Below are positions 1 to 64,000 of a stretch of 64,000 nucleotides of DNA, piece after piece. Position 1 is the stretch's first letter. Every line of letters starts with the position of its first letter. Made by a program: the position numbers and the translations under genes. Source of the DNA: Paenibacillus kyungheensis (GTDB lineage Bacteria > Bacillota > Bacilli > Paenibacillales > Paenibacillaceae); contig NZ_CP117416.1 in NCBI RefSeq assembly GCF_028606985.1, positions 1,898,001 through 1,962,000 of the forward strand, in the 5' to 3' direction. The notes below the pieces were generated by a model. The model had not been told where the DNA came from and made no database searches. It worked only from the letters and a program-made list of their open reading frames with translations.

Positions 1-551
1 CGTTAGCAGGTATGTCCGGTCATAATCGTATCGCCAGTAATTATTTTGATCTGGCACAATTGCAAGATTATTGGAGCCCTAAGCGACTTAATCATCATAC
101 AGAAGCTACCACGATGTTATATGGATTACGTGAAGGGTTGCGTATTTTGTTAGAAGAAGGTCTGGAAGCACGGTTTGCCCGTCATGCAGAAAATGGAGCA
201 GCGATTGTAGCTGGTATCCGCGGAATGGGATTAGAATTATTCGGAGATGATAGTGCAAGATTGCCTGTTGTTACTTGTATCCAAATTCCAGCAGGTGTAG
301 ATGGCGAAAGTGTACGTTCGATGTTGCTTCATGATTTTGGGATTGAGATCGCCAGTTCTTTTGGTCCATTACAAGGTAAAATCTGGCGGATCGGTAGTAT
401 GGGATATAGCAGTAGTCGCAAAAATGTACTTCATGTTTTAGGCGCTCTGGAAGCAGTATTAATCCACCATGGTGTGAAATTACCGGCAGGACAAGGTGTG
501 CAAGCGGCACTTGGTGTGTATGCTGGTCAGAAAGAGGTGACGTACCAGTGA
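1..551 (+). CDS. pucG: (S)-ureidoglycine--glyoxylate aminotransferase, C-terminal part (truncated by window edge)
   Basis: This is the C-terminal part of a class V, PLP-dependent aminotransferase of the alanine-glyoxylate aminotransferase fold. The window opens in frame just after the expected Schiff-base lysine; the first residues read LAG-MSG, matching the family segment that follows the lysine. Conserved features seen are the RLNHHTEATTMLYGLREGL helix and the C-terminal small domain ending near SFGPLQGKIWRIGSMG. The PucG assignment rests on context: a 4-bp overlap with the next gene and a full xanthine dehydrogenase set downstream. PucG-type enzymes move the amino group of ureidoglycine to glyoxylate, giving oxalurate and glycine. 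A generic alanine- or serine-glyoxylate aminotransferase is the alternative, because the substrate-specificity residues lie outside the window. Confidence 0.78.
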   Translation, partial: LAGMSGHNRIASNYFDLAQLQDYWSPKRLNHHTEATTMLYGLREGLRILLEEGLEARFARHAENGAAIVAGIRGMGLELFGDDSARLPVVTCIQIPAGVDGESVRSMLLHDFGIEIASSFGPLQGKIWRIGSMGYSSSRKNVLHVLGALEAVLIHHGVKLPAGQGVQAALGVYAGQKEVTYQ

Positions 552-2137
552 ACATTATGCCCCAATCGCGTAGAGGAATGGTTGCAGCACCGCATTATTT
601 AGCAAGTCAGACAGGTGCCTTTATTTTGCAGTCCGGTGGCAATGCATTCGATGCTGCGGTTGCGGTAAGTGCTGTACTGGGTGTCGTCTATCCTCATATG
701 ACAGGGCCTGGTGGAGATGCTTTTTTTCTAATTCATGATGGTCATACAGGCAAGATTGAAGGATATAATGGAAGTGGGCGTTCTGCTGCCAAAGCAACCC
801 CTGAATGGTATACCAAGCAAGGGTATACGACTATTCCAAGTCGTGGCCCTTTAGCGGCTGTAACTGTTCCGGGTATGGTAGATGCCTGGGAAGCAGTCTG
901 GAAAAAGTATGGACGGTTGCCATGGGCTGAGATTATCGCTCCGGCGGTTCGATACGCAGAAGAAGGCTTTCCAGCTTCACCAAGTCTAGCACGCTGGATT
1001 ATGCGTGATCTGGAATGGATTCAGCAAGATACTCATCTTCGATCAGTATTTTGCCCTAATGGTATTCCGTTAGTAGAAGGCGATATTGTTATTCAGACTA
1101 AGCTTGCTCAGACGCTACGTTTGATTGGCGAACAAGGAAGTGCATGTTTTTACAATGGATCTATCGGACAGATGATCGGTGAAGCGACAGAACGAGATGG
1201 TAGTGTATTAACGAAGGAAGATCTGGCAGCACATCAAGGAGAATGGGTAGAACCTGTATCGACCACATATCGAGGACACCGGGTATATCAAATGCCACCG
1301 AATACACAGGGATTCTCGGTATTGATGATGCTTAATATTTTGGAAAATGTTGATTTGTCGTCTATTGCTCGCTTTTCGCCTGAATTTTATCATCTGGTAG
1401 TAGAAACCGTGAAAAAAGCTTTTCAAGATCGAGATCGTTATTTAACCGATCCTGCTTTTCGAGATATTCCTATAGAACAATTATTATCCAAAGACTATGC
1501 CAAAAAATTATGGTATGACATGCAATATCATCCTCAAGCGTCTCCACATCTTTCACCTGCAATGGGTCAGGATACAGCTTATGCGGCTGTAACTGATGAT
1601 GAAGGCAATACAGTTTCGTTTATTCAAAGTCTTTACTTTGATTTTGGATCTGCTTATGTGCCGGGGGATAGTGGTGTTATTTTGCAAAATCGAGGTTCAT
1701 TCTTTTCACTCGATGATCGGGCGCCTAATGTATTGGAACCACGTAAACGTACTTTCCATACATTAATGCCAGGAATGGTAACAAAAAATGGTAAACCTTA
1801 TCTGCTTTTAGGAACGCAAGGTGGAGAAGGACAACCTCAGACCCAATTATCTATTTTGACCGGTGTGATTGATTATCAATTAACGATCCAGCAGGCGATT
1901 GGATTGCCACGATGGTTGTATGGACGGACATGGGGCGATATGAGCGATACGTTAAAAATCGAAAGCCGTTCATATGAAGATATTTATTCACGCTTAGAAG
2001 CTTACGGGCATATCGTAGAACCAATTCGTGATTATGATGCAGTAATGGGTGAAGCGCAAGGAATTATGATTAATGAACAAGGTGTATTTAGCGGTGCGGC
2101 TGATCCTCGTAGTGATGGGATTGCTATCGGAATATAG
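548..2137 (+). CDS. gamma-glutamyltransferase-family Ntn hydrolase, candidate oxamate amidohydrolase (HpxW-like)
   Basis: This 529-residue protein has the gamma-glutamyltransferase fold. Its N-terminal segment has the typical GGNAFDAAVAVSAVLGV motif (about residues 30-46), and the autocatalytic Thr is expected at residue 343 in the motif QDTAYAAVTDDEGN, where precursor cleavage would expose the nucleophile. No signal peptide is present, which argues against an extracellular glutathione-degrading enzyme. The GTG start overlaps the pucG stop by 4 bp, so the two are translationally coupled. Known biology: HpxW of Klebsiella is a GGT-fold oxamate amidohydrolase of the ureide pathway, of nearly the same length. 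Since PucG makes oxalurate, which can be split to carbamoyl phosphate and oxamate, a role in releasing ammonia and oxalate from oxamate is a good inference. An uncharacterised YwrD-type hydrolase is the alternative. Confidence 0.72.
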   Translation: MNIMPQSRRGMVAAPHYLASQTGAFILQSGGNAFDAAVAVSAVLGVVYPHMTGPGGDAFFLIHDGHTGKIEGYNGSGRSAAKATPEWYTKQGYTTIPSRGPLAAVTVPGMVDAWEAVWKKYGRLPWAEIIAPAVRYAEEGFPASPSLARWIMRDLEWIQQDTHLRSVFCPNGIPLVEGDIVIQTKLAQTLRLIGEQGSACFYNGSIGQMIGEATERDGSVLTKEDLAAHQGEWVEPVSTTYRGHRVYQMPPNTQGFSVLMMLNILENVDLSSIARFSPEFYHLVVETVKKAFQDRDRYLTDPAFRDIPIEQLLSKDYAKKLWYDMQYHPQASPHLSPAMGQDTAYAAVTDDEGNTVSFIQSLYFDFGSAYVPGDSGVILQNRGSFFSLDDRAPNVLEPRKRTFHTLMPGMVTKNGKPYLLLGTQGGEGQPQTQLSILTGVIDYQLTIQQAIGLPRWLYGRTWGDMSDTLKIESRSYEDIYSRLEAYGHIVEPIRDYDAVMGEAQGIMINEQGVFSGAADPRSDGIAIGI

Positions 2138-2166
2138 AGCGGGATAGAGACAGAGGGGGACGCATC

Positions 2167-3489
2167 ATGGGAAGCATCATGATTAGACAAGCACAGATGG
2201 TCACAATGAACGAGCGAGAAGAAGTATTTATTGGGGATTTATTGATCGAAAATAATAAAATTGTCAAAATGGCTCCACGTTTGGATGATCATGCCGATCA
2301 AGAAATAGATGGACGAGGCAAAACGTTATTGCCAGGATTTATTCAGACTCATATTCATTTGTGCCAGACATTATTTCGTGGTCGAGCAGACGATATGGAA
2401 CTGATGGATTGGTTACGTAAGCGTATCTGGCCATTGGAAGCTGCTCATGATGAAGAATCGATTTTTTATTCTGCATTGTTAGGAATTGGAGAATTGATTT
2501 CCAGTGGAACGACGACGATCTGTGATATGGAGACGGTACATCATACCGATTCTGCTTTTCAAGCGATGGCGCAAAGCGGGCTACGAGTCATCTCTGGTAA
2601 AGTAATGATGGATCACGGAACCGATGTCCCTGAACCGTTACAGGAAGACACCGACGAATCGCTTCAGAAAAGTGTAGATTTATTAGAAAAATGGAATGGT
2701 TTTGGTGGTGGACGTATTCAATACGCGTTCTGTCCACGATTTGTTGTTTCTTGTACAGAGCGTCTGCTTACCGAAGTACGCGATCTTTCTGCTCAATATC
2801 ATGTTAAAGTGCATACTCATGCTTCTGAAAATCGTGGAGAAATTTCACTGGTTGAACAAGAACGAGGAATGCGTAATATTGTGTATTTGGATCATATCGG
2901 TCTCGCTAATCCACGTCTGATTCTGGCACACTGCGTATGGCTCAGTGAAGAAGAAAAGCAGATTTTGTACAAACGTGGAGTGAAAGTCACCCACTGCCCG
3001 GGTTCAAATCTCAAACTTTCTTCTGGTATCGCTGAAATTCCAGACTTGATGAATCGTCATATCCATGTTGGTCTTGGAGCCGATGGAGCGCCTTGTAACA
3101 ATAACCTCGATATGTTTCAAGAAATGCGCTTAGCTGCATTGATCCAGAAAGTTCCTCATGGCCCAACCGTTATGGATGCTAGAACAGTATTGCGTATGGC
3201 GACGATGGGCGGAGCAGAAGTGCTAGGAATGGCAAAAGAAATCGGCAGTCTAGAAGTAGGCAAAAAAGCCGATGTGGTCTTGCTTGATCTGGAAGATTAT
3301 CATACATTCCCTTCGTATGATGTAGATGTGTATTCCAGAGTCGTGTACTCGGCAACACGTAGCAATGTAGATACCGTTATTATTGATGGCAGTGTTGTAT
3401 TGGAAAATCGCCGTGTCAAAACAATCGATCGCAGTATTGTATTACGCGAATCTGATCGTTCGATCAAACGTTTGATGACACGTATGTAA
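2167..3489 (+). CDS. amidohydrolase-superfamily purine (guanine/adenosine-type) deaminase
   Basis: This 440-residue metal-dependent aminohydrolase resembles the guanine deaminase/SsnA/5'-deoxyadenosine deaminase group. Metal and catalytic residues seen are H62 and H64 (motif QTHIHL), H218 (VHTHASEN), H255 (LAHCVWL) and D306 (GLGADGAPCNN). The C terminus returns to the composite beta-sandwich with the usual GKKADVVLLDL motif. The ATG at 2167 is preceded by a GAGGGGG ribosome binding site at 7-nt spacing, 29 bp after the GGT-like gene. In a xanthine dehydrogenase cluster the likeliest reaction is guanine to xanthine, feeding xanthine oxidation. The family is catalytically diverse, so adenosine, 8-oxoguanine or another purine derivative cannot be excluded from sequence alone. 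Confidence 0.72.
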   Translation: MGSIMIRQAQMVTMNEREEVFIGDLLIENNKIVKMAPRLDDHADQEIDGRGKTLLPGFIQTHIHLCQTLFRGRADDMELMDWLRKRIWPLEAAHDEESIFYSALLGIGELISSGTTTICDMETVHHTDSAFQAMAQSGLRVISGKVMMDHGTDVPEPLQEDTDESLQKSVDLLEKWNGFGGGRIQYAFCPRFVVSCTERLLTEVRDLSAQYHVKVHTHASENRGEISLVEQERGMRNIVYLDHIGLANPRLILAHCVWLSEEEKQILYKRGVKVTHCPGSNLKLSSGIAEIPDLMNRHIHVGLGADGAPCNNNLDMFQEMRLAALIQKVPHGPTVMDARTVLRMATMGGAEVLGMAKEIGSLEVGKKADVVLLDLEDYHTFPSYDVDVYSRVVYSATRSNVDTVIIDGSVVLENRRVKTIDRSIVLRESDRSIKRLMTRM

Positions 3490-3558
3490 TACAGGCTTAC
3501 TCGCTATCTGAGAATATTCGCAATATTCACATTCAAAAAACAAAGGAGCTGGAGACTC

Positions 3559-4590
3559 ATGGATATGAAAGACCTGTGCAAAATCGCTTTATCTCAACAT
3601 CAACAACAAATGCGTACAGTTCTTGCTACTGTTGTCCATGTAGAAGGACATGCATACCGCAAAGAAGGAGTCTCCATGATTCTGACTGCTGATGGACAAC
3701 AATTCGGCAGTATAAGCCCGGGTTGCCTGGAAAGCGATCTTGTAGCTCGTGTAGATGACGTCTGGAACAGTTCCCAAGTATCTATCGTGGAATACGATAT
3801 GCGTCCAGCAGATGATCTATCATGGGGTGAAAATATCGGCTGTGGTGGGTTGTTAAATATTTTGTTGGAGCCAGTCAGAGGTTCCTTTTTGAATGTGATT
3901 CGTGAATTGAATGATCGTTTGGATCAAGGTGAAAATGTAGTACTTACTCGTTCTTTTCAAAAAAATGGTGAGCAGATTGATTATCAATTATCAGATCAAC
4001 CGTTAATGCTTGCTCATGATGCTAACTCAGGTACTGAATCTCTGTCTGATGGGCAAAAGGATCAGTATACATTTGTTCGTACTTATCGTCCTAAGCCACG
4101 TCTTATTCTAATCGGTGCTGGCGATGACAGTATACTTGTAAGTTCGCTAGCACAGTTATCCGGGTTTGATGTAGTTGTAGGGGATTGGCGTGCTGGATTG
4201 TGTACAGAGGAGCGGTTTGCAGGCGCTACCTGTATCGTAGGATTTCCACAGTCTTTATATGAACAAATACAACCGGGTGAACAAGACTATATGATCTTAA
4301 TGAGTCATAATTTTCCGCGTGAACGAGAATGGGTGGAATTGATGGTAGATCAGCATTGTGCTTATCTAGGCATTATGGGTTCCAAAGAACGAACACGCCG
4401 TTTAATGGATCAATTACCAGCCTACCCTTCGTTACATTCTCCTGTAGGCTTATCGATTGGGGCAGATGGACCGGATGAAATTGCAATCAGTATTATCGCC
4501 GAACTGATCGCTGTCAAACGTGGACGTGTACTTGTACCGAGAAAGGATGTTACACATGAACATCACCGCCTTAGTGCTTACAGCGGGTAA
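3559..4590 (+). CDS. pucA: XdhC/CoxI-family molybdenum cofactor maturation protein
   Basis: This 343-residue XdhC-family protein has an N-terminal XdhC/CoxI domain (about residues 10-75, with the signature ISPGCLESDL) and a C-terminal Rossmann domain (about 175-320, with RLILIGAGDDS and a late GADGPDEIAISI motif). Family members bind the molybdenum cofactor and help its sulfuration and insertion into xanthine dehydrogenase; they are not subunits of the mature enzyme. The start is supported by an AAGGAG site 10 nt upstream of the ATG. It overlaps the following MobA-like gene by 35 bp, and the order of this gene and the next four matches pucABCDE of Bacillus subtilis, hence the symbol. Confidence 0.82.
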   Translation: MDMKDLCKIALSQHQQQMRTVLATVVHVEGHAYRKEGVSMILTADGQQFGSISPGCLESDLVARVDDVWNSSQVSIVEYDMRPADDLSWGENIGCGGLLNILLEPVRGSFLNVIRELNDRLDQGENVVLTRSFQKNGEQIDYQLSDQPLMLAHDANSGTESLSDGQKDQYTFVRTYRPKPRLILIGAGDDSILVSSLAQLSGFDVVVGDWRAGLCTEERFAGATCIVGFPQSLYEQIQPGEQDYMILMSHNFPREREWVELMVDQHCAYLGIMGSKERTRRLMDQLPAYPSLHSPVGLSIGADGPDEIAISIIAELIAVKRGRVLVPRKDVTHEHHRLSAYSG

Positions 4591-5212
4591 AAGTAGTCGT
4601 ATGGGCAACGACAAATTGAGTAGGCCTTTATATTCAGCAGATAGCGCGCCTGTATCTGAGCCTTTGCCTACGATCGGAGGTAAAGTACTATCGACCGTTT
4701 TGACCAATCCACAGATTCAGCATGTAGTTCCAGTGACTGCTCCGTATTCTTCGCTTGAATGGCAACAAGAAATTCAAGCTTGGACAGACCAATATCCTTC
4801 CAAAATGCAACCTGTTGTATGCGAACAAGCTCATTTAGGAATGTCATATTCTATTCGTTGTGGTATGAAGCAAGTACGGTTATCTCAAGCAGATGCCGTA
4901 CTTATTTTGCTTGGCGATCAGCCATTAATCACCTCAACCATGTTAACAGAACTAATAACAATCTATCAGTATCAGCCTGATGTCGACTATATCGCTTCTG
5001 CTGATCATGAAGGCATTAAACCTCCTGTGATTTTCCCCGCCCATATGTGGACTTATCTAGAGCAACTGCAAGGTGATCAAGGAGCTCGTAAAGTATTCAT
5101 GAATCCAGATTTCTATAGCAATATCGTTAAATATCCAGATCATTTTTTCTGGGATGCTGATACGCCTGAAGCTCTAGCTCAAATCCAGCATTATATACGT
5201 TCTGCTACATAA
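4556..5212 (+). CDS. pucB: MobA-like molybdenum cofactor cytidylyl/nucleotidyltransferase
   Basis: This is a 218-residue NTP-transferase-fold protein starting MNITALVLTAGKSSRMG, the classic nucleotide-binding loop of the MobA/MocA group. It also has LLGDQPLI, the metal-binding Asp motif. MocA/PucB-type enzymes attach a nucleotide to molybdopterin to make the dinucleotide cofactor used by xanthine dehydrogenases. An upstream in-frame GTG at 4520 exists, but the ATG at 4556 begins exactly at the conserved fold and has an AAAGGATG site, so it is preferred. The gene overlaps the end of the XdhC-like gene and is followed by a 319-bp gap before the structural subunits. Confidence 0.8.
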   Translation: MNITALVLTAGKSSRMGNDKLSRPLYSADSAPVSEPLPTIGGKVLSTVLTNPQIQHVVPVTAPYSSLEWQQEIQAWTDQYPSKMQPVVCEQAHLGMSYSIRCGMKQVRLSQADAVLILLGDQPLITSTMLTELITIYQYQPDVDYIASADHEGIKPPVIFPAHMWTYLEQLQGDQGARKVFMNPDFYSNIVKYPDHFFWDADTPEALAQIQHYIRSAT

Positions 5213-5531
5213 CTAACTATCATAATCTATTAATAAGTGAATTACTGCTTCATTAGCTATTAGAAGCATCTTATGTAACATAAGTTCTGCATAAATAATG
5301 ATTAGATAAATTCACTTCTTTCATGTTAGTATATATTACATATTAATTTGATTTTGAAGAATTAAAAAGTGCATAAAGCACAAAATAAAGCTCTTTATTT
5401 ATATTTGCTACAAATTTAAGTAAGAATAATTGACATAAGACTGTGATTTCATTAAGATTTGTTCAATTGATAGATGATGGAGGGTATATTCGATCATCTA
5501 ACGTGCGAAAAGAACAAATGGAGGTGACATC
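5213..5531 (+). promoter_or_regulatory. intergenic leader of the xanthine dehydrogenase structural genes, with nested hairpins and a candidate promoter
   Basis: No gene is seen in this gap. It holds a nested set of complementary arms. AAGTGAATT (5235-5243) pairs with AATTCACTT (5309-5317). They enclose TGCTTC/GAAGCA (5246-5251 with 5263-5268) and CTTATG/CATAAG (5270-5275 with 5279-5284). No T-run follows, so it is not a plain terminator. A candidate sigma-A promoter has TTGACA at 5430-5435 and TAAGAT at 5453-5458 with a 17-bp spacer, about 75 bp before the FAD subunit gene. The cluster therefore may be transcribed as two units. Confidence 0.45.
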
Positions 5532-6488
5532 ATGGAAATGAATATAGAGACGAGCAGGATTCCTGATCCTTTTTCACGTAAAGTCTGGGAGCCAGCAGAT
5601 GCAGAAGAAGCCATGATGATCAAACGTCAATATGGAGCCGACGCAGTATTCGTAGCAGGAGGAACATTACTACGTACGCAGTGGGAAGGCGGTATTGTAA
5701 ATAGACCTGAGCACTTTATTCGACTAGATACGATTGCTGATCTATGCGGAATTCATGAAAGTGATCAACATATATATATTGGTGCATTAACAAGGCTTCG
5801 TGAATGTGGAGCAGATGCTTATATCGCTTATCATGGAGCTACATTATATGAATCGTGTCGTCATATTGCAGCACCTTCTATTCGCAATCAAGCTACGATT
5901 GGCGGAAATATAGCTTCTGCTGTAGGGGATGCTATTCCTGCTCTACTGGTACACAATGCCTCGCTTCATTGGGCAGATATTGGAAGTGAAGTCACAACGA
6001 TCGAACAGGATCTTGGCGATTGGTTAGAGATCGTGAAAAGCGGTAGAAAAAGTATGAATGCCGTGTTGTTAGGAATAAATTTGGAGAAACAGAATCGCTT
6101 GTTAGCTACAGAATCGATAGAACAGTCTGTCGATCATCAACAAGAGATTACTTTTTTTCGGAAAATTGGTCGCAGAGAAGCATTCACACCATCGCTTGTC
6201 ACAGTAGCATTTCGCGCCAAGATAGATCCATTAGGATACTTTTCACAAGTAAGAATAGCCGCAGGTGGTGGTTCTGGTATCGCAATGCGCTTATCTACAT
6301 GTGAACAGTTATTAGAAGGCAATCGATATCAAGCTGATATGATTACTTCTTTAGCACGACTTGCAAGCGATGAATTTATAACATACAGCGATCCTTTTGC
6401 CAGTGAACAGTATCGTCAACAAACAGCAGGAAATCTATTAGCAGCAGGATTATGGGAAACGATACATGCACAGATCGAAAGGAGATGA
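5532..6488 (+). CDS. pucC: xanthine dehydrogenase, FAD-binding subunit
   Basis: This 318-residue protein belongs to the FAD-binding domain of the molybdopterin dehydrogenase family. The flavin-binding motifs VAGGTLLRTQ (about residues 41-50) and RNQATIGGNIASA (about 118-130) are clear, followed by a CO dehydrogenase flavoprotein C-terminal domain (about 205-310). It passes electrons from the iron-sulfur subunit to NAD or another acceptor. The GGAGGTG site at 5520-5526 supports the ATG at 5532. The Mo-binding subunit starts 6 bp after its stop, and the three subunit genes are clearly co-transcribed. Confidence 0.88.
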   Translation: MEMNIETSRIPDPFSRKVWEPADAEEAMMIKRQYGADAVFVAGGTLLRTQWEGGIVNRPEHFIRLDTIADLCGIHESDQHIYIGALTRLRECGADAYIAYHGATLYESCRHIAAPSIRNQATIGGNIASAVGDAIPALLVHNASLHWADIGSEVTTIEQDLGDWLEIVKSGRKSMNAVLLGINLEKQNRLLATESIEQSVDHQQEITFFRKIGRREAFTPSLVTVAFRAKIDPLGYFSQVRIAAGGGSGIAMRLSTCEQLLEGNRYQADMITSLARLASDEFITYSDPFASEQYRQQTAGNLLAAGLWETIHAQIERR

Positions 6489-6494
6489 TAGCCT

Positions 6495-8870
6495 ATGTTG
6501 CTGAATCGAGAAAGTAGTGGAGAACGCTGGCGTAAGCGGAGAGACGGCAAAGAAAAAGTAACAGGAGAATTGCAGTATTTGACCGATATGACTGCTGAAG
6601 GAATGTTATATGGACGCGTACTACGAAGTATTCATCCTCATGCACGTATTCTATCATTGGATGTGTCTGCGGCAGAAGCATATGAAGGGGTTATCGCTGT
6701 AATTACTCATCATGATGTTCCAGGACTGAATCGCTTTGGTATAGCTACACCAGATCAACCGGCATTATGTGAAGATACAGTGCGTTATATTGGAGATGCA
6801 ATAGCCGCTGTAGCAGCAACTTCATTAGAGATTGCCGAGCATGCTCTTTCTCTCATACGTGTGGAATATGAAGTGTTAGAGACGATTACAGATACAGATA
6901 GAGCACTGGAAGAATCGGCGCCAAGACTTCATCCACAAGGTAATGTATTACATCGGACTCAAGTAAAGCGTGGCAGCACCGATACTGCTCTTGCCAACTG
7001 TGCTCATGTTGTTCATCAAGTGTATCGTACACCAAGACAGATGCATGCTTATATGGAGACAGAAGGTGGATTATTTGTTCCTGAAGAAGATGGTCGTCTA
7101 ACAGTCTATGCCCCTACACAGCATGGATATAAAGACCGGATGCAAATTGCTCGTATTTTAGGATGGGAAGAAGAACGGATTCGTGTCATCTCCAGTCCAA
7201 TCGGCGGTTCATTTGGTGGAAAAGATGAATTAAATGTACAACCATACGGTTCATTATTAGCACTGAAAAGTGGTCGTCCTATCAAAATGCATAATTCAAG
7301 ACAAGAATCGGTTCGTGCTGGACTTAAGCGTCATCCGATGAAGATTGAAATGAAAACAGGGATTGATGAAGACGGTCATTTAGTCGCTCATTATGTGCGT
7401 ATCGTAGCTGATACAGGAGCTTATGCAACACTGGGAGCGCCGGTACTTAATTTTGCCACAGAGCATTCAATGGGACCTTATCGTATAGAACATGTCGATG
7501 TAGAAGGGGTATCTGTGTATACCAATAATGGATTATCCGGCGAGTTTCGTGGATTTGGTGGAAATCAAGCGATATTTGCGATGGAAGGGCAAATGGATCG
7601 CTTGGCTGAATTGATCGAAATGGACCCGTGGGAATTTCGGATGTTGAATCGGCGCCAGCAAAATGATCCAGGGCCACTAGAACAACGCATTTTACAAACC
7701 AATGGTCTTGAACAAGTAATGCAAGCACTGACTCAGTCCAAGCTATGGCAACGCAAGCTACATCCTTCACAAGAGTATGAACAAGATCGTTCTGTGGAGA
7801 TTATGAGTGGGATGAGTGAACAGGAGTCTGCATTTCAACCACCATGGATCAAGCGTGGGATAGGAGCAGCACTGGCTATGCATGGTGCAGGTCTCGGTTA
7901 TGGTATAGATGATCCAGCAGGTGGACGACTTGCGCTAAATGAACAGGGAAAGATTGAAGTTTTCTTTAGCTATGAAGAATTCGGGCAAGGATTGATTGCG
8001 ACGTTAGAGATCATGTTAATCGATCTGTTTCAATGTGAACCTGATGATCTGAGTATCGTTATCGGAGATACAGATCGTGTTCCTCATAGTGGATCAAGTA
8101 CAGCTTCACGCTCAACAACGATGGCATGGATGGCATTACAGCGCTTAAAGACACCTTTTCTCCAAAGCATTTTAACGATAGCGTCTGAGATTACCGGTGT
8201 GCCTTCCGAGCAGTTAACTACAGGGAAAGCAGGTATCTGGTTACTGAGCGACGATCTTATCGTTGTAGATGAATCTGAACCTGTTATTACGTACCTTGAA
8301 ATTGCAACACATATGAGTGTAGCAGGCAAGTCAAATGAATTGATTTTTGATACGGAATTTGCTTATCCCACTACACCGGATGCGGTAGTAGGCGGACATT
8401 ATTTATATACGTATGCGGCTGTTGCGGCAGAAGTAGAAGTGAATACACTAACAGGACATGTGAAATTGCTAGATAATTATCACACCGTTGCCGCAGGCCC
8501 TGTCATTAATCCGATGGGATTTTTAGGGCAGATTGAAGGCGGTAGTGTGATGGCACTAGGATTTACATTAACCGAAGATGCAGTGATGGATGAAGGACAT
8601 TATTTGACCAAAAATATGGATACGTATCTTATTCCTACAATCAAAGACATGCATACTTCACTTGAAGTTGAAGCAATCGAAGATTTACCAGAAGGCGATA
8701 CTTTTGGCCCGCGCGGCATAGGAGAGATTGGCTCGGTTGCACTTGCACCAGCAATCACGGCTGCAATTCGCGATGCTGTTGGAGTATGGGTTCCTCATTT
8801 ACCAGTGGCAAGGGAATTATTGATTCAACCGATAGAGACATGGCAAGCAGAAAGGGTGAGTCCGCGATGA
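6495..8870 (+). CDS. pucD: xanthine dehydrogenase, molybdenum-binding subunit
   Basis: This 791-residue large subunit of the xanthine oxidase family has an N-terminal a/b hammerhead domain (about residues 20-130) and a molybdopterin-binding domain (about 135-780). Cofactor-contact motifs seen are IGGSFGGKDE, GEFRGFGGNQA and FGQGL. The catalytic glutamate that starts hydroxylation is E744 in RGIGEIGSVALAPA. It forms the enzyme with the FAD subunit upstream and the 2Fe-2S subunit downstream, oxidising hypoxanthine or xanthine towards urate. An AAGGAG site lies 9 nt upstream, and the stop overlaps the next start by 4 bp. Substrate specificity within the family is inferred from the purine gene neighbours. 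Confidence 0.88.
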   Translation: MLLNRESSGERWRKRRDGKEKVTGELQYLTDMTAEGMLYGRVLRSIHPHARILSLDVSAAEAYEGVIAVITHHDVPGLNRFGIATPDQPALCEDTVRYIGDAIAAVAATSLEIAEHALSLIRVEYEVLETITDTDRALEESAPRLHPQGNVLHRTQVKRGSTDTALANCAHVVHQVYRTPRQMHAYMETEGGLFVPEEDGRLTVYAPTQHGYKDRMQIARILGWEEERIRVISSPIGGSFGGKDELNVQPYGSLLALKSGRPIKMHNSRQESVRAGLKRHPMKIEMKTGIDEDGHLVAHYVRIVADTGAYATLGAPVLNFATEHSMGPYRIEHVDVEGVSVYTNNGLSGEFRGFGGNQAIFAMEGQMDRLAELIEMDPWEFRMLNRRQQNDPGPLEQRILQTNGLEQVMQALTQSKLWQRKLHPSQEYEQDRSVEIMSGMSEQESAFQPPWIKRGIGAALAMHGAGLGYGIDDPAGGRLALNEQGKIEVFFSYEEFGQGLIATLEIMLIDLFQCEPDDLSIVIGDTDRVPHSGSSTASRSTTMAWMALQRLKTPFLQSILTIASEITGVPSEQLTTGKAGIWLLSDDLIVVDESEPVITYLEIATHMSVAGKSNELIFDTEFAYPTTPDAVVGGHYLYTYAAVAAEVEVNTLTGHVKLLDNYHTVAAGPVINPMGFLGQIEGGSVMALGFTLTEDAVMDEGHYLTKNMDTYLIPTIKDMHTSLEVEAIEDLPEGDTFGPRGIGEIGSVALAPAITAAIRDAVGVWVPHLPVARELLIQPIETWQAERVSPR

Positions 8871-9391
8871 AAACAACAGATACAACATGGCAAGCTACTG
8901 TGAATGGAGAACATCGTGAATTGGATATCGATCCTTCGCGTCGTCTGGTCGATGTGATTCGTGGAGACTTGAATCTAACAGGAACTAAAGTTTCTTGCGA
9001 AATTGGTCGCTGTGGTGCGTGCATGGTCATGATCGAGGGGGAACCGGTCAATTCTTGTCTGACTATGGCATATCAATGTGCTGGTAAAGAAATCACAACG
9101 ATTGAAGGATTACATGGAGAAAGCAAAGAGCAATTGCATCCGATTCAAGAAGCATTTTTGGAAGAAGGGGGATTTCAGTGTGGATATTGTACACCGGGTA
9201 TGATTATTTCCACCAAAGCATTGCTCGATCAGACTCCCCATCCTAATGATGATGAGATCAAAGAAGGATTATGCGGTAATCTATGTCGCTGTACAGGATA
9301 CGGTGGCATTATGCGCGCAGTACAGAGTGCGGCTACCAAATGTCAGCAACAACAGCAAGAATTATCAGATACATCCCACATCGTTCGTTGA
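8867..9391 (+). CDS. pucE: xanthine dehydrogenase, 2Fe-2S subunit
   Basis: This 174-residue iron-sulfur subunit has an N-terminal plant-type ferredoxin domain (CEIGRCGACMV and a further Cys in NSC) and a C-terminal helical [2Fe-2S]-binding domain (CGYCTPGM and GNLCRCTGYG). All eight expected cluster cysteines are visible. The frame is open further upstream, but the ATG at 8867 overlaps the large-subunit stop as ATGA and has an AAAGGGTGAG site, so translation is coupled. It moves electrons from the molybdenum site to the FAD subunit. A hairpin terminator follows about 45 bp downstream and ends the cluster. Confidence 0.9.
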   Translation: MKTTDTTWQATVNGEHRELDIDPSRRLVDVIRGDLNLTGTKVSCEIGRCGACMVMIEGEPVNSCLTMAYQCAGKEITTIEGLHGESKEQLHPIQEAFLEEGGFQCGYCTPGMIISTKALLDQTPHPNDDEIKEGLCGNLCRCTGYGGIMRAVQSAATKCQQQQQELSDTSHIVR

Positions 9392-9436
9392 ATCCATAGG
9401 AACAAATATCGTATAGATCTATGCTATACATGAGTG

Positions 9437-9486
9437 AATCCTTTCCTTACAGCAGATTATTGCATTGAGGGAAAGGATTTTGTTTT
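9437..9486 (+). terminator. rho-independent terminator after the xanthine dehydrogenase genes
   Basis: AATCCTTTCC (9437-9446) pairs with GGAAAGGATT (9470-9479), followed by TTTGTTTT. It closes the purine cluster. Confidence 0.75.
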
Positions 9487-9895
9487 GTACATATAGTTGT
9501 TCCAAAGATACACCTTACATCCTGTAACAAAGGACTATCATCATCAATATAACATCTATCCCTTCATAAATGAGCTGTAACCAAAGTGTAATCTAAAACT
9601 TTTGGTATTCGCTAAAATTTGGATTGGTAAGGACACCTGAATTGTTATATTATTAACGAACAGGTAAAAGGTTATGCGTTGGCTTTTCATCGGAAAATAA
9701 GATGCAATAAGCTGATAGGATTGCTGAATAGTAGACAGACAATGTAATAGATGAAGTATGATTGAATAGCTCATTTTATGGCTAACATACTTGGGCTTGT
9801 GATAAGTCAGTGTCTGCACCTAGAGTTCTTATGGATATGGACTCAATCAGCTTCTCCATTACCCGCATTACAAAAGGCAGCAAGGAGGGGAACCT
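9487..9895. other. intergenic stretch without a recognisable gene
   Basis: About 400 bp between the purine-cluster terminator and the kinase gene. The only open frames are short, mutually overlapping and without a supported start or family match. It presumably holds the promoter of the downstream kinase gene, but no clean -35/-10 pair or known riboswitch core was recognised. Confidence 0.4.
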
Positions 9896-10945
9896 TTGGA
9901 AAGCGAATATATAGATTCCATGGAACAACTGGCAGATCATTATTTTCCATCTGGAAATTGGCATATGGTTGAAGGCAAAGGCGGTATGAATAATACCACA
10001 ATGTTTATAGATCACGCGTCTAGCCGCTATGTGCTACGACGATACGAAACCCATAAAGAACCGGACAAAGTTCGCTATGAACATGAAGTGTTATCTGCGC
10101 TTCCTGCGGTTCTAGTTGGACTGAATACACCGAAGCCTGTCAAAGATATCCAAGGACAGACAATTCATGTTACAGGGCCAGTCAATGAAGAGGATTCTCG
10201 TAGCGCTGGCAGAATAGCCGCGTTATTTCATTATATGGATGGTCATACACCTCAATTAAGAACAACAGAAGAGATTTTTCACTTTGGTCAGGTGACCGGG
10301 CAGTTATCTGCCGCATTGGCGCAGATTGATATTGATCTGCATCCGGTATATCCGCCTTATTATCGGTTGGGACAATCGTATCCTTTATGCAGTCCAGGTC
10401 GATTAGAAGCATTCTGTGCTCATCCGCCTGAAGACTTTAATAGTATCGCAGATATTTTATATCGTATTGGAGAACGTCTGGGTGAGCAGTTGATGCGGAT
10501 CACTCGTCTGGTATCATTACCTCATCAATTGATTCATGGTGATCTGAACGCATCCAATATGCTGGAATCTACAGATGGACAGATTACAGCGATTTTAGAT
10601 TTTGAATTTGTGACACGTGATTTACGGGCGATGGAGCCGGCAGTTTGTTTGTCAGATATGTTGCAGACAGTCGAATGGAATGTAGCTGATGAGAAGCAGT
10701 GTACTGCTTTTTTGCAAGGGTATGCGACCCGAATTCATTTGTCAGATCAGGAGATTGAAGCAATCCCATTACTTATTTTGTTGCGTCGTATCGATGTATT
10801 TATGCATTTTTTAAGTCGTTATTTTGAAGGGATCGATGATGCTGACGTGGTAATTGCGCAAGCACAACGTCTGGATGCTGGACTACAATGGTATGAGAAA
10901 AGTGGTCCTCTTTTGCAATTACTGTGCCGTCGTATCTTTAAATAA
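9896..10945 (+). CDS. aminoglycoside/choline/homoserine-type phosphotransferase (APH fold)
   Basis: This 349-residue kinase of the phosphotransferase enzyme family has the catalytic loop HGDLNASNML (about residues 216-225) and the metal-binding ILDFEF motif (about 234-239), where DFE takes the place of the usual DFG or DxD. The small N-lobe carries a VLRRYETH strand that likely holds the ATP-binding Lys/Arg. The start is TTG at 9896, chosen because AAGGAGGGG sits 5 nt upstream and no ATG is better placed. The physiological substrate cannot be read from sequence: homoserine-kinase-like, spectinomycin-kinase-like and sugar or choline kinases share this fold. The gene stands alone between two terminators. 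Confidence 0.7.
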   Translation: MESEYIDSMEQLADHYFPSGNWHMVEGKGGMNNTTMFIDHASSRYVLRRYETHKEPDKVRYEHEVLSALPAVLVGLNTPKPVKDIQGQTIHVTGPVNEEDSRSAGRIAALFHYMDGHTPQLRTTEEIFHFGQVTGQLSAALAQIDIDLHPVYPPYYRLGQSYPLCSPGRLEAFCAHPPEDFNSIADILYRIGERLGEQLMRITRLVSLPHQLIHGDLNASNMLESTDGQITAILDFEFVTRDLRAMEPAVCLSDMLQTVEWNVADEKQCTAFLQGYATRIHLSDQEIEAIPLLILLRRIDVFMHFLSRYFEGIDDADVVIAQAQRLDAGLQWYEKSGPLLQLLCRRIFK

Positions 10946-10975
10946 TGAACTTTGTATTGACGCAAAAATGAAATT

Positions 10976-11021
10976 AAAAATAGCGAATGTCGAAAAAGTT
11001 ATCGATATTCGCTATTTTTTT
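10976..11021 (+). terminator. rho-independent terminator after the APH-fold kinase gene
   Basis: AAAAATAGCGAAT (10976-10988) pairs with ATTCGCTATTTTT (11007-11019), ending in a run of T. It is a strong hairpin and may act in both directions. Confidence 0.85.
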
Positions 11022-11173
11022 ATGTATAACCAAACCATATGCAGGATATCTGTTGTTAAAAAGATATTTCACAATATTTAAATATATTTTATTTGACTAT
11101 TTTTATTCATTTGATGCTACAATAGGTAGCAAATAAGAGTCATATTTTGTAAAATGTTAACGTGAACAATATT

Positions 11174-11213
11174 GATACACCAATTTTAGCGATTGACAAC
11201 GTCATTGTGTATC
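11174..11213 (+). promoter_or_regulatory. candidate operator/promoter region upstream of uxaB
   Basis: GATACAC (11174-11180) and GTGTATC (11207-11213) form an inverted repeat around a TTGACA hexamer (11193-11198). An inner palindrome TGAC-AAC-GTCA lies at 11194-11204. The spacing and position (about 85 bp before the gene) suit a LacI/GntR-type regulator of uronate genes, but no matching regulator gene is in the window. The -10 element is not clear. Confidence 0.35.
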
Positions 11214-11296
11214 CTTTAACAAGTGATCTGTATAAAGGTATAACACCCATTTATAAATGAGCAAAAAGAAAATGTATAAAGGAATGGAGGAATACG

Positions 11297-12796
11297 ATGT
11301 CGCTAGGAAAATATATGCAACCATTGCGAATCGGAATAAATAGTCAGGATGAACGTCGTAAGATTGAAAATATTCGTCAATTGCCGATCAAAATTTTACA
11401 AATAGGAGCAGGTAACTTTTTGAGAGGTTTTTTTGATTGGATGATCTATGAAAGTATTACCCAAGGAAAATACCATGGCAGTATTGCGTTGACTCCACCG
11501 ACACCGAATGGAGCAGTCAAACTACAACAATTAGCAGAGCAAGATGGATTGTATACCTTAATTACAAGAGGAGTACAACATGGAGAAGTGACCGAGCACC
11601 GATCGATTATTCCTGTTTTCAAAACGTTTATCGATCCGTATACCGAATGGGAGCAATTTCTACAGTTAGCTGAATTAGAGTCGCTGGATATTATTATATC
11701 GAATACGACAGAAGCAGGATTAACGTATGAACCGATCGATTATATTGCAGGAGAGCCATTACGTAATTATCCTGCACGATTAACTGTATTTTTATATCGA
11801 AGATTTCAACATTTTGCAGGAGATTCAAGTCACGGGTTATTAATTTTACCTTGTGAATTGATTGAAAATAATGGTGATGTACTCAAACAGTATGTACTTC
11901 GTTATGCAGATGACTTTGGATTTGGTACTGATTTTGTGCAATGGATAGAACAATCACAGCGCTTTTTGAACAATCTTGTTGATCGGATTGTACCGGGGTT
12001 ACCACCGGAAGAAGAATATGCACGTTTAGTAGAGCAATACGGATATGAAGATTCATTTATCAATACAGCAGAGCCTTATCATCTGTGGGCGATTCAAGGA
12101 GAGCCTGAATTAGATAAAAGGCTACCACTGGCACAGATTGGACTTAATGTACACTGGGTGAAAGATTTACAGCCTTTTCAAGAACGTAAAGTACGTATCC
12201 TAAATGGAGCTCATACGTTAATGACACCTGTTGGTTTATTGTACGGCAAAACCACTGTGCGTGATGTGATGGACGATCCACATCTTAGCCAATGGATAAT
12301 TTCAACGATTACAGAAGAAGTGATTCCGTCACTGACATTAGATGAGAAAGAGCTACAGTCTTATGCGACAGAAACATTTGAACGCTTCCGTAATCCTTAT
12401 CTGGAACACCGATTACAAGATATCGCACTGAATAGTCTAAGCAAATTCAAAACAAGAATTTTACCAACATTGAAAGCGTATACAGAAAAATATAATCAAC
12501 TGCCTGCTGAGATCGTATATTCACTGGCGGCTTTGATCGTATTGTACCGATTACAACCAGCAGAAGAAGGACAACCTCATCAAGCTCAGACATTATCAGG
12601 TGCAACACTGACGATCAAAGATAATAAAGAGTATATTCAGCGTCTTGCAGAACATTGGCAACAACCACAGTTATCCGATATTGTGACTTCTATTTTGTCT
12701 GATCAGCAGATATGGGAAGAAGATTTAACACAGATTCAAGGATTAGAAGCAGCTATTGTATCAAATATTCATATATTGGAGGAGCAACGGCAATGA
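11297..12796 (+). CDS. uxaB: tagaturonate reductase (altronate oxidoreductase)
   Basis: This 499-residue protein belongs to the long-chain mannitol dehydrogenase family. The N-terminal Rossmann motif is ILQIGAGNFLRGF (about residues 33-45), and the C-terminal catalytic domain carries VRILNGAHTLMTPVGLLYG with the family's catalytic Lys nearby. UxaB reduces D-tagaturonate to D-altronate with NADH in galacturonate breakdown. It overlaps uxaA by 4 bp (ATGA), so the two steps are coupled. The start has a GGAGG site 9 nt upstream. Mannonate oxidoreductase (UxuB) is the nearest alternative, but pairing with altronate dehydratase argues for UxaB. Confidence 0.87.
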   Translation: MSLGKYMQPLRIGINSQDERRKIENIRQLPIKILQIGAGNFLRGFFDWMIYESITQGKYHGSIALTPPTPNGAVKLQQLAEQDGLYTLITRGVQHGEVTEHRSIIPVFKTFIDPYTEWEQFLQLAELESLDIIISNTTEAGLTYEPIDYIAGEPLRNYPARLTVFLYRRFQHFAGDSSHGLLILPCELIENNGDVLKQYVLRYADDFGFGTDFVQWIEQSQRFLNNLVDRIVPGLPPEEEYARLVEQYGYEDSFINTAEPYHLWAIQGEPELDKRLPLAQIGLNVHWVKDLQPFQERKVRILNGAHTLMTPVGLLYGKTTVRDVMDDPHLSQWIISTITEEVIPSLTLDEKELQSYATETFERFRNPYLEHRLQDIALNSLSKFKTRILPTLKAYTEKYNQLPAEIVYSLAALIVLYRLQPAEEGQPHQAQTLSGATLTIKDNKEYIQRLAEHWQQPQLSDIVTSILSDQQIWEEDLTQIQGLEAAIVSNIHILEEQRQ

Positions 12797-14301
12797 ATAC
12801 AATGATAAAAGATTGCATAACGATTCAGAAGCAAGATGATGTTGTGATTGCACTTCGAGATGTGTCACCGGGCGAATCGATTATTTTGGAAAATGGGACT
12901 ATCCTAAATGTCAGCGATCATATTCCACGTGGTCACAAAATAGCGATACATGATATTGCTCCAGATCAAGATGTGATTAAATATGGATTTTCAATCGGCA
13001 AAGCCAAAGAGCGTATTCAACCCGGACAATGGATTCATACGCATAACCTGCGCACAGGCTTAGAAGGCACATTAGATTATCGGTATGAACCTACGCCTAG
13101 CTGGAATCCTAATCATGTACCTGAACATTTACAGACATTTGAAGGATATGTACGTGAAAATGGTGAAGTTGGTATTCGTAACGAAATCTGGATTATCAAT
13201 ACAGTGGGTTGTATTAATAAAGTTTGCGAAGCACTAGCGCGTACTGCTCATGCAGATATGCAAGGACGTGTAGAAGGCGTGTATCATTTTCCACATCCAT
13301 TTGGTTGTTCGCAATTAGGCGATGATCTGGAATATACGAAGCAGTTGTTAGCTTCACTTGTACTTCATCCGAATGCCGCCGGTGTTTTGGTAATTGGATT
13401 AGGTTGTGAGAACAATCAGATTGAACAATTTGCCGAAGTTATTCCAGACGAGTATGCTCACAAAGTTCGTTATCTCAAAGCTCAAGAAGAAGATGATGAG
13501 ATCGAAGCAGGATTGTTACTGTTAGAAGAATTGGTTACTCAAGCAGAACAAATATCGCGTCAACCTGTACCTTTATCCAAATTAAAAATAGGCTTGAAAT
13601 GTGGAGGCTCGGATGGGTTATCTGGAATTACAGCTAATCCATTAGTCGGTTCTGTAGCCGACCTTATCGTTTCTGCTGGTGGAACAGCTATTTTAACCGA
13701 AGTGCCCGAGATGTTCGGTGCAGAGACCATCTTAATGAATCGTGCTCAGACTCCGCAAGTATTTGACGAGTTGGTAGATTTGATTAATGGATTTAAGCAA
13801 TACTTTGTTAATCATGGTCAAAATATTTACGAAAATCCTTCACCCGGCAACAAAGCTGGAGGGATTACAACACTGGAAGAAAAATCACTAGGCTGTACGC
13901 AAAAAGGTGGACACTCCCAAGTCATCGATGTACTAAAATACGGTCAAAGGGTACATCAGTCTGGATTGAATATTATCGAAGCACCGGGTAATGATCTTGT
14001 GTCTGTTACTGCTTTGTCAGCGGCAGGCGCTCATATCGTTTTATTTACAACTGGTAGAGGGACTCCTTTTGGCGGGCCTGTACCGACTATGAAAATTGCT
14101 ACTCAATCCGATCTAGCTAATCGCAAAAAACATTGGATCGATTATAATGCAGGTCAATTATTAGAAGGAAAAACGATGGAAGAAGTATCACTTGATCTAT
14201 TAACATCAATTGTAGATATCGCTTCAGGACGTAAGCAGACCAATAGTGAAAAGCATGGTTTTCGTGAAATTGCTATTTTTAAAGACGGTGTAATTTTATA
14301 A
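12793..14301 (+). CDS. uxaA: altronate dehydratase
   Basis: This 502-residue altronate/galactarate dehydratase has an N-terminal SAF domain (about residues 10-95) and a C-terminal dehydratase domain (about 110-500). Conserved cysteines in GCINKVC, GCSQLG and GLGCENNQ suit the iron-dependent active site. It removes water from D-altronate to give 2-keto-3-deoxygluconate. The ATG at 12793 is preferred to an upstream start at 12712 because it overlaps the uxaB stop and follows a GGAGG site. The isomerase UxaC and the later kinase and aldolase are not in the window. Confidence 0.9.
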   Translation: MNTMIKDCITIQKQDDVVIALRDVSPGESIILENGTILNVSDHIPRGHKIAIHDIAPDQDVIKYGFSIGKAKERIQPGQWIHTHNLRTGLEGTLDYRYEPTPSWNPNHVPEHLQTFEGYVRENGEVGIRNEIWIINTVGCINKVCEALARTAHADMQGRVEGVYHFPHPFGCSQLGDDLEYTKQLLASLVLHPNAAGVLVIGLGCENNQIEQFAEVIPDEYAHKVRYLKAQEEDDEIEAGLLLLEELVTQAEQISRQPVPLSKLKIGLKCGGSDGLSGITANPLVGSVADLIVSAGGTAILTEVPEMFGAETILMNRAQTPQVFDELVDLINGFKQYFVNHGQNIYENPSPGNKAGGITTLEEKSLGCTQKGGHSQVIDVLKYGQRVHQSGLNIIEAPGNDLVSVTALSAAGAHIVLFTTGRGTPFGGPVPTMKIATQSDLANRKKHWIDYNAGQLLEGKTMEEVSLDLLTSIVDIASGRKQTNSEKHGFREIAIFKDGVIL

Positions 14302-14377
14302 AAAAGAGCTGTCTAGTATCTCAATATAAGCCAGCCAATTCACTCTTCAGAATACAAGAAAAACTAGAAATAAGATT

Positions 14378-14426
14378 GAAAAAGAGCGATACGTAAATGT
14401 AATTAAATACATTTTACGTATCGCTT
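14378..14426 (-). terminator. terminator of the GH42 gene
   Basis: AGCGATACGTAAATGTA (14385-14401) pairs with TACATTTTACGTATCGCT (14408-14425) with one bulge. Read on the minus strand it ends in CTTTTTC, so it mainly serves the beta-galactosidase gene. It may also stop uxaBA transcripts from the other side. Confidence 0.75.
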
Positions 14427-14506
14427 CATTCGTGGTAAAATAAGGATGTTAATCGATTGCTATGTCATATATTACCAATTGAGATTGATATTACTCTAAA
14501 TTGGTT

Positions 14507-16543
14507 TTAACTGCTATACGGTGCACTTAGAATCACTGAACCGCGTGCAGGCACTTCAATCGATTGACCCGTATGATCAGGATCGAGCAGATTGGTTACT
14601 TGTAGATCGTTCAGTTCTACAGTAGCTGCTTCAGCATTATGGTTGAGTAAGAAAATGAATTGTTCGCCGTTTTTGACACGTCGTCCAGCTTCTACACCGG
14701 CTGGGGTGTCTAGAACAGGTTGAATTCCTTTTTGATCAGCTACAAATTTCATAAGACCAGCAATAAACGCTTCTTCTCCATCGGAAGCGATATACCATGC
14801 TTCTCCTTTGCCGTACGTATTACGGGTAAGCACAGGCATTCCTTTATAAAAGTCATCACCATAGTGGGCAAGAACTTCGGCACCTTCGGTATGAAGCAAA
14901 TCGCAGAGCATTCCGCATTCATAATCGCCGCTTAGATCGCCTAATGATTGATTCATTACAATCTGGTTCCGCATCGTAGGAAGTAGAGCGTCTGTTTCTT
15001 CTACCCAGATGCCAAGCAGTTTGCGTAGCTCGCCAGGATAACCACCAAGTGCAACCAGATCACTCTCGCCTACAATGCCGCTAAAGAATGTGGTGACAAA
15101 TGTGCCTCCATTTTGCGTAAATTGTTCTAGTTTATCGGCTAGACCTGGTTTGACCATGTACAGAACAGGAGCGATGACCAGCTCATATGCGCTAAGATCA
15201 GAATCTACGCCAACTACATCGACCTGAATATTACGGTTATAAAAGGCTTTGTAGTATTTATGTATCTGATCTACATATTTGAGCGCAATTGTTGGCCCAC
15301 TTGATTTCTCAATCGCCCACCAGTTGTCCCAATCAAACAGTATAGCAACTTTGGATTCAATACGCGAATCAAGCAAAGTATCACCCAATGTCTGAAGTTC
15401 GCTACCCAGTGCTGCTGTTTCGCGGAAAACACGAGTGTTGGAATGACCTACATGCTCAATCACAGCGCCATGGAACTTTTCACATGCACCTGCTGAACGG
15501 CGCAGTTGGAAAAACATAATCGTATCTGCACCATGAGCAACGGCTTGATAGCTCCATAAGCGCATTACACCCGGACGTTTGAGCGAATTGTAAGCTTGCC
15601 AGTTTTGTTGACTAGGCGTTTGTTCCATAAGCATAAATGGATCACCATTTTTGATACCACGCATCAGATCATGTGCAAGAGCGGTATAACTTACAGGTGT
15701 ATCGAGCCCTGGATAGTTATCCCATGAGATAATGTCCATTTGTTTTGCCCATTTAAAATAATCTAAAGGCTTGAAAAAGCCCATCAAGTTTGTCGTAATC
15801 AGCGCATCTGGAACAACACTTTTAATCGCATCATACTCTAGTTGATAACATTCGAGCATGCTGTCCGAGTTGAAGCGGGAATAATCAAGAGACATCCCTT
15901 GAAAGTTCGTATTATCGTCTCCCCATTCTTCGCTTAGATTACTTGGCAATACAATTTCATCCCAGTCATAGAACGTATGACCCCAGAAAGAAGTGTTCCA
16001 GGCTGTATTTAATGCATCTAGCGTCTGGTAACGTGTTTTGAGCCAGACACGAAAAGCCCGTTCACAGTTGTCGCAATAACAATCGCCACCGTATTCGTTA
16101 GATACATGCCAGACCACAATAGCTGGATGATCTTTGTAGCGTTCTGCAAGTCGACTAGCAATCTCTGTCGAGTATTTACGATAAGTTGGACTGTTAGGGC
16201 AAGAGTTATGACGACCACCGAATTTGCGTTTTCTGCCGTCTTTGTCGGTACGTAATACATCAGGATACTTTTTCGCCATCCATGCCGGATGAGCAGCCGT
16301 ACTTGTGGCAAGGCAGGTATAGATACCGCTTTCATAAAGGCTATTAATCAACTCATCTAACCATTCAAATTGATAATGAACCTCATCGGGTTGATTGCGT
16401 GCCCAAGAGAATACATTGACTGTGGCGATATCGATTCCTGCTTGTTTAAATAGTTGTAAATCTTCTTGGTGAGTCTGTTGATCCCATTGCTCAGGATTAT
16501 AATCACCACCGTAAAAAATTTTAGGAAGTTTGCTGCTAATCAT
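14507..16543 (-). CDS. GH42 beta-galactosidase
   Basis: This 678-residue enzyme has the glycoside hydrolase family 42 architecture: a TIM-barrel (about residues 8-390), a trimerisation domain (about 400-605) and a small C-terminal beta domain. The acid/base is E150 in WHVSNEYGG and the nucleophile E307 in MLMEQTPS. The zinc-cluster cysteines C115, C155, C157 and C160 are all present. It has no signal peptide, so it acts in the cytoplasm on imported galacto-oligosaccharides. The frame extends 14 codons upstream, but the ATG at 16543 follows an AAGGAG site at 8-nt spacing. It is divergent from an AraC-family gene, its likely regulator. Confidence 0.92.
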   Translation of the reverse strand: MISSKLPKIFYGGDYNPEQWDQQTHQEDLQLFKQAGIDIATVNVFSWARNQPDEVHYQFEWLDELINSLYESGIYTCLATSTAAHPAWMAKKYPDVLRTDKDGRKRKFGGRHNSCPNSPTYRKYSTEIASRLAERYKDHPAIVVWHVSNEYGGDCYCDNCERAFRVWLKTRYQTLDALNTAWNTSFWGHTFYDWDEIVLPSNLSEEWGDDNTNFQGMSLDYSRFNSDSMLECYQLEYDAIKSVVPDALITTNLMGFFKPLDYFKWAKQMDIISWDNYPGLDTPVSYTALAHDLMRGIKNGDPFMLMEQTPSQQNWQAYNSLKRPGVMRLWSYQAVAHGADTIMFFQLRRSAGACEKFHGAVIEHVGHSNTRVFRETAALGSELQTLGDTLLDSRIESKVAILFDWDNWWAIEKSSGPTIALKYVDQIHKYYKAFYNRNIQVDVVGVDSDLSAYELVIAPVLYMVKPGLADKLEQFTQNGGTFVTTFFSGIVGESDLVALGGYPGELRKLLGIWVEETDALLPTMRNQIVMNQSLGDLSGDYECGMLCDLLHTEGAEVLAHYGDDFYKGMPVLTRNTYGKGEAWYIASDGEEAFIAGLMKFVADQKGIQPVLDTPAGVEAGRRVKNGEQFIFLLNHNAEAATVELNDLQVTNLLDPDHTGQSIEVPARGSVILSAPYSS

Positions 16544-16654
16544 GACTGTCACTCCTTGTATAAGAATAACTCTATAGTAATTCAACTCGTTCCCTTATAA
16601 AATATAATAAAATGCGCTTAGTATATAAAAATATGGAGATTGGAAGTGAAAAAT

Positions 16655-17488
16655 ATGTACGTAACTATACCTGACCGCCGTTTTTTTACAGAGCTCAGAG
16701 ACTTACAGTTACCTATTCATATGGAGAGTATCGGGTACAATGCTGATCAAGAATCGATTGATCGTCCAGACGGGTATCCTTGTTATCATTGGATTCAAGC
16801 GGTAAATGGAGAAGGCGAGCTTTATTTTGGCGGAACCAGCTATACGGTCAAAGCAGGATCAGGTGTATTACTGGCACCCCGAGATGCTCATGGATATCGT
16901 CCAATAAGCGGAGTATGGGAGACAGCTTATTTAACATTTGGTGGCCCGCAATCTCTTGCGATTGTATCTACACTCGGGTTATCGCATTCAGCTTATTATG
17001 AATGGGATCGTGGATGTGAATTAGAGACTTTTGCTAGTGGTCTATTGGGACAGATTCGTAGTGATCGTGATCTATCCGGTCTGGATACCAGTTCAGATCT
17101 ATATCGCTTTTTAACATTGCTCAAAAAGCATGGACGTGTAAACAATCTTCCTTCGTTATCGCATACAGTCGAACGACTCAAGCCATTGATGTCATTTATG
17201 GAATCTCATTATGACGATCCTAATATCGGGCTTGAAGATATGGCAGATCAAGTAGGCGTAAGTGCAAGGCATTTGAATACATTATTCCGACAGACATTCG
17301 GTATGACCGCGTATGCGTATTTTATTTTACTACGTATTCGTAAAGCCAAAGAACTGATGACACTTTATCCACGAATGACGATCAAAGAAGTGGCAGGTCA
17401 GGTAGGATTTAGAGATTCCAGTCATTTTGTAGCTACATTCCGTAGATTAGAGGATGTAACGCCTGAACAATTTCGTAATTTGTATTAA
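16655..17488 (+). CDS. AraC-family transcriptional regulator
   Basis: This protein of about 277 residues has an N-terminal cupin-like sugar-sensing domain (about residues 20-100, with VKAGSGVLLAPRDAHGY) and a C-terminal double helix-turn-helix domain (about 175-277). The second helix-turn-helix is IKEVAGQVGFRDSSHFVATF. In-frame TTG 16640 and GTG 16646 also exist; ATG 16655 has a GGAAG site. It is transcribed divergently from the GH42 gene across a 111-bp gap, so it probably controls that gene in response to a galactoside. The inducer is not evident. Confidence 0.8.
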   Translation: MYVTIPDRRFFTELRDLQLPIHMESIGYNADQESIDRPDGYPCYHWIQAVNGEGELYFGGTSYTVKAGSGVLLAPRDAHGYRPISGVWETAYLTFGGPQSLAIVSTLGLSHSAYYEWDRGCELETFASGLLGQIRSDRDLSGLDTSSDLYRFLTLLKKHGRVNNLPSLSHTVERLKPLMSFMESHYDDPNIGLEDMADQVGVSARHLNTLFRQTFGMTAYAYFILLRIRKAKELMTLYPRMTIKEVAGQVGFRDSSHFVATFRRLEDVTPEQFRNLY

Positions 17489-17621
17489 ATATAACTTCTA
17501 CTGCATGTAAGTTGGAGTGGATGTGAGTTCGAGGCAATCTATAAATGACATTAATATTTGTCTAATCAATGAATCATGAAGCGGATAGGTCCGGTCTGCT
17601 TCAATTATTGAGTTGATTTTA

Positions 17622-17635
17622 TTAAGCGCTTACAA
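17622..17635 (+). promoter_or_regulatory. candidate CcpA/LacI-type operator before the esterase gene
   Basis: TTAAGCGCTTACAA contains the perfect palindrome TAAGCGCTTA centred on CG. The right half fits the catabolite-responsive element consensus; the left half deviates at two positions. It lies about 40 bp before the GTG start of the alpha/beta hydrolase gene, consistent with carbon-source control. Confidence 0.4.
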
Positions 17636-17676
17636 TATATTGATAACCAGTGTGATATCAGAAAGGGGATAATCAG

Positions 17677-18456
17677 GTGAGTGTAGAAAAGATATGGATT
17701 GATGTAGAAGAAGATATAAATACTACAGAAGAAAAAGCTTATTTGTTACCATTTATAGTGGATTCTTCAGATAGTGTGGTTATTGTATTGCCAGGTGGAG
17801 GATATGAACATCGTGCAGATCATGAAGGCGCGCCTGTCGCACAGTGGTTAAATGAACATGGTATTTCTGCTTTTGTACTTCATTATCGTTTATCACCAAA
17901 ACAGCAACGTATTCCGTTAGAAGATGGTAAACGTGCTATTCGTTATGTTCGGGCACATGCGGCTGAATATGGAATCGATCCGTCCAAAATAGGGATATTG
18001 GGATTTTCAGCAGGTGGTCATTTAGCAGCTATTACCGGTACGGTGTATGAAGAACAATCGATAACTGTAGCAGGAATCACTCAATCGATCAGTTCGAGAC
18101 CGGATGCGATGATTTTGTGTTATCCGGTTATTACGATGAAGCACTACGGGCATGAAGGATCTAGATTAGCTCTTTTAGGATCAGATGCTTCAGAGGAACA
18201 GATAGCTGGTTATAGTGCAGAGCAACGTGTTACCGCACAGACCCCGCCTACATTTATCTGGCACAATACAGATGATGATGTAGTACCTGTACAAAATAGT
18301 TTACAGATGGCACTGGCTTTAGAACAGCATCATGTTCCATTTGAATTACATATTTATGAGAGTGGCGGACATGGGCAGGGGCTTGCTTTGGAACACCCAG
18401 TTATGGGAAACTGGACCAAGCAATGTATGATTTGGCTTCAACGTCAAGGTTGGTAA
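17677..18456 (+). CDS. alpha/beta hydrolase, probable carbohydrate acetyl esterase
   Basis: This 259-residue BD-FAE/acetylxylan-esterase-like alpha/beta hydrolase has an oxyanion motif LPGGGYEHRADHEG (about residues 39-52). The nucleophile is S111 in GFSAGGHLA, the acid D200 or D201 in HNTDDDVVP, and the base H232 in GGHGQGL. No signal peptide is seen, so it acts on imported acetylated oligosaccharides. The GTG start at 17677 follows an AAAGGGG site. It precedes an Axe2-like esterase gene by 54 bp, and the two form a probable deacetylation module with the lactonase downstream. Confidence 0.78.
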   Translation: MSVEKIWIDVEEDINTTEEKAYLLPFIVDSSDSVVIVLPGGGYEHRADHEGAPVAQWLNEHGISAFVLHYRLSPKQQRIPLEDGKRAIRYVRAHAAEYGIDPSKIGILGFSAGGHLAAITGTVYEEQSITVAGITQSISSRPDAMILCYPVITMKHYGHEGSRLALLGSDASEEQIAGYSAEQRVTAQTPPTFIWHNTDDDVVPVQNSLQMALALEQHHVPFELHIYESGGHGQGLALEHPVMGNWTKQCMIWLQRQGW

Positions 18457-18510
18457 TCTATACACTAGCCGATGACCCTATTTTTGTCAGTGTAGAGGAG
18501 ATGGATAGAG

Positions 18511-19173
18511 ATGAAAATTGAAAAAAACAGCACATTATTGATGATTGGTGACTCGGTTACAGATTGTGGACGCGGTCGACCTGTAGGGCAATACTGGGAG
18601 ATTGGCAATGGGTATGTGTCTTTAGTCGATTCTCTTTTGCAAACGGTTTATCCTGATTATAATATTCGTGTTCTTAATACAGGAACGAGTGGAGATCAAG
18701 TCAAACATCTCAAAGAACGCTGGGAAGAAGATGTGTTCAAACATGATCCAGATTGGGTATCTATTATGATCGGGATCAATGATGTATGGAGACAATTCAG
18801 TCATCCGCTAGAAACCGATTGGCATGTATATTTAGAAGAATATGAACAGACTTTGCGTGAACTGGTACAACAGACGTTACCGAAAGTAAAAGGATTGGTT
18901 TTAATGACTCCTTATTACTTATCGACAACGACTGAAGATCCGATGCGTGCCACAATGGATGTATACGGGGAAGCAGTGAAGCGAATTGCGCAAGAAACAG
19001 GAGCGATCTTTGTCGATACTCAGGCAGCTTTTGACGCATTATCCGCTTATGTATATCCAGCTTCATTATCCAATGGATGGGATCATGTTCATCCGAATCA
19101 AAATGGACATTTAGTGCTTGCTCGTTCATTCTTGCAAGCTGTTCAATACGATTGGAACCGTTCTACGACATAA
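18511..19173 (+). CDS. SGNH/GDSL acetylxylan esterase, Axe2-like
   Basis: This 220-residue GDSL hydrolase has block I MIGDSVTDCGRGRP (nucleophile S15), block III GINDVWRQ and block V with D191 and H194 in WDHVHPN. Length, the WVSIMIGINDVWRQ segment and the catalytic positions S15/D191/H194 coincide, from memory, with Axe2 of Geobacillus stearothermophilus, a cytoplasmic octameric xylo-oligosaccharide deacetylase. No signal peptide is present, consistent with an intracellular role. An AGAGGAGATGG site precedes the ATG. No xylanase or xylosidase is in the window. Confidence 0.82.
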   Translation: MKIEKNSTLLMIGDSVTDCGRGRPVGQYWEIGNGYVSLVDSLLQTVYPDYNIRVLNTGTSGDQVKHLKERWEEDVFKHDPDWVSIMIGINDVWRQFSHPLETDWHVYLEEYEQTLRELVQQTLPKVKGLVLMTPYYLSTTTEDPMRATMDVYGEAVKRIAQETGAIFVDTQAAFDALSAYVYPASLSNGWDHVHPNQNGHLVLARSFLQAVQYDWNRSTT

Positions 19174-19187
19174 TGGAAATGTAAGGA

Positions 19188-20099
19188 GTGATACTTATTA
19201 AGACCTATACAGCAAATATCGTAATCGATGCCAAAGCCAAATTAGGTGAAGGGCCAAGTTGGGATCAATCATTTGGACGATTATTATGGGTAGATATCGA
19301 AGGATATCAATTGCATATTTATGATCCATCTACTCAGCAAGATCGTACAGTAGATGTGGGGGAACATATTAGTGCCGTAGTGCCTTATTTGGAAAATGAA
19401 GTGATTGTCGCACTGATTAGTGGTCTGTATCGCTTCAATATTCAGACAGGTGAGAAAATCTTGATTCATGATCCTGAAGAAGGTAGACCGGGTAACCGAT
19501 TTAACGATGGAAAATGCGATCCAGCAGGGCGTTTTCTTGCAGGAACAATGAGTTTGAATGGAGAATCAGAGCAAGGCGCATTTTACAGCTTGAGTACAGA
19601 GGGCAATGTTTCTTTGCTAATAGATGAAGTGTCTACGTCTAATGGATTAGCATGGAGTGCAGACCATAGCACTTTATATTATATTGATACACCAACACTT
19701 GAAATTGTATCTTTTGATTATGATGTGCAAGAAGGTACAATTTCGAACAAACAAGTGATTGCTACAGTAGATGAAAGTGAAGGATACCCTGACGGAATGA
19801 CGATCGATGCAGAAGGTATGTTATGGGTCGCTCGTTGGGGAGGTCAACGTGTCTCACGTATTGATCCGACCAGTGGAGAAGTCATAGGTGAAGTATCGTT
19901 ACCTGTAAATTGTGTGACTTCTTGTGCTTTTGGCGGTGAACATCTGGATGAACTGTATATCACTACAGCGCAAGATGATAGCGAAGATCAACCTTTAGCA
20001 GGCGGGTTATTTATGGTTAAACCGGGTGTAAAAGGCATGCCTACTATTGCTTTTAATCAGGGGCAGCGTGCAACTAGTCTTGAGCAATCTATATCGTAA
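19188..20099 (+). CDS. SMP-30/gluconolactonase/LRE-family protein
   Basis: This protein of about 300 residues is a six-bladed beta-propeller of the regucalcin/gluconolactonase family. Metal-site motifs seen are LGEGPSWD, RFNDGKCDPAGRF, STSNGLAWS and GYPDGMTIDAEG. It likely hydrolyses a sugar lactone. The start is odd: the GTG at 19188 overlaps the AAGGAG site (19183-19188), which is ideally placed, with 8-nt spacing, for an ATT codon at 19197; no ATG, GTG or TTG is well placed. The gene lies 14 bp after the Axe2-like gene and ends at a strong terminator. Confidence 0.78.
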   Translation: MILIKTYTANIVIDAKAKLGEGPSWDQSFGRLLWVDIEGYQLHIYDPSTQQDRTVDVGEHISAVVPYLENEVIVALISGLYRFNIQTGEKILIHDPEEGRPGNRFNDGKCDPAGRFLAGTMSLNGESEQGAFYSLSTEGNVSLLIDEVSTSNGLAWSADHSTLYYIDTPTLEIVSFDYDVQEGTISNKQVIATVDESEGYPDGMTIDAEGMLWVARWGGQRVSRIDPTSGEVIGEVSLPVNCVTSCAFGGEHLDELYITTAQDDSEDQPLAGGLFMVKPGVKGMPTIAFNQGQRATSLEQSIS

Positions 20100-20117
20100 T
20101 AGTAAATATTCTATAAA

Positions 20118-20167
20118 AACAGCGCAAAAAGCTTCAATCGATCGAGACTGAAGCTTTTTGCGTTGTT
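20118..20167 (+). terminator. terminator of the esterase-lactonase operon
   Basis: AACAGCGCAAAAAGCTTCA (20118-20136) pairs with TGAAGCTTTTTGCGTTGTT (20149-20167). The T-rich 3' arm ends the transcription unit. Confidence 0.75.
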
Positions 20168-20241
20168 CCCAAGTCTGTGTACTACAGACAAGGCTACATA
20201 TTCCGCAGAAATAGAAGAACAGAAAATGATCTTAACTTCTT

Positions 20242-20418
20242 TTAAGCGCGAATATCTAGTGATCCTCCCAAATTCGGGTGAGGTGCTTGTTTGAGCATTT
20301 CTGCCATCTGTTGACCTTGTTGTTCAGCCATGTCTTTAGATAACGAAAGTACTTTGATACCTACAGCTTGCGAAAGCGAGCTTTGGCTCATTGCCGTGGA
20401 TAATGAAGCGATATCCAT
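20242..20418 (-). CDS. YjfB-family small protein (putative motility protein family)
   Basis: This is a 58-residue protein starting MDIASLSTAMSQSSLSQAVG and continuing with an amphipathic stretch rich in Gln and Met. This pattern matches the YjfB family of Firmicutes, listed as putative motility proteins on weak evidence. The start at 20418 is fixed by an AAAGGAGGT site on the minus strand; a longer frame to 20460 lacks one. No signal peptide or membrane segment. It stands alone between terminators. Function is unknown. Confidence 0.72.
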   Translation of the reverse strand: MDIASLSTAMSQSSLSQAVGIKVLSLSKDMAEQQGQQMAEMLKQAPHPNLGGSLDIRA

Positions 20419-20601
20419 GATAGGACCTCCTTTCGTTGCCTTTATTGGATGAGAAGGCATACCTAATATATATCGGACAACTTTTTCAAAATATAAATGA
20501 AAAGTATAGAAATTTAATCTTATTTTCAGGCAATCATCAGATTAATTTCATCTGGAGTGGTTAAGATACATGCATACCCCTTTTGAAATAAATATAAATA
20601 T

Positions 20602-20637
20602 AGACCCTGTCGGTGATCGGCAGGGTTCTTTTTTTGT
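20602..20637 (+). terminator. orphan rho-independent terminator
   Basis: ACCCTG (20604-20609) pairs with CAGGGT (20621-20626), extended by CGG/TCG pairing inside, followed by TCTTTTTTT. It points along the plus strand, but no plus-strand gene lies between the previous terminator (20167) and this one. The rest of the gap 20419-20821 is AT-rich and shows no other gene. It could end a small RNA or attenuate the leader of the nuclease gene at 20822. Confidence 0.7.
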
Positions 20638-20821
20638 ATATTTATGTAAGGTAAATGTTAACTATACATAAAATGTAATCTGAATTGAAGGGCATTATTA
20701 AATATTACTCACAATTTATGTTTGTTAAATTTACATAAACCTATTTTAAAAATCACAAATGTAAGTTAAAATAATCTCAGTTCTTATATTATTTAAATAA
20801 AAAATGGAAGGAAGTTGATGT

Positions 20822-21253
20822 ATGAAAAAGATTTTGTTTACAGCTATGACGTTTATGATGTTGGTTACGATGTCGGTTTTATTTCAAGGCGAGGGCAAAA
20901 TACATAATACGGTATACGCAGCAGCAGCCTATGATTACACGCTTACTTTTCCAACCAGTCGTTACCCTGAAACAGCAGATCATATCAAAGATGCCATTGC
21001 AGATGGACATTCTGATGTCTGTACGATTGATCGTGATGGAGCAGACCAACGACGTGAAGATTCTTTAAAAGGAGTACCTACTAAGTCCGGTTATGATCGT
21101 GATGAATGGCCAATGGCGATGTGTCTGGAAGGCGGAACAGGAGCAGATATCCGTTATGTGACCCCGTCCGATAATCGTGGAGCAGGTTCTTGGGTCGGCA
21201 ACCAACTCACCAAATATCCAGATGGAACCAAAGTGAAATTCATAGTGCAATAA
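20822..21253 (+). CDS. secreted NucA/NucB-type deoxyribonuclease
   Basis: This is a 143-residue protein. Residues 1-35 form a signal peptide (KK, hydrophobic core, AAAA at the end), so it is exported. The mature part is a small DNase_NucA/NucB domain with the signature [12 protein letters not shown] (residues 90-101) holding the catalytic acidic pair, and a later [13 protein letters not shown] segment. NucB-type enzymes degrade extracellular DNA, for example during sporulation or biofilm dispersal. The GGAAGGAAG site precedes ATG 20822, and a terminator follows. Confidence 0.85.
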
Positions 21254-21293
21254 TCAACTTTAGATGTCATATGTATACTTATTTTAAAATACA

Positions 21294-21324
21294 AAAAGTC
21301 CCTACAGTCATTGTAGGGGCTTTT
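21294..21324 (+). terminator. terminator of the nucB-type gene
   Basis: AAAAGTCCCTACA pairs with TGTAGGGGCTTTT around a 5-nt loop, ending in T-rich sequence. Confidence 0.8.
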
Positions 21325-21498
21325 CAATTTATATATCGCTATATCTATTACTATATTATCCTGCTGATCTAAGCCTAGGATACATTCCTTTTGAACCATA
21401 GACATGATATGATACGATAGCTTTGTACATCGTAGAACTAACATATGAGGAAAAAATAGACTGTGCTACGAAATATTATAAAGACAGGTGAGCGTAAG

Positions 21499-22591
<1,093 letters not shown>

Positions 22592-22683
22592 CTAGATTGC
22601 CAATATGGAATTGAAAACATAAGCATGGGATAATAAGAGTAGCCATGAATATAGGCTGTAAAAGAATCAAAGGAGCGAAAACC

Positions 22684-23709
22684 ATGCCTGGCCGATTATT
22701 AAAATCCCCGATGAGTCGCAAACAATCTTTGTTGTATATCATCTGTGTTGTTATTCTTGTGTATGTGCTTGTGTATATGCCAACACCTTATATGATCAAT
22801 GGACCTGGTAGCGCAGATGAACTGAAGCCGATTGTCAGTGTGACAGGTGGACAGAACGATGAAAAAGGAACATTTATGCTAACGACTATCTCTGTAACAT
22901 ATGCTAATACAGCGATGCTGATTGCTTCTTTGTTTGATTCTAACGAAGAAATTGTCCGCAAAACGATCCAGAGTAATCGTGCTGAATACGAAGCAGAGCA
23001 GTTGTATTACATGAGTAGTTCACAATCTTATGCGATCGCTGCTGCCTACAAAAAAGCAGGTATTCCTTATCGTGTACAGCCGCAATATGTATTTGTGGTC
23101 AGTGTACCGGATACGAATACAACGATTCATGCAGGAGACAAATTCGTCTCTATCGATGGTCAATCGATTACTTCTTTTGAACAGTTGGAACAAGTCTTAA
23201 AAACTAAAAAAGACGGTCAGCAAGTGAAAGTGGTGCTAGAACGTGCAGGCTCTCAAGTCACCGAACAAATTGGACTAACCCAATTTAAAGATAGTCAGGG
23301 ACAAACACGTGTCGGATTTGGCGTATCGATCGGAGAAGTGCAAAAAATTGCGCCTGAGGATGCCAGACATGAAGTCAATTTTGCCAATACGAATATCGGT
23401 GGGCCTTCGGCTGGATTGATGTTTACTTTAGAAATCTATAATCAATTAACAGCAGGGGATTTGACCCGAGGACATCGTATTGCAGGTACAGGAACGATTA
23501 ATCCTCAAGGTCAAGTGGGAGAAATTGGTGGTGTTCAGCACAAAGTAGTCGCTGCTCAGCAAGCAGGAGCTACTATTTTTCTAGTGCCTCAAGGCAATTA
23601 TGCAGATGCCAAAGCACAGTTATCCAAAATGAAATCCTCTATGCAATTGATTCCTGTCAGTACTTTGGATGATGCACTAAAAGCGTTAAATACATTATCT
23701 ACTTCGTAA
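22684..23709 (+). CDS. ylbL: SepM/YlbL-family PDZ-domain Lon-type serine protease
   Basis: This 341-residue membrane-anchored protease has one N-terminal transmembrane segment (about residues 14-34), a PDZ domain (about 120-195) and a C-terminal Lon-type protease domain (about 210-335). The Ser-Lys dyad is S242 in IGGPSAGLMF and K287 in GGVQHKVV. In streptococci SepM trims a competence pheromone; YlbL in Bacillus has a cell-cycle or DNA-damage role. The start at 22684 follows AAAGGAG; an earlier ATG at 22645 has no site. It sits between coaD and ylbM as in other Bacillales. Confidence 0.88.
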   Translation: MPGRLLKSPMSRKQSLLYIICVVILVYVLVYMPTPYMINGPGSADELKPIVSVTGGQNDEKGTFMLTTISVTYANTAMLIASLFDSNEEIVRKTIQSNRAEYEAEQLYYMSSSQSYAIAAAYKKAGIPYRVQPQYVFVVSVPDTNTTIHAGDKFVSIDGQSITSFEQLEQVLKTKKDGQQVKVVLERAGSQVTEQIGLTQFKDSQGQTRVGFGVSIGEVQKIAPEDARHEVNFANTNIGGPSAGLMFTLEIYNQLTAGDLTRGHRIAGTGTINPQGQVGEIGGVQHKVVAAQQAGATIFLVPQGNYADAKAQLSKMKSSMQLIPVSTLDDALKALNTLSTS

Positions 23710-23731
23710 TATTAATTTGGATTGTACATGT

Positions 23732-24952
23732 CTATACTCTTATCGGAGAACGTTGATAATCCGAATATAAATAAGAAGATTGTTGCGCCGCAAAGCAAGA
23801 AGCTTGAATCGCGGAAGCACGAATATCTAGTTCCATATGAGGATGATCGGTATCTGTTGGTCGTGTAATCACCGGCAGAGAAGCGGTCTTTTTCATTTGC
23901 CGTAATAATTCTCTACCTGTATTGGTAAAGCCTAGTACACGAATATAGCCGGGTCCTTTTTTCAAATTAGCAGTATTTAATACAGATGTCGTATGACCTA
24001 ATAGCAAGTGAGCGATAAGCCGTTGTAATCGGGTATACGTATAACGTTTGGTTTTGAGTGCTGTAATCAGATCGGTAATACTGCAATTTTGCAAAGTAGG
24101 TAATTTTTTTTTGAAGCGGTATTCCAAGCCTTCACTCATATCGTAATACTGTGCCAATTGTTCAGGTGAATGAGTTGTAATCATTTGAAATAAAGATTGC
24201 CATAGTTGATTAAGCTCTACAGCACCTCGTCCTGCTGCAACTTCACGCTGAATAATACTCATCGTAGTCTCTGGCAAATACGAAGAGGCTTGCTGATCAT
24301 TATTAAGAAGTAACTGACGTACCGCTGTAGCACTTGCAATTTGATGATGAGTCGGTTGCAGATCATGATACTGAGATTGTTCGCGCTGGATCGTAGCAGG
24401 AACAATCGAACTATGTAGACGATTAAGCGCAATAATATATTGAAGTCCGAGTGTATTATTAGGTTGTGCTAACAAAGATGCGGCTTGATCTGGTATACTA
24501 TAGAGACGGGCTACTGCTTGACCAAGCGCTCGAGGATAGCTCATGCCTTCTTTGAGACTATTCTGTATCAACAGACGCAGTTCAGGTGATTCATTCGTTA
24601 GCAGGTCAGCTAAAGCCTGTAATTGGGAGAGCGAACCAGACTCACTGCCGAATACGAGTGAATGTACGATTCCAGTATGTTCAAGAAGTGATACAGCTCC
24701 ATAAGCGAACCATTCAGCAGGTTGTACTGTATAAGCAGAAGGCAGTTCGATTACCAGATCGCAGCCAGCTTGTAATGCCATTTCTGTGCGTGCCCATTTG
24801 TCAAAAATAGCCGGTTCACCACGTTGTGTGAAGCCACCGCTCATCACAGCTACAATAGCATCAGCTTGTGTGTGTTCGCGCGTTTTTTGCAAATGAAGTA
24901 AATGTCCGTAATGAAGCGGGTTGTATTCAACAATAATTCCTGCGACTTTCAT
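23732..24952 (-). CDS. tmcAL: tRNA(Met) cytidine acetate ligase (TmcAL, YlbM)
   Basis: This 406-residue protein opens with MKVAGIIVEYNPLHYGHLLHL, the HxGH nucleotidyltransferase motif of the TmcAL family, followed by the SGGFTQRGEPA segment and a helical C-terminal region. TmcAL uses acetate and ATP to form N4-acetylcytidine at the wobble base of elongator tRNA-Met. It is divergent from ylbN across about 150 bp and convergent with ylbL with only 22 bp between the stops. Start chosen at ATG 24952 with a minus-strand AAAGGAG site. Confidence 0.9.
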   Translation of the reverse strand: MKVAGIIVEYNPLHYGHLLHLQKTREHTQADAIVAVMSGGFTQRGEPAIFDKWARTEMALQAGCDLVIELPSAYTVQPAEWFAYGAVSLLEHTGIVHSLVFGSESGSLSQLQALADLLTNESPELRLLIQNSLKEGMSYPRALGQAVARLYSIPDQAASLLAQPNNTLGLQYIIALNRLHSSIVPATIQREQSQYHDLQPTHHQIASATAVRQLLLNNDQQASSYLPETTMSIIQREVAAGRGAVELNQLWQSLFQMITTHSPEQLAQYYDMSEGLEYRFKKKLPTLQNCSITDLITALKTKRYTYTRLQRLIAHLLLGHTTSVLNTANLKKGPGYIRVLGFTNTGRELLRQMKKTASLPVITRPTDTDHPHMELDIRASAIQASCFAAQQSSYLYSDYQRSPIRV

Positions 24953-25050
24953 AGGTAGGCTCCTTTATCAAATTTCAAGCTTTCAGATCGAATATAGGTA
25001 TAAGTATAAACGAAAATAGGTGTTAACCAAAATACCTTAACAAATATTCA

Positions 25051-25080
25051 TTGACAAAGCTTGCGTATAATCGGTATAAT
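25051..25080 (+). promoter_or_regulatory. sigma-A promoter of ylbN-rpmF
   Basis: Perfect TTGACA (25051-25056) and perfect TATAAT (25075-25080) with an 18-bp spacer, followed 16 bp later by the GGAG site of ylbN. Its position shows that an open frame starting at 25051 is not the real gene start. Confidence 0.85.
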
Positions 25081-25104
25081 AATTTTTGTTTGTTTGGAGT
25101 GATA

Positions 25105-25614
25105 ATGATGCAATTTCAATTTAGAAAATTGGCGCAAAGCGATCAACCGATAGAGTTTCATGACACGCTTGACATGAGTTCCATTTTAAAGGAACATAGC
25201 GATGTTCTGTCTTATACACCTCTCCAAGTAGATGTGAAAGCGGCGCAAAGAGTCAATGAAGTGGTTGATGTACAAGGAACACTGAAACTTGACTTACAGA
25301 TGGCGTGTGTACGTTGTCTGAAGCCTGTGGATTTGAACTTACAGTTCAAGATTCAGGAAGAATTCAAGCATGGTGAAGAACCAGAAGATGTAGCAGAAGA
25401 CGACGATACGCTGTATGTGAATACAGATACTGTTGACCTAGCTCCATATATGGAACAAGCTGCTGTACTTGAACTTCCACCTGGAGTATTATGCAGTGAA
25501 GACTGCAAAGGTCTTTGCCCGACATGCGGAGTCAACCTGAACGAGCAGGATTGCGGTTGTGACAACACACCTATCGATCCTAGAATGGCAGGACTCAAAG
25601 ATTTCTTTAAGTGA
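25105..25614 (+). CDS. ylbN: YceD/DUF177-family protein (YlbN)
   Basis: This 169-residue protein of the YceD family has a conserved C-terminal acidic and cysteine-bearing region: VRCLKPVDL in the middle and CSEDCKGLCPTCGVNLN near the end, two CxxC-like pairs that may bind zinc. Family members are encoded next to rpmF across bacteria and in plants are linked to 23S rRNA processing; the bacterial role is not settled. Starts at 25105 and 25108 are both possible, since GGAG lies just upstream. It is 60 bp before rpmF and probably co-transcribed. Confidence 0.85.
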   Translation: MMQFQFRKLAQSDQPIEFHDTLDMSSILKEHSDVLSYTPLQVDVKAAQRVNEVVDVQGTLKLDLQMACVRCLKPVDLNLQFKIQEEFKHGEEPEDVAEDDDTLYVNTDTVDLAPYMEQAAVLELPPGVLCSEDCKGLCPTCGVNLNEQDCGCDNTPIDPRMAGLKDFFK

Positions 25615-25674
25615 TTTAATGATCATGTAATATGTTCATTGGATAAGATTGATTAGATGAAGGAGGTGGGAACA

Positions 25675-25848
25675 ATGGCAGTACCTCAACGGAGAACTTC
25701 CAAAACACGTCGTGACAAACGTCGTACACATTTTAAATTGGCAGTACCTGGTTTGGTGAAATGCGAGCAATGCGGAGAAATGAAATTGGCTCACCGCGTT
25801 TGCAAAGTATGCGGAACATACAAATCAAGAGAGATTATCAAACAATAG
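25675..25848 (+). CDS. rpmF: 50S ribosomal protein L32
   Basis: This 57-residue L32 starts [19 protein letters not shown] and has a zinc ribbon CEQCGEMK...CKVCG. All four cysteines are present, so it is the zinc-binding (C+) form. AGGAGGTGGG precedes ATG 25675. A terminator follows directly. Confidence 0.96.
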
Positions 25849-25861
25849 TCTTTCACAAAGG

Positions 25862-25896
25862 TAGTACTTCATCTTTTGGTGAAGTACTATTTTTTT
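25862..25896 (+). terminator. terminator of ylbN-rpmF
   Basis: TAGTACTTCA pairs with TGAAGTACTA around a short T-rich loop, followed by seven T. Confidence 0.88.
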
Positions 25897-26005
25897 GTAT
25901 GTAGACTTTTATCTATACAACACAATGTTCACAGAAAAAAGAAGTTTGGACTATAACCTAGACCAGGCACTTTCTTTTTGGTGCAATATGCTTTATACTA
26001 CATTC

Positions 26006-26022
26006 TTAGTACCAGGTTCTAA
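26006..26022 (+). promoter_or_regulatory. FapR operator in front of the fatty-acid operon
   Basis: TTAGTACCAGGTTCTAA is a 17-bp near-perfect palindrome (one mismatch) matching the known FapR box TTAGTACC-N-GGTACTAA type. It lies just after a TATACT hexamer (25994-25999), so it would overlap the transcription start, as at FapR targets in Bacillus. It implies malonyl-CoA-responsive autoregulation of fapR-plsX-fab. The rest of gap 25849-26161 shows the rpmF terminator and an A/T-rich imperfect hairpin (about 25933-25979), but no gene. Confidence 0.82.
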
Positions 26023-26161
26023 AAAATGAATAACAACTAAAACCACATAGGTTTACATATATTATGAATTGTAATAAACAATATAGAGATTATAGTTGGT
26101 ATGTTCTATAACTATTCTAAATCTGTGTGCGATATGCGTAACACCAAGGAGGTGCGTAGCC

Positions 26162-26767
26162 ATCGAACGTTTGCCCAAACGGCAGCGACAACAACGGCTC
26201 GTGAAGATTATCGAAGAGAATCCGTTTGTGACTGATCAAGAATTAACCAGACAACTAAAAGTCAGTATTCAGACGATTCGTCTGGATCGAATGGAACTCG
26301 GAATACCGGAGTTGCGCGAGCGAATGAAGTTGATGGCTGAGCGCTCCTACGATCAGGTAAAATCACTTCCTCTAGATGAAGTCATCGGAGATGTTGTTGA
26401 TCTGCAACTCGACAAAAGCGGAATTTCAATTTTTGAAATTCGTGAAGAACATATATTTTCTCGTACACAGATTGCACGTGGACATCATATTTTTGCACAG
26501 GCGAATTCATTAGCAGTAGCGGTTATTAACGATGCGATTGCTTTGACAGCATCGGCAGATATTCGTTTTGTTCGTTCGGTTCATCTAGGTGAAAAATGTA
26601 TTGCCAAAGCATACGTACAATCAAACCCTTCACGCAAAGGAAAAGCTAAAGTAGAAGTGCTGACCTATGTTGGTGAAGAAATGGTATTTCAAGGAAACTT
26701 TACGATCTATCGATCAGACGGTGAAGAACAGCATGAAGGAGGAGTAGATCATGATAATCGCCATTGA
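26162..26767 (+). CDS. fapR: fatty acid biosynthesis repressor FapR
   Basis: This protein of about 201 residues has a DeoR-like N-terminal helix-turn-helix (about 20-55, [21 protein letters not shown]) and a hot-dog effector domain (about 75-190, [22 protein letters not shown]). It represses lipid synthesis genes until malonyl-CoA binds. The start is unusual: AAGGAGGT (26146-26153) points, with 8-nt spacing, at an ATC codon (26162), where homologues begin; the next candidate, TTG 26171, is too far, and TTG 26096 has no site. It overlaps plsX by 17 bp. Confidence 0.88.
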
Positions 26768-27734
26768 TGCGATGGGCGGAGATCACGCTCCAGACAGCAA
26801 TGTATTAGGTGGTCTAGAAGCCGCCAGAGAATGGCAAGATACCGAGATCATTCTAGTAGGAGACGAATCTCGTATCCGGGCACTACTTACAGAGATTCCA
26901 TCCAATTTAAAAATAGTACATACGACTGAAATCATTGAAGCTGAAGATGAGCCTGTCAAAGCGGTTCGTCGCAAAAAAGACGCTTCGATGGTGGTAGCAG
27001 GTCGTATGGTCAAAGAAGGCAATGCTCAAGCGATGATCTCAGCAGGGAATACAGGTGCACTGATGACAACAGGTCTACTGGTTGTCGGTCGTATCAAAGG
27101 CATCGAACGTCCTGCGCTTGCACCTATGATTCCAACGATTGATGATGGCGGAACACTTGCGCTTGATCTTGGAGCCAATATGGATGCTAAGCCAGAACAT
27201 CTAGCACAGTATGCGCTGATGGGAAGCATTTACAGAGATAAAGTTCATGGTATTTCTAATCCGCGTGTAGGATTATTAAACGTAGGTACAGAAGCGAACA
27301 AAGGAAATGAATTAACCAAAGAAGCGTATCCGTTACTAGAAGCATTGCCTATTAATTTTGTAGGCAATGTAGAAGCACGTGATGTACTTAATGGTGTATG
27401 CGATGTACTGGTCTGTGATGGTTTTGCAGGAAATATTATGTTAAAGTCACTTGAAGGTACAGCATCCGCTATGTTCTCGCTGCTCAAGCAACAATTTAGC
27501 AAGTCGCTAAAAACGAAGATTGGAGCAGCATTATTGATGCCTGAACTTCGCGGTCTAAAAAGCAAGCTGGATTACAAAGAGCACGGAGGCGCTCCTCTGC
27601 TAGGATTGAACGGGCTTGTTCTCAAAAGTCATGGTTCATCTGATGCCGGAGCCATTAAGCATGCTGTTCGTCAAGCTAGAATAGCGATCAGCAATCAGTT
27701 AGTTGAAAATATATCTAAAGAAGTTATACAATAA
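26751..27734 (+). CDS. plsX: phosphate acyltransferase PlsX
   Basis: This 327-residue PlsX opens with [14 protein letters not shown] and has GNTGALM and [14 protein letters not shown] motifs typical of the family. It turns acyl-ACP into acyl-phosphate, the donor for the first step of phospholipid synthesis. AGGAGG precedes the ATG, which lies inside the 3' end of fapR, so translation is coupled to the repressor. Confidence 0.95.
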
Positions 27735-27820
27735 GCATCTTGCGTCATGTTTTATCCATCCCCACCGTAATGACATGGAATGAAAACGATGAGGAAATTA
27801 GTGGGAAGAGAGTGACACCA

Positions 27821-28810
27821 ATGATTAATGTTTTACCTATCGGAATTATCGGAACAGGAAAATATGTTCCTGAAAAAATATTAACAAATGCTGATCTTGA
27901 AAAAATGGTAGAAACGAATGACGAATGGATTGTCAGTCGTACAGGTATTCGTGAACGTCATATTGCAGCTCCTGAGCAAGCAACTTCTGATTTGGCGTAT
28001 GAAGCAGCCCTCAAAGCATTAGAATCAGCAGGTATGGATGCAACAGAATTGGATTTGATTGTTGTAGCTACGATTACACCGGATACGTTTTTCCCGTCAA
28101 CCGCTTGTATTTTGCAAGATAAATTAGGTGCAAAAAACGCGGCGGCTTTTGATTTATCAGCAGCTTGTTCTGGATTTGTCTATTCATTAGCATCTGCAAC
28201 GAGTATGTTGCAAATGGGTTTATATAAAAATGCGCTTGTTATCGGAGCAGATACACTATCTCGTATTACAGATTATACGGATCGTAACACTTGTGTATTG
28301 TTCGGTGATGGTGCTGGAGCAGTTATTATCGGTGAAGTAGGCGAAGGTCGTGGTTTCAAATCATTCGATCTAGGCGCTGAAGGTTCTGGTGGCGAGTTGT
28401 TGACAATGCCAGCCGGTGGTTCACGTTTACCAGCTTCAACAGAAACGTTAAGCAATAATCAACATTACATTCGTATGGGTGGACGTGAAGTATTCAAATT
28501 TGCTGTTCGTGTTATGGGTTCAGCAACAGATGAAGTCCTTCGCAAAGCTGGAATGACCAAAGACGATATCGATATCTTAATTCCGCATCAAGCGAATATT
28601 CGTATTATTCAATCCGCAATGAATCGTCTGGAATTATCAGAAGATCGTGTCATGATTAATGTAGACAAATACGCGAATACATCGGCGGCTTCCATTCCGC
28701 TTGCATTGGTAGAAGCGGTAGAATTAGGACGTATCAAAGAAGGCGACCGTGTAGTCATGGTTGGTTTTGGTGGCGGTCTGACTTGGGGCGCATCCGTATT
28801 AGTCTGGTAA
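27821..28810 (+). CDS. fabH: beta-ketoacyl-ACP synthase III
   Basis: This 329-residue KAS III has the catalytic triad C116 (DLSAACSGF), H256 (PHQANIR) and N286 (ANTSAAS). It condenses acetyl- or branched acyl-CoA with malonyl-ACP to start fatty-acid chains. An open frame runs upstream to 27740, but the family start MINVLPIGIIGTGKYVP matches ATG 27821; its ribosome binding site (GGGAAGAGAGTGA) is weaker than those of its neighbours. It is placed within the fapR-plsX-fabH-fabD-fabG-acpP order. Confidence 0.94.
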   Translation: MINVLPIGIIGTGKYVPEKILTNADLEKMVETNDEWIVSRTGIRERHIAAPEQATSDLAYEAALKALESAGMDATELDLIVVATITPDTFFPSTACILQDKLGAKNAAAFDLSAACSGFVYSLASATSMLQMGLYKNALVIGADTLSRITDYTDRNTCVLFGDGAGAVIIGEVGEGRGFKSFDLGAEGSGGELLTMPAGGSRLPASTETLSNNQHYIRMGGREVFKFAVRVMGSATDEVLRKAGMTKDDIDILIPHQANIRIIQSAMNRLELSEDRVMINVDKYANTSAASIPLALVEAVELGRIKEGDRVVMVGFGGGLTWGASVLVW

Positions 28811-28856
28811 GGATATATATTGGACGAGTAGAAGTAATAGGGAGGAGATTATTCCT

Positions 28857-29789
28857 ATGGGTAAAATAGCATTTGTATTTCCAGGTCAAGGTGCGCAAAA
28901 AGTAGGTATGGCAAAAGATGTACATGATGCACTACCTCAAGCCGCACAATTATTCAAAACAGCTGATCAAACACTAGGTTTTAGTATCAGTGAGCTTGCT
29001 TTTGAAGGACCGGAAGAGCAATTAAAACAAACAGCGAATACACAACCTGCTTTGTTAACAGCTAGTATTGCTTTACTGGAAGCTTTGAAATCTAAAAATA
29101 TTACACCTGATTATGTAGCAGGACATAGTCTTGGTGAGTATAGCGCTCTTGTAGCAGCTAATGCTTTAGATTTTGAAGAAGCGGTGGCGATTGTTCGTGC
29201 ACGCGGACAATTTATGGAACAAGCCGTACCATCCGGTCAAGGAGCTATGGCAGCCGTACTTGGAGCAGAACGTGAACCTTTAGCAGCATTATGTGCTGAA
29301 ATTTCGGCTACAGGGCATGCTGTTGAACTTGCGAATGTGAACTGTCCTGGACAGATTGTAGTATCCGGTTCGGTAGAAGGCGTTAACGCTGTATCTGCAA
29401 GAGTCAAAGAAATTGGTGGCAAGCGCGCGATCATGCTTGAAGTCAGTGGGCCTTTCCATTCTTCATTGATGAAGTCAGCAGCAGATCAATTGTCTGAACG
29501 TTTGCAGTCGGTATCTTTCCGCGATGCTACAGTGCCTGTAGTGGCGAACGTTACAGCAACAACCGTTACCACAGCAAGCGAGATTCAAGCATTACTGGTA
29601 GAACAGGTATACTCTCCTGTATTATGGGAAGATAGTGTTCGCTTTCTGATCAATGAAGGTGTGGATACTTTTATCGAAATTGGTCCTGGGAACGTATTGA
29701 CAGGATTGATCAAAAAAATAGATAAAAATGTACGCTTGATTAATATAAGCAGTCTGGAAAGTATAGAAGCACTTCAAGTGGAAGTATAA
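28857..29789 (+). CDS. fabD: malonyl-CoA:ACP transacylase
   Basis: This 310-residue FabD has nucleophile S91 in AGHSLGEYSALVA, catalytic H201 in GPFHSSLM, and FVFPGQGAQKVGM at the N terminus. It transfers malonyl from CoA to ACP. GGGAGGAG precedes ATG 28857, 46 bp after fabH. Confidence 0.96.
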   Translation: MGKIAFVFPGQGAQKVGMAKDVHDALPQAAQLFKTADQTLGFSISELAFEGPEEQLKQTANTQPALLTASIALLEALKSKNITPDYVAGHSLGEYSALVAANALDFEEAVAIVRARGQFMEQAVPSGQGAMAAVLGAEREPLAALCAEISATGHAVELANVNCPGQIVVSGSVEGVNAVSARVKEIGGKRAIMLEVSGPFHSSLMKSAADQLSERLQSVSFRDATVPVVANVTATTVTTASEIQALLVEQVYSPVLWEDSVRFLINEGVDTFIEIGPGNVLTGLIKKIDKNVRLINISSLESIEALQVEV

Positions 29790-29844
29790 TCTTCCCTCCA
29801 GAAGCCGGATCAGATGATTCATTTGAAAAGGAGATGCGTATGTT

Positions 29845-30594
29845 ATGAGTAAGCCACTTCAAGGACAAGCTGCTTTGGTTACAGGAGCTTCACGAGGAAT
29901 AGGTCGTAGTATTGCGCTTGCACTAGCAGAAGCTGGAGCAGATATCGCAGTCAACTATGCAGGTAGTGAAGATGCTGCTAACGAAACGGTACGTCTGATC
30001 GAAGAATTAGGTGTCAAAGCTTTTGCAGTTCGCGCCAATGTAGGTATTGCTGCGGAAGCAGAAGCAATGGTCAAACAAGTTAATGAAACATTTGGTAAAA
30101 TCGACATTTTGATTAATAATGCAGGTATTACCCGTGATAACCTGATCATGCGAATGAAAGAAGACGAATTTGATCAAGTGATTGAGACGAACCTCAAAGG
30201 CGTATTCAATTGCCTCAAAGCGGTGACTCGTCCCATGATGAAACAACGTTACGGTCGCATTATTAATATTTCTTCTGTAGTTGGTGTACTAGGTAACCCT
30301 GGTCAAGCTAACTATGTCGCAGCCAAAGCAGGTGTGATTGGTTTAACCAAAGCATCGGCAAAAGAATTAGCTTCACGTGGCATCACAGTGAATTGTGTGG
30401 CGCCCGGATTTATTGCAACAGATATGACGGATGAACTGAGTGAAGAACTGCGTAACAAAATGCTAGAAGGGATTCCGCTTGCACGTCTCGGTCAACCCGA
30501 GGAAATTGCATCGGTTGTTTCTTTCCTGGTATCACCAGCAGCTTCTTACATGACAGGGCAGACGCTTCATGTGGATGGCGGTATGTACATGTAA
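29845..30594 (+). CDS. fabG: 3-oxoacyl-ACP reductase
   Basis: This 249-residue short-chain dehydrogenase has TGASRGIG (residues 13-20) for NADPH and NNAG (91-94). The catalytic set is S144, Y157 and K161 in the YVAAK motif. It reduces beta-ketoacyl-ACP in elongation. An AAAAGGAG site lies 12 nt upstream; two other nearby ATGs are out of frame. It is followed by acpP after an 83-bp gap with a small hairpin (ATATCCCT/AGGGATAT, 30605-30623) and a TATAAT at 30648-30653, a possible extra promoter for acpP. Confidence 0.95.
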
Positions 30595-30677
30595 AAGAAG
30601 TACAATATCCCTTTTAGGGATATGTGGCTTTTTGCGTGTGATTTTCGTATAATACTTTGGAAGAGGAGGTGAAACGG

Positions 30678-30911
30678 ATGTCTGATGTTTTGGATCGTGT
30701 AAAACGCATCGTTATTGACCGTTTGGGAGCTGACGAAGCTGAAATTAAATTAGAATCATCTTTTAAAGATGATCTTGGAGCAGATTCGCTTGATGTAGTG
30801 GAACTGGTTATGGAATTGGAAGATGAGTTTGACTTGGAAATTTCTGACGAAGATGCGGAGAAAATTACGACCGTAGGTGAAGTTGTAACTTACATACAAT
30901 CTCATACCTAA
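30678..30911 (+). CDS. acpP: acyl carrier protein
   Basis: This 77-residue acidic ACP carries the phosphopantetheine attachment serine S37 in [22 protein letters not shown] precedes ATG 30678. It carries growing acyl chains for all fab enzymes around it and feeds PlsX. A GC-rich hairpin follows (30922-30957). Confidence 0.97.
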
Positions 30912-30921
30912 GGCTTAACAA

Positions 30922-30967
30922 AAGTCCCGTTACCTGCTTGTTAGCGGGCCGGGACTTCTCCTCATTT
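30922..30967 (+). terminator. hairpin between acpP and fabF, possible weak terminator
   Basis: AAGTCCCG (30922-30929) pairs with CGGGACTT (30950-30957); the tail CTCCTCATTTT is only partly T-rich. It could give partial termination, leaving acpP mRNA more abundant than fabF mRNA. Confidence 0.55.
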
Positions 30968-31034
30968 TGGCGTCTTTTGTCTTTTGGATGGAACAAAAAA
31001 TATACACATGCAGTCGATATAGAGGTGAATGTGT

Positions 31035-32273
31035 TTGAAGCATAGAGTAGTAATTACAGGCTTGGGAGTTATGACTTCCCTTGGTAAAGATAAAGATACA
31101 TTTTGGAATAATATTATTACCGGTCAATCCGGTGTAAGTACCATTGAAAGTTTTGATGTCAGTGGCTATCCTACGCAAATTGCTGCCGAAGTCAAAGACT
31201 TCAATGCAGAAGATTATATGGAACGCAAAGAAGCACGTAAAATGGATCGTTTTGTTCAATTTGCAGAAGCAGCAACTGTAGAAGCATTAAAAGACAGTAA
31301 GCTTAATATTGCAGAAGATACTGATCCTGAACGTGTAGGGGTTATTATCGGATCTGGTATTGGTGGTCTAGGAACGTTTGAAGATCAACATGCTATTCTG
31401 ATGCAAAAAGGACCTAAACGGATTAGTCCGTTCTTTATTCCGATGATGATCGCTAATATGGCTTCTGGTCATGTATCTATTCTTCACGGCGCAAAAGGAC
31501 CAAACTTGGCTCCTGTAAGTGCTTGTGCAAGTGGTAGTCATGCGATTGGAGATTCATTTAAATTTATCCGTGATGGTGAAGCAGACGTTATGATCACTGG
31601 TGGTGCTGAAGCAACGATTCGTCCTTCGGGATTGGGTGGTTTCTGTGCGATGCGTGCGATGTCTACACGCAACGATGAAGCAACAACAGCAAGTCGTCCG
31701 TTTGATACCGGTCGTGATGGATTTGTAATGGGTGAAGGTTCAGGAATTATGATTCTTGAATCGTTGGAACATGCTCAAAAGCGTGGTGCTCATATCTATG
31801 CTGAAGTAATCGGTTATGGATTAAGCGCAGATGCTCATCATATGACAGAGCCTGATCCTGATGGCCCAGCTCGTTGTATGAAAATGGCGATTCGCAGTGC
31901 AGGAATTACACCGGAAGATATTGATTATATCAATGCTCATGGTACATCTACTCCTGTAGGCGATAAGTCCGAAACGAAAGCAATCAAATTGGCATTAGGC
32001 GATCATGCGTATAACATCGCTGTAAGTTCGACCAAGTCGATGACAGGTCATTTATTAGGAGCAGCTGGTGGTATCGAAGCTGTAATCTGTGCACTATCTT
32101 TAGAAAATCAGATTATTGCTCCAACGATCAATTTGCATGATCAAGATCCTGAATGTGATTTAGACTATGTGCCGAATGAAGCGCGTAAAGCAGATTTGAA
32201 TGTAGTAATGTCCAACTCTTTTGGATTCGGGGGGCACAATGCCTCAATCATCCTGAAGAAATTTGAAGTGTAA
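31035..32273 (+). CDS. fabF: beta-ketoacyl-ACP synthase II
   Basis: This 412-residue KAS II has C164 (SACASGSHA), H302 (AHGTSTPVGD) and H339 (STKSMTGHLLGAAGG). It catalyses chain elongation and temperature-dependent chain-length control. The TTG at 31035 is chosen because the AGAGGTG site is 7 nt upstream and MKHRVVITGLGV fits the family start; the ATG at 31029 is too close to the site. It is followed by rnc 12 bp later. Confidence 0.94.
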   Translation: MKHRVVITGLGVMTSLGKDKDTFWNNIITGQSGVSTIESFDVSGYPTQIAAEVKDFNAEDYMERKEARKMDRFVQFAEAATVEALKDSKLNIAEDTDPERVGVIIGSGIGGLGTFEDQHAILMQKGPKRISPFFIPMMIANMASGHVSILHGAKGPNLAPVSACASGSHAIGDSFKFIRDGEADVMITGGAEATIRPSGLGGFCAMRAMSTRNDEATTASRPFDTGRDGFVMGEGSGIMILESLEHAQKRGAHIYAEVIGYGLSADAHHMTEPDPDGPARCMKMAIRSAGITPEDIDYINAHGTSTPVGDKSETKAIKLALGDHAYNIAVSSTKSMTGHLLGAAGGIEAVICALSLENQIIAPTINLHDQDPECDLDYVPNEARKADLNVVMSNSFGFGGHNASIILKKFEV

Positions 32274-32285
32274 GGAGTCAGTTTC

Positions 32286-32978
32286 TTGAACGGAGATGTG
32301 AAACAGCTACAACAGCAAATTCAAATCCAATTTCAAAACCGTCAATTGCTCAAACAGGCGTTCACTCATGCTTCTTATGTGAATGAACATCGGTTTAGTC
32401 AGCATCAAGATAATGAGCGTCTCGAATTTTTGGGCGATGCGGTTTTGGAATTGACAGTGTCGGAGTACCTGTACAATGCATATCCTGAGCGTCCTGAAGG
32501 TGAACTTACGAAATTGCGTGCAGCGATTGTATGCGAACCTTCGTTAGTGAAATTTGCAGAAGCGCTCGACTTTGGCAGATACGTTTTGCTTGGCAAAGGA
32601 GAAGAATTGACAGGCGGACGTCAGCGTCCAGCACTGCTCGCTGATGTTTTTGAATCTTTTATTGGAGCATTATATCTGGATCAAGGCTTAGAAGCTGTGA
32701 AGTCTTTTCTAAACGCACATGTATTCTCAGGCATTTCTCCAGGTGGGCAGTTCCAGATGATGGACTTCAAGACCGAGCTTCAGGAATTAACTCAGCATCA
32801 CAATATGGGAGTACTGGAGTATCGTATTATTGAAGAGAAAGGCCCTGCACATGAGCGGGAGTTTGTCTCGGAAGTATGTATGGGAGAAGAGAGTTTAGGT
32901 CAGGGAGCCGGGCGTTCTAAAAAAGAAGCAGAGCAACGGGCAGCTGCCGCGGCATTGAATCGGTTGAAGTTGAAATAA
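32286..32978 (+). CDS. rnc: ribonuclease III
   Basis: This 230-residue RNase III has a catalytic domain with the signature [14 protein letters not shown] (about residues 41-54) and a later acidic site ([10 protein letters not shown]), then a C-terminal double-stranded RNA-binding domain (about 158-228). It cleaves rRNA precursors and structured RNAs. The TTG start has AAGGAG 8 nt upstream. It lies directly before smc, as in Bacillus. Confidence 0.95.
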
Positions 32979-33010
32979 CCGTTCTCTTTTCTGACAATTA
33001 CAGGACAAAC

Positions 33011-33079
33011 AAAGAGCAAAGAGCAGTCACAGCCAGCTTGCGTGAATCAAGAGGCATCGACCGCTTTTTGCTCTTTTTC
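33011..33079 (+). terminator. terminator between rnc and smc
   Basis: AAAGAGCAAA...GC pairs with GC...TTTGCTCTTT around a long loop, ending in TTTTTCC. The loop of about 40 nt makes it less certain than the others. Confidence 0.55.
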
Positions 33080-33136
33080 CATTGATGAAGCAGCAGGTAA
33101 TTATGCTACAATAGCAGTAGAGGTGAACAACGAACT

Positions 33137-36100
33137 ATGTTCCTGAAAAGAATAGAATTAGCAGGATTTAAATCTTTTGCTGATAAGACAGAAATGGAAT
33201 TTGTAAAAGGCATTACCGCCGTTGTCGGACCAAACGGTAGCGGTAAAAGTAACATATCTGACGGAATCCGCTGGGTGCTTGGTGAGCAAAGTGCCAAGTC
33301 TCTTCGTGGTGGCAAAATGGAAGATATCATTTTTGCAGGTAGCGATAGTCGAAAAGCAGTCAGCTATTCAGAAGTATCGCTGACACTCGACAATGAAGAT
33401 CAGACATTACCACTTGATTTCGGTGAAGTCACGATTACGCGTCGTGTACATCGTAGTGGAGATAGCGAATATTTGATTAACAAACAATCGTGTCGTCTCA
33501 AAGACATCACCGAGTTATTTATGGATACAGGAATCGGAAAAGAAGCGTATTCGATTATCGGGCAAGGACGGATCGAAGAAATACTAAGTACTCGTTCTGA
33601 AGATCGACGGGGTATTTTTGAAGAAGCATCTGGTATTGTAAAATACAAATCTCGTAAAAAAGACGCTGTTCGCAAATTAGATGATACCGAGCAAAATTTA
33701 TTACGTATTTATGATCTTGTGCATGAGCTTGAAGATCAAATAGAACCGCTCAAAGAACAATCGACCAAAGCGATTCATTTTAAAGAACTGAAAGAAGAAC
33801 TTAAACATAAAGAAATCTCTCTCTATGTTCATGGGATTGAACGGATTCATACAGCTTGGAGTACAGCAAGTGCCAAAATGGCTGAACTGGAAAAAGTACA
33901 ACAACGACTAGCTAGTGTCGTATCCGGTCATGATGAGAAGCTTGAAAATGAACGTGGTGCTCTACGTGAAGCGGAAGAAGCCGTAGAAACATTACAAGGA
34001 CTGTTGTTGCAATATAGCGAGCAGACAGAGAAGTCTGAAGGTCTGGGCGAATTACTCAAAGAACGCCGCCTTAATTTAGAGCAAAATCAAAAGCAATTAG
34101 GTGTAGCGTTAGAGCGTAGTGAAGAACGTACCAGTCAGCGCACAGATGAAAGTCAACAGCTACAGACCAAATTTGCCACATTGACCAAGCAGTTACATGA
34201 ACTACAACAAATGATTGCTCAAGAAGAAAATAGTTTGTTGCAGATTAATGGTGGTATTGGACAGCATCAAGAAGAAAGTTTAAAAGGTGAACTTTTAGAA
34301 TTGATGAATACAATGGCACAAGCTCGTAATGAAATTCGGTATGCTGATCAACAGACAGAGAATACTCAGCGGCGGATGGTACGAGCTGAAAGTGAATCGG
34401 GTAAATGGCAGACCGAGAAAAAACGGCTTGAAGATAGCAAAGCCGCTTCTGCGGTACAAACCGATAAGTTGGCTAAAGAAATCGCTAAAGTACGTGTTGA
34501 TTATATTCAACATAGTGAGCAATTGCATAAATTGCAAAAGTCTGGCGAAGAAATGCAGACAGCTATTCGCAAATGGGAACAGCGCCGTGAAGCGTTGATA
34601 TCTCGCCGTGATACGATGCAGGAAATGCAAGAAGATTTTGAAGGCTTTATGCTAGGAGTCAAAGAAGTACTCAAAGCTTCACGCAATTCTCAGCTTCAAG
34701 GTGTACACGGAGCTGTTGCTGAACTTATTACAGTTCCTGAAAAATTAGAACTGGCTATGGAGACAGCACTAGGCGCTTCCGTACAGCATGTCGTTATGGA
34801 AAATGAAGAAGTATCGCGTAAAGCGATCGCTTTTTTGAAGCAACGTCAATTAGGCCGAGCTACATTTTTGCCACTAGATGTTATTCGTCCACGTAAAATG
34901 CAAGACAATGACAAACGACTTGCTGAAAATGCAGAAGGTTTTGTCGGTATTGGTGCTGAGCTTGTAGGTTATGATGAGCGTTATGCAGCGATCGTAGGCA
35001 GTCTGATCGGTAGTGTAGTTATAGCAGAGACGTTAGAACAAGCCAACCGTATAGCAGGGAAATTAGGTTACCGTTACCGGATCGTTACACTTGAAGGTGA
35101 TGTGGTGAACGCGGGTGGATCGATGACCGGTGGTAGTCAACACAAAAAGAACAACAATCTACTAGGACGCAAGCGTCAACTTGATCAACTAGAGCATGAG
35201 ATTGTTGAAAGTGAATCTCAAGTCAAACGTCTACAAAAAGAAATTATCGATGTGCAAAAACGATTGCAAGATCATGAAAATCGTCTGGATCAATTGCGAG
35301 CAGATGGTGATCGCAAACGTACAGAAGAACAGCAAGTTGCAGGTGAACTCAAACAAATCGAACATGAGTTACGTCATGTGAATGAACAATATGAATTATA
35401 CGGGCAAGAGAAAAGCAGTTATACCGAAGAGTTAGCCACTATTGCCAAAGCTCGTAAAGAAGCAGAACAGAAACTGATTGAATTGCAAAAGCAAGAGCAG
35501 GCGATTCAAGACGGTATTCAAAATGCAGAAAAAATGCGTAAATCAAATGAGTCTGCTAAAGAGCAACTGCAAGAAAAAGTGACTGATCTCAAAATTCGTG
35601 AAGGTAAGCTCAGTCAGGAAATATTTTCGCTGGAAGAGCAGTTGTCTCGTTCACAGGAAGAATCGCAAGATTATGGTCAGGAGTTACAGAGCAATCGTGA
35701 CCAACTGGCTGTGATTGTCAAAGATTTGGAAAAAAATGAACGAGAACAAAAGCGTCAGCGTGAAGAATTGGAACGTCTACGCCGTAAACGTACAGAGACC
35801 AGCGAACAACTAGAGTTAAAACGTGCAGAACGTGCGCGATTACAACAAAAGTTAGAGTTGGAAGAAAACGAAACGCGGGAACAACGAAATGAACTCAAAG
35901 TCGTTGAAGATGAACTTCGCAAAATAGAGATTCAAGTCAATCGTCTAGATGTAGAGTTGGAAAATATTCTAGCTAAATTACGCGAAGATTATGAACTCAC
36001 TTACGAAATGGCAAAAAGAGATTATGAATTACCCGAAGATATCGAGTTCGCTGAAAAAGAGGTACGTCATCTCAAATCTAGAATTACCAACTTGGGTGAA

Positions 36101-36706
36101 GTCAATCTAGGAGCGATCGAAGAATATCAACGCGTCAATGAACGCTATGAATTTTTAACACTTCAACAAAATGATCTGGTTGAAGCCAAAACAACGCTGT
36201 ATCAAGTTATTCGCGAAATGGATGAAGAAATGTCCAAACGTTTCAAAGTTACATTCGATGCGATTCGTGGTCAGTTTGGAACGGTCTTCAGTAAATTGTT
36301 CGGAGGCGGTCGTGCTGATCTTGTATTGATTGATCCTGATCGTATGCTAGAAACAGGGATTGATATTGTGGCACAACCACCGGGTAAAAAATTGCAAAAT
36401 CTACAATTACTTTCTGGTGGCGAACGGGCTTTAACTGCGATGGCATTATTATTTGCAATTTTACAAGTCAAACCTGTACCGTTCTGCGTACTGGATGAAG
36501 TAGAAGCAGCACTTGATGAAGCGAATGTCGTGCGGTTTGCACAGTATTTAAGAGAGTTTTCAGGACTTACCCAGTTTATCGTAGTCACTCATCGTAAAGG
36601 CACGATGGAAGAAGCTGACGTGCTCTATGGAGTCACCATGGAAGAAGGCGGCGTATCGAAGTTAGTCTCGGTCAAATTAGATGATGAAGAAGCAGATATT
36701 GCGTAA
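33137..36706 (+). CDS. smc: chromosome segregation ATPase SMC
   Basis: This is a 1189-residue SMC protein. The N-terminal ATPase half has Walker A GPNGSGKSN (residues 31-39). Two long coiled coils follow (about 165-500 and 670-1000) around a hinge domain (about 515-650, with VVNAGGSMTGGS just after it). The C-terminal half has the signature LLSGGERALTAMALLFAI and Walker B VLDEVEAALD. With ScpA and ScpB it forms the bacterial condensin. Full length for the family. ATG 33137 has GAGGTGAAC upstream at loose spacing. Confidence 0.97.
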   Translation: MFLKRIELAGFKSFADKTEMEFVKGITAVVGPNGSGKSNISDGIRWVLGEQSAKSLRGGKMEDIIFAGSDSRKAVSYSEVSLTLDNEDQTLPLDFGEVTITRRVHRSGDSEYLINKQSCRLKDITELFMDTGIGKEAYSIIGQGRIEEILSTRSEDRRGIFEEASGIVKYKSRKKDAVRKLDDTEQNLLRIYDLVHELEDQIEPLKEQSTKAIHFKELKEELKHKEISLYVHGIERIHTAWSTASAKMAELEKVQQRLASVVSGHDEKLENERGALREAEEAVETLQGLLLQYSEQTEKSEGLGELLKERRLNLEQNQKQLGVALERSEERTSQRTDESQQLQTKFATLTKQLHELQQMIAQEENSLLQINGGIGQHQEESLKGELLELMNTMAQARNEIRYADQQTENTQRRMVRAESESGKWQTEKKRLEDSKAASAVQTDKLAKEIAKVRVDYIQHSEQLHKLQKSGEEMQTAIRKWEQRREALISRRDTMQEMQEDFEGFMLGVKEVLKASRNSQLQGVHGAVAELITVPEKLELAMETALGASVQHVVMENEEVSRKAIAFLKQRQLGRATFLPLDVIRPRKMQDNDKRLAENAEGFVGIGAELVGYDERYAAIVGSLIGSVVIAETLEQANRIAGKLGYRYRIVTLEGDVVNAGGSMTGGSQHKKNNNLLGRKRQLDQLEHEIVESESQVKRLQKEIIDVQKRLQDHENRLDQLRADGDRKRTEEQQVAGELKQIEHELRHVNEQYELYGQEKSSYTEELATIAKARKEAEQKLIELQKQEQAIQDGIQNAEKMRKSNESAKEQLQEKVTDLKIREGKLSQEIFSLEEQLSRSQEESQDYGQELQSNRDQLAVIVKDLEKNEREQKRQREELERLRRKRTETSEQLELKRAERARLQQKLELEENETREQRNELKVVEDELRKIEIQVNRLDVELENILAKLREDYELTYEMAKRDYELPEDIEFAEKEVRHLKSRITNLGEVNLGAIEEYQRVNERYEFLTLQQNDLVEAKTTLYQVIREMDEEMSKRFKVTFDAIRGQFGTVFSKLFGGGRADLVLIDPDRMLETGIDIVAQPPGKKLQNLQLLSGGERALTAMALLFAILQVKPVPFCVLDEVEAALDEANVVRFAQYLREFSGLTQFIVVTHRKGTMEEADVLYGVTMEEGGVSKLVSVKLDDEEADIA

Positions 36707-36748
36707 TAATCATTCTTTTTGAACGACAGCATATTCGTATACAGCGAT

Positions 36749-36814
36749 AACGATTGAAGTAACATCAATACCGTTAAGATATCTAACGGGATGTATAGGA
36801 TCGTTAGATATCTT
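36749..36814 (+). other. two consecutive hairpins between smc and ftsY
   Basis: A perfect 13-bp inverted repeat, AAGATATCTAACG (36776-36788) and CGTTAGATATCTT (36802-36814), lies in the 150-bp gap. It is preceded by a weaker hairpin (ATTGA/TCAAT with AACG/CGTT flanks, 36749-36775). No T-run follows, so it is not a typical terminator. It may be an RNA structure in the ftsY leader or an operator. Confidence 0.5.
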
Positions 36815-36856
36815 GATATTAAGCACTTTACACTATAGATCATCTGGAGGAATCTC

Positions 36857-37864
36857 ATGAGCTTTTTTAAAAAGTTAAAAGACAGTATTTCTACAAAAAC
36901 AGAAACAGTAACCAAACAGTTCCGTGATGGTCTGGAAAAAACGCGTAAAGGGTTTGTCGAAAAAGTATCTGACCTTGTGATTCGTCGCAAAAAAATCGAT
37001 GAAGAATTTTATGAAGAATTAGAAGAGATCCTAATTGGAGCAGATGTGGGCGTCAACACAGTGATGGAACTGATTGATGATCTTCGTGATGAAGTGCGTA
37101 TTCGTAGAATCGAAAATGCTGCTGAACTACAACCTGTATTATCTGAGAAATTAACAGGTTTACTTCGTGGAAACGAAAATACAGGCTTAAACATGCAACC
37201 AAGTGGAATTACAGTCATTCTATTTGTTGGTGTGAATGGTGTTGGTAAAACAACAACAATTGGTAAAATGGCACACCGTTTCAAACAAGAAGGCAAAAAA
37301 GTACTACTGGCAGCAGGAGATACATTCCGTGCCGGTGCTATCGAGCAATTAGAAGTATGGGGTCAACGTGCAGGGGTAGAAGTCATTAAGCAACAATCAG
37401 GTTCTGATCCGGCAGCCGTAATGTACGATGCTGTACGTGCAGCTAAGCAACGTGGAGCAGATGTATTGTTATGTGATACCGCAGGACGTTTACAAAATAA
37501 AAGTAATCTAATGGATGAGTTGAATAAAATTTTCCGAGTTATTCAACGTGAAATTCCAGACGCTCCGCATGAAGTACTGATGGTATTGGATGCTACAACA
37601 GGTCAGAATGCATTAAGTCAGGCTAAATTGTTCGGTGAGAAAAGTGGCGTGACTGGTCTGGTATTGACCAAGTTAGATGGAACAGCTAAAGGCGGAATTG
37701 TTGTTGCGATTCGTCAAGAATTAGATTTACCTGTGAAATTTGTAGGTTTGGGTGAGAAGATCGATGATCTACAACCATTTGATAGTGAGCAATTTGTACA
37801 TGCTCTATTTGCTGGTTTGATTCAAGAAGAGGAAGAGACAGAACAAGCCGACTCTAAAGAGTAA
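36857..37864 (+). CDS. ftsY: signal recognition particle receptor FtsY
   Basis: This 335-residue SRP receptor GTPase has an NG domain with Walker A GVNGVGKTTT (residues 125-134), DTAGR and TKLDG motifs. The N-terminal acidic A domain is very short, as usual in Firmicutes. It docks SRP-ribosome complexes at the membrane with Ffh, encoded 1.5 kb downstream. GGAGG lies before ATG 36857. Confidence 0.96.
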   Translation: MSFFKKLKDSISTKTETVTKQFRDGLEKTRKGFVEKVSDLVIRRKKIDEEFYEELEEILIGADVGVNTVMELIDDLRDEVRIRRIENAAELQPVLSEKLTGLLRGNENTGLNMQPSGITVILFVGVNGVGKTTTIGKMAHRFKQEGKKVLLAAGDTFRAGAIEQLEVWGQRAGVEVIKQQSGSDPAAVMYDAVRAAKQRGADVLLCDTAGRLQNKSNLMDELNKIFRVIQREIPDAPHEVLMVLDATTGQNALSQAKLFGEKSGVTGLVLTKLDGTAKGGIVVAIRQELDLPVKFVGLGEKIDDLQPFDSEQFVHALFAGLIQEEEETEQADSKE

Positions 37865-37935
37865 GTAAGAATAGCAAAACTAGCATCTGAATTAGCAACT
37901 ACGTTATACTAGAAGTATAAGATATATCATTTCAG

Positions 37936-37992
37936 ACAGTAGCCGTCGAACATTATAATAAGAGATAACGTTCGCTGGCTACTGTTTTTTTA
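37936..37992 (+). terminator. terminator of ftsY
   Basis: ACAGTAGCC-GTCGAAC pairs with GTTCG-GGCTACTGT, followed by TTTTTTT. Confidence 0.85.
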
Positions 37993-38089
37993 TATCTAAT
38001 AGACACCAATTCGTTTGGTATACATAACCTTTACGCATCAAGTAGATATAGTAGATTTGGGATATTGGTTAGGAGAAAGGAAGTGAATT

Positions 38090-38740
38090 ATGGCTGATAC
38101 ACATACTTATAGCCGTAAAGAAGAAGTAGCTAATGCTGTAACTCATGGTATAGGAGCTGCTCTTAGTATTGCTGCCCTTGTTATTTTGATTGTATTTGCT
38201 ACATTAAAAGGTAGCCCGTGGCATGTAGTCAGTTTTACGATTTATGGAGTTAGTATGTTGTTGTTATATATTAGCTCAACATTGGTTCATGGATTTAGAG
38301 ATGGCAAAGCCAAAGATTTGTTTGAAATTTTTGATCATTCAGCGATTTATCTATTTATTGCAGGCACATATACACCTTTAATGCTTATTGTTGTTAAAGG
38401 AGTTCTAGGTTGGAGTATTTTTGGAATCGTATGGGGTATAGCTATTTTGGGCTGTGCGTTTAAAGCGTATTTCGTCAAACGGTTTTTATTTATGTCGACG
38501 ATTTTTTATATTTTAATGGGCTGGTTAATCGTTGTCGCTTGGGAACCGTTAACGACCAATATGGCAAGTGGTGGTATTATTTTACTCGCTATTGGCGGAC
38601 TGATGTATACACTTGGAACGATCTTTTATGTATGGCGCGGATTTCCTTTTCATCATGCGGTCTGGCATCTATTCGTACTCGCAGGAAGCATTTTGCATTT
38701 CTTTATGATTTTATTTTATGTGTTGCCGATTCATCTATAA
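38090..38740 (+). CDS. hemolysin III family (PAQR/YqfA-type) membrane protein
   Basis: This 216-residue integral membrane protein has seven predicted helices. PAQR-family marks seen are EEVANAVTHGIGA near the N terminus, SSTLVHGF after helix 2, DHSAIYLFIAGTYTP, and HHAVWHLFVLAGSILHF near the C terminus; the Ser, Asp and His residues form the intramembrane zinc-hydrolase-like site. Despite the name, bacterial members are tied to membrane lipid or fluidity homeostasis rather than proven haemolysis. GAAAGGAAG precedes the ATG. It is inserted between ftsY and ylxM-ffh as a single-gene unit. Confidence 0.85.
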   Translation: MADTHTYSRKEEVANAVTHGIGAALSIAALVILIVFATLKGSPWHVVSFTIYGVSMLLLYISSTLVHGFRDGKAKDLFEIFDHSAIYLFIAGTYTPLMLIVVKGVLGWSIFGIVWGIAILGCAFKAYFVKRFLFMSTIFYILMGWLIVVAWEPLTTNMASGGIILLAIGGLMYTLGTIFYVWRGFPFHHAVWHLFVLAGSILHFFMILFYVLPIHL

Positions 38741-38811
38741 GAATAAAATCGACCTAAAAAGTTCATATTTTGGTCTTAAAATATCAATATTTTGGGTCCA
38801 TTTATAAAAGT

Positions 38812-38864
38812 AATAAGATGTTAAGTAATTATGCTTGACATCTTATTTTATTTTTTGCTATGAT
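38812..38864 (+). promoter_or_regulatory. overlapping terminator (hemolysin III gene) and sigma-A promoter (ylxM-ffh)
   Basis: AATAAGATGT (38812-38821) and ACATCTTATT (38838-38847) form a perfect 10-bp stem followed by TTATTTTTT, a terminator for the gene upstream. The -35 TTGACA (38835-38840) sits inside the same 3' arm, with TATGAT at 38859-38864 (18-bp spacer), giving a promoter for ylxM-ffh. Confidence 0.65.
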
Positions 38865-38918
38865 ATAGAACGTTGATGAGGTGTAAAGTGTTTTTCCTTG
38901 ACGGAGGGAGTGCCCCAG

Positions 38919-39275
38919 ATGAGTCAAGAGAATCGGCTCGATAAAACGACCCGTGTTAATTCATTATTTGATTTCTATGAGCTTCTGCTTACAGACAAAC
39001 AGCAGATGTTCCTTAAATACTATTTTCATGATGATTACTCTCTTGGAGAGATTGCCGCAGAGTTCAGTATTAGTCGACAAGCGGTGTACGAACACATCAA
39101 ACGTGCCGAGCAAGTATTAGAGATGTATGAAGAAAAGCTTGGTTTGATGGAAAAGCATTATCGTCGTTTACGCGATCTAGAAGAACTTAAAAACACATTA
39201 TCTACAAGCGGGATAGCTCATGATCAACAATCGCATATGATGGATATCGTAGAGCGCTTGGAAGGTAACGATTAA
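38919..39275 (+). CDS. ylxM: YlxM-family SRP-associated helix-turn-helix protein
   Basis: This is a 118-residue helical protein with a sigma-70-region-4-like helix-turn-helix (DDYSLGEIAAEFSISRQAVY, about residues 38-57) followed by a coiled-coil tail. YlxM is always beside ffh in Firmicutes and in streptococci binds the SRP to modulate its GTPase cycle. Start ATG 38919 follows CGGAGGGAGTG; the frame to 38898 has no site. Ffh begins 84 bp downstream. Confidence 0.9.
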   Translation: MSQENRLDKTTRVNSLFDFYELLLTDKQQMFLKYYFHDDYSLGEIAAEFSISRQAVYEHIKRAEQVLEMYEEKLGLMEKHYRRLRDLEELKNTLSTSGIAHDQQSHMMDIVERLEGND

Positions 39276-39359
39276 TTCATATATACTTATACATGTAACG
39301 ATATTCGATATAGATACACACGTAGTACATTTAGGTGAAATAAACGGAGGTGAAGACAC

Positions 39360-40742
39360 ATGGCATTTGAAAGCTTAACAACACGACTGCAAAACGTATT
39401 TAGCAAACTTCGCGGTAAAGGTAAAGTATCTGAAGAAGATGTAAACGAAGCAATGCGCGAAGTACGGTTAGCGTTGCTTGAAGCAGACGTTAATTTCAAA
39501 GTCGTTAAAGAATTCATTTCCAAAGTAAAAGAAAAAGCGGTCGGTACAGATGTGATGGAAAGCTTCACACCTGGCATGGTTATTATCGACATTGTTAATA
39601 AAGAATTGACCGAGTTGATGGGTGGAACACAGTCCAAACTTGCCAAAGCAGCCAAACCACCAACAGTGATTATGATGGTTGGTTTGCAAGGTGCTGGTAA
39701 AACAACCACATCCGGTAAACTAGCTAAAATGCTTCAAAAACAAAATCATCGTCCACTACTGGTTGCAGGCGATATTTATCGTCCGGCAGCGATCAAGCAG
39801 TTGCAAGTACTGGGAGAGCAAATCAATGCGCCTGTATTTACAATGGGAGATCAGACAAGTCCAGTTGAAATTGCTCGTCAAGCATTGCAAGAAGCCAAAA
39901 CGAACAATAATGATTACGTGATTATTGATACAGCAGGTCGCTTGCATATTGATGAAGAATTAATGGATGAATTGCGTCAGATTCATGAATTAACGAATCC
40001 AGACGAAGTGCTGTTAGTTGTAGATGCGATGACAGGTCAGGATGCAGTTAATGTAGCCGAGAACTTTAACAGTCAATTGCAATTAACAGGTGTAGTATTG
40101 ACCAAGCTTGATGGAGATACTCGTGGTGGTGCAGCATTGTCTGTCAAAGCCGTAACAGGTTGCCCGATTAAATTCACAACACTTGGTGAAAAGCTAGACG
40201 CTATGGAAGCTTTCCATCCAGAACGTATGGCTTCACGTATTCTAGGTATGGGTGATATGCTATCACTGATCGAAAAAGCTCAAATGAATATCGATGAAGA
40301 CAAGGCAAAAGAAATGGAACGTAAAATGCGTAATGCCGAGTTCACATTTGAAGATTTCTTAGAGCAAATGGATCAAGTGAAAAAGCTTGGACCGCTTGAT
40401 CAGATTATGGACATGATTCCTGGTATGGGAAAAATGAAAAACCAAAATCTACAAGTAGATGATAAGCAAGTAGGACGTATCGAAGCAATTGTTCAGTCGA
40501 TGACTGTTCAGGAGAAACAACATCCAGAAGTGATTAATCATAGTCGTCGTAAGCGGATTGCTACAGGGAGCGGAACGTCTGTTGCAGAAGTAAACCGTCT
40601 GATCAAGCAGTTCGATGAGATGCGCCGTATGATGAAGCAGTTCTCGGATATGATGGATCCTAAGGGCGGCGGCAAAAACAATAAAATGATGAAACAAATG
40701 CAAAAAATGGGTGGTAAAGGAATGAAATTTCCTTTCCGTTAA
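39360..40742 (+). CDS. ffh: signal recognition particle protein Ffh
   Basis: This 460-residue SRP54 has an N domain (1-90), a G domain with GLQGAGKTTTSGK (108-120), DTAGR and TKLDGD, and a methionine-rich M domain (about 300-460, ending MMKQMQKMGGKGMKF) that binds 4.5S RNA and signal sequences. GGAGGTGAAG precedes the ATG. It heads the rpsP-khpA group. Confidence 0.97.
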   Translation: MAFESLTTRLQNVFSKLRGKGKVSEEDVNEAMREVRLALLEADVNFKVVKEFISKVKEKAVGTDVMESFTPGMVIIDIVNKELTELMGGTQSKLAKAAKPPTVIMMVGLQGAGKTTTSGKLAKMLQKQNHRPLLVAGDIYRPAAIKQLQVLGEQINAPVFTMGDQTSPVEIARQALQEAKTNNNDYVIIDTAGRLHIDEELMDELRQIHELTNPDEVLLVVDAMTGQDAVNVAENFNSQLQLTGVVLTKLDGDTRGGAALSVKAVTGCPIKFTTLGEKLDAMEAFHPERMASRILGMGDMLSLIEKAQMNIDEDKAKEMERKMRNAEFTFEDFLEQMDQVKKLGPLDQIMDMIPGMGKMKNQNLQVDDKQVGRIEAIVQSMTVQEKQHPEVINHSRRKRIATGSGTSVAEVNRLIKQFDEMRRMMKQFSDMMDPKGGGKNNKMMKQMQKMGGKGMKFPFR

Positions 40743-40797
40743 GCCCAGGAAATGCAATGTATATACTATTGAACTAATTTGAAGGAGGTGAATTTTC

Positions 40798-41070
40798 GTG
40801 GCAGTACGTATTCGTCTAAAACGCATCGGTGCTCATAAAGCGCCTTTCTATCGTATCGTGGTTTCCGATTCTCGGTCCCCTCGTGATGGCCGTTTCATCG
40901 AAGAAATCGGTACTTATAATCCAATTGCAGAACCTTCTGTAACTAAGATTGATGAGGAAAAAGCTCTTCAATGGCTTCAACAAGGAGCACAAGCTTCTGA
41001 TACCGTTCGCAACTTGCTTAGCAAAGCGGGCGTTATGAAAAAGTTTCATGAGCTTAAACAGCAAAAATAA
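40798..41070 (+). CDS. rpsP: 30S ribosomal protein S16
   Basis: This 90-residue S16 starts (GTG) with [21 protein letters not shown], the family signature. GAAGGAGGTG lies 7 nt upstream of GTG 40798. Located between ffh and khpA, as in all Bacillales. Confidence 0.97.
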
Positions 41071-41092
41071 TTGCTGATTCGGAGGAGAATCT

Positions 41093-41323
41093 ATGGAACA
41101 ATTAGTAATGGTTATTGCTAAAGCTCTCGTGGATCATCCCGATGATGTAAAAGTGAACGTTGTGGAAAAAGAGAACTTGATCGTATACGAACTTAGCGTC
41201 CATCCGGACGATGCCGGTAAAGTCATCGGCAAGCAAGGACGTATCGCCAAGGCTCTCCGCACGGTCGTTACATCAGCAGCAGTCAAGACTAATAAACGGG
41301 TGACCGTTGATATAATGTCTTAA
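41093..41323 (+). CDS. khpA: KH-domain RNA-binding protein KhpA
   Basis: This 76-residue single KH-domain protein has the GxxG loop in VIGKQGRIAKALRTVV. KhpA pairs with KhpB/Jag to bind RNAs and influence cell envelope growth in Gram-positives. GGAGGAG precedes the ATG; it is 22 bp after rpsP and followed by a terminator. A B. subtilis-type ylqD is not present between this gene and rimM. Confidence 0.93.
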   Translation: MEQLVMVIAKALVDHPDDVKVNVVEKENLIVYELSVHPDDAGKVIGKQGRIAKALRTVVTSAAVKTNKRVTVDIMS

Positions 41324-41328
41324 AAATA

Positions 41329-41368
41329 TACGAAAGAGGGTTAGGATGATGTCCTAGCCCTTTTTCGT
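41329..41368 (+). terminator. terminator of rpsP-khpA
   Basis: CGAAA-AGGG-TAGGA pairs with TCCTA-CCCT-TTTCG around TGATG, with a TTTTT tail inside the 3' arm. Confidence 0.8.
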
Positions 41369-41433
41369 ACATTTTCAATCAAATTTAAGGTAATATAGCA
41401 TCAATGATAGATTATTTGTTAGAGGAGAATAAC

Positions 41434-41955
41434 ATGACTGAACAATTTTTAACGGTAGGTAAAGTAGCTAATACACATGGCATCCGTGGAGAACTCAAAA
41501 TCTATCCAAATACCGATTTTGCTGAAATTCGCTTTGCAGAAGGTAAAAAGCTATGGATGATCAATGAAGAAAATGGCAGTAAATTAGAAGTTCAAATTGT
41601 AAGCTCTCGTTTGCAAAAAAATATGTATGTGGTTCGTTTTAAAGGATTCAGCAATATTAACGAAGTAGAGAAATATAAAGGCTGGACATTGAAAGTATCT
41701 AAAGATGATACGATCGAGCTAGAAGAAGACGAATTTTATTTCCACGAGATTCTAGATTGTGAAGTATTTACTGAAGAAGGAACCAAAATTGGTAAAATCG
41801 TCGATATTTTAAAACCGGGTGCTAATGATGTATGGGTTGTCCGTCCAGATAAAGGCGAAGAAGTATTGATTCCTTACATCCATGATGTTGTGCTTGATAT
41901 TAATGTAGAAGAGAAAAAAGTACTGATCCATGTGATGGAAGGTCTTTTGGAATGA
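41434..41955 (+). CDS. rimM: 16S rRNA processing protein RimM
   Basis: This 173-residue RimM has an N-terminal beta-barrel ([17 protein letters not shown]) and a C-terminal PRC-barrel (about 95-170, [22 protein letters not shown]). It binds ribosomal protein S19 and aids 30S head maturation. AGAGGAG precedes ATG 41434; the frame back to 41404 has no site. It overlaps trmD by 4 bp. Confidence 0.95.
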
Positions 41956-42686
41956 TGAAGATCGATGTGCTGACGTTATTTCCAGAAATGTTTACCGGTG
42001 TTTTTGGTTCTAGCATTCTGGGTAAAGCAGCAGCTAAAGGCATTGTAGAATTGAATGCTATTAATTTCCGCACGTATTCTAAAAGCAAACATGGCACTGT
42101 AGACGATACACCTTATGGTGGAGGCGGAGGCATGGTACTCAAGCCAGAGCCTATTTTTGACGCTGTAGAAGATTTAGCACCTGCGTCTACTTCTACATCT
42201 CCACGTATTATTTTGATGTGTCCACAGGGAGAGCCATTTACGCAGCACAAAGCTGAAGAACTTGCTCAAGAAGAACATTTGATTTTTATCTGTGGTCATT
42301 ATGAAGGTTACGATGAGCGCATTAGAGAGCATCTGGTGACCGATGAGATATCAATCGGTGATTATGTACTTACCGGTGGAGAAATACCCGCTATGGCGGC
42401 TGTAGACAGTATTGTGCGCCTTTTACCTGGGGTATTAGGAAATGCTAACAGTGCAGTGACCGATTCATTCAGTACAGGGCTGTTAGAATATCCACATTAC
42501 ACGCGTCCTGTAGAATATAGAGGAATGAAAGTACCTGATATTTTATTATCCGGCCATCATGCCAATGTCGAGAAGTGGCGACGTGAACAATCGTTACTGC
42601 GTACATTAGAACGTCGTCCAGAATTGTTAGAACAGGCTGATTTGACAACCAAAGAGCGCGAGTGGCTCAAAAATCAGCGTAACTAA
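41952..42686 (+). CDS. trmD: tRNA (guanine-37-N1)-methyltransferase
   Basis: This is a 244-residue trefoil-knot methyltransferase. Motifs seen are [34 protein letters not shown] and [13 protein letters not shown], which form the SAM-binding knot. It methylates G37 of tRNAs to prevent +1 frameshifting. Either ATG 41952 or ATG 41955 can be the start; the first gives the ATGA overlap with rimM. A terminator follows. Confidence 0.96.
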
Positions 42687-42695
42687 ATATCTATT

Positions 42696-42750
42696 AGAAT
42701 TTCGCTGTAGGAAGATCGTCATCGATCCCTTATAGGGAAATTCTTTTTTA
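42696..42750 (+). terminator. terminator of rimM-trmD
   Basis: AGAATTTC (42696-42703) pairs with GAAATTCT (42737-42744), followed by TTTTTA. An inner GATCG/CGATC stem lies at 42714-42727. Confidence 0.75.
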
Positions 42751-42870
42751 TGTATGCCCTATATACATAGGTGTGACAATAAATAAGCTCAAGTTATGAT
42801 TTAGAGCATAAGACTGAGCCTACAGTAAGAGCGCTCATAACAAGGTAACAAAGATAGGAGTTCAGACATC

Positions 42871-43242
42871 ATGAATGAATTGCAGCAGGAGTATTCACAA
42901 TGGTTAGATCGGTTAAGCAGTGACTTGCGCAGTCAAGGATATGCTTCGGTGTTAAATAAAGAGTTTGTAGAGCGTGATGCTACGATCGTACTGAATCATT
43001 TATTACCGGAATTTACACATCTGATCTATATCGAAGTCGAATCATACAAAAAATATTTTATTGCTGATTATAGCGGTCGCAATACAGTAGTAAAATTAAT
43101 TGATCGTAGTATTGATCACCAAAAAACAGCCAGACTTCGCACATTAGAAAATAGTCGCTTAACCGATCATCATCTATTTGAGCAAGAAATTAATCGCTTG
43201 AAAAGTCTGCAATCTTTATTAGAACATAGCGACTTTGAGTAA
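42871..43242 (+). CDS. conserved-looking hypothetical protein between trmD and rplS
   Basis: This 123-residue protein is not recognised. It has no signal peptide or membrane segment. The composition is polar, with many Asp, Glu, Arg, Leu and His residues; the middle (residues 48-75) looks like a beta-rich core (LIYIEVESYKKYFIADYSG), and the ends look helical. A TAGGAG site lies 13 nt before the ATG. It sits between a terminator and the rplS leader, so it is likely a single-gene unit. It does not resemble YlqD, which occupies this neighbourhood in Bacillus subtilis. Confidence 0.7.
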   Translation: MNELQQEYSQWLDRLSSDLRSQGYASVLNKEFVERDATIVLNHLLPEFTHLIYIEVESYKKYFIADYSGRNTVVKLIDRSIDHQKTARLRTLENSRLTDHHLFEQEINRLKSLQSLLEHSDFE

Positions 43243-43350
43243 GCGGCAATGACGAGGCATACTTATAGCTGATCTCAAATCATCAACTATTTTATAATTT
43301 TTTTGAAAAAGTATTGTTATTCTATGATGTTCTATGATAGTATTAGACTG

Positions 43351-43436
43351 TTGTGTGAATCTGATGGTCCTCTACGATCAATGATGAGGAATTATTCCCT
43401 GAGACGTATGAACATCTGTGTGGAAGGAGGAAGTTA
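43351..43436 (+). ncRNA. candidate ribosomal protein L19 leader
   Basis: The 5' leader directly before rplS contains the stretch from about TTGTGTGAATCTGATGG to CTGAGACGTATGAACATC and ends in CTGTGTGGAAGGAGG. It resembles the L19 leader motif of Firmicutes, an autoregulatory site bound by L19. The match is from memory of the motif, not a model search. Confidence 0.5.
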
Positions 43437-43439
43437 TTA

Positions 43440-43784
43440 ATGAATATCATTCAAGAAATTACTCAAGATCAACTTCGTAAAGATATCCCTAATTTCCGTG
43501 CAGGAGACACTTTGAAAGTGCATGTTAAGGTAATTGAGGGTACTCGCGAACGTGTTCAGTTGTTCGAAGGAGTTGTAATCAAACGCCAAGGTGGCGGCAT
43601 CGGTGAAACTTTTACAGTACGTAAAATTTCTTACGGTGTAGGTGTGGAAAGAACTTTCCCAGTAAATTCACCTAAAATCGATAAACTAGAAGTAGCTCGT
43701 CGTGGTAAAGTTCGCCGTGCGAAATTGTACTATCTTCGTGAGCTTCGCGGTAAAGCAGCTAGAATTAAAGAATTGCGTCGTTAA
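43440..43784 (+). CDS. rplS: 50S ribosomal protein L19
   Basis: This 114-residue L19 has [16 protein letters not shown] and [17 protein letters not shown] signatures. AAGGAGGAAG precedes ATG 43440. Located at the 30S-50S interface in the ribosome. Confidence 0.97.
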
Positions 43785-43803
43785 TCCTTTCGGATACGCG
43801 ATT

Positions 43804-43833
43804 GAGAAGGGCTTGGTGAAACAAGCCCTTTTC
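43804..43833 (+). terminator. terminator of rplS
   Basis: GAGAAGGGCTTG pairs with CAAGCCCTTTTC around TGAAA, followed by T-rich sequence. A second hairpin (ACAGCC/GGCTGT, closed by ATCCG/CGGGAT and followed by TTTTTG, 43870-43919) lies behind it. Confidence 0.85.
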
Positions 43834-43869
43834 GTTATTTTTAAGCTGTTATTTATGATAATGTTTAAC

Positions 43870-43919
43870 ATCCGATTCCGCCGGACAGCCTTTATACACG
43901 GCTGTAGACGGGATTTTTT
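43870..43919 (+). terminator. second, GC-rich terminator-like hairpin before lepB
   Basis: ACAGCC (43885-43890) pairs with GGCTGT (43900-43905), with outer ATCCG/CGGGAT pairing and a TTTTTTG tail. It could back up the rplS terminator or act as an attenuator of lepB. Confidence 0.55.
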
Positions 43920-43950
43920 GTATTTCTTGACGAATAGAATCCTTCAAAAT

Positions 43951-43978
43951 TTGGTTTTTATAAAATTGTGTGTAAAAT
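43951..43978 (+). promoter_or_regulatory. candidate promoter of lepB
   Basis: TTGGTT (43951-43956) and TAAAAT (43973-43978) with a 16-bp spacer lie about 110 bp upstream of the signal peptidase gene. Confidence 0.4.
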
Positions 43979-44090
43979 AGATAGAGTGAAATCGTATAGG
44001 TACTTGGTATACACTACATAAGGCTTAGCCGGATATGGTAGTCAGTACATATACAAAGCGCCAATTCAACCAGGAAAGAAGGCATGACCT

Positions 44091-44762
44091 ATGGAGCAAG
44101 ACACAAAACCATCTAACAATGAAGTACATGCAGCAAATACGACAGAAGTACAAGAACCTGTCAACACAGGAACTCCAGATTCAGGAACGATTCAACCTGA
44201 AAAGAAAAAGAAAAGTGAAACGAAAGAGTGGATCAAAGCGATCGTGGTTGCTTTGTTGCTCGTTGTCGTTATCCGCTGGTTCTTGTTTGAACCGTTTATT
44301 GTAGACGGCCCATCCATGCAACCGAATTTTCATACAGGTGAACGTGTGATCGTGAACAAAATTCTGTATGATATCCGTACCCCGCAACCTGGAGAAGTGG
44401 TTGTACTGAAAGTACCTTCTCAAAATCGTGACTTTATCAAACGTGTAATTGCTGTTGCTGGAGATACCGTCAAAGTAGAAGGCGACAAAGTAACCGTTAA
44501 TGGTAAAGAAATCAGTGAGCCTTATATCCAAGCTGCATTAGATAAGGCACATGCACAAGGTAGCGATTATAATATCAATAATTTCCCAACAGAGAACTTC
44601 CCTGATGGAACAGTACCAGCAGGTCATGTATTTGTTATGGGAGATAATCGCTCCAACAGTCAAGACAGTCGTATGATCGGTTATATACCGCTTGGAGATA
44701 TTATTGGACGTGCAGATGTTATTTTCTGGCCGTTTAGTGATGCGAAGTGGGTTGAACAATAA
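44091..44762 (+). CDS. lepB: signal peptidase I
   Basis: This 223-residue type I signal peptidase (SipS/SipT group) has a charged N-terminal tail (1-47), one transmembrane helix (about 48-66) and an extracytoplasmic catalytic domain with S75 (DGPSMQPNF) and K117 (RDFIKRVIAVAGD). The final box is GDNRSNSQDSR. It removes signal peptides from exported proteins. GAAAGAAGG precedes the ATG. It sits between rplS and rbgA, as in Bacillus. Confidence 0.94.
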   Translation: MEQDTKPSNNEVHAANTTEVQEPVNTGTPDSGTIQPEKKKKSETKEWIKAIVVALLLVVVIRWFLFEPFIVDGPSMQPNFHTGERVIVNKILYDIRTPQPGEVVVLKVPSQNRDFIKRVIAVAGDTVKVEGDKVTVNGKEISEPYIQAALDKAHAQGSDYNINNFPTENFPDGTVPAGHVFVMGDNRSNSQDSRMIGYIPLGDIIGRADVIFWPFSDAKWVEQ

Positions 44763-44814
44763 AGCTGCCTAACATATATGGACAGCTAATTTAAAGAAGT
44801 AAGGGGGAAAACCG

Positions 44815-45675
44815 ATGGCTATTCAATGGTTTCCCGGACATATGACAAGAGCACGTCGCCAGATCGAATCGAAGCTTAAATTGATCGATATGGTTATTGA
44901 ACTCGTGGATGCACGTCTGCCACTCTCCAGTCGTAATCCGATGATTGATGAGATTTTGCAGGGCAAACCGAGAATGATTATTTTGAACAAATCCGATTTG
45001 GCTGATCCTAAAGTAACTGCTGAATGGGTTGAATATTTTAAGCAAGAAGGACATGCTGTTCTTCCTTTAGACTCAGCAAGCGGACAAGGTATCAAAGAAA
45101 TTGCTGAACGCTCTAAGGTATTGCTCAAAGACAAGCGCGACAAACGTGCAGCTAAAGGGATGAATCAACGTCCTATGCGCGGATTAATTGTAGGTATTCC
45201 GAATGTGGGTAAATCGACACTAATCAATCGCCTTGCTGGAAAAAGTATTGCTTTGACAGGTGATCGTCCAGGTGTAACCAAAGGACAACAGTGGATCAAA
45301 GTAGGAACAGAAATGGAATTGCTAGATACACCAGGTATTCTATGGCCTAAATTTGAAGATCAAATTATCGGTTATAAGCTGGCTGTAACAGGCGCTATTC
45401 GTGAAGAAATTCTAAATGTAGAAGATGTTGCTTACTTCGGTATGAAATACATCTGTCAGCATTATTGGGACAATATCGCTGAACGTTTTGAATTATCTGA
45501 ACAACCACAAGATTTTGAAAATCCGAATGAAATCGTAGAAATTATGGAAGAAATCGGACGCAAACGTGGTTGCTTAATGAGCGGTGGACGTATTGATTTA
45601 GAAAAAGCATCCAAAGTCATATTACGTGAATTGCGTGCAGGTAAAATGGGACGAATCTCCATGGAGACTCCTTAA
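44815..45675 (+). CDS. rbgA: ribosome biogenesis GTPase RbgA (YlqF)
   Basis: This 286-residue circularly permuted GTPase has the G4 motif NKSD (58-61) before the P-loop GIPNVGKST (127-135), and DTPG follows. The N-terminal [15 protein letters not shown] segment and a C-terminal ANTAR-like helical domain are typical. It is needed for late 50S assembly. AAGGGGG precedes the ATG; rnhB follows 17 bp later. Confidence 0.95.
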
Positions 45676-45692
45676 GTATTGGAGGAATCATC

Positions 45693-46313
45693 ATGTCAGA
45701 ATTGTTAAAGTATGAACGTGAATGTCTACTGGAAGGTTACCATTATATTGCTGGTGTAGATGAAGTGGGTCGAGGATGTCTGTTTGGTGATGTGATCGCT
45801 GCTGCGGTGATTATGCCAGAAGGTGTAATCATTGAAGGCGTGAACGACTCCAAAAAGCTATCTGAGAAAAAGCGTGAGCAACTCTATGATCAGATTATGG
45901 AGCAAGCACTCGCTGTAGGTGTAGGCTATGTTGATGCAGCAACGATTGATGAGATCAATATTAAGCAAGCCGCTCGATTAGCAATGAAGATCGCTTTGCA
46001 ACAATTAAGCGTATCTCCTGATTATATTTTAGTCGATGCTGAGAAGGTTGATCTGGATATTCCGCAACGTTCTATTATCAAAGGAGATGCGAATAGTCAT
46101 AGTATTGCAGCAGCTTCCATTATCGCTAAAGTCACTCGTGATCGTCTGTGTGTAGGTGAATGGGAAGAGCAATATCCTGGCTACGGGATCGCCGGACATA
46201 AAGGATATGCGACCAAAGTTCATCGTGCTCAGATTATCGCGCAGGGCATCACACCATTACATCGCAAAAGCTTTTTAGGTAATTTGTTACTGGAGCAACC
46301 GACTTTATTTTAA
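45693..46313 (+). CDS. rnhB: ribonuclease HII
   Basis: This 206-residue RNase HII has catalytic D23 and E24 in AGVDEVGRG, the substrate-gripping GRG at 26-28, and LVDAEK with a further acidic residue. It removes RNA primers and single ribonucleotides from DNA. The stretch after GRG reads CLFGDV instead of the common PLAGPV; the catalytic residues are intact. GGAGG precedes the ATG. Confidence 0.94.
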   Translation: MSELLKYERECLLEGYHYIAGVDEVGRGCLFGDVIAAAVIMPEGVIIEGVNDSKKLSEKKREQLYDQIMEQALAVGVGYVDAATIDEINIKQAARLAMKIALQQLSVSPDYILVDAEKVDLDIPQRSIIKGDANSHSIAAASIIAKVTRDRLCVGEWEEQYPGYGIAGHKGYATKVHRAQIIAQGITPLHRKSFLGNLLLEQPTLF

Positions 46314-46399
46314 GCATAAAAGTATTGAATTATAGTATAGAATGATTTATCATGCATCTATATTACTTTATGTGAAGATAGAAATAGACATGCTAAGGG

Positions 46400-46438
46400 A
46401 AGAACCCGCATCTTACTATAAAGAGCGGGTTCTTTTTT
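46400..46438 (+). terminator. terminator of rbgA-rnhB
   Basis: AAGAACCCGC (46400-46409) pairs with GCGGGTTCTT (46425-46434), followed by a T-run. Confidence 0.9.
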
Positions 46439-46528
46439 TGTACAGATAGGTGCTCATGATCCATGCCTTTTTAACCGATAAATAAGATAATTAAGCAGAC
46501 GAATGTTAAATCAAAATATACATAAGCA

Positions 46529-46573
46529 TAGACTATAAATTGTCTGTATTACTATGAATTTATTTATAGTCTA
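46529..46573 (+). promoter_or_regulatory. 12-bp perfect inverted repeat upstream of the ylqG-like gene
   Basis: TAGACTATAAAT (46529-46540) and ATTTATAGTCTA (46562-46573) are perfect inverted arms 21 bp apart, about 60 bp before the gene. The rest of gap 46314-46635 holds the rnhB terminator and no other gene. An operator or leader hairpin is possible; no regulator is evident. Confidence 0.45.
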
Positions 46574-46635
46574 CTTGTTATCTATACCCCAATGTAGGCA
46601 ACGCTCAAGTAGAAACAATGATAGGAGGGATTACT

Positions 46636-48780
46636 ATGAATATTGGATCACTATTCCGTGGACTTATAGGAGATAGCAAACCAGGTGAAGCACGACAAAT
46701 GGAATTAAAAGAAGGACAAGTTGTCCGCGGAGTGGTGACAAGCGTATCTGAAGATGGACAAGAAGCTGTTGTCCAAATTCAAGGAGTCAAAGTAAGAGCC
46801 AAATTAGAGACTCCTTTACAACAAGGCGCAACCACTTTACTACAAGTACAGCCTCCTGATCAAGATGGAATGCCTGTGCTCAAACCTGTAGCAGGAAATC
46901 CAGCGAATCCTTTACCTAATGCATCTATGGGAGAAGTATTAGATTCGTTTAATTTACCAGATACCAAAGAAAATCGTGAAATGATTACTCAAATGAGAGC
47001 ATCCGGTATCACACTTAATGCAGATAACGTCAAAAATATACAAGCTACTCTTTCTCAAAAGCCAGCCGGTGTACCTGTAGGAGAATGGGTGCAATCTGCG
47101 GCGGTAGCTATTCAACGAGGTCTACCTGTTACAGCACAAAGCGTGAGCGGGCTACAACAAGCGATATTCGGACCTCCGCTTCATGATCTATTAAGTAATC
47201 TGGATAATCTTGTTCGTGCTACAGTGACACAAGTACAAGACAATGCAGCCAATGTAAATACAGGCACAAATGCCAATCAAGACCCAGAGACTGTATCTAC
47301 AAACACATCTGGAAATAACCCGGCAGTTAACGGAAATACCAATCCAGCACAAAGCAATAACACAACATCTGCTTTACTGGGAAAATTACAGACTGTGCTT
47401 GATCAATTAGGAAGTATAGTGGCTCAATCTGGAGATCAGGCTACAGATGCAACTGGTGGTAAATTAACTTCACCAGCTGTACCGAATCCTACTGTGCCTC
47501 AAGCACCAACAGCATCAGCGACGGTACCAACAGTCAATACTCAAGCACAACAAGCAGATGATATCACTCCATCTGCTTCGACAACGGTTAGCCCATCGTT
47601 ATCTGCAACAACAGATGATGCCGAACCTGTTACAGCGAACTCTACAAATACAGCATCAACAGTCAATCCCAAAGTTCAAACCACAGAACCCTGGTTAGGT
47701 CGTGTGCTGAAATTATTAGGAGCAGAGCATGAACAACAGATGGTACGTGCAAGTGTTAATAACTCTTCACCTGAAGCAGTAGCTACACGCACTGAGCAGA
47801 CACCAGCATCTCTAAGTGCTAATGGGCTAACGCAAGCACAGGCATCTCTAGATCCGGCAACGTCTCGTAATGGAAATCCAGCTCTTGCGCCTAATGTACT
47901 GAATAGTACATTAAATACTGGAGTAGAAGAGCAATTACCTGCACCTGCGTCTCGTGTTGCGAATGCTGCGAATCCGAATGCACTGCAACAAACAGCAGCT
48001 AATGAGTTACTAATAGATCCAGAAGTAGAATTAAACAATCCAGCAACTAGCAAACAAGCCACTACCAATGCACAGACAGTAGTGAACGGGCAAAATGTAC
48101 CAACAGATGATCTTTTACCGAATGCTGCTCTGTTGAAAAATGCTAATAGTCTAGAAGCCACCAATCCGTCTCATATCGCTCAACAGATGGCTTCTCATAC
48201 AGATGATGCGGTTAGTAAAGCTCAAGATACTTTAAAAGGGCTTTTGCTTCAATTAACTGCCGCAGATGATGTGCCACCTGCACTGAAAGATGCTGCACAA
48301 CAATTGGTTCAGCAATTAACCGGTCAGCAATTATTATTAAATACTGATCGTACAGCACCCTTTGCACAAGTAACGATGTTTGTCCCGTTTAGAGGACCAG
48401 ACGGACAAGAAACGGCTTCCGTACAGATTCAGTCTCGTCGTGGCCCTAAAGGAGAACTAGACGCTTCTAACTGCCGTCTATGGTTCGATCTCGATATGCA
48501 TTCATTAGGACCAACACTTGTCGATGTGCATGTAGTAGACAAAATTGTGACTCTTAAAGTGCATAATGATCTAGAACAGCTTGCTCCGCTTGTCGAAAGT
48601 AAACGCGAAGAGATGGCTACTGCTATGGGAGCGCTCGGATACCAATTGCTATCGCTCAAAGTAGATACGATGCCAGTTCGATCAGATACAGTGAACGACA
48701 ACAGTCTTGGCATGTCAGATAGCGATCTTTTACAACGGTATGCACCGCCTGATTACAAAGGGGTGGATATGAAAATATGA
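46636..48780 (+). CDS. ylqG: FliK-like (YlqG-type) hook-length-control homologue
   Basis: This 714-residue protein has an ordered N-terminal part (about 1-210). It is followed by a long low-complexity linker rich in Asn, Thr, Ala, Gln, Ser and Pro (about 210-510) and a C-terminal domain (about 520-700: VTMFVPFRGPDGQET, SNCRLWFDLDMHSLGPTLVDV) resembling the FliK/Flg_hook domain. The start at 46636 follows ATAGGAGGG; the ATG at 46618 has no site. It overlaps the FlhB-like gene by 4 bp, the same pairing as ylqG-ylqH in Bacillus subtilis. Its function away from the flagellum operon is not known. Confidence 0.72.
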   Translation: MNIGSLFRGLIGDSKPGEARQMELKEGQVVRGVVTSVSEDGQEAVVQIQGVKVRAKLETPLQQGATTLLQVQPPDQDGMPVLKPVAGNPANPLPNASMGEVLDSFNLPDTKENREMITQMRASGITLNADNVKNIQATLSQKPAGVPVGEWVQSAAVAIQRGLPVTAQSVSGLQQAIFGPPLHDLLSNLDNLVRATVTQVQDNAANVNTGTNANQDPETVSTNTSGNNPAVNGNTNPAQSNNTTSALLGKLQTVLDQLGSIVAQSGDQATDATGGKLTSPAVPNPTVPQAPTASATVPTVNTQAQQADDITPSASTTVSPSLSATTDDAEPVTANSTNTASTVNPKVQTTEPWLGRVLKLLGAEHEQQMVRASVNNSSPEAVATRTEQTPASLSANGLTQAQASLDPATSRNGNPALAPNVLNSTLNTGVEEQLPAPASRVANAANPNALQQTAANELLIDPEVELNNPATSKQATTNAQTVVNGQNVPTDDLLPNAALLKNANSLEATNPSHIAQQMASHTDDAVSKAQDTLKGLLLQLTAADDVPPALKDAAQQLVQQLTGQQLLLNTDRTAPFAQVTMFVPFRGPDGQETASVQIQSRRGPKGELDASNCRLWFDLDMHSLGPTLVDVHVVDKIVTLKVHNDLEQLAPLVESKREEMATAMGALGYQLLSLKVDTMPVRSDTVNDNSLGMSDSDLLQRYAPPDYKGVDMKI

Positions 48781-49082
48781 ATAAACCCAAAGACGATATG
48801 GTCATGAGAGCCAAAAGAGCAGTTGCGCTCAAATACGATCCGAATCAGAATACAGCTCCAGTAGTAGTCGCCAAAGGAAAAGGGCGTATCGCTGAAAGTA
48901 TTCTTGAAAAAGCTCAAGAGGCAGGTATTGCTGTTCAACAAGATGCTGCTTTGGTAGAAGTACTGTCTAAGCTTGATCTCGATCAACAGATCCCGAGTGA
49001 ACTGTTTGAACTGGTTGCCGAAATTCTTAGCTTTATTTATCGTGCAGATAAGAATTTGAGTCGAGGCGGTCGTGGTCGGTGA
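48777..49082 (+). CDS. ylqH: FlhB C-terminal-domain homologue (YlqH-type)
   Basis: This 101-residue soluble protein aligns with the cytoplasmic C-terminal domain of FlhB/YscU: AVALKYDPNQNTAPVVVAKG, then IPSELFELVAEILSFIY. The four membrane helices and the NPTH self-cleavage motif of true FlhB are missing. It is coupled to the FliK-like gene by an ATGA overlap and to yraN by a GTGA overlap. A free-standing FliK/FlhB-like pair suggests a secretion-switch-like interaction, but no function is established. Confidence 0.82.
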   Translation: MNKPKDDMVMRAKRAVALKYDPNQNTAPVVVAKGKGRIAESILEKAQEAGIAVQQDAALVEVLSKLDLDQQIPSELFELVAEILSFIYRADKNLSRGGRGR

Positions 49083-49447
49083 AAACAGATGATCGCAAAT
49101 ATAAAGGACGTATCGCTGAAGATACAGCAGCTTACTATTTAGAACAGCAAGGTTATCAGATCGGCTATCGCAATTGGAGCTGTCGCAGTGGTGAATTAGA
49201 TATTATTGCTTACCATAAGGGCACGATTGTGATTGTTGAGGTACGCAGTCGTACAAGTGATCTATTTGGTACACCTGCTGAATCGGTAGATTGGCGTAAG
49301 CAAAAACAAATTCGTGAAACAGCTGAAGTCTATGCTCATCAGAATCAGCAGTCTCATTTTCCTTTTCGATATGATGTTATAACGATTCAGATGAATTATT
49401 CATATCAGGTCGTAGAACTAGAGCATATTGTAGCTGCTTTTGTCTAA
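49079..49447 (+). CDS. yraN: YraN/UPF0102-family putative endonuclease
   Basis: This 122-residue protein of the UPF0102 family has the restriction-endonuclease-like core GYRNWSCRSGELDIIA (the E and D-containing active-site region) and VIVEVRSRT (the ExK-like motif). It is conserved near rnhB in many bacteria; its role is unproven. GTG start overlaps the ylqH stop. It is followed by a hairpin in the yifB leader. Confidence 0.85.
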   Translation: MKTDDRKYKGRIAEDTAAYYLEQQGYQIGYRNWSCRSGELDIIAYHKGTIVIVEVRSRTSDLFGTPAESVDWRKQKQIRETAEVYAHQNQQSHFPFRYDVITIQMNYSYQVVELEHIVAAFV

Positions 49448-49484
49448 TGGATGTCAAAATAAAATCTATTGAAAATAGAGGAAG

Positions 49485-49568
49485 CACCCTTTTTCAGTAA
49501 ACCATCATGTATATCCGCACTGTGATCAGGAGCGAGATTTAGAAGGTTTTGAAGAAAGGGTGTTTTTT
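49485..49568 (+). promoter_or_regulatory. terminator-like hairpin containing the yifB ribosome binding site
   Basis: CACCCTTTTTC (49485-49495) can pair with GAA-AAAGGGTG (49551-49562), which is followed directly by TTTTTT. The 3' arm AAAGGGTG is also the ribosome binding site of yifB. The loop is about 55 nt. It may be a terminator for the upstream operon, an attenuator, or a structure that hides the yifB start. Confidence 0.5.
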
Positions 49569-49571
49569 GGT

Positions 49572-51335
49572 ATGTATGGTAAATTATTTAGCGCTTGTTT
49601 ACAGGGAATCAATGGAGTAATGGTTGAAGTAGAGACCGATTTGTCAAATGGTCTACCGATGGTAGCTATTATCGGGTTGCCAGATTCAGCTATTCGAGAA
49701 TCAATCGAAAGAGTACGTTCAGCTATCAAAAATTGTGGGTTTACTTTTCCTAATCAACGAGTAACAATCAATCTAGCACCAGCTGATTTGCGTAAAGAAG
49801 GATCGGCTTTTGATCTTGCAATTGCTATGGGGATTTTGACCACAAGTGATCAGATTATATTACCTGATGCAGAGCAAATGTTACTGATCGGAGAATTAGC
49901 ATTAGATGGTACATTGCGACCTGTGCCGGGTGTATTATCAATGGTAGATACAGCTCGTCAACATGGTTTGAAATCGGTATTGGTTCCTCAAGAAAATGCA
50001 GCAGAAGCAGTATTGGTTGAAGGAATCAATGTATATGCAATTCATCATTTAAATGATTTATTTGCGGATGCACCACATCAGCCTACTATCTCAAAAGACC
50101 AATCCGCCCAGCAGGATCATATCGAATCATTTCGAATGTCTTTGCCAGGTCAACCGGAGATTGTAGTCAAACAAATCCAGACCAACTCGTCTTCAAATGA
50201 TCCTATAAATACATCTCAATCTGTTAAAGATATATCAGGTATAACTAAAAAGAAATCCGATCCACGTAAAGTGGTAGTGCTTCCGCCATTACTTGTGCAA
50301 AGATCAAAAAAGCAATATATCAACCATTCTGTTTCAACGATGCAAGAAGATTATGGAGATGTATTTGGGCAACAACATGTGAAGCGAGCATTGATGATTG
50401 CTGCTGCGGGAATGCATAATATTTTGTTACTGGGACCGCCGGGTACAGGGAAGACGATGCTCATTAAACGTCTACCTACGATTTTACCGGTATTAACTGA
50501 CTCGGAAGCATTGGAAGTGACTAAGATTTTTAGTGTATCAGGACGATTCAAAGACTCTAACGCTGGCTTGATCTCTGTACGTCCTTTTCGTGCGCCTCAT
50601 CACAGTACAACAGTCACAGGGTTGATTGGAGGAGGAAGTATACCCAAGCCAGGAGAAGTGAGCCTAGCGCATCAAGGCATTTTATTTTTAGATGAATTGC
50701 CAGAATTTCCGAGATCGGTATTAGAAGTATTGCGACAACCATTAGAAGATCATCAAGTGACAATCAGCCGTGCACGAGCGGTGTTTTCATTTCCAGCTAA
50801 TTTCTTATTAGCAGGTTCAATGAATCCATGTCCTTGTGGATATCTTGGAAGTACCCATGCGGCTCATCCTTGTACTTGTAGCCATAGTCAAATTGCTCGT
50901 TATCGCTCCAAAATATCAGGTCCTTTGTTAGATCGGATAGATCTGCAAATAGAAGTGCCTCGACCTACCGAGCAAGACTGGCAACGGGCAAAAGCTGGAA
51001 CAGAAGATATCGGTTACGATTCGGCTAGTATGCGCACAATCGTAGAGAAAGCGCATCAGATTCAATTGAAACGATATCAGCATTTGGATATTCATTGGAA
51101 TAGTGAATTGTCGGGTAAATGGTTACGAGAGTATACATTCTTATCAGATGCAGGTAATCAATTACTAGAAACAGCATTTGAACAATTAGGTATGAGTATG
51201 CGAGCTAGAGATCGCATTTTGAAATTGGCAAGAACGATTGCTGATCTGGAAAATATGGAGCAGATTGAAGCGGTTCATATTGCAGAAGCGATTCAATATC
51301 GGCAATTGGATCTTAGTCAGCCAGTGAATGGATAA
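49572..51335 (+). CDS. comM: YifB/ComM-family AAA ATPase (Mg-chelatase-like)
   Basis: This 587-residue YifB-family protein has an N-terminal ChlI domain of the Lon-protease fold (about 1-165), a AAA+ Mg-chelatase domain with Walker A GPPGTGKT (288-295) and AGSMNPCPCGYLG, and a C-terminal domain (about 480-587). ComM is a hexameric helicase that drives branch migration in natural transformation in Gram-negatives. It is longer than the usual about 510 residues because of a polar linker of roughly 80 residues (about 171-255). ATG 49572 is preferred to GTG 49560, which lies inside the ribosome binding site. Core synteny ends with this gene. Confidence 0.9.
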   Translation: MYGKLFSACLQGINGVMVEVETDLSNGLPMVAIIGLPDSAIRESIERVRSAIKNCGFTFPNQRVTINLAPADLRKEGSAFDLAIAMGILTTSDQIILPDAEQMLLIGELALDGTLRPVPGVLSMVDTARQHGLKSVLVPQENAAEAVLVEGINVYAIHHLNDLFADAPHQPTISKDQSAQQDHIESFRMSLPGQPEIVVKQIQTNSSSNDPINTSQSVKDISGITKKKSDPRKVVVLPPLLVQRSKKQYINHSVSTMQEDYGDVFGQQHVKRALMIAAAGMHNILLLGPPGTGKTMLIKRLPTILPVLTDSEALEVTKIFSVSGRFKDSNAGLISVRPFRAPHHSTTVTGLIGGGSIPKPGEVSLAHQGILFLDELPEFPRSVLEVLRQPLEDHQVTISRARAVFSFPANFLLAGSMNPCPCGYLGSTHAAHPCTCSHSQIARYRSKISGPLLDRIDLQIEVPRPTEQDWQRAKAGTEDIGYDSASMRTIVEKAHQIQLKRYQHLDIHWNSELSGKWLREYTFLSDAGNQLLETAFEQLGMSMRARDRILKLARTIADLENMEQIEAVHIAEAIQYRQLDLSQPVNG

Positions 51336-51372
51336 GTAGTGTTATGTATCAATAGAAGATAGATTAAAGAGT

Positions 51373-51414
51373 GACAAGAAGGAATGACTAATGTGATTCC
51401 TTCTTGTCTTTTTT
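51373..51414 (+). terminator. bidirectional terminator between yifB and the monooxygenase gene
   Basis: GACAAGAAGGAAT (51373-51385) pairs perfectly with ATTCCTTCTTGTC (51396-51408), followed by TTTTTT. It separates the convergent genes. Confidence 0.88.
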
Positions 51415-51434
51415 GTTCATTTGCATCATATATT

Positions 51435-53015
51435 CTATTTTACTGGAGTATGTGAGCAATAGATGGAATTTAAATATTGCAAAATAGACGATGATTCTTC
51501 TATAGAAGTACGTAGTGCAATATAGCCATCTGGACGGATTAATAGGAGTTCTTCACTTAATATATTGTAAATTCGATAAGCATTTCCTGCGTGATCAATG
51601 ATATGATCTGTTCTCTTTGTATCAGATGGAAGTATACAATATAGTCGAAGCTGATCATGAATAAGATTTTCTAATACAGAAGAGTCAGTATGATTTACAA
51701 AAGCCAAAACTGTCCAATGTGTACCACGGAGCAGATCAAAAATATTTCCAGAGAATTCTTTGTTTTGCAGAATATCAGCATTAGGAGCACGATCTCCAGG
51801 TAATAAAAGAAGAGTATCTTTTCCAGTAAATGAACGAGTAAGAGAACTGGAGCGATAGGAAATAGGAAGCCCGCTTGTCAGATCATCGGATACTGTACTT
51901 AAAGATTGCGACAAGGATCTACTTTCAGTCACCGTTGCAGTAATTGCTTTGATTTTCTTAGAACTATCTTGAAGAACAGCTTGAGCAATAGGACGGCGTT
52001 CTTCATCATAAGTATGCAGTAAAGTAGCATCTGCTCCTTGAAGGACAGCGGCTAGCTTCCATCCAAGATTGTAAGCATCTTGTATACCTGTATTCATACC
52101 CTGACCTCCTGCTGGAGAATGAACATGTGCTGCATCACCAGCAAGGAATACTCTGTTGTTATGATAACATTCCACCATCCGCACATTAACTCGGTAAATA
52201 GACAACCATGATGCATGAGTGATCTTAACAAGACCGGCACCAGCACGCTGATCCAACATAGCTTGATACATTTCTAATGATGGCTCTGCGGGGTTTTGAA
52301 TTTCTGTTGGAATAGTAGCTTGTAGTTGCCAAATATTTGATTTGGGTAGTGGAGTTAGTCCTAACATTCCTTCTGAAGATGTCCAAATATGAATATGATC
52401 ATGATCCAGACCTTCTAATTGGATATCTCCAAGATACCACCGCTCATCATCATATGTTTCCCCAACCAGTGGCAATTGAATAAACTTACGAATATTACTT
52501 TTACCACCATCCGCACCGACTACATAACGAGCATGAATTTGCTCTTCTCCTTGTGGTGTCTTGACCGTTACTGTTACTCCATTCAAATCTTGAATAAGTT
52601 GTACCGCTTCTACGCCTAACTCGACTTGACCACCAAGAACAGCATAGCGATCACGTAATGCTTTTTCTACATCAAATTGAGCAATCCAGACTGGATTAAG
52701 GTAAGGTGTCTCAAACTTACTACTGACAGCCACAGTAATAGAAGGTCTATCTATACTTTTACCATCTGGAGTATGATAACGAACAGGCAAATCTACAACA
52801 CCTGTGTCCAGAATGTAATCAATCGCTTCCAAATCATCAACGACTTCAAGTGAACGAGGTTGAATAGCTTTGGAGCGTGATGCTACGTTATAGACGGGAT
52901 TTTTATCAATGATACGATGGTTAATGTGTCGACGTGCAAGATCACAAGCGAGTGTAAGTCCTGTAGGCCCAGCTCCAACAATAAGCACATCAACAGAAGA
53001 AAATAGAGTGTCCAT
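51435..53015 (-). CDS. FAD-dependent aromatic-ring-type monooxygenase
   Basis: This 526-residue group A flavoprotein monooxygenase of the PheA/TfdB/rifampicin-monooxygenase type has the dinucleotide fold GAGPTG (14-19), the FAD/NAD(P)H motif GADGGKSNIRK, and the flavin-ribityl motif FLAGDAAHVHSPAGGQGMN. A thioredoxin-like C-terminal domain follows (about 400-520). Members hydroxylate phenolic compounds or inactivate antibiotics such as rifamycins and tetracyclines; the substrate here is not readable. It is divergent from a TetR-family gene, so it is probably induced by its substrate. AAGGAGG precedes the ATG. Confidence 0.82.
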   Translation of the reverse strand: MDTLFSSVDVLIVGAGPTGLTLACDLARRHINHRIIDKNPVYNVASRSKAIQPRSLEVVDDLEAIDYILDTGVVDLPVRYHTPDGKSIDRPSITVAVSSKFETPYLNPVWIAQFDVEKALRDRYAVLGGQVELGVEAVQLIQDLNGVTVTVKTPQGEEQIHARYVVGADGGKSNIRKFIQLPLVGETYDDERWYLGDIQLEGLDHDHIHIWTSSEGMLGLTPLPKSNIWQLQATIPTEIQNPAEPSLEMYQAMLDQRAGAGLVKITHASWLSIYRVNVRMVECYHNNRVFLAGDAAHVHSPAGGQGMNTGIQDAYNLGWKLAAVLQGADATLLHTYDEERRPIAQAVLQDSSKKIKAITATVTESRSLSQSLSTVSDDLTSGLPISYRSSSLTRSFTGKDTLLLLPGDRAPNADILQNKEFSGNIFDLLRGTHWTVLAFVNHTDSSVLENLIHDQLRLYCILPSDTKRTDHIIDHAGNAYRIYNILSEELLLIRPDGYIALRTSIEESSSILQYLNSIYCSHTPVK

Positions 53016-53057
53016 GTATAAAATCCTCCTTGGAATATAGTAGATTATAAATTATAC

Positions 53058-53073
53058 TACACCGTGCAGTGTA
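53058..53073 (+). promoter_or_regulatory. candidate TetR-type operator between the monooxygenase and regulator genes
   Basis: TACAC-CGTGCA-GTGTA is a 16-bp palindrome in the divergent intergenic region, placed to block both promoters. Confidence 0.55.
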
Positions 53074-53134
53074 ATTAGTAAAGTGGAATATGAATCAAAT
53101 TTTGATAATATACTTAATAAGGGGGAATATGAGA

Positions 53135-53764
53135 ATGGATACTATAGAAAATAAAAAGATTCGTAAAGGTTCTTTAGATAAACGAGTTAAAATTATTGAG
53201 GCAGCAAGGGAACTTTTTTTATCTGAAGGATTTAATCAATCGAGTGTTGATGCTGTTGCTAATAGAGCAGGAGTCTCTAAGCGCACAGTGTATGATTATT
53301 ATGGAGATAAACAACACTTATTACTTGCTGTTATGGAAGAAACGAGTGTAACTGTTCTGAATATGATTGAACAAGGGATTTCAGATCACCTTTTGGAATT
53401 TGATGATTTAGAGCAAGCTCTTATTTTATTTTGTGAACAAATTGTTGCCTCTGCAAATGGTTCATCTGATTACAAAGCTTTGATTCGCCTAGCTATGGTA
53501 GAGGTTGCTAATTTGCCAGAATCTTTTTATGAAAATATGGATCAAGCAACAGAGGAAAGTATTATCAAAAGATTTATAGAGTTTGGAAAAAATAAATTAC
53601 TGGATATACCTGATCCTCGTATGGCTGTAAAGCACTTTGTTGCTTTAACTATTCTTCTTGTATTTAATCAGCCGAAACCTGAAGCTTTGGATCAAGAACA
53701 AGTGAAGCATATTATTACTGAAGGTGTACGCGTTTTTCTTCGTGCTTATGCGCCTACTATATAA
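53135..53764 (+). CDS. TetR-family transcriptional regulator
   Basis: This 209-residue TetR repressor has an N-terminal helix-turn-helix (about 18-62: ARELFLSEGFNQSSVDAVAN, VSKRTVYDYYGDKQHLL) and a helical ligand-binding domain. The AGGGGG site supports ATG 53135; ATG 53129 is also possible. It is divergent from the FAD monooxygenase and probably represses it. It is more AT-rich than the core genes, consistent with an accessory origin. Confidence 0.85.
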   Translation: MDTIENKKIRKGSLDKRVKIIEAARELFLSEGFNQSSVDAVANRAGVSKRTVYDYYGDKQHLLLAVMEETSVTVLNMIEQGISDHLLEFDDLEQALILFCEQIVASANGSSDYKALIRLAMVEVANLPESFYENMDQATEESIIKRFIEFGKNKLLDIPDPRMAVKHFVALTILLVFNQPKPEALDQEQVKHIITEGVRVFLRAYAPTI

Positions 53765-53766
53765 TC

Positions 53767-53803
53767 AAAAAGAGAAGTGGCTATAATAGCTACTTCTCTT
53801 TTC
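53767..53803 (+). terminator. terminator of the TetR gene
   Basis: AAAAGAGAAGTGGCTA pairs with TAGCTACTTCTCTTTT around TAA. Confidence 0.85.
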
Positions 53804-53824
53804 TAAGATGACGTCATCTCTAAC

Positions 53825-54083
53825 ATACATCAAATGTGTAATCACTAAAGTATTTTTTGCTCAACTATTGCCTAACGTAATCACCTGACATTAACGGTGG
53901 ATCACTCTACTATGATAATTAATTTCGATGCCTTTATCAGCTAGACGTGGTAATATTGCTTGAACTTCTATATGTATTGTTTTTGACTCATATCTACAAT
54001 ATATCGATTTAACTTTTCAGCAACTGTTGCATAAAATTTTTGCTGTAACTGGGAGTTTTGCTCTTTTCCAATGTGATAGCTTA
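53825..54083 (-). pseudogene. decayed 3' fragment of a second Rep_3 initiator gene
   Basis: This stretch is clearly similar, over its whole length and in the same orientation, to 55389-55650, the last third of the intact rep gene. Shared blocks include AAAGTATTTTTTG, CACCTGACATTAA, GTGGATCAC, GCTTGAACTTCTAT, TTGACTCATAT and TTTAACTTTTCAGC. Substitutions and small indels break the reading frame and no start is present. The two copies are direct repeats of about 260 bp flanking the GH18 gene. Gap 53765-54185 holds this remnant and the TetR terminator only. Confidence 0.82.
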
Positions 54084-54185
54084 ATTATATATATGACATA
54101 TGTATTTATGGAATATAATGGTACTATATGATAAACATAAAAGATATGCTCTGTAAGACATAATCGTTAGTAGAGAGGAACACAT

Positions 54186-55259
54186 ATGACTAGAAAAAGT
54201 ACGTTTATTGTAGTGATGGTAGTTGGTATATTTATGATTTGTACAGCGATTGGATGGGCATCTGGTAGTAAAGGCAAATCAATAGCACAGACAAAGCCAC
54301 TTGTACTTGGTTATTATACTGATGCATCGCCAGCAGCATTTAATAAATATCACAATTATATGAATCAAATGTCTACAGATACATTAAACACAGATGGATC
54401 TGGCAATCTGATCGGGAGCGTTCCTAAGCAAGCTGTTCAACAAGCGAATAAGTGGAAGATCGATACATTTGCGCTTGTTTCTAACTACGGGGAAACAGAT
54501 TGGGATCCAGAAGCTGCACATGACGTAATAACAGACCCTATAGCCAAGAAAAAGCTAATTGCAGGACTTTTACAAACTGTTCAACAAAATCAATATCGAG
54601 GGGTTAATCTAGACTTTGAATCTCTGGTGTCAGCAGACCGTCAAGCACTTAGCACCTTTGTACGAGATACAGCCAAAGTCATGAAAGCTAATGGATTTCA
54701 AACGATGGTATCTGTACCCGCCAAACAGAAAGATGATCCTAAAGATGGCTGGTCTGGAGCCTATGATTATAAAGCGATCGGAAGCGCAGTAGATTGGTTA
54801 CAAGTGATGACCTATGATGAACATGGCGTATGGAGTGAGCCTGGTTCTTCTGCCGGCAAAGAGTGGATACAATCTTCACTCGCTTTTGCTGTAAAGCAAG
54901 TACCTTCCAATAAAGTATTAATGGGATTACCAGCATACGGTAATGATTGGAATGTTACACAGACTACACAAGAACATGATGATCAAAATGTGATGCTCAG
55001 TTGGAAAGACACTCCAGCTTTACTGGCAAAATATCATCTTACGGGTAAACGAGATAACGTTTCTGGTTCTATGATCGCACGCTATACAGATAGTCAAGGC
55101 GATCAACATGAGGTGTGGTATGAAGATGCAACAAGTATTGAGCAAAAAGCAAAACTTTCTCAGCAATACAATCTTGCCGGGGTATCTATGTATGCGATAG
55201 GTATGGAAGATCAACAGTTCTGGCAGGCAGTACAAAAAGGAGTCAGCGCAACAAAATAA
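54186..55259 (+). CDS. secreted or membrane-anchored GH18-family glycosidase
   Basis: This 357-residue protein has an N-terminal signal/anchor segment (about 7-25) and a GH18 TIM-barrel related to YaaH/YdhD-type spore peptidoglycan hydrolases. The catalytic strand reads GVNLDFESL, with D143 and the proton donor E145; VDWLQVMTYDEHG and KVLMGLPAYGNDW are further family motifs. No LysM or other binding module is visible. It probably cleaves peptidoglycan or chitin-like polymers outside the cell. AGAGAGG precedes the ATG. It lies between a rep remnant and the intact rep gene, on the opposite strand to both. Confidence 0.8.
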   Translation: MTRKSTFIVVMVVGIFMICTAIGWASGSKGKSIAQTKPLVLGYYTDASPAAFNKYHNYMNQMSTDTLNTDGSGNLIGSVPKQAVQQANKWKIDTFALVSNYGETDWDPEAAHDVITDPIAKKKLIAGLLQTVQQNQYRGVNLDFESLVSADRQALSTFVRDTAKVMKANGFQTMVSVPAKQKDDPKDGWSGAYDYKAIGSAVDWLQVMTYDEHGVWSEPGSSAGKEWIQSSLAFAVKQVPSNKVLMGLPAYGNDWNVTQTTQEHDDQNVMLSWKDTPALLAKYHLTGKRDNVSGSMIARYTDSQGDQHEVWYEDATSIEQKAKLSQQYNLAGVSMYAIGMEDQQFWQAVQKGVSATK

Positions 55260-55329
55260 ATAATTATTGTATTAGTAGTAGCTGGCAGAAGAAATGTAGG
55301 ATTTTCCAGTATAAACACAGTGAAATGTA

Positions 55330-55365
55330 AAAAAAAGAACTACTCTATAGAGTGGTTCTTTTTTC
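55330..55365. terminator. hairpin between the GH18 and rep genes, shared terminator
   Basis: AAAAAAGAAC-TACTCTATAGAGT-GGTTCTTTTTT forms a near-perfect hairpin (AAAGAACTACTCT with AGAGTGGTTCTTT) with A-rich and T-rich flanks, able to stop transcription from both convergent genes. Confidence 0.75.
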
Positions 55366-56592
55366 ATGTTCAGTTACTTCTGATATAAATACGTCAAACG
55401 TATAATGATAAAAGTATTTTTTGTTCAAATATTGCCTAAAGTAACCACCTGACATTAATTGTGGATCACGAACATCTGCAGTAATGATTTCGATATCTTT
55501 GTCAGCCACACTTTGTAACATCGCTTGAACTTCTATCTCTAACTGTTCTTGACTCATATCCACAATATACTGATTTAACTTTTCAGCCACTGTGGAATAA
55601 TATTGTTGTTGTAACTGGGACTTTTGTTCTTTTTCCAATTTGAGAGCTTGTTGTCGATCCAGTTCGATATCTAGTTCTGTTTTCTTTTTACGATAGTCAT
55701 TTTTTAGAGCAGCGACAGTATAAGCTGGAATATCATGTACACGGCCACTTAGTACATCTATTTTGACCACATCTAGAATCTCTGTAATATATTCTTTTTC
55801 ATACGATTTTAGAATAGTCTGAATCGTGACTGTAGTTAATCCAAATTCTTTTTTTAAACGATCGCTTAACCGATTGGCTGTATGAGGTTGTACAGCAGCT
55901 AATGCTTCGGTAGGAGGAAGAATGGTGACTGTTTGCTTGGCTTTGGTTTTGATCGTAAATACGATTTCATCTACTTTACGACCACTTTTACGTTCTACAT
56001 AATTGAATTCGATATCGGTACTTTTATTGATTTCTTGCTGTGCTTTGGTAATTACACGCTTTTTAAAATCAGAGTACACTGGATACTGATCTTCAATACC
56101 AAGTAATTCTTTTAAACGTTGGACTTTAAGAGTTCGTTGCCCTAACTTTTCGTATTGTTTCAACAGTTCATAAATCCGCATCGAATAAGCACTTTTCAAT
56201 TTTAAAATATCGTTTAACCGAAAAGAAGTGAATTTTTCTTTCAACTGAAGCAGATAAGGTTTTAACTTGGGTGAAAATTCTACTTCGATAATACCTTCAT
56301 TAGGAAAGTATTCAGCAGACGCTAACCAGTTTACTTGTAAGTTTTCATTTATGTAAAAAGGGTGCGACATTAGATTAAGCGTATATTCTTTCACTTGGGC
56401 ATAAATATTTTTGTTTTTAACACCAGCTAATTTGGCGAATTCACTAATCTTAAAACGATATCGTTGAAACTCCTGATCATCAGGCGAAATAATACTAATA
56501 AGTACATAAATAATACGTAACTCTACTACACTCATTTTTAAAGGCATTTCAATAAGATCATTAGACTTTGTAACTAAATTATTTTTCTTCAT
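55345..56592 (-). CDS. plasmid-type replication initiator protein, Rep_3 (RepB) family
   Basis: This 415-residue initiator has the tandem winged-helix Rep_3 domain. WH1 covers about 1-130 (VTKSNDLIEMPLKMSVVELRIIYVLI, broken by the limit here only in description) and WH2 about 130-235 (KSAYSMRIYELLKQYEK and YSDFKKRVITKAQQEI). A Lys/Gln-rich C-terminal extension (about 240-415) makes it longer than usual. Rep_3 proteins bind iterons to start theta replication, or act as repressors as dimers. A GGAGG site precedes ATG 56592. Iterons lie immediately upstream (56783-57179). The frame is intact, so it is either recently acquired or kept under selection. No par, mob or relaxase gene is nearby. Confidence 0.88.
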   Translation of the reverse strand: MKKNNLVTKSNDLIEMPLKMSVVELRIIYVLISIISPDDQEFQRYRFKISEFAKLAGVKNKNIYAQVKEYTLNLMSHPFYINENLQVNWLASAEYFPNEGIIEVEFSPKLKPYLLQLKEKFTSFRLNDILKLKSAYSMRIYELLKQYEKLGQRTLKVQRLKELLGIEDQYPVYSDFKKRVITKAQQEINKSTDIEFNYVERKSGRKVDEIVFTIKTKAKQTVTILPPTEALAAVQPHTANRLSDRLKKEFGLTTVTIQTILKSYEKEYITEILDVVKIDVLSGRVHDIPAYTVAALKNDYRKKKTELDIELDRQQALKLEKEQKSQLQQQYYSTVAEKLNQYIVDMSQEQLEIEVQAMLQSVADKDIEIITADVRDPQLMSGGYFRQYLNKKYFYHYTFDVFISEVTEHEKRTTL

Positions 56593-57328
56593 ATGTTATA
56601 ACCTCCAAGACGTTCCTTCATTATAATAGATTATCTGGTATAAAAGTAGCTTAATCAGCACAATGATTTCCTTTGAGTTGTTTATCTTATTTTACATACC
56701 TTGTTTTTATTGTTTTAAAATATTTACTTGTTTAGCACCTAGTAAATGTGTTGGTACTCATAGCTTTGCAGTCATAATATAAGACAAAAATAGGGTGAAA
56801 GATGGACAATTATAGGGTCAACTATAGACCAAAAGAGGGCAATTCCGAGACAGATTTAGGGTGACACTATAGACAAATGTAGGGTAGAATGCGACAAAAA
56901 TAGGACAAAGTATAGACAATAGTAGGGCATACTATGGACAGAAATAGGGTCTGAATCAACGATCAATATGATCCAATAAAAGCTGAGTGTAAAACGAAAT
57001 GCGACAAAAATAGGGTCATAAATAAGCAAATAATGCTTTTCTACGGACAAAAATAGGGTGATGATACAAAAATCAAAATATTGACCCTATTTTTGTCCAT
57101 AGTAAAGTTAAAATGAGCTTGTTTTGCTGAAAATATACCGAATACAAGCGATTTTAAAGTAAATGACCCTATATTTGTCCGATTTCAATTCATGATCAAA
57201 ATCGATCCTGTATATAAAGCATTTGTACAAAGTATTTGTTAGTACACATATCAGTAACTGTTGCTATAAATGGGTAATGATTAATGTTAAAATATAGAAT
57301 ATACATGAAATAGATGGGAGAGTTGATG
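56593..57328. other. candidate plasmid-type replication origin (divergent rep / sulfite-oxidase-like intergenic region)
   Basis: This 736-bp gene-free region combines an AT-rich stretch beside rep (56640-56760) and the iteron array, the standard parts of a theta-type oriV. No perfect DnaA box (TTATCCACA) was seen. It also must hold the promoters of rep (minus) and of the sulfite-oxidase-fold gene (plus). Confidence 0.65.
56783..57179 (+). repeat. iteron array (12 copies of a 14-bp repeat, 22-bp period)
   Basis: Consensus GACAAAAATAGGGT. Direct copies start at 56783, 56805, 56827, 56849, 56872, 56893, 56915, 56937, 57003 and 57046; inverted copies lie at 57084-57097 and 57166-57179. The first eight are 21-23 bp apart, two helical turns, so they face one side of the DNA. 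The gap to 57003 is 66 bp, three periods. Copies at 56827, 56893 and 56915 are slightly degenerate. The copies at 57045-57059 and 57084-57098 form a perfect 15-bp inverted repeat. Confidence 0.92.
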
Positions 57329-58003
57329 ATGCAAAATAAAGCAGATCGTCTAAAAGGCGCTAGAGTTCCTCAAACGCCTGAATTAGGGCAAGATATGCAA
57401 CATCGTTTACCTCCAGGGCAGACACTTACTGAAAGCTTCCCGATTTTGCATGAAGGTAGTGTACCTGAGTATGATATGAATCTATGGAATCTACGTATTT
57501 TTGGAGAAGTAGAAGAAGAGCAGTTTTTTACATTTGAAGATTTGCAAAAGCTACCTGTTACGCGTACTGTGAGCGATATTCATTGTGTAACTCGCTGGTC
57601 TAAGTTTGATACCGTATGGGAAGGTGTTAAGTTTTCAGATTTGATGAACGTACTAAAAGTGAAATCTGAAGCCAAATATGTAATGATCCATGCTGATCCT
57701 GATTATGAGACCAATGTAGCATTGAAAGATTTGATGGATGAAGATGTATTGTTAGCTTGGAATTACGATGATAAGCCCATTACAGCCAAACATGGTGGAC
57801 CACTTCGTATGATTGTGCCGAAATTTTATTTTTGGAAAAGTGCGAAATGGATACGGGGCATTGAATTTATGAAAGAAGATCGACGAGGATTCTGGGAAAA
57901 TCATGGCTTTCACAATGTGGCTGATCCTTTTCAAGAACAACGTTTTTCTTCAGATGAATATGAAATGCCAGAAGATGAATGGAAGTATTGTGAAGCGGAC
58001 TAA
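57329..58003 (+). CDS. sulfite-oxidase-fold molybdopterin-dependent oxidoreductase (MsrP/YuiH-like)
   Basis: This 224-residue protein has the oxidoreductase molybdopterin-binding domain. The Mo-ligand cysteine lies in DIHCVTRWS, followed by WEGVKFSDLM and the family's HGGPLRMIVPKFYFWKSAKW cofactor-binding stretch. No Tat signal is present, unlike MsrP, so it resembles the cytoplasmic YuiH-like proteins. The exact substrate is unknown. GGGAG at 57316-57320 supports ATG 57326 or 57329 over ATG 57314. It is followed 20 bp later by a small membrane protein gene, and the iterons lie directly upstream. Confidence 0.85.
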   Translation: MQNKADRLKGARVPQTPELGQDMQHRLPPGQTLTESFPILHEGSVPEYDMNLWNLRIFGEVEEEQFFTFEDLQKLPVTRTVSDIHCVTRWSKFDTVWEGVKFSDLMNVLKVKSEAKYVMIHADPDYETNVALKDLMDEDVLLAWNYDDKPITAKHGGPLRMIVPKFYFWKSAKWIRGIEFMKEDRRGFWENHGFHNVADPFQEQRFSSDEYEMPEDEWKYCEAD

Positions 58004-58022
58004 TCATTAGGAGCTGATAAAT

Positions 58023-58178
58023 ATGAATGGATTAGGCTTTATTATCGTAACAGTAGTTTCTGCGGTAGCTGGTGTACTGTATTATGCAGGAATTGGCAAA
58101 CGTATCGCTGAAGAAGAAAAAAAAGCAGGGCGAGATCTTACGTATGAGATCAATCCTTTTACAGGTGGACGAGAGTAA
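58023..58178 (+). CDS. small single-pass membrane protein
   Basis: A 51-residue protein. Residues 4-24 (LGFIIVTVVSAVAGVLYYAG) form one transmembrane helix, followed by a charged cytoplasmic tail (KRIAEEEKKAGRD) ending NPFTGGRE. TTAGGAGCTG lies before the ATG, and the gene is 20 bp after the sulfite-oxidase-fold gene, so it is probably co-transcribed and could anchor or couple that enzyme. No family was recognised. Confidence 0.72.
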   Translation: MNGLGFIIVTVVSAVAGVLYYAGIGKRIAEEEKKAGRDLTYEINPFTGGRE

Positions 58179-58241
58179 ATATTCTGTTAGTTGATCGTAG
58201 CAACACTGAGTACAGCTAGAATACTTAAAATAATGAATACA

Positions 58242-58275
58242 AAAAAGAACCGTTCCCTAAGGACGGTTCTTTTTA
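58242..58275 (+). terminator. terminator of the sulfite-oxidase-like operon
   Basis: AAAAAGAACCGT pairs with ACGGTTCTTTTT around TCCCTAAGG. Confidence 0.9.
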
Positions 58276-58352
58276 TTCGTTGATCGAATGTGAGCCTAGA
58301 AAAGTAGATACTTGATGTACATAAATACTACTTCAAAGGGGATAAACTACAA

Positions 58353-58991
58353 TTACAAGCTATCTACAGCTTTTTGCAATTTAGCATCTAACATACCTTT
58401 TTCTTTGCTACCTTGGTTTAAAGAAGGTTCAAACCAATATACCACTACAGCATTACCTTTAATATATGTTGATTTGTTCAACAAGTCATAAGGAGTTTTG
58501 CTTGTTTGAGTTTTCAAATCTTCTAGACCTTTTTTAGCATCGTCAGCAGACTTGAAGCTATAAATTGAAACCGTTTCTTGTTTATTTAAATCTTTATCAG
58601 TAACAAAACGAGTGGCTTTCACATCATTCAATACCCAACTGTTTTGTTCATCTGGAGCAGAAATCAAATCGATTTTTTGTGCTTTGATTGCACTAGCTAC
58701 TTTATCAACAGAAATATCAGATTTAGCACTATCTGTAGTCGCATCCGTTGTCGCTTTGTCTGTGCTTTCTGTTGCTTCGTCTGTCGCAGTTGCGTCTTCG
58801 CTTGTGCTGTTGTCGTTGTCAGTTACAGCTGTACTTTCTCCTGTTGTTGTAGAGGAGTCTGTCGCTGTAGATTCATTCGTTGTTGTTGGTGTTGTAGTGC
58901 TAGCTGGTGTTTGAGTGCTGTTATTAGAACAGCCGGCGGTCGCAGCTACAACGGTTAGTGCAAGTAGAAAAGTACTGATTTTGAGTTTCAT
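58353..58991 (-). CDS. putative lipoprotein with Ser/Thr-rich linker
   Basis: This 212-residue protein has a type II signal peptide with lipid-attachment C21 (LTVVAATAGC). A low-complexity linker of Ser, Thr, Asp, Glu and Ala follows (about 24-85), then a globular domain (about 88-210, with VASAIKAQKIDLI and SIYSFKSADDAKKGLEDL). It would sit on the outer face of the membrane. The start at 58991 follows GGAGGT; the frame further upstream lacks a site. No family recognised; the domain resembles generic stress-type lipoproteins only in layout. Confidence 0.75.
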   Translation of the reverse strand: MKLKISTFLLALTVVAATAGCSNNSTQTPASTTTPTTTNESTATDSSTTTGESTAVTDNDNSTSEDATATDEATESTDKATTDATTDSAKSDISVDKVASAIKAQKIDLISAPDEQNSWVLNDVKATRFVTDKDLNKQETVSIYSFKSADDAKKGLEDLKTQTSKTPYDLLNKSTYIKGNAVVVYWFEPSLNQGSKEKGMLDAKLQKAVDSL

Positions 58992-59248
58992 AAAATGGAC
59001 CTCCTGTTTGTTAAGTTCATCTTTACGTTGATGAATCTTTTGAATATGAATAACGAAATAACGTTTTTCACTATAACATACATACACATAACAGTCGATT
59101 TTGACACGAACCTTACATTTTGTAACAAATGTCAATCCATTATAAGAATGATGGTATTCCTGTCATATCAAGGGTTTGAAGGATTTGTAACGAAATTGTT
59201 CTTTCTGAAAATAAATCATAATAAAAACAAAATTGTTTTATGTACAGA

Positions 59249-59281
59249 CAAAAAAGAAGCAGTTAGGGGACTGCTTCTTTC
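59249..59281 (-). terminator. terminator of the ohr gene
   Basis: On the minus strand AAAGAAGCAGT pairs with ACTGCTTCTTT, then TTTTGTC. The rest of gap 58992-59377 shows no gene, only the promoter side of the lipoprotein gene. Confidence 0.8.
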
Positions 59282-59377
59282 GTTAAATCGATATCAAAAT
59301 GATCTTCTAAACTCTATATAAGGGGGTAGAGTTAGAAAGGGTTTATAGGGATAGTGTACAAGTTGGACAATCTAAAA

Positions 59378-59806
59378 TTAGATAACGTTTAATTCAACAG
59401 CGATGTTTCCACGTGTTGCACGAGAGTAAGGACATACATTGTGAGCTTCTTCTACCAGTTTAGTAGCTACTTCACGATCTACACCTTTAACCAAAACATC
59501 CATTTTTACAGCTAGCGCAAATCCGCCATCTTCAGCTTTACCAAACATTACAGTAGCGTTTACTTCTGTACCTTCGTGTTTGATTTTTTGCATACGAGCA
59601 ACCATATTTAGAGCACTATCAAAACAAGCAGAATAACCTGCTGCAAATAATTGTTCAGGGTTAGTACCAGCACCGCCAGCGCCACCCATTTCTTTTGGTG
59701 TTGCAATATCTAAACGAAGTTCAGGACTAGAAGATTCAATATAACCTGCACGTCCGCCGACTGCTTTTACTGTAGTTTCATACATTTTTTGTTGAATTGT
59801 TAACAT
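59378..59806 (-). CDS. ohrA: organic hydroperoxide resistance protein (Ohr)
   Basis: This 142-residue Ohr/OsmC-family peroxidase has the reactive C61 in FAAGYSACFDSAL, the resolving C125 in NVCPYSRATRGN, and an N-terminal Arg near 19 in VGGRAGYIES. It reduces organic hydroperoxides using lipoylated protein or thiols. ATG 59806 follows GGAG at 6-nt spacing; GTG 59818 overlaps that site. Divergent from ohrR. Confidence 0.92.
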   Translation of the reverse strand: MLTIQQKMYETTVKAVGGRAGYIESSSPELRLDIATPKEMGGAGGAGTNPEQLFAAGYSACFDSALNMVARMQKIKHEGTEVNATVMFGKAEDGGFALAVKMDVLVKGVDREVATKLVEEAHNVCPYSRATRGNIAVELNVI

Positions 59807-59837
59807 GAATAACTCCACCTTTTCGAACGATTTATTT

Positions 59838-59862
59838 TACAAAATTAAATTTAACACAATTA
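59838..59862 (+). promoter_or_regulatory. candidate OhrR operator
   Basis: The divergent gap holds TACAAAATTAAATTTAACACAATTAA-type sequence (TACAA and AATTAA half-sites) resembling the AT-rich TACAATT-AATTGTA boxes of OhrR. The match is partial. Confidence 0.4.
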
Positions 59863-60037
59863 ATATGAAAAGTAAAATATTTTTCGCTATATTTATGTAA
59901 ATCAGTAGATTTTATGATATAATCATACGTATAAAGTAGATTTCGCACACTCTTGTTCGTCACTAATTTTGTCGTTTTGGGTAAATATTAGATAAGAATA
60001 TTTATATTTCATATTAATTATAGGTAGGTGATATAGC

Positions 60038-60520
60038 ATGACTACAGAATCAAATGAGTATCCACACCCGCAGTTAAAGCTTGAAAATCAACTTTGTTTT
60101 GCTATTTATGCTTCTTCTCGTGAGATGACTAAAATGTATCAGCCATTGCTAGATCGTTTGGGAGTAACTTATTCTCAATATTTAGTGATGATTGTTTTAT
60201 GGGAGAAACAAGAATGTACAGTTAAAGAATTAGGAAATGCATTGTATTTGGATTCAGGTACATTGACTCCATTACTTAAACGTCTGGAAGCAGCAGGCTT
60301 AATTATTCGTAAGCGTTCTACAGAAGATGAGCGTAAAGTGCATATTACATTGACTGAAGCTGGTCAAAATTTGCAAGAAGAAGCAGTTAACATTCCGAAT
60401 GATGTTTTAACCGGAACATGTATGAATACGAAGAAGCTAGAAGAATTATTAGGTGAATTTAAACAGCTACTTCATAACATTCACCAAACGAATGTCGAAA
60501 TGGCGAATAACAAGTCTTAA
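60038..60520 (+). CDS. ohrR: MarR-family organic peroxide sensor OhrR
   Basis: This 160-residue MarR repressor has the peroxide-sensing C20 in LENQLCFAIYA, the position of the single reactive Cys in OhrR. A winged helix-turn-helix follows (about 62-110: TVKELGNALYLDSGTLTPLL, RKRSTEDERKVHITLT). Oxidation of the Cys releases DNA and induces ohr. AGGTGATATAGC precedes the ATG. It is divergent from ohrA, the classic arrangement. Confidence 0.9.
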   Translation: MTTESNEYPHPQLKLENQLCFAIYASSREMTKMYQPLLDRLGVTYSQYLVMIVLWEKQECTVKELGNALYLDSGTLTPLLKRLEAAGLIIRKRSTEDERKVHITLTEAGQNLQEEAVNIPNDVLTGTCMNTKKLEELLGEFKQLLHNIHQTNVEMANNKS

Positions 60521-60571
60521 TAGATACAAAATACGTGTATCTTGTGCAATAGAATAAAGCTTTAAAATCAG

Positions 60572-60611
60572 CCCTTTTATCGAAATTTGGTAAAAGGGTG
60601 TTTATTTTTTT
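60572..60611 (+). terminator. terminator of ohrR
   Basis: CCCTTTTA (60572-60579) pairs with TAAAAGGG (60591-60598), followed by T-rich sequence. Confidence 0.8.
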
Positions 60612-60700
60612 ACTTTGATAGCGTATACATGATATATTAAGTAAGAGCTAGCTTACTCAAGATAACTTCCAGTAAATGGAGTAAATTGGCGAAATTTTTA

Positions 60701-60729
60701 AGGAAAGCGTTTTAAAAACATGTTACAAT
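60701..60729 (+). promoter_or_regulatory. candidate sucC promoter with a CcpA-site-like element
   Basis: AGGAAAGCGTTTTAA (60701-60715) fits the catabolite-responsive element consensus with two mismatches and overlaps the -35 region of a promoter whose -10 is TACAAT (60724-60729). This would allow glucose repression of succinyl-CoA synthetase. Confidence 0.4.
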
Positions 60730-60797
60730 ATTGAAGGTTATTGATTTGCCGGGTGATGTTGCCGGAATGCATTCATGTTGATAGGAGGATTTATTGA

Positions 60798-61955
60798 ATG
60801 AATATCCATGAATATCAGGGAAAACAAGTACTTAAACAGTACGGAGTAGTAGTACCGGAAGGTAAAGTTGCTTTCACGGTAGAAGAAGCTGTAGAAGCAG
60901 CTCAGTCACTGGGCAGCCCAGTGTGTGTTGTCAAAGCTCAAATTCACGCTGGTGGCCGAGGTAAAGCTGGCGGAGTTAAAGTAGCTAAAAGTCTAGATGA
61001 AGTACGTACGTATGCTCAAGAAATTTTGGGTAAAGTGCTTGTAACGCATCAGACAGGACCTGAAGGAAAAGAAGTAAAACGACTTCTAATCGAAGAAGGC
61101 TGTGATATTCAAAAAGAATATTACATAGGCGTTGTTATCGATCGTGCTACAGGTAGAGTCGTCATGATGGCTTCTGAAGAAGGCGGCACTGAGATTGAAG
61201 AAGTCGCTGAAAAAACACCTGAAAAGATTTTCCGTGAAACTGTAGATCCAGCTATTGGTCTACAAATGTTCCAAGCTCGCAAACTAGCATATGCAATCAA
61301 TATTCCTACTAAGCAAGTGAACAAAGCAGCTAAGTTTATGACTGCCTTGTATACTGCTTTTATCGAAAAAGATTGCTCAATTGCAGAAATCAATCCGCTG
61401 GTTGTAACAGGCGATGGTGAAGTAATTGCTTTGGATGCGAAATTGAACTTTGATTCTAATGCGATCTTTAGACATCCTGATATTCTTGAACTTCGTGATC
61501 TGGATGAAGAAGATGCAAAAGAAATTGAAGCTTCTAAATACGATCTAAGTTATATCGCTCTTGATGGTAACATCGGTTGTATGGTCAACGGTGCAGGTTT
61601 AGCGATGGCTACAATGGATATTATCAAATATTATGGCGGCGAACCGGCTAACTTCCTTGACGTAGGGGGCGGTGCAACAACGGAGAAAGTAACAGAAGCT
61701 TTCAAAATTATTTTGTCCGATAGTAGTGTAAAAGGTATTTTCATTAATATATTTGGTGGTATTATGCGTTGCGATGTTATTGCTAACGGGGTAGTTGAAG
61801 CTGCCAAACAAATCGGTCTGGATCGTCCTTTAGTTGTAAGACTTGAAGGTACGAACGTAGATTTAGGTAAACAAATTCTCGCTGAATCAGGGCTAAACAT
61901 CGTTGCCGCGGATTCTATGGCGGACGGAGCACAGAAGATCGTAGCTCTCGTATAA
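60798..61955 (+). CDS. sucC: succinyl-CoA synthetase, beta subunit
   Basis: This 385-residue ADP-forming subunit has an N-terminal ATP-grasp domain ([32 protein letters not shown]) and a C-terminal ligase domain with [18 protein letters not shown] and GGIMRCD. With SucD it converts succinyl-CoA to succinate while making ATP in the TCA cycle. TAGGAGG precedes the ATG. sucD follows 42 bp later. Confidence 0.97.
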
Positions 61956-61997
61956 AATCCAGGACCTAAATTAAGTGATAGGAGCTGTGTCTAAACA

Positions 61998-62927
61998 ATG
62001 AGTATTTTGGTAGATAAGCATACAAAAGTCATCACTCAGGGTATCACCGGGGCAACAGGACTCTTTCATACTAAGGGTGCGCTAGATTACGGTACTCAAA
62101 TGGTAGGCGGCGTAACACCTGGTAAAGGTGGAACTGATGTTGAGATTACACTCGAAGATGGCAAAACTGTAAAATTGCCAGTCTTTAATACAGTTGTAGA
62201 AGCTAAACAAAAAACTGGTGCTACAGCAAGTGTTATCTATGTACCTCCTGCATTTGCAGCTGATTCTATTCTTGAAGCAATCGATGCTGAACTAGATCTG
62301 GTTATCTGTATTACAGAAGGTATTCCAGTATTGGATATGGTCAAAGTATCCCGTTATCTAGAAGGCAAAAAAACAGTTCTTATCGGACCTAACTGCCCGG
62401 GTGTGATTACACCAGGTGAGTGTAAAATTGGTATTATGCCAGGTTACATTCACAAGCCAGGTTATGTAGGTGTTGTATCACGTAGTGGTACATTAACGTA
62501 TGAAGCTGTTCATCAATTGTCTACTCGTGGAATTGGTCAATCGTCTGCAGTAGGTATCGGTGGAGATCCAGTAAAAGGTTCAGAATTTATTGATATTCTG
62601 AAATTATTTAACGAAGATCCTAATACACGTGCTGTTATCATGATCGGTGAGATCGGTGGTACAGCAGAAGAAGAAGCTGCAGAGTGGATTGAAGCGAATA
62701 TGACGAAGCCTGTTGTAGGCTTTATCGGCGGCGCAACAGCTCCTCCAGGCAAACGTATGGGACATGCAGGCGCAATCATTTCCGGTGGTAAAGGTACTGC
62801 TGCTGAAAAAATTGCTAAATTAGAATCTTGCGGTATTAAAGTAGCACCTACTCCTTCTGAAATGGGTTCAACACTTGTTGAAGTTTTAGAAGAAAAAGGT
62901 CTTTTAAGTGAGTGTACTACGCACTAA
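61998..62927 (+). CDS. sucD: succinyl-CoA synthetase, alpha subunit
   Basis: This 309-residue subunit has a CoA-binding Rossmann domain ([19 protein letters not shown]) and a ligase domain with the phosphorylated His in [30 protein letters not shown] is also typical. AGGAG precedes the ATG. A strong terminator follows. Confidence 0.97.
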
Positions 62928-63012
62928 AAAGGACTTTAATCTATCGGTATAGACTTTTAATGGCCTGTTCTTTATAATGGGTGTAATTAGATAGTGACAG
63001 ACGTATAAGGTA

Positions 63013-63056
63013 AGCAACCTTTGTATTCTCTTGAGGAGACAAAGGTTGCTTTTTTT
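63013..63056 (+). terminator. terminator of sucCD
   Basis: AGCAACCTTTGT (63013-63024) pairs perfectly with ACAAAGGTTGCT (63039-63050), followed by TTTTTT. Confidence 0.93.
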
Positions 63057-63202
63057 GCGTTCTTTTTCGTTTATTTTGAAAAAAGAGATCGAAATAATGG
63101 AAGAAAATACCTAAAAATGAAGTAAACGCTTGCAAAATAGTTAGGTTTACGATTAAATGGAGAAGGATGATTTGTTCCTGCTCCTGAAAAGGAGATTATA
63201 TT

Positions 63203-64000
63203 ATGAATGAGAAATTAGTATGGCTTGGACTATGTGAAGCTTCTGGAATAGGTTGGAAAAGAATGAGCGATATATTACAGAACCATGTAGATCTGCGCGA
63301 ACTGCCGGAATGGGATGCCGGAAGCTGGCGTGGATTAGGCATGCCTGAAAAAGTTGCTCAATCTTTACCACAGCAGTTACAACCGGAATATCTGATGTCC
63401 AAAATGAAGAAGTATAAAGATCAAGGGATTCATATTATTACTATGCTAGATGAAGAGTATCCTACTTTAATGAAGGAAACTTTTCAACCACCCTGGATCT
63501 TATATGCTAAAGGAAGATTAGAATTATTATCGAGCTTCTGTATAGGCATGGTTGGAACAAGGGTTCCGACAGCTTATGGTCGTAAAGTTGGTGAGTTACT
63601 TGCTGGTGAAATGGCAGAACGTGGTGTTACGATAGTAAGCGGGATGGCTCGAGGAATAGATAGTGTCTGTCACGATGCAGCGCTTAGAGTAAATGGATCA
63701 ACGATCGCAGTACTAGGTACAGCTATTGATATGATTTATCCAGCGGAAAATCGTTCACTGTATCATCGAATAGCAGATCAAGGATTGATTTTGTCCGAGT
63801 ATCCAATAGGAACCAAATCTTCGCCAGGTCTATTTCCACAGCGTAATCGAATTATATCGGGGCTTTCCTATGGCTCTGTTGTTGTCGAAGCAGATGCTAG
63901 AAGTGGATCGTTAATTACAGCCGATTTTGCGATGGAACAGAATCGTGATGTATTTGCTGTACCGGGTCCGATCACTTCTCCCAAAAGTCAGGGTACACTT
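63203..64000 (+). CDS. dprA: DNA-processing protein DprA, N-terminal part (truncated by window edge)
   Basis: The first 266 residues of DprA/Smf: an N-terminal SAM-like helical region (about 1-65) and the Rossmann-like domain (about 85-266). Motifs seen are GTRVPTAYGRKVG, SGMARGIDSVCHDAAL, FPQRNRIISGLSYG and RSGSLITADFAME. It protects incoming single-stranded DNA and loads RecA in transformation. AAAAGGAG precedes ATG 63203. The frame is open to the window end, so the C-terminal winged helix is not visible. The sucC-sucD-dprA order is standard for Bacillales. Confidence 0.95.
   Translation, partial: MNEKLVWLGLCEASGIGWKRMSDILQNHVDLRELPEWDAGSWRGLGMPEKVAQSLPQQLQPEYLMSKMKKYKDQGIHIITMLDEEYPTLMKETFQPPWILYAKGRLELLSSFCIGMVGTRVPTAYGRKVGELLAGEMAERGVTIVSGMARGIDSVCHDAALRVNGSTIAVLGTAIDMIYPAENRSLYHRIADQGLILSEYPIGTKSSPGLFPQRNRIISGLSYGSVVVEADARSGSLITADFAMEQNRDVFAVPGPITSPKSQGTL

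Follow-up and report, generated by a model that had tools for sequence, protein, structure and literature searches.

Theta plasmids of the Rep_3 type carry direct iterons spaced about two helical turns apart, an adjoining AT-rich tract and a rep gene downstream. In the Bacillales, Rep_3 (PF01051/PF21205) theta plasmids of Bacillus methanolicus, Brevibacillus and Priestia encode an initiator with two winged-helix domains, as does the Paenibacillus replicon described here. This replicon differs from those plasmids in that it lies in the main chromosome as one intact copy, is accompanied by no partition or mobilisation gene among the neighbours scanned, and encodes a Rep to which the listed plasmid Reps are 35-47% identical.

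Two other systems combine plasmid-type replication functions with residence in a chromosome. Salmonella genomic island 1 (SGI1) likewise carries a rep gene of its own and a putative origin of the iteron type, but it is also reported to have excision genes and a helper-plasmid trigger, whereas no recombinase was seen at the Paenibacillus loci; its Rep is assigned a RepA_C domain (or another replication protein) (PMC7433901). The fused chromosomes of Vibrio cholerae NSCV strains resemble our case in that oriC shares its chromosome with a plasmid-type origin, and ori2 is reported to be active in NSCV1 and silenced in NSCV2, though functional in isolation (PMC6284228). There a whole second chromosome was fused, whereas the Paenibacillus unit is a minimal replicon of ~1.8 kb that occupies three sites in its clade. 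No description of this replicon was found in the literature searched, which covered few subscription papers.

The DNA analysed here is a 64,000-nucleotide stretch of Paenibacillus kyungheensis (the window; genome G000). Among the 16 genus genomes compared, six contain Rep, and a scan of genome contigs detected it in P. nuruki and P. hunanensis. P. nuruki was taken as genome G006, which has identical ORFs, and the seven carriers discussed below are the six genus genomes plus P. hunanensis.

A Rep_3 initiator gene lies downstream of an iteron array

The rep gene and the elements surrounding it are as follows.

55331..55364, minus strand: probable rep terminator, an inverted repeat of 17 nt with a T run after it
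55345..56592, minus strand: rep, encoding a 415-residue Rep_3 initiator with two winged-helix domains (residues 7-145 and 157-214) and a C-terminal part
56621..56626, minus strand: TATAAT, probable -10 element of the rep promoter, aligned in 7/7 loci
56671..56735, minus strand: AT-rich block separating rep from the array, candidate DNA unwinding element, discernible in 7/7 loci
56783..56950, minus strand: regular array of eight direct iterons, ACCCTATTTTTGTC in the rep reading direction, one every 21-23 bp
57003..57016, minus strand: iteron 9, exact, oriented as the array
57046..57059, minus strand: iteron 10, exact, one arm of an inverted iteron pair
57084..57097, plus strand: iteron 11, exact, opposite in orientation to the array, second arm of the pair
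57166..57179, plus strand: iteron 12, outermost, inverted

The sequence-only reading of this DNA had described an intact minus-strand Rep_3 gene and proposed a search against PF01051. The gene proved to be a complete reading frame of 415 residues without an internal stop (window 55345-56592), and the Pfam search matched both Rep3_N (PF01051, E 1.3e-41, 142.7 bits against a cut-off of 22.4) and Rep3_C (PF21205, E 2.1e-19, 69.9 bits against a cut-off of 21.1). Both winged-helix domains exceed the curated cut-offs, which places the protein among the Rep_3 initiators. Relatives of solved structure in the PDB are RepE (1rep and 2z9o, matching residues 3-215) and pi (2nra, residues 72-214); a profile built from seven Rep sequences gave E values of 9.2e-21 for RepE 1rep and 1.6e-14 for pi 2nra. 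The structure model of Rep itself was of low confidence (pTM 0.33).

Reading upstream from rep, the order is probable promoter, AT-rich block, eight direct iterons and four more iterons ending at 57179. The TATAAT hexamer is free of iteron overlap. All 12 sites previously claimed, which lie within 56783-57179, were recovered, but they are not identical copies: only four match GACAAAAATAGGGT exactly and the other eight carry 1-3 mismatches. The spacing claimed for the first eight agrees with their start positions (56783, 56805, 56827, 56849, 56872, 56893, 56915 and 56937). Of the four iterons beyond them, two have the same orientation and two the opposite one, and two make up the inverted pair, whose starts are 38 bp apart in the window and 38-39 bp apart in 7/7 loci. 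As single-stranded DNA, the segment containing this pair (57036-57107) can form a strong hairpin (z -6.5).

These repeats are more numerous than chance predicts. Allowing up to 3 mismatches, GACAAAAATAGGGT has 19 matches across the 64 kb, where 6.88 are expected on average; 0/100 shuffles reached 19, and 12 of the 19 fall within 400 bp. With a matrix trained on the iterons, the array copies of the window score 15-23 bits. Across 397,500 bases sampled from this chromosome (stretches L139-L158) no site exceeded 14.1 bits, and one further stretch contained a site of 14.4.

The spacing of the eight direct repeats in the window is characteristic of an iteron theta replicon, and iteron arrays lie upstream of rep in 7/7 loci. 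The AT-rich tract that had been noted before rep is likewise general: the block can be aligned in all seven loci, and the spacer that carries it is 67-73% AT. DnaA boxes are common, though not universal, at iteron theta origins. Allowing at most one mismatch to the consensus TTATCCACA, we found no DnaA box at a place shared across the loci.

The replicon resides in the main chromosome of one clade

The assembly containing the window consists of one contig of 5,260,882 bases, in which the locus lies at 1.954 Mb. In the stretches sampled, GC skew changes sign at ~0 and again between 2.62 and 2.70 Mb, as at a normal origin and terminus. A plasmid or chromid contig, which the sequence-only reading had named as a result that would overturn it, was therefore rejected, as was a second chromosome; the contig is the main chromosome. 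The flanking genes had been given as yifB on one side and sucCD-dprA on the other. We recovered yifB at 49560 (TIGR00368) and sucC and sucD at 60798 and 61998; dprA, near which the window ends, could be identified only in G009, in the orthologous stretch. Upstream of yifB, a 720-residue protein (46618-48780) has no Pfam or NCBIfam match and evolves fast, with 81% identity within the window's site group and 59-63% between groups.

In a single-gene tree of all 16 genus genomes, which does not include P. hunanensis, the six carriers group together as one clade (support 100/100). Searched whole, each of these six genomes contains one intact rep, always beside conserved chromosomal genes, and the ten other genus genomes contain no detectable relative of Rep. 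The exact iteron core occurs in 6/6 Rep-positive and 0/10 Rep-negative genomes of the genus, and a looser pattern is distributed likewise. This distribution speaks against the possibility, raised at the outset, that the repeats are unrelated to Rep.

Beyond the genus, the seven-sequence Rep profile matched 22 of 394 family genomes, namely the six carriers and 16 genomes of other genera. In the latter the match is confined to positions 5-339 of 411, and the contigs concerned, 20-501 kb long, may be plasmids or fragments of a chromosome. None of the six other family Reps checked has the iteron core upstream. The proposed comparison with plasmid homologues also yielded relatives: at least 5000 PLSDB plasmids carry some Rep_3 relative, and 30 among the matches listed are 35-47% identical. 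All 5000 matches kept fall below 60% identity, and coverage of the query reaches 80% in only one. With the origin region as query, seven PLSDB records matched over 28-56 bases, which we read as chance. No close Rep was present in the plasmid, phage or IMG/VR collections searched.

An origin from a phage or phage-plasmid was considered and rejected, as an IMG/VR scan based on the Rep alignment gave 178 pattern hits and 0 confirmed. Rep matches occur in 19 of 50,697 phage records, all below 60% identity, with ten among the matches listed at 27-35%. The iteron 14-mer occurs in 82 IMG/VR stretches, 80 among the matches listed having one match each, again read as chance.

The replicon occupies three chromosomal sites

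Comparison of the same locus across related genomes, which had been suggested from the window alone, placed the replicon at three sites, each with collinear Rep-free counterparts. Site A, in G000 and P. nuruki (G006), lies between yifB and a molybdopterin oxidoreductase gene; site B, in G004, G009 and G011, lies beside an aldehyde dehydrogenase gene; and site C, in G001 and P. hunanensis, lies near an amidohydrolase gene. A collinear but Rep-free site was found in another group in 9/9 comparisons made: empty site A in G001, G004 and G009, empty site B in G000, G001 and G006, and empty site C in G000, G004 and G009. Ten empty-site stretches contained no convincing remains of rep or iterons; the best scores were 14.4 for an iteron, E 0.36 for rep by tblastn and E 0.027 for the origin by blastn.

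At site B, homology with the empty G001 site stops ~80 bases before the outermost G004 iteron. The site-B replicon (L013:8674-11000) occupies the place of an MFS transporter gene in G000 (L125:6587-7810), and this transporter gene has orthologues in G006 and G001. Arrival of the replicon at B may have gone together with loss of the transporter gene. Variable genes adjoin the site-B rep (L013:11123-13844 and L014:11118-13606); six of the eight scanned have no Pfam match, one resembles SUKH-4 immunity proteins and one resembles epimerases.

At the window locus, the DNA missing from empty site A of G009 includes more than the replicon.

51312..57283 (approximate): island missing from empty site A of G009, with genes for an FAD monooxygenase and a TetR protein, GH18, rep and the origin
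53767..54082, minus strand: rep remnant, the decayed 3' end of a second copy, adjoining the TetR gene as the P. nuruki rep does
54186..55259, plus strand: GH18 hydrolase gene between the rep remnant and the intact rep; none there in P. nuruki

The remnant and its downstream hairpin match the 3' end of the P. nuruki rep and the DNA downstream of it, with 79% identity over 308 bases. A second rep-bearing molecule, or a duplication, likely brought GH18 and the intact rep beside a resident copy that later decayed. The GH18 of the window is 71% identical to a gene elsewhere in G001, whereas the best P. nuruki match reaches only 25% identity.

Among 30 proteins scanned round sites A, B and C, a set without small ORFs and without the stretches of G009 and P. 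nuruki, there was no integrase, transposase or resolvase. The loci thus lack the recombinase beside rep that marks an integrative mobile element (ICE or SGI1-like), and relocation has no known engine. No partition or mobilisation gene was present among the neighbouring proteins scanned. PADLOC matched none of ten proteins (eight variable neighbours at B and C, one lipoprotein-like protein of the window, and Rep) to a defence system.

The control loci of plasmids F, P1 and R6K carry extra iterons. In arrangement, all five B and C loci resemble them, with further iteron clusters downstream of rep, away from the core array. Because of these clusters, perfect direct repeats of 14-22 bases flank rep, and they are a possible excision route in B and C. 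Two similar iteron clusters (an 83-base repeat, 86% identical) flank EamA and DHDPS-family genes in a cassette-like arrangement (L016:10541-13047). P. hunanensis (L011) has a comparable repeat pair ~0.4 kb apart, and a lone iteron, GCCCTATTTTTGTC, lies at L011:16095, ~6 kb past the last downstream cluster.

Selection on Rep and its iterons

Within site groups, omega of rep was 0.042 (A), 0.029, 0.035 and 0.044 (B) and 0.041 (C), with dS of 0.73-1.26 and open frames in 7/7; ten neighbouring genes at A had omega values of 0.005-0.161. Judged by these substitution patterns, Rep is under strong purifying selection within the site groups. Most simply, the replicon has been chromosomal since the species split within each group. 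The dS of rep at A (window versus P. nuruki) was 1.06, the highest of eleven genes, with the ten neighbours at 0.18-0.90, and rep dS also exceeded that of aldDH and metE in both B pairs tested. This high dS may reflect weak codon bias, or rep alleles that are older than, or were exchanged between, the chromosomes.

Iteron counts per pair were 12/12 (window and P. nuruki), 10/10 (G004 and G011), 10/10 (G004 and G009) and 9/11 (G001 and P. hunanensis). The equal counts indicate that the arrays were kept in A and B. The C array was not kept whole, as in G001 one copy no longer reaches the threshold, and in P. hunanensis a further site lies closer to rep. Conservation was higher at iteron bases than elsewhere in the upstream region: 92 versus 72% identical for the window and P. 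nuruki (Fisher p 3e-8), 88 versus 64% for G004 and G011 (p 5e-8), 99 versus 92% for G004 and G009 (p 4e-4) and 84 versus 67% for G001 and P. hunanensis (p 2e-4), where the two B pairs share G004 and part of the contrast follows from definition, the iteron matrix having been trained on the same loci. Between groups Rep is 56-67% identical, and the array layout and AT-rich block are still recognisable in 7/7.

Descent of the replicon

The ratio of Rep dN between A and B to that within A was 7.0, compared with 2.6-11.7 for nine flanking genes, three of which exceed 7.0. With one genome each for B and C, the ratio of B-C to A-B dN was 0.86 for Rep and 0.49-1.18 for flanking genes. As both ratios fall inside the flanking-gene range, the Rep protein has diverged about like a gene that descends with the species. 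An outgroup-rooted Rep tree recovers A, B and C with their order not resolved, and the single-gene tree of 16 genomes makes B and C sisters (85/77). A single integration with two later relocations is about as economical as three integrations of one co-descending plasmid.

Activity and regulation

GC skew is +0.121 to the left and +0.150 to the right of the window locus. No skew switch occurs in the sampled stretches round this locus or round the G009 locus. Since the sign is kept, the locus is not a habitual bidirectional origin, and a routine bidirectional chromosomal origin is unlikely here. By analogy with V. cholerae NSCV2, a chromosomal origin of this type can be intact yet silent. Estimated from sampled skew, the locus lies ~72-75% of the way from origin to terminus in G000 and 75-85% in G009. 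Local skew puts Rep on the lagging strand (head-on) in 7/7 loci; we give this orientation no weight, as there are only three independent placements and the chance that all are alike is 1 in 4.

The pattern RCCCTAWWWWTGTC matches 47 times among the six carriers and not once in the ten remaining genus genomes. Of the 47, 43 are at rep loci, downstream clusters included. The four off-locus matches are fewer than the 13 that a reversed control pattern has in the same six genomes, and they give no sign of a regulon. One exact copy stands alone in the window.

18473..18488, plus strand: solitary exact iteron (16-mer), directly before the Shine-Dalgarno sequence of a GDSL hydrolase gene, ~38 kb from rep

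This site is identical in P. nuruki and missing at that place in the four other Rep-positive genomes.

Discussion

The sequence-only reading proposed an integrated or domesticated theta replicon in a chromosome, and the Rep_3 match, the chromosomal contig and the repeats that track Rep support this. We consider it fairly probable that the locus is an intact, selection-maintained and mostly restrained Rep_3 iteron replicon that has become a lasting chromosomal resident in one Paenibacillus clade. It looks like a lasting resident replicon, not a decaying plasmid scar.

By extension from Rep_3 and iteron biology, Rep monomers would bind the direct iterons, 21-23 bp apart, cooperatively, and the bound Rep would strain and open the adjacent AT-rich block, where the host replisome would then be loaded. 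Array binding, opening of the AT-rich block and replisome loading are what a review of Rep biology leads one to expect (PMC4980987). Rep dimers that bridge iterons in the upstream array, the inverted pairs and the downstream clusters of B and C may restrain the origin, as in iteron plasmids. In the chromosome the replicon would normally be silent, or would fire rarely or conditionally. The unit would have descended with the clade and reached its three sites either by leaving and re-entering the chromosome as a small self-replicating circle or through three integrations of one co-descending plasmid. In its boldest form the model would describe a 'jumping origin', in which ~1.8 kb of Rep and iterons, without transposase or integrase, excised as a self-replicating circle, reinserted at least twice in the clade and was kept by selection as a conditional second origin. 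We regard this form as doubtful.

Recurrent integration would explain the three sites without relocation: a plasmid lineage of the clade, not sampled so far, would now and then integrate or recombine with the resident copy and would have been captured three times, with selection acting mostly on the free plasmid. The rep dS above that of its neighbours fits such a history, as does the arrangement in which a rep remnant and an intact rep flank GH18, resembling a second rep-bearing molecule that recombined at the resident copy. The other-genus Rep_3 genes on contigs of 20-501 kb, perhaps plasmids, point the same way. However, the site is shared within each group, so that capture most simply predates the species split, and both Rep and the array were constrained after that split. 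Moreover, the plasmid, phage and IMG/VR collections contained no close Rep, the origin matches in PLSDB span only 28-56 bases, and each of the six carrier genomes holds one intact copy, always beside conserved chromosomal genes. We hold recurrent integration to be rather unlikely. Retention of Rep and array, the inverted iteron pairs and the downstream clusters of B and C would also suit a device that keeps out incoming plasmids bearing the same iterons, through binding and bridging by the resident Rep and iterons. Inverted pairs and extra clusters occur in the incompatibility loci of iteron plasmids. SGI1 provides a precedent, with a reported rep-dependent incompatibility of this chromosomal island with a plasmid (PMC7433901). 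Against such a device, which we judge improbable, no plasmid with the array was found in PLSDB, the ten genus members without Rep have no Rep relative and give no sign that its absence admits such plasmids, and the conserved AT-rich block is unneeded for bridging.

The solitary exact iteron before the GDSL hydrolase gene, identical in P. nuruki, could suggest that Rep has turned into a regulator of chromosomal transcription. Its absence from the same place in four other Rep-positive genomes, and the concentration of 43 of 47 RCCCTAWWWWTGTC matches at the rep locus, with the four elsewhere outnumbered by 13 control matches, make this very improbable. A genuine relic does exist 1.3 kb away, the decayed rep 3' end at 53767-54082, and a passive relic of plasmid integration might be imagined for the whole locus. 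The intact rep, however, has omega values of 0.03-0.04 and open frames in 7/7, and the arrays were kept while synonymous sites changed 0.7-1.3 times each. Unless these constraints have another cause, they contradict a passive relic, which we find scarcely credible.

As a rule a bacterial chromosome has a single origin, and a plasmid origin that integrates there would be expected to fall silent and be lost. Here a plasmid-type initiator and its origin architecture, in our favoured reading a mostly restrained resident replicon, have been kept in the chromosome of every clade member found, at three sites, over a time in which each synonymous site changed about once. The named isolates P. nuruki and P. 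hunanensis would offer a natural system for studying a plasmid-type second origin: whether it fires, when it does so and what benefit it may bring.
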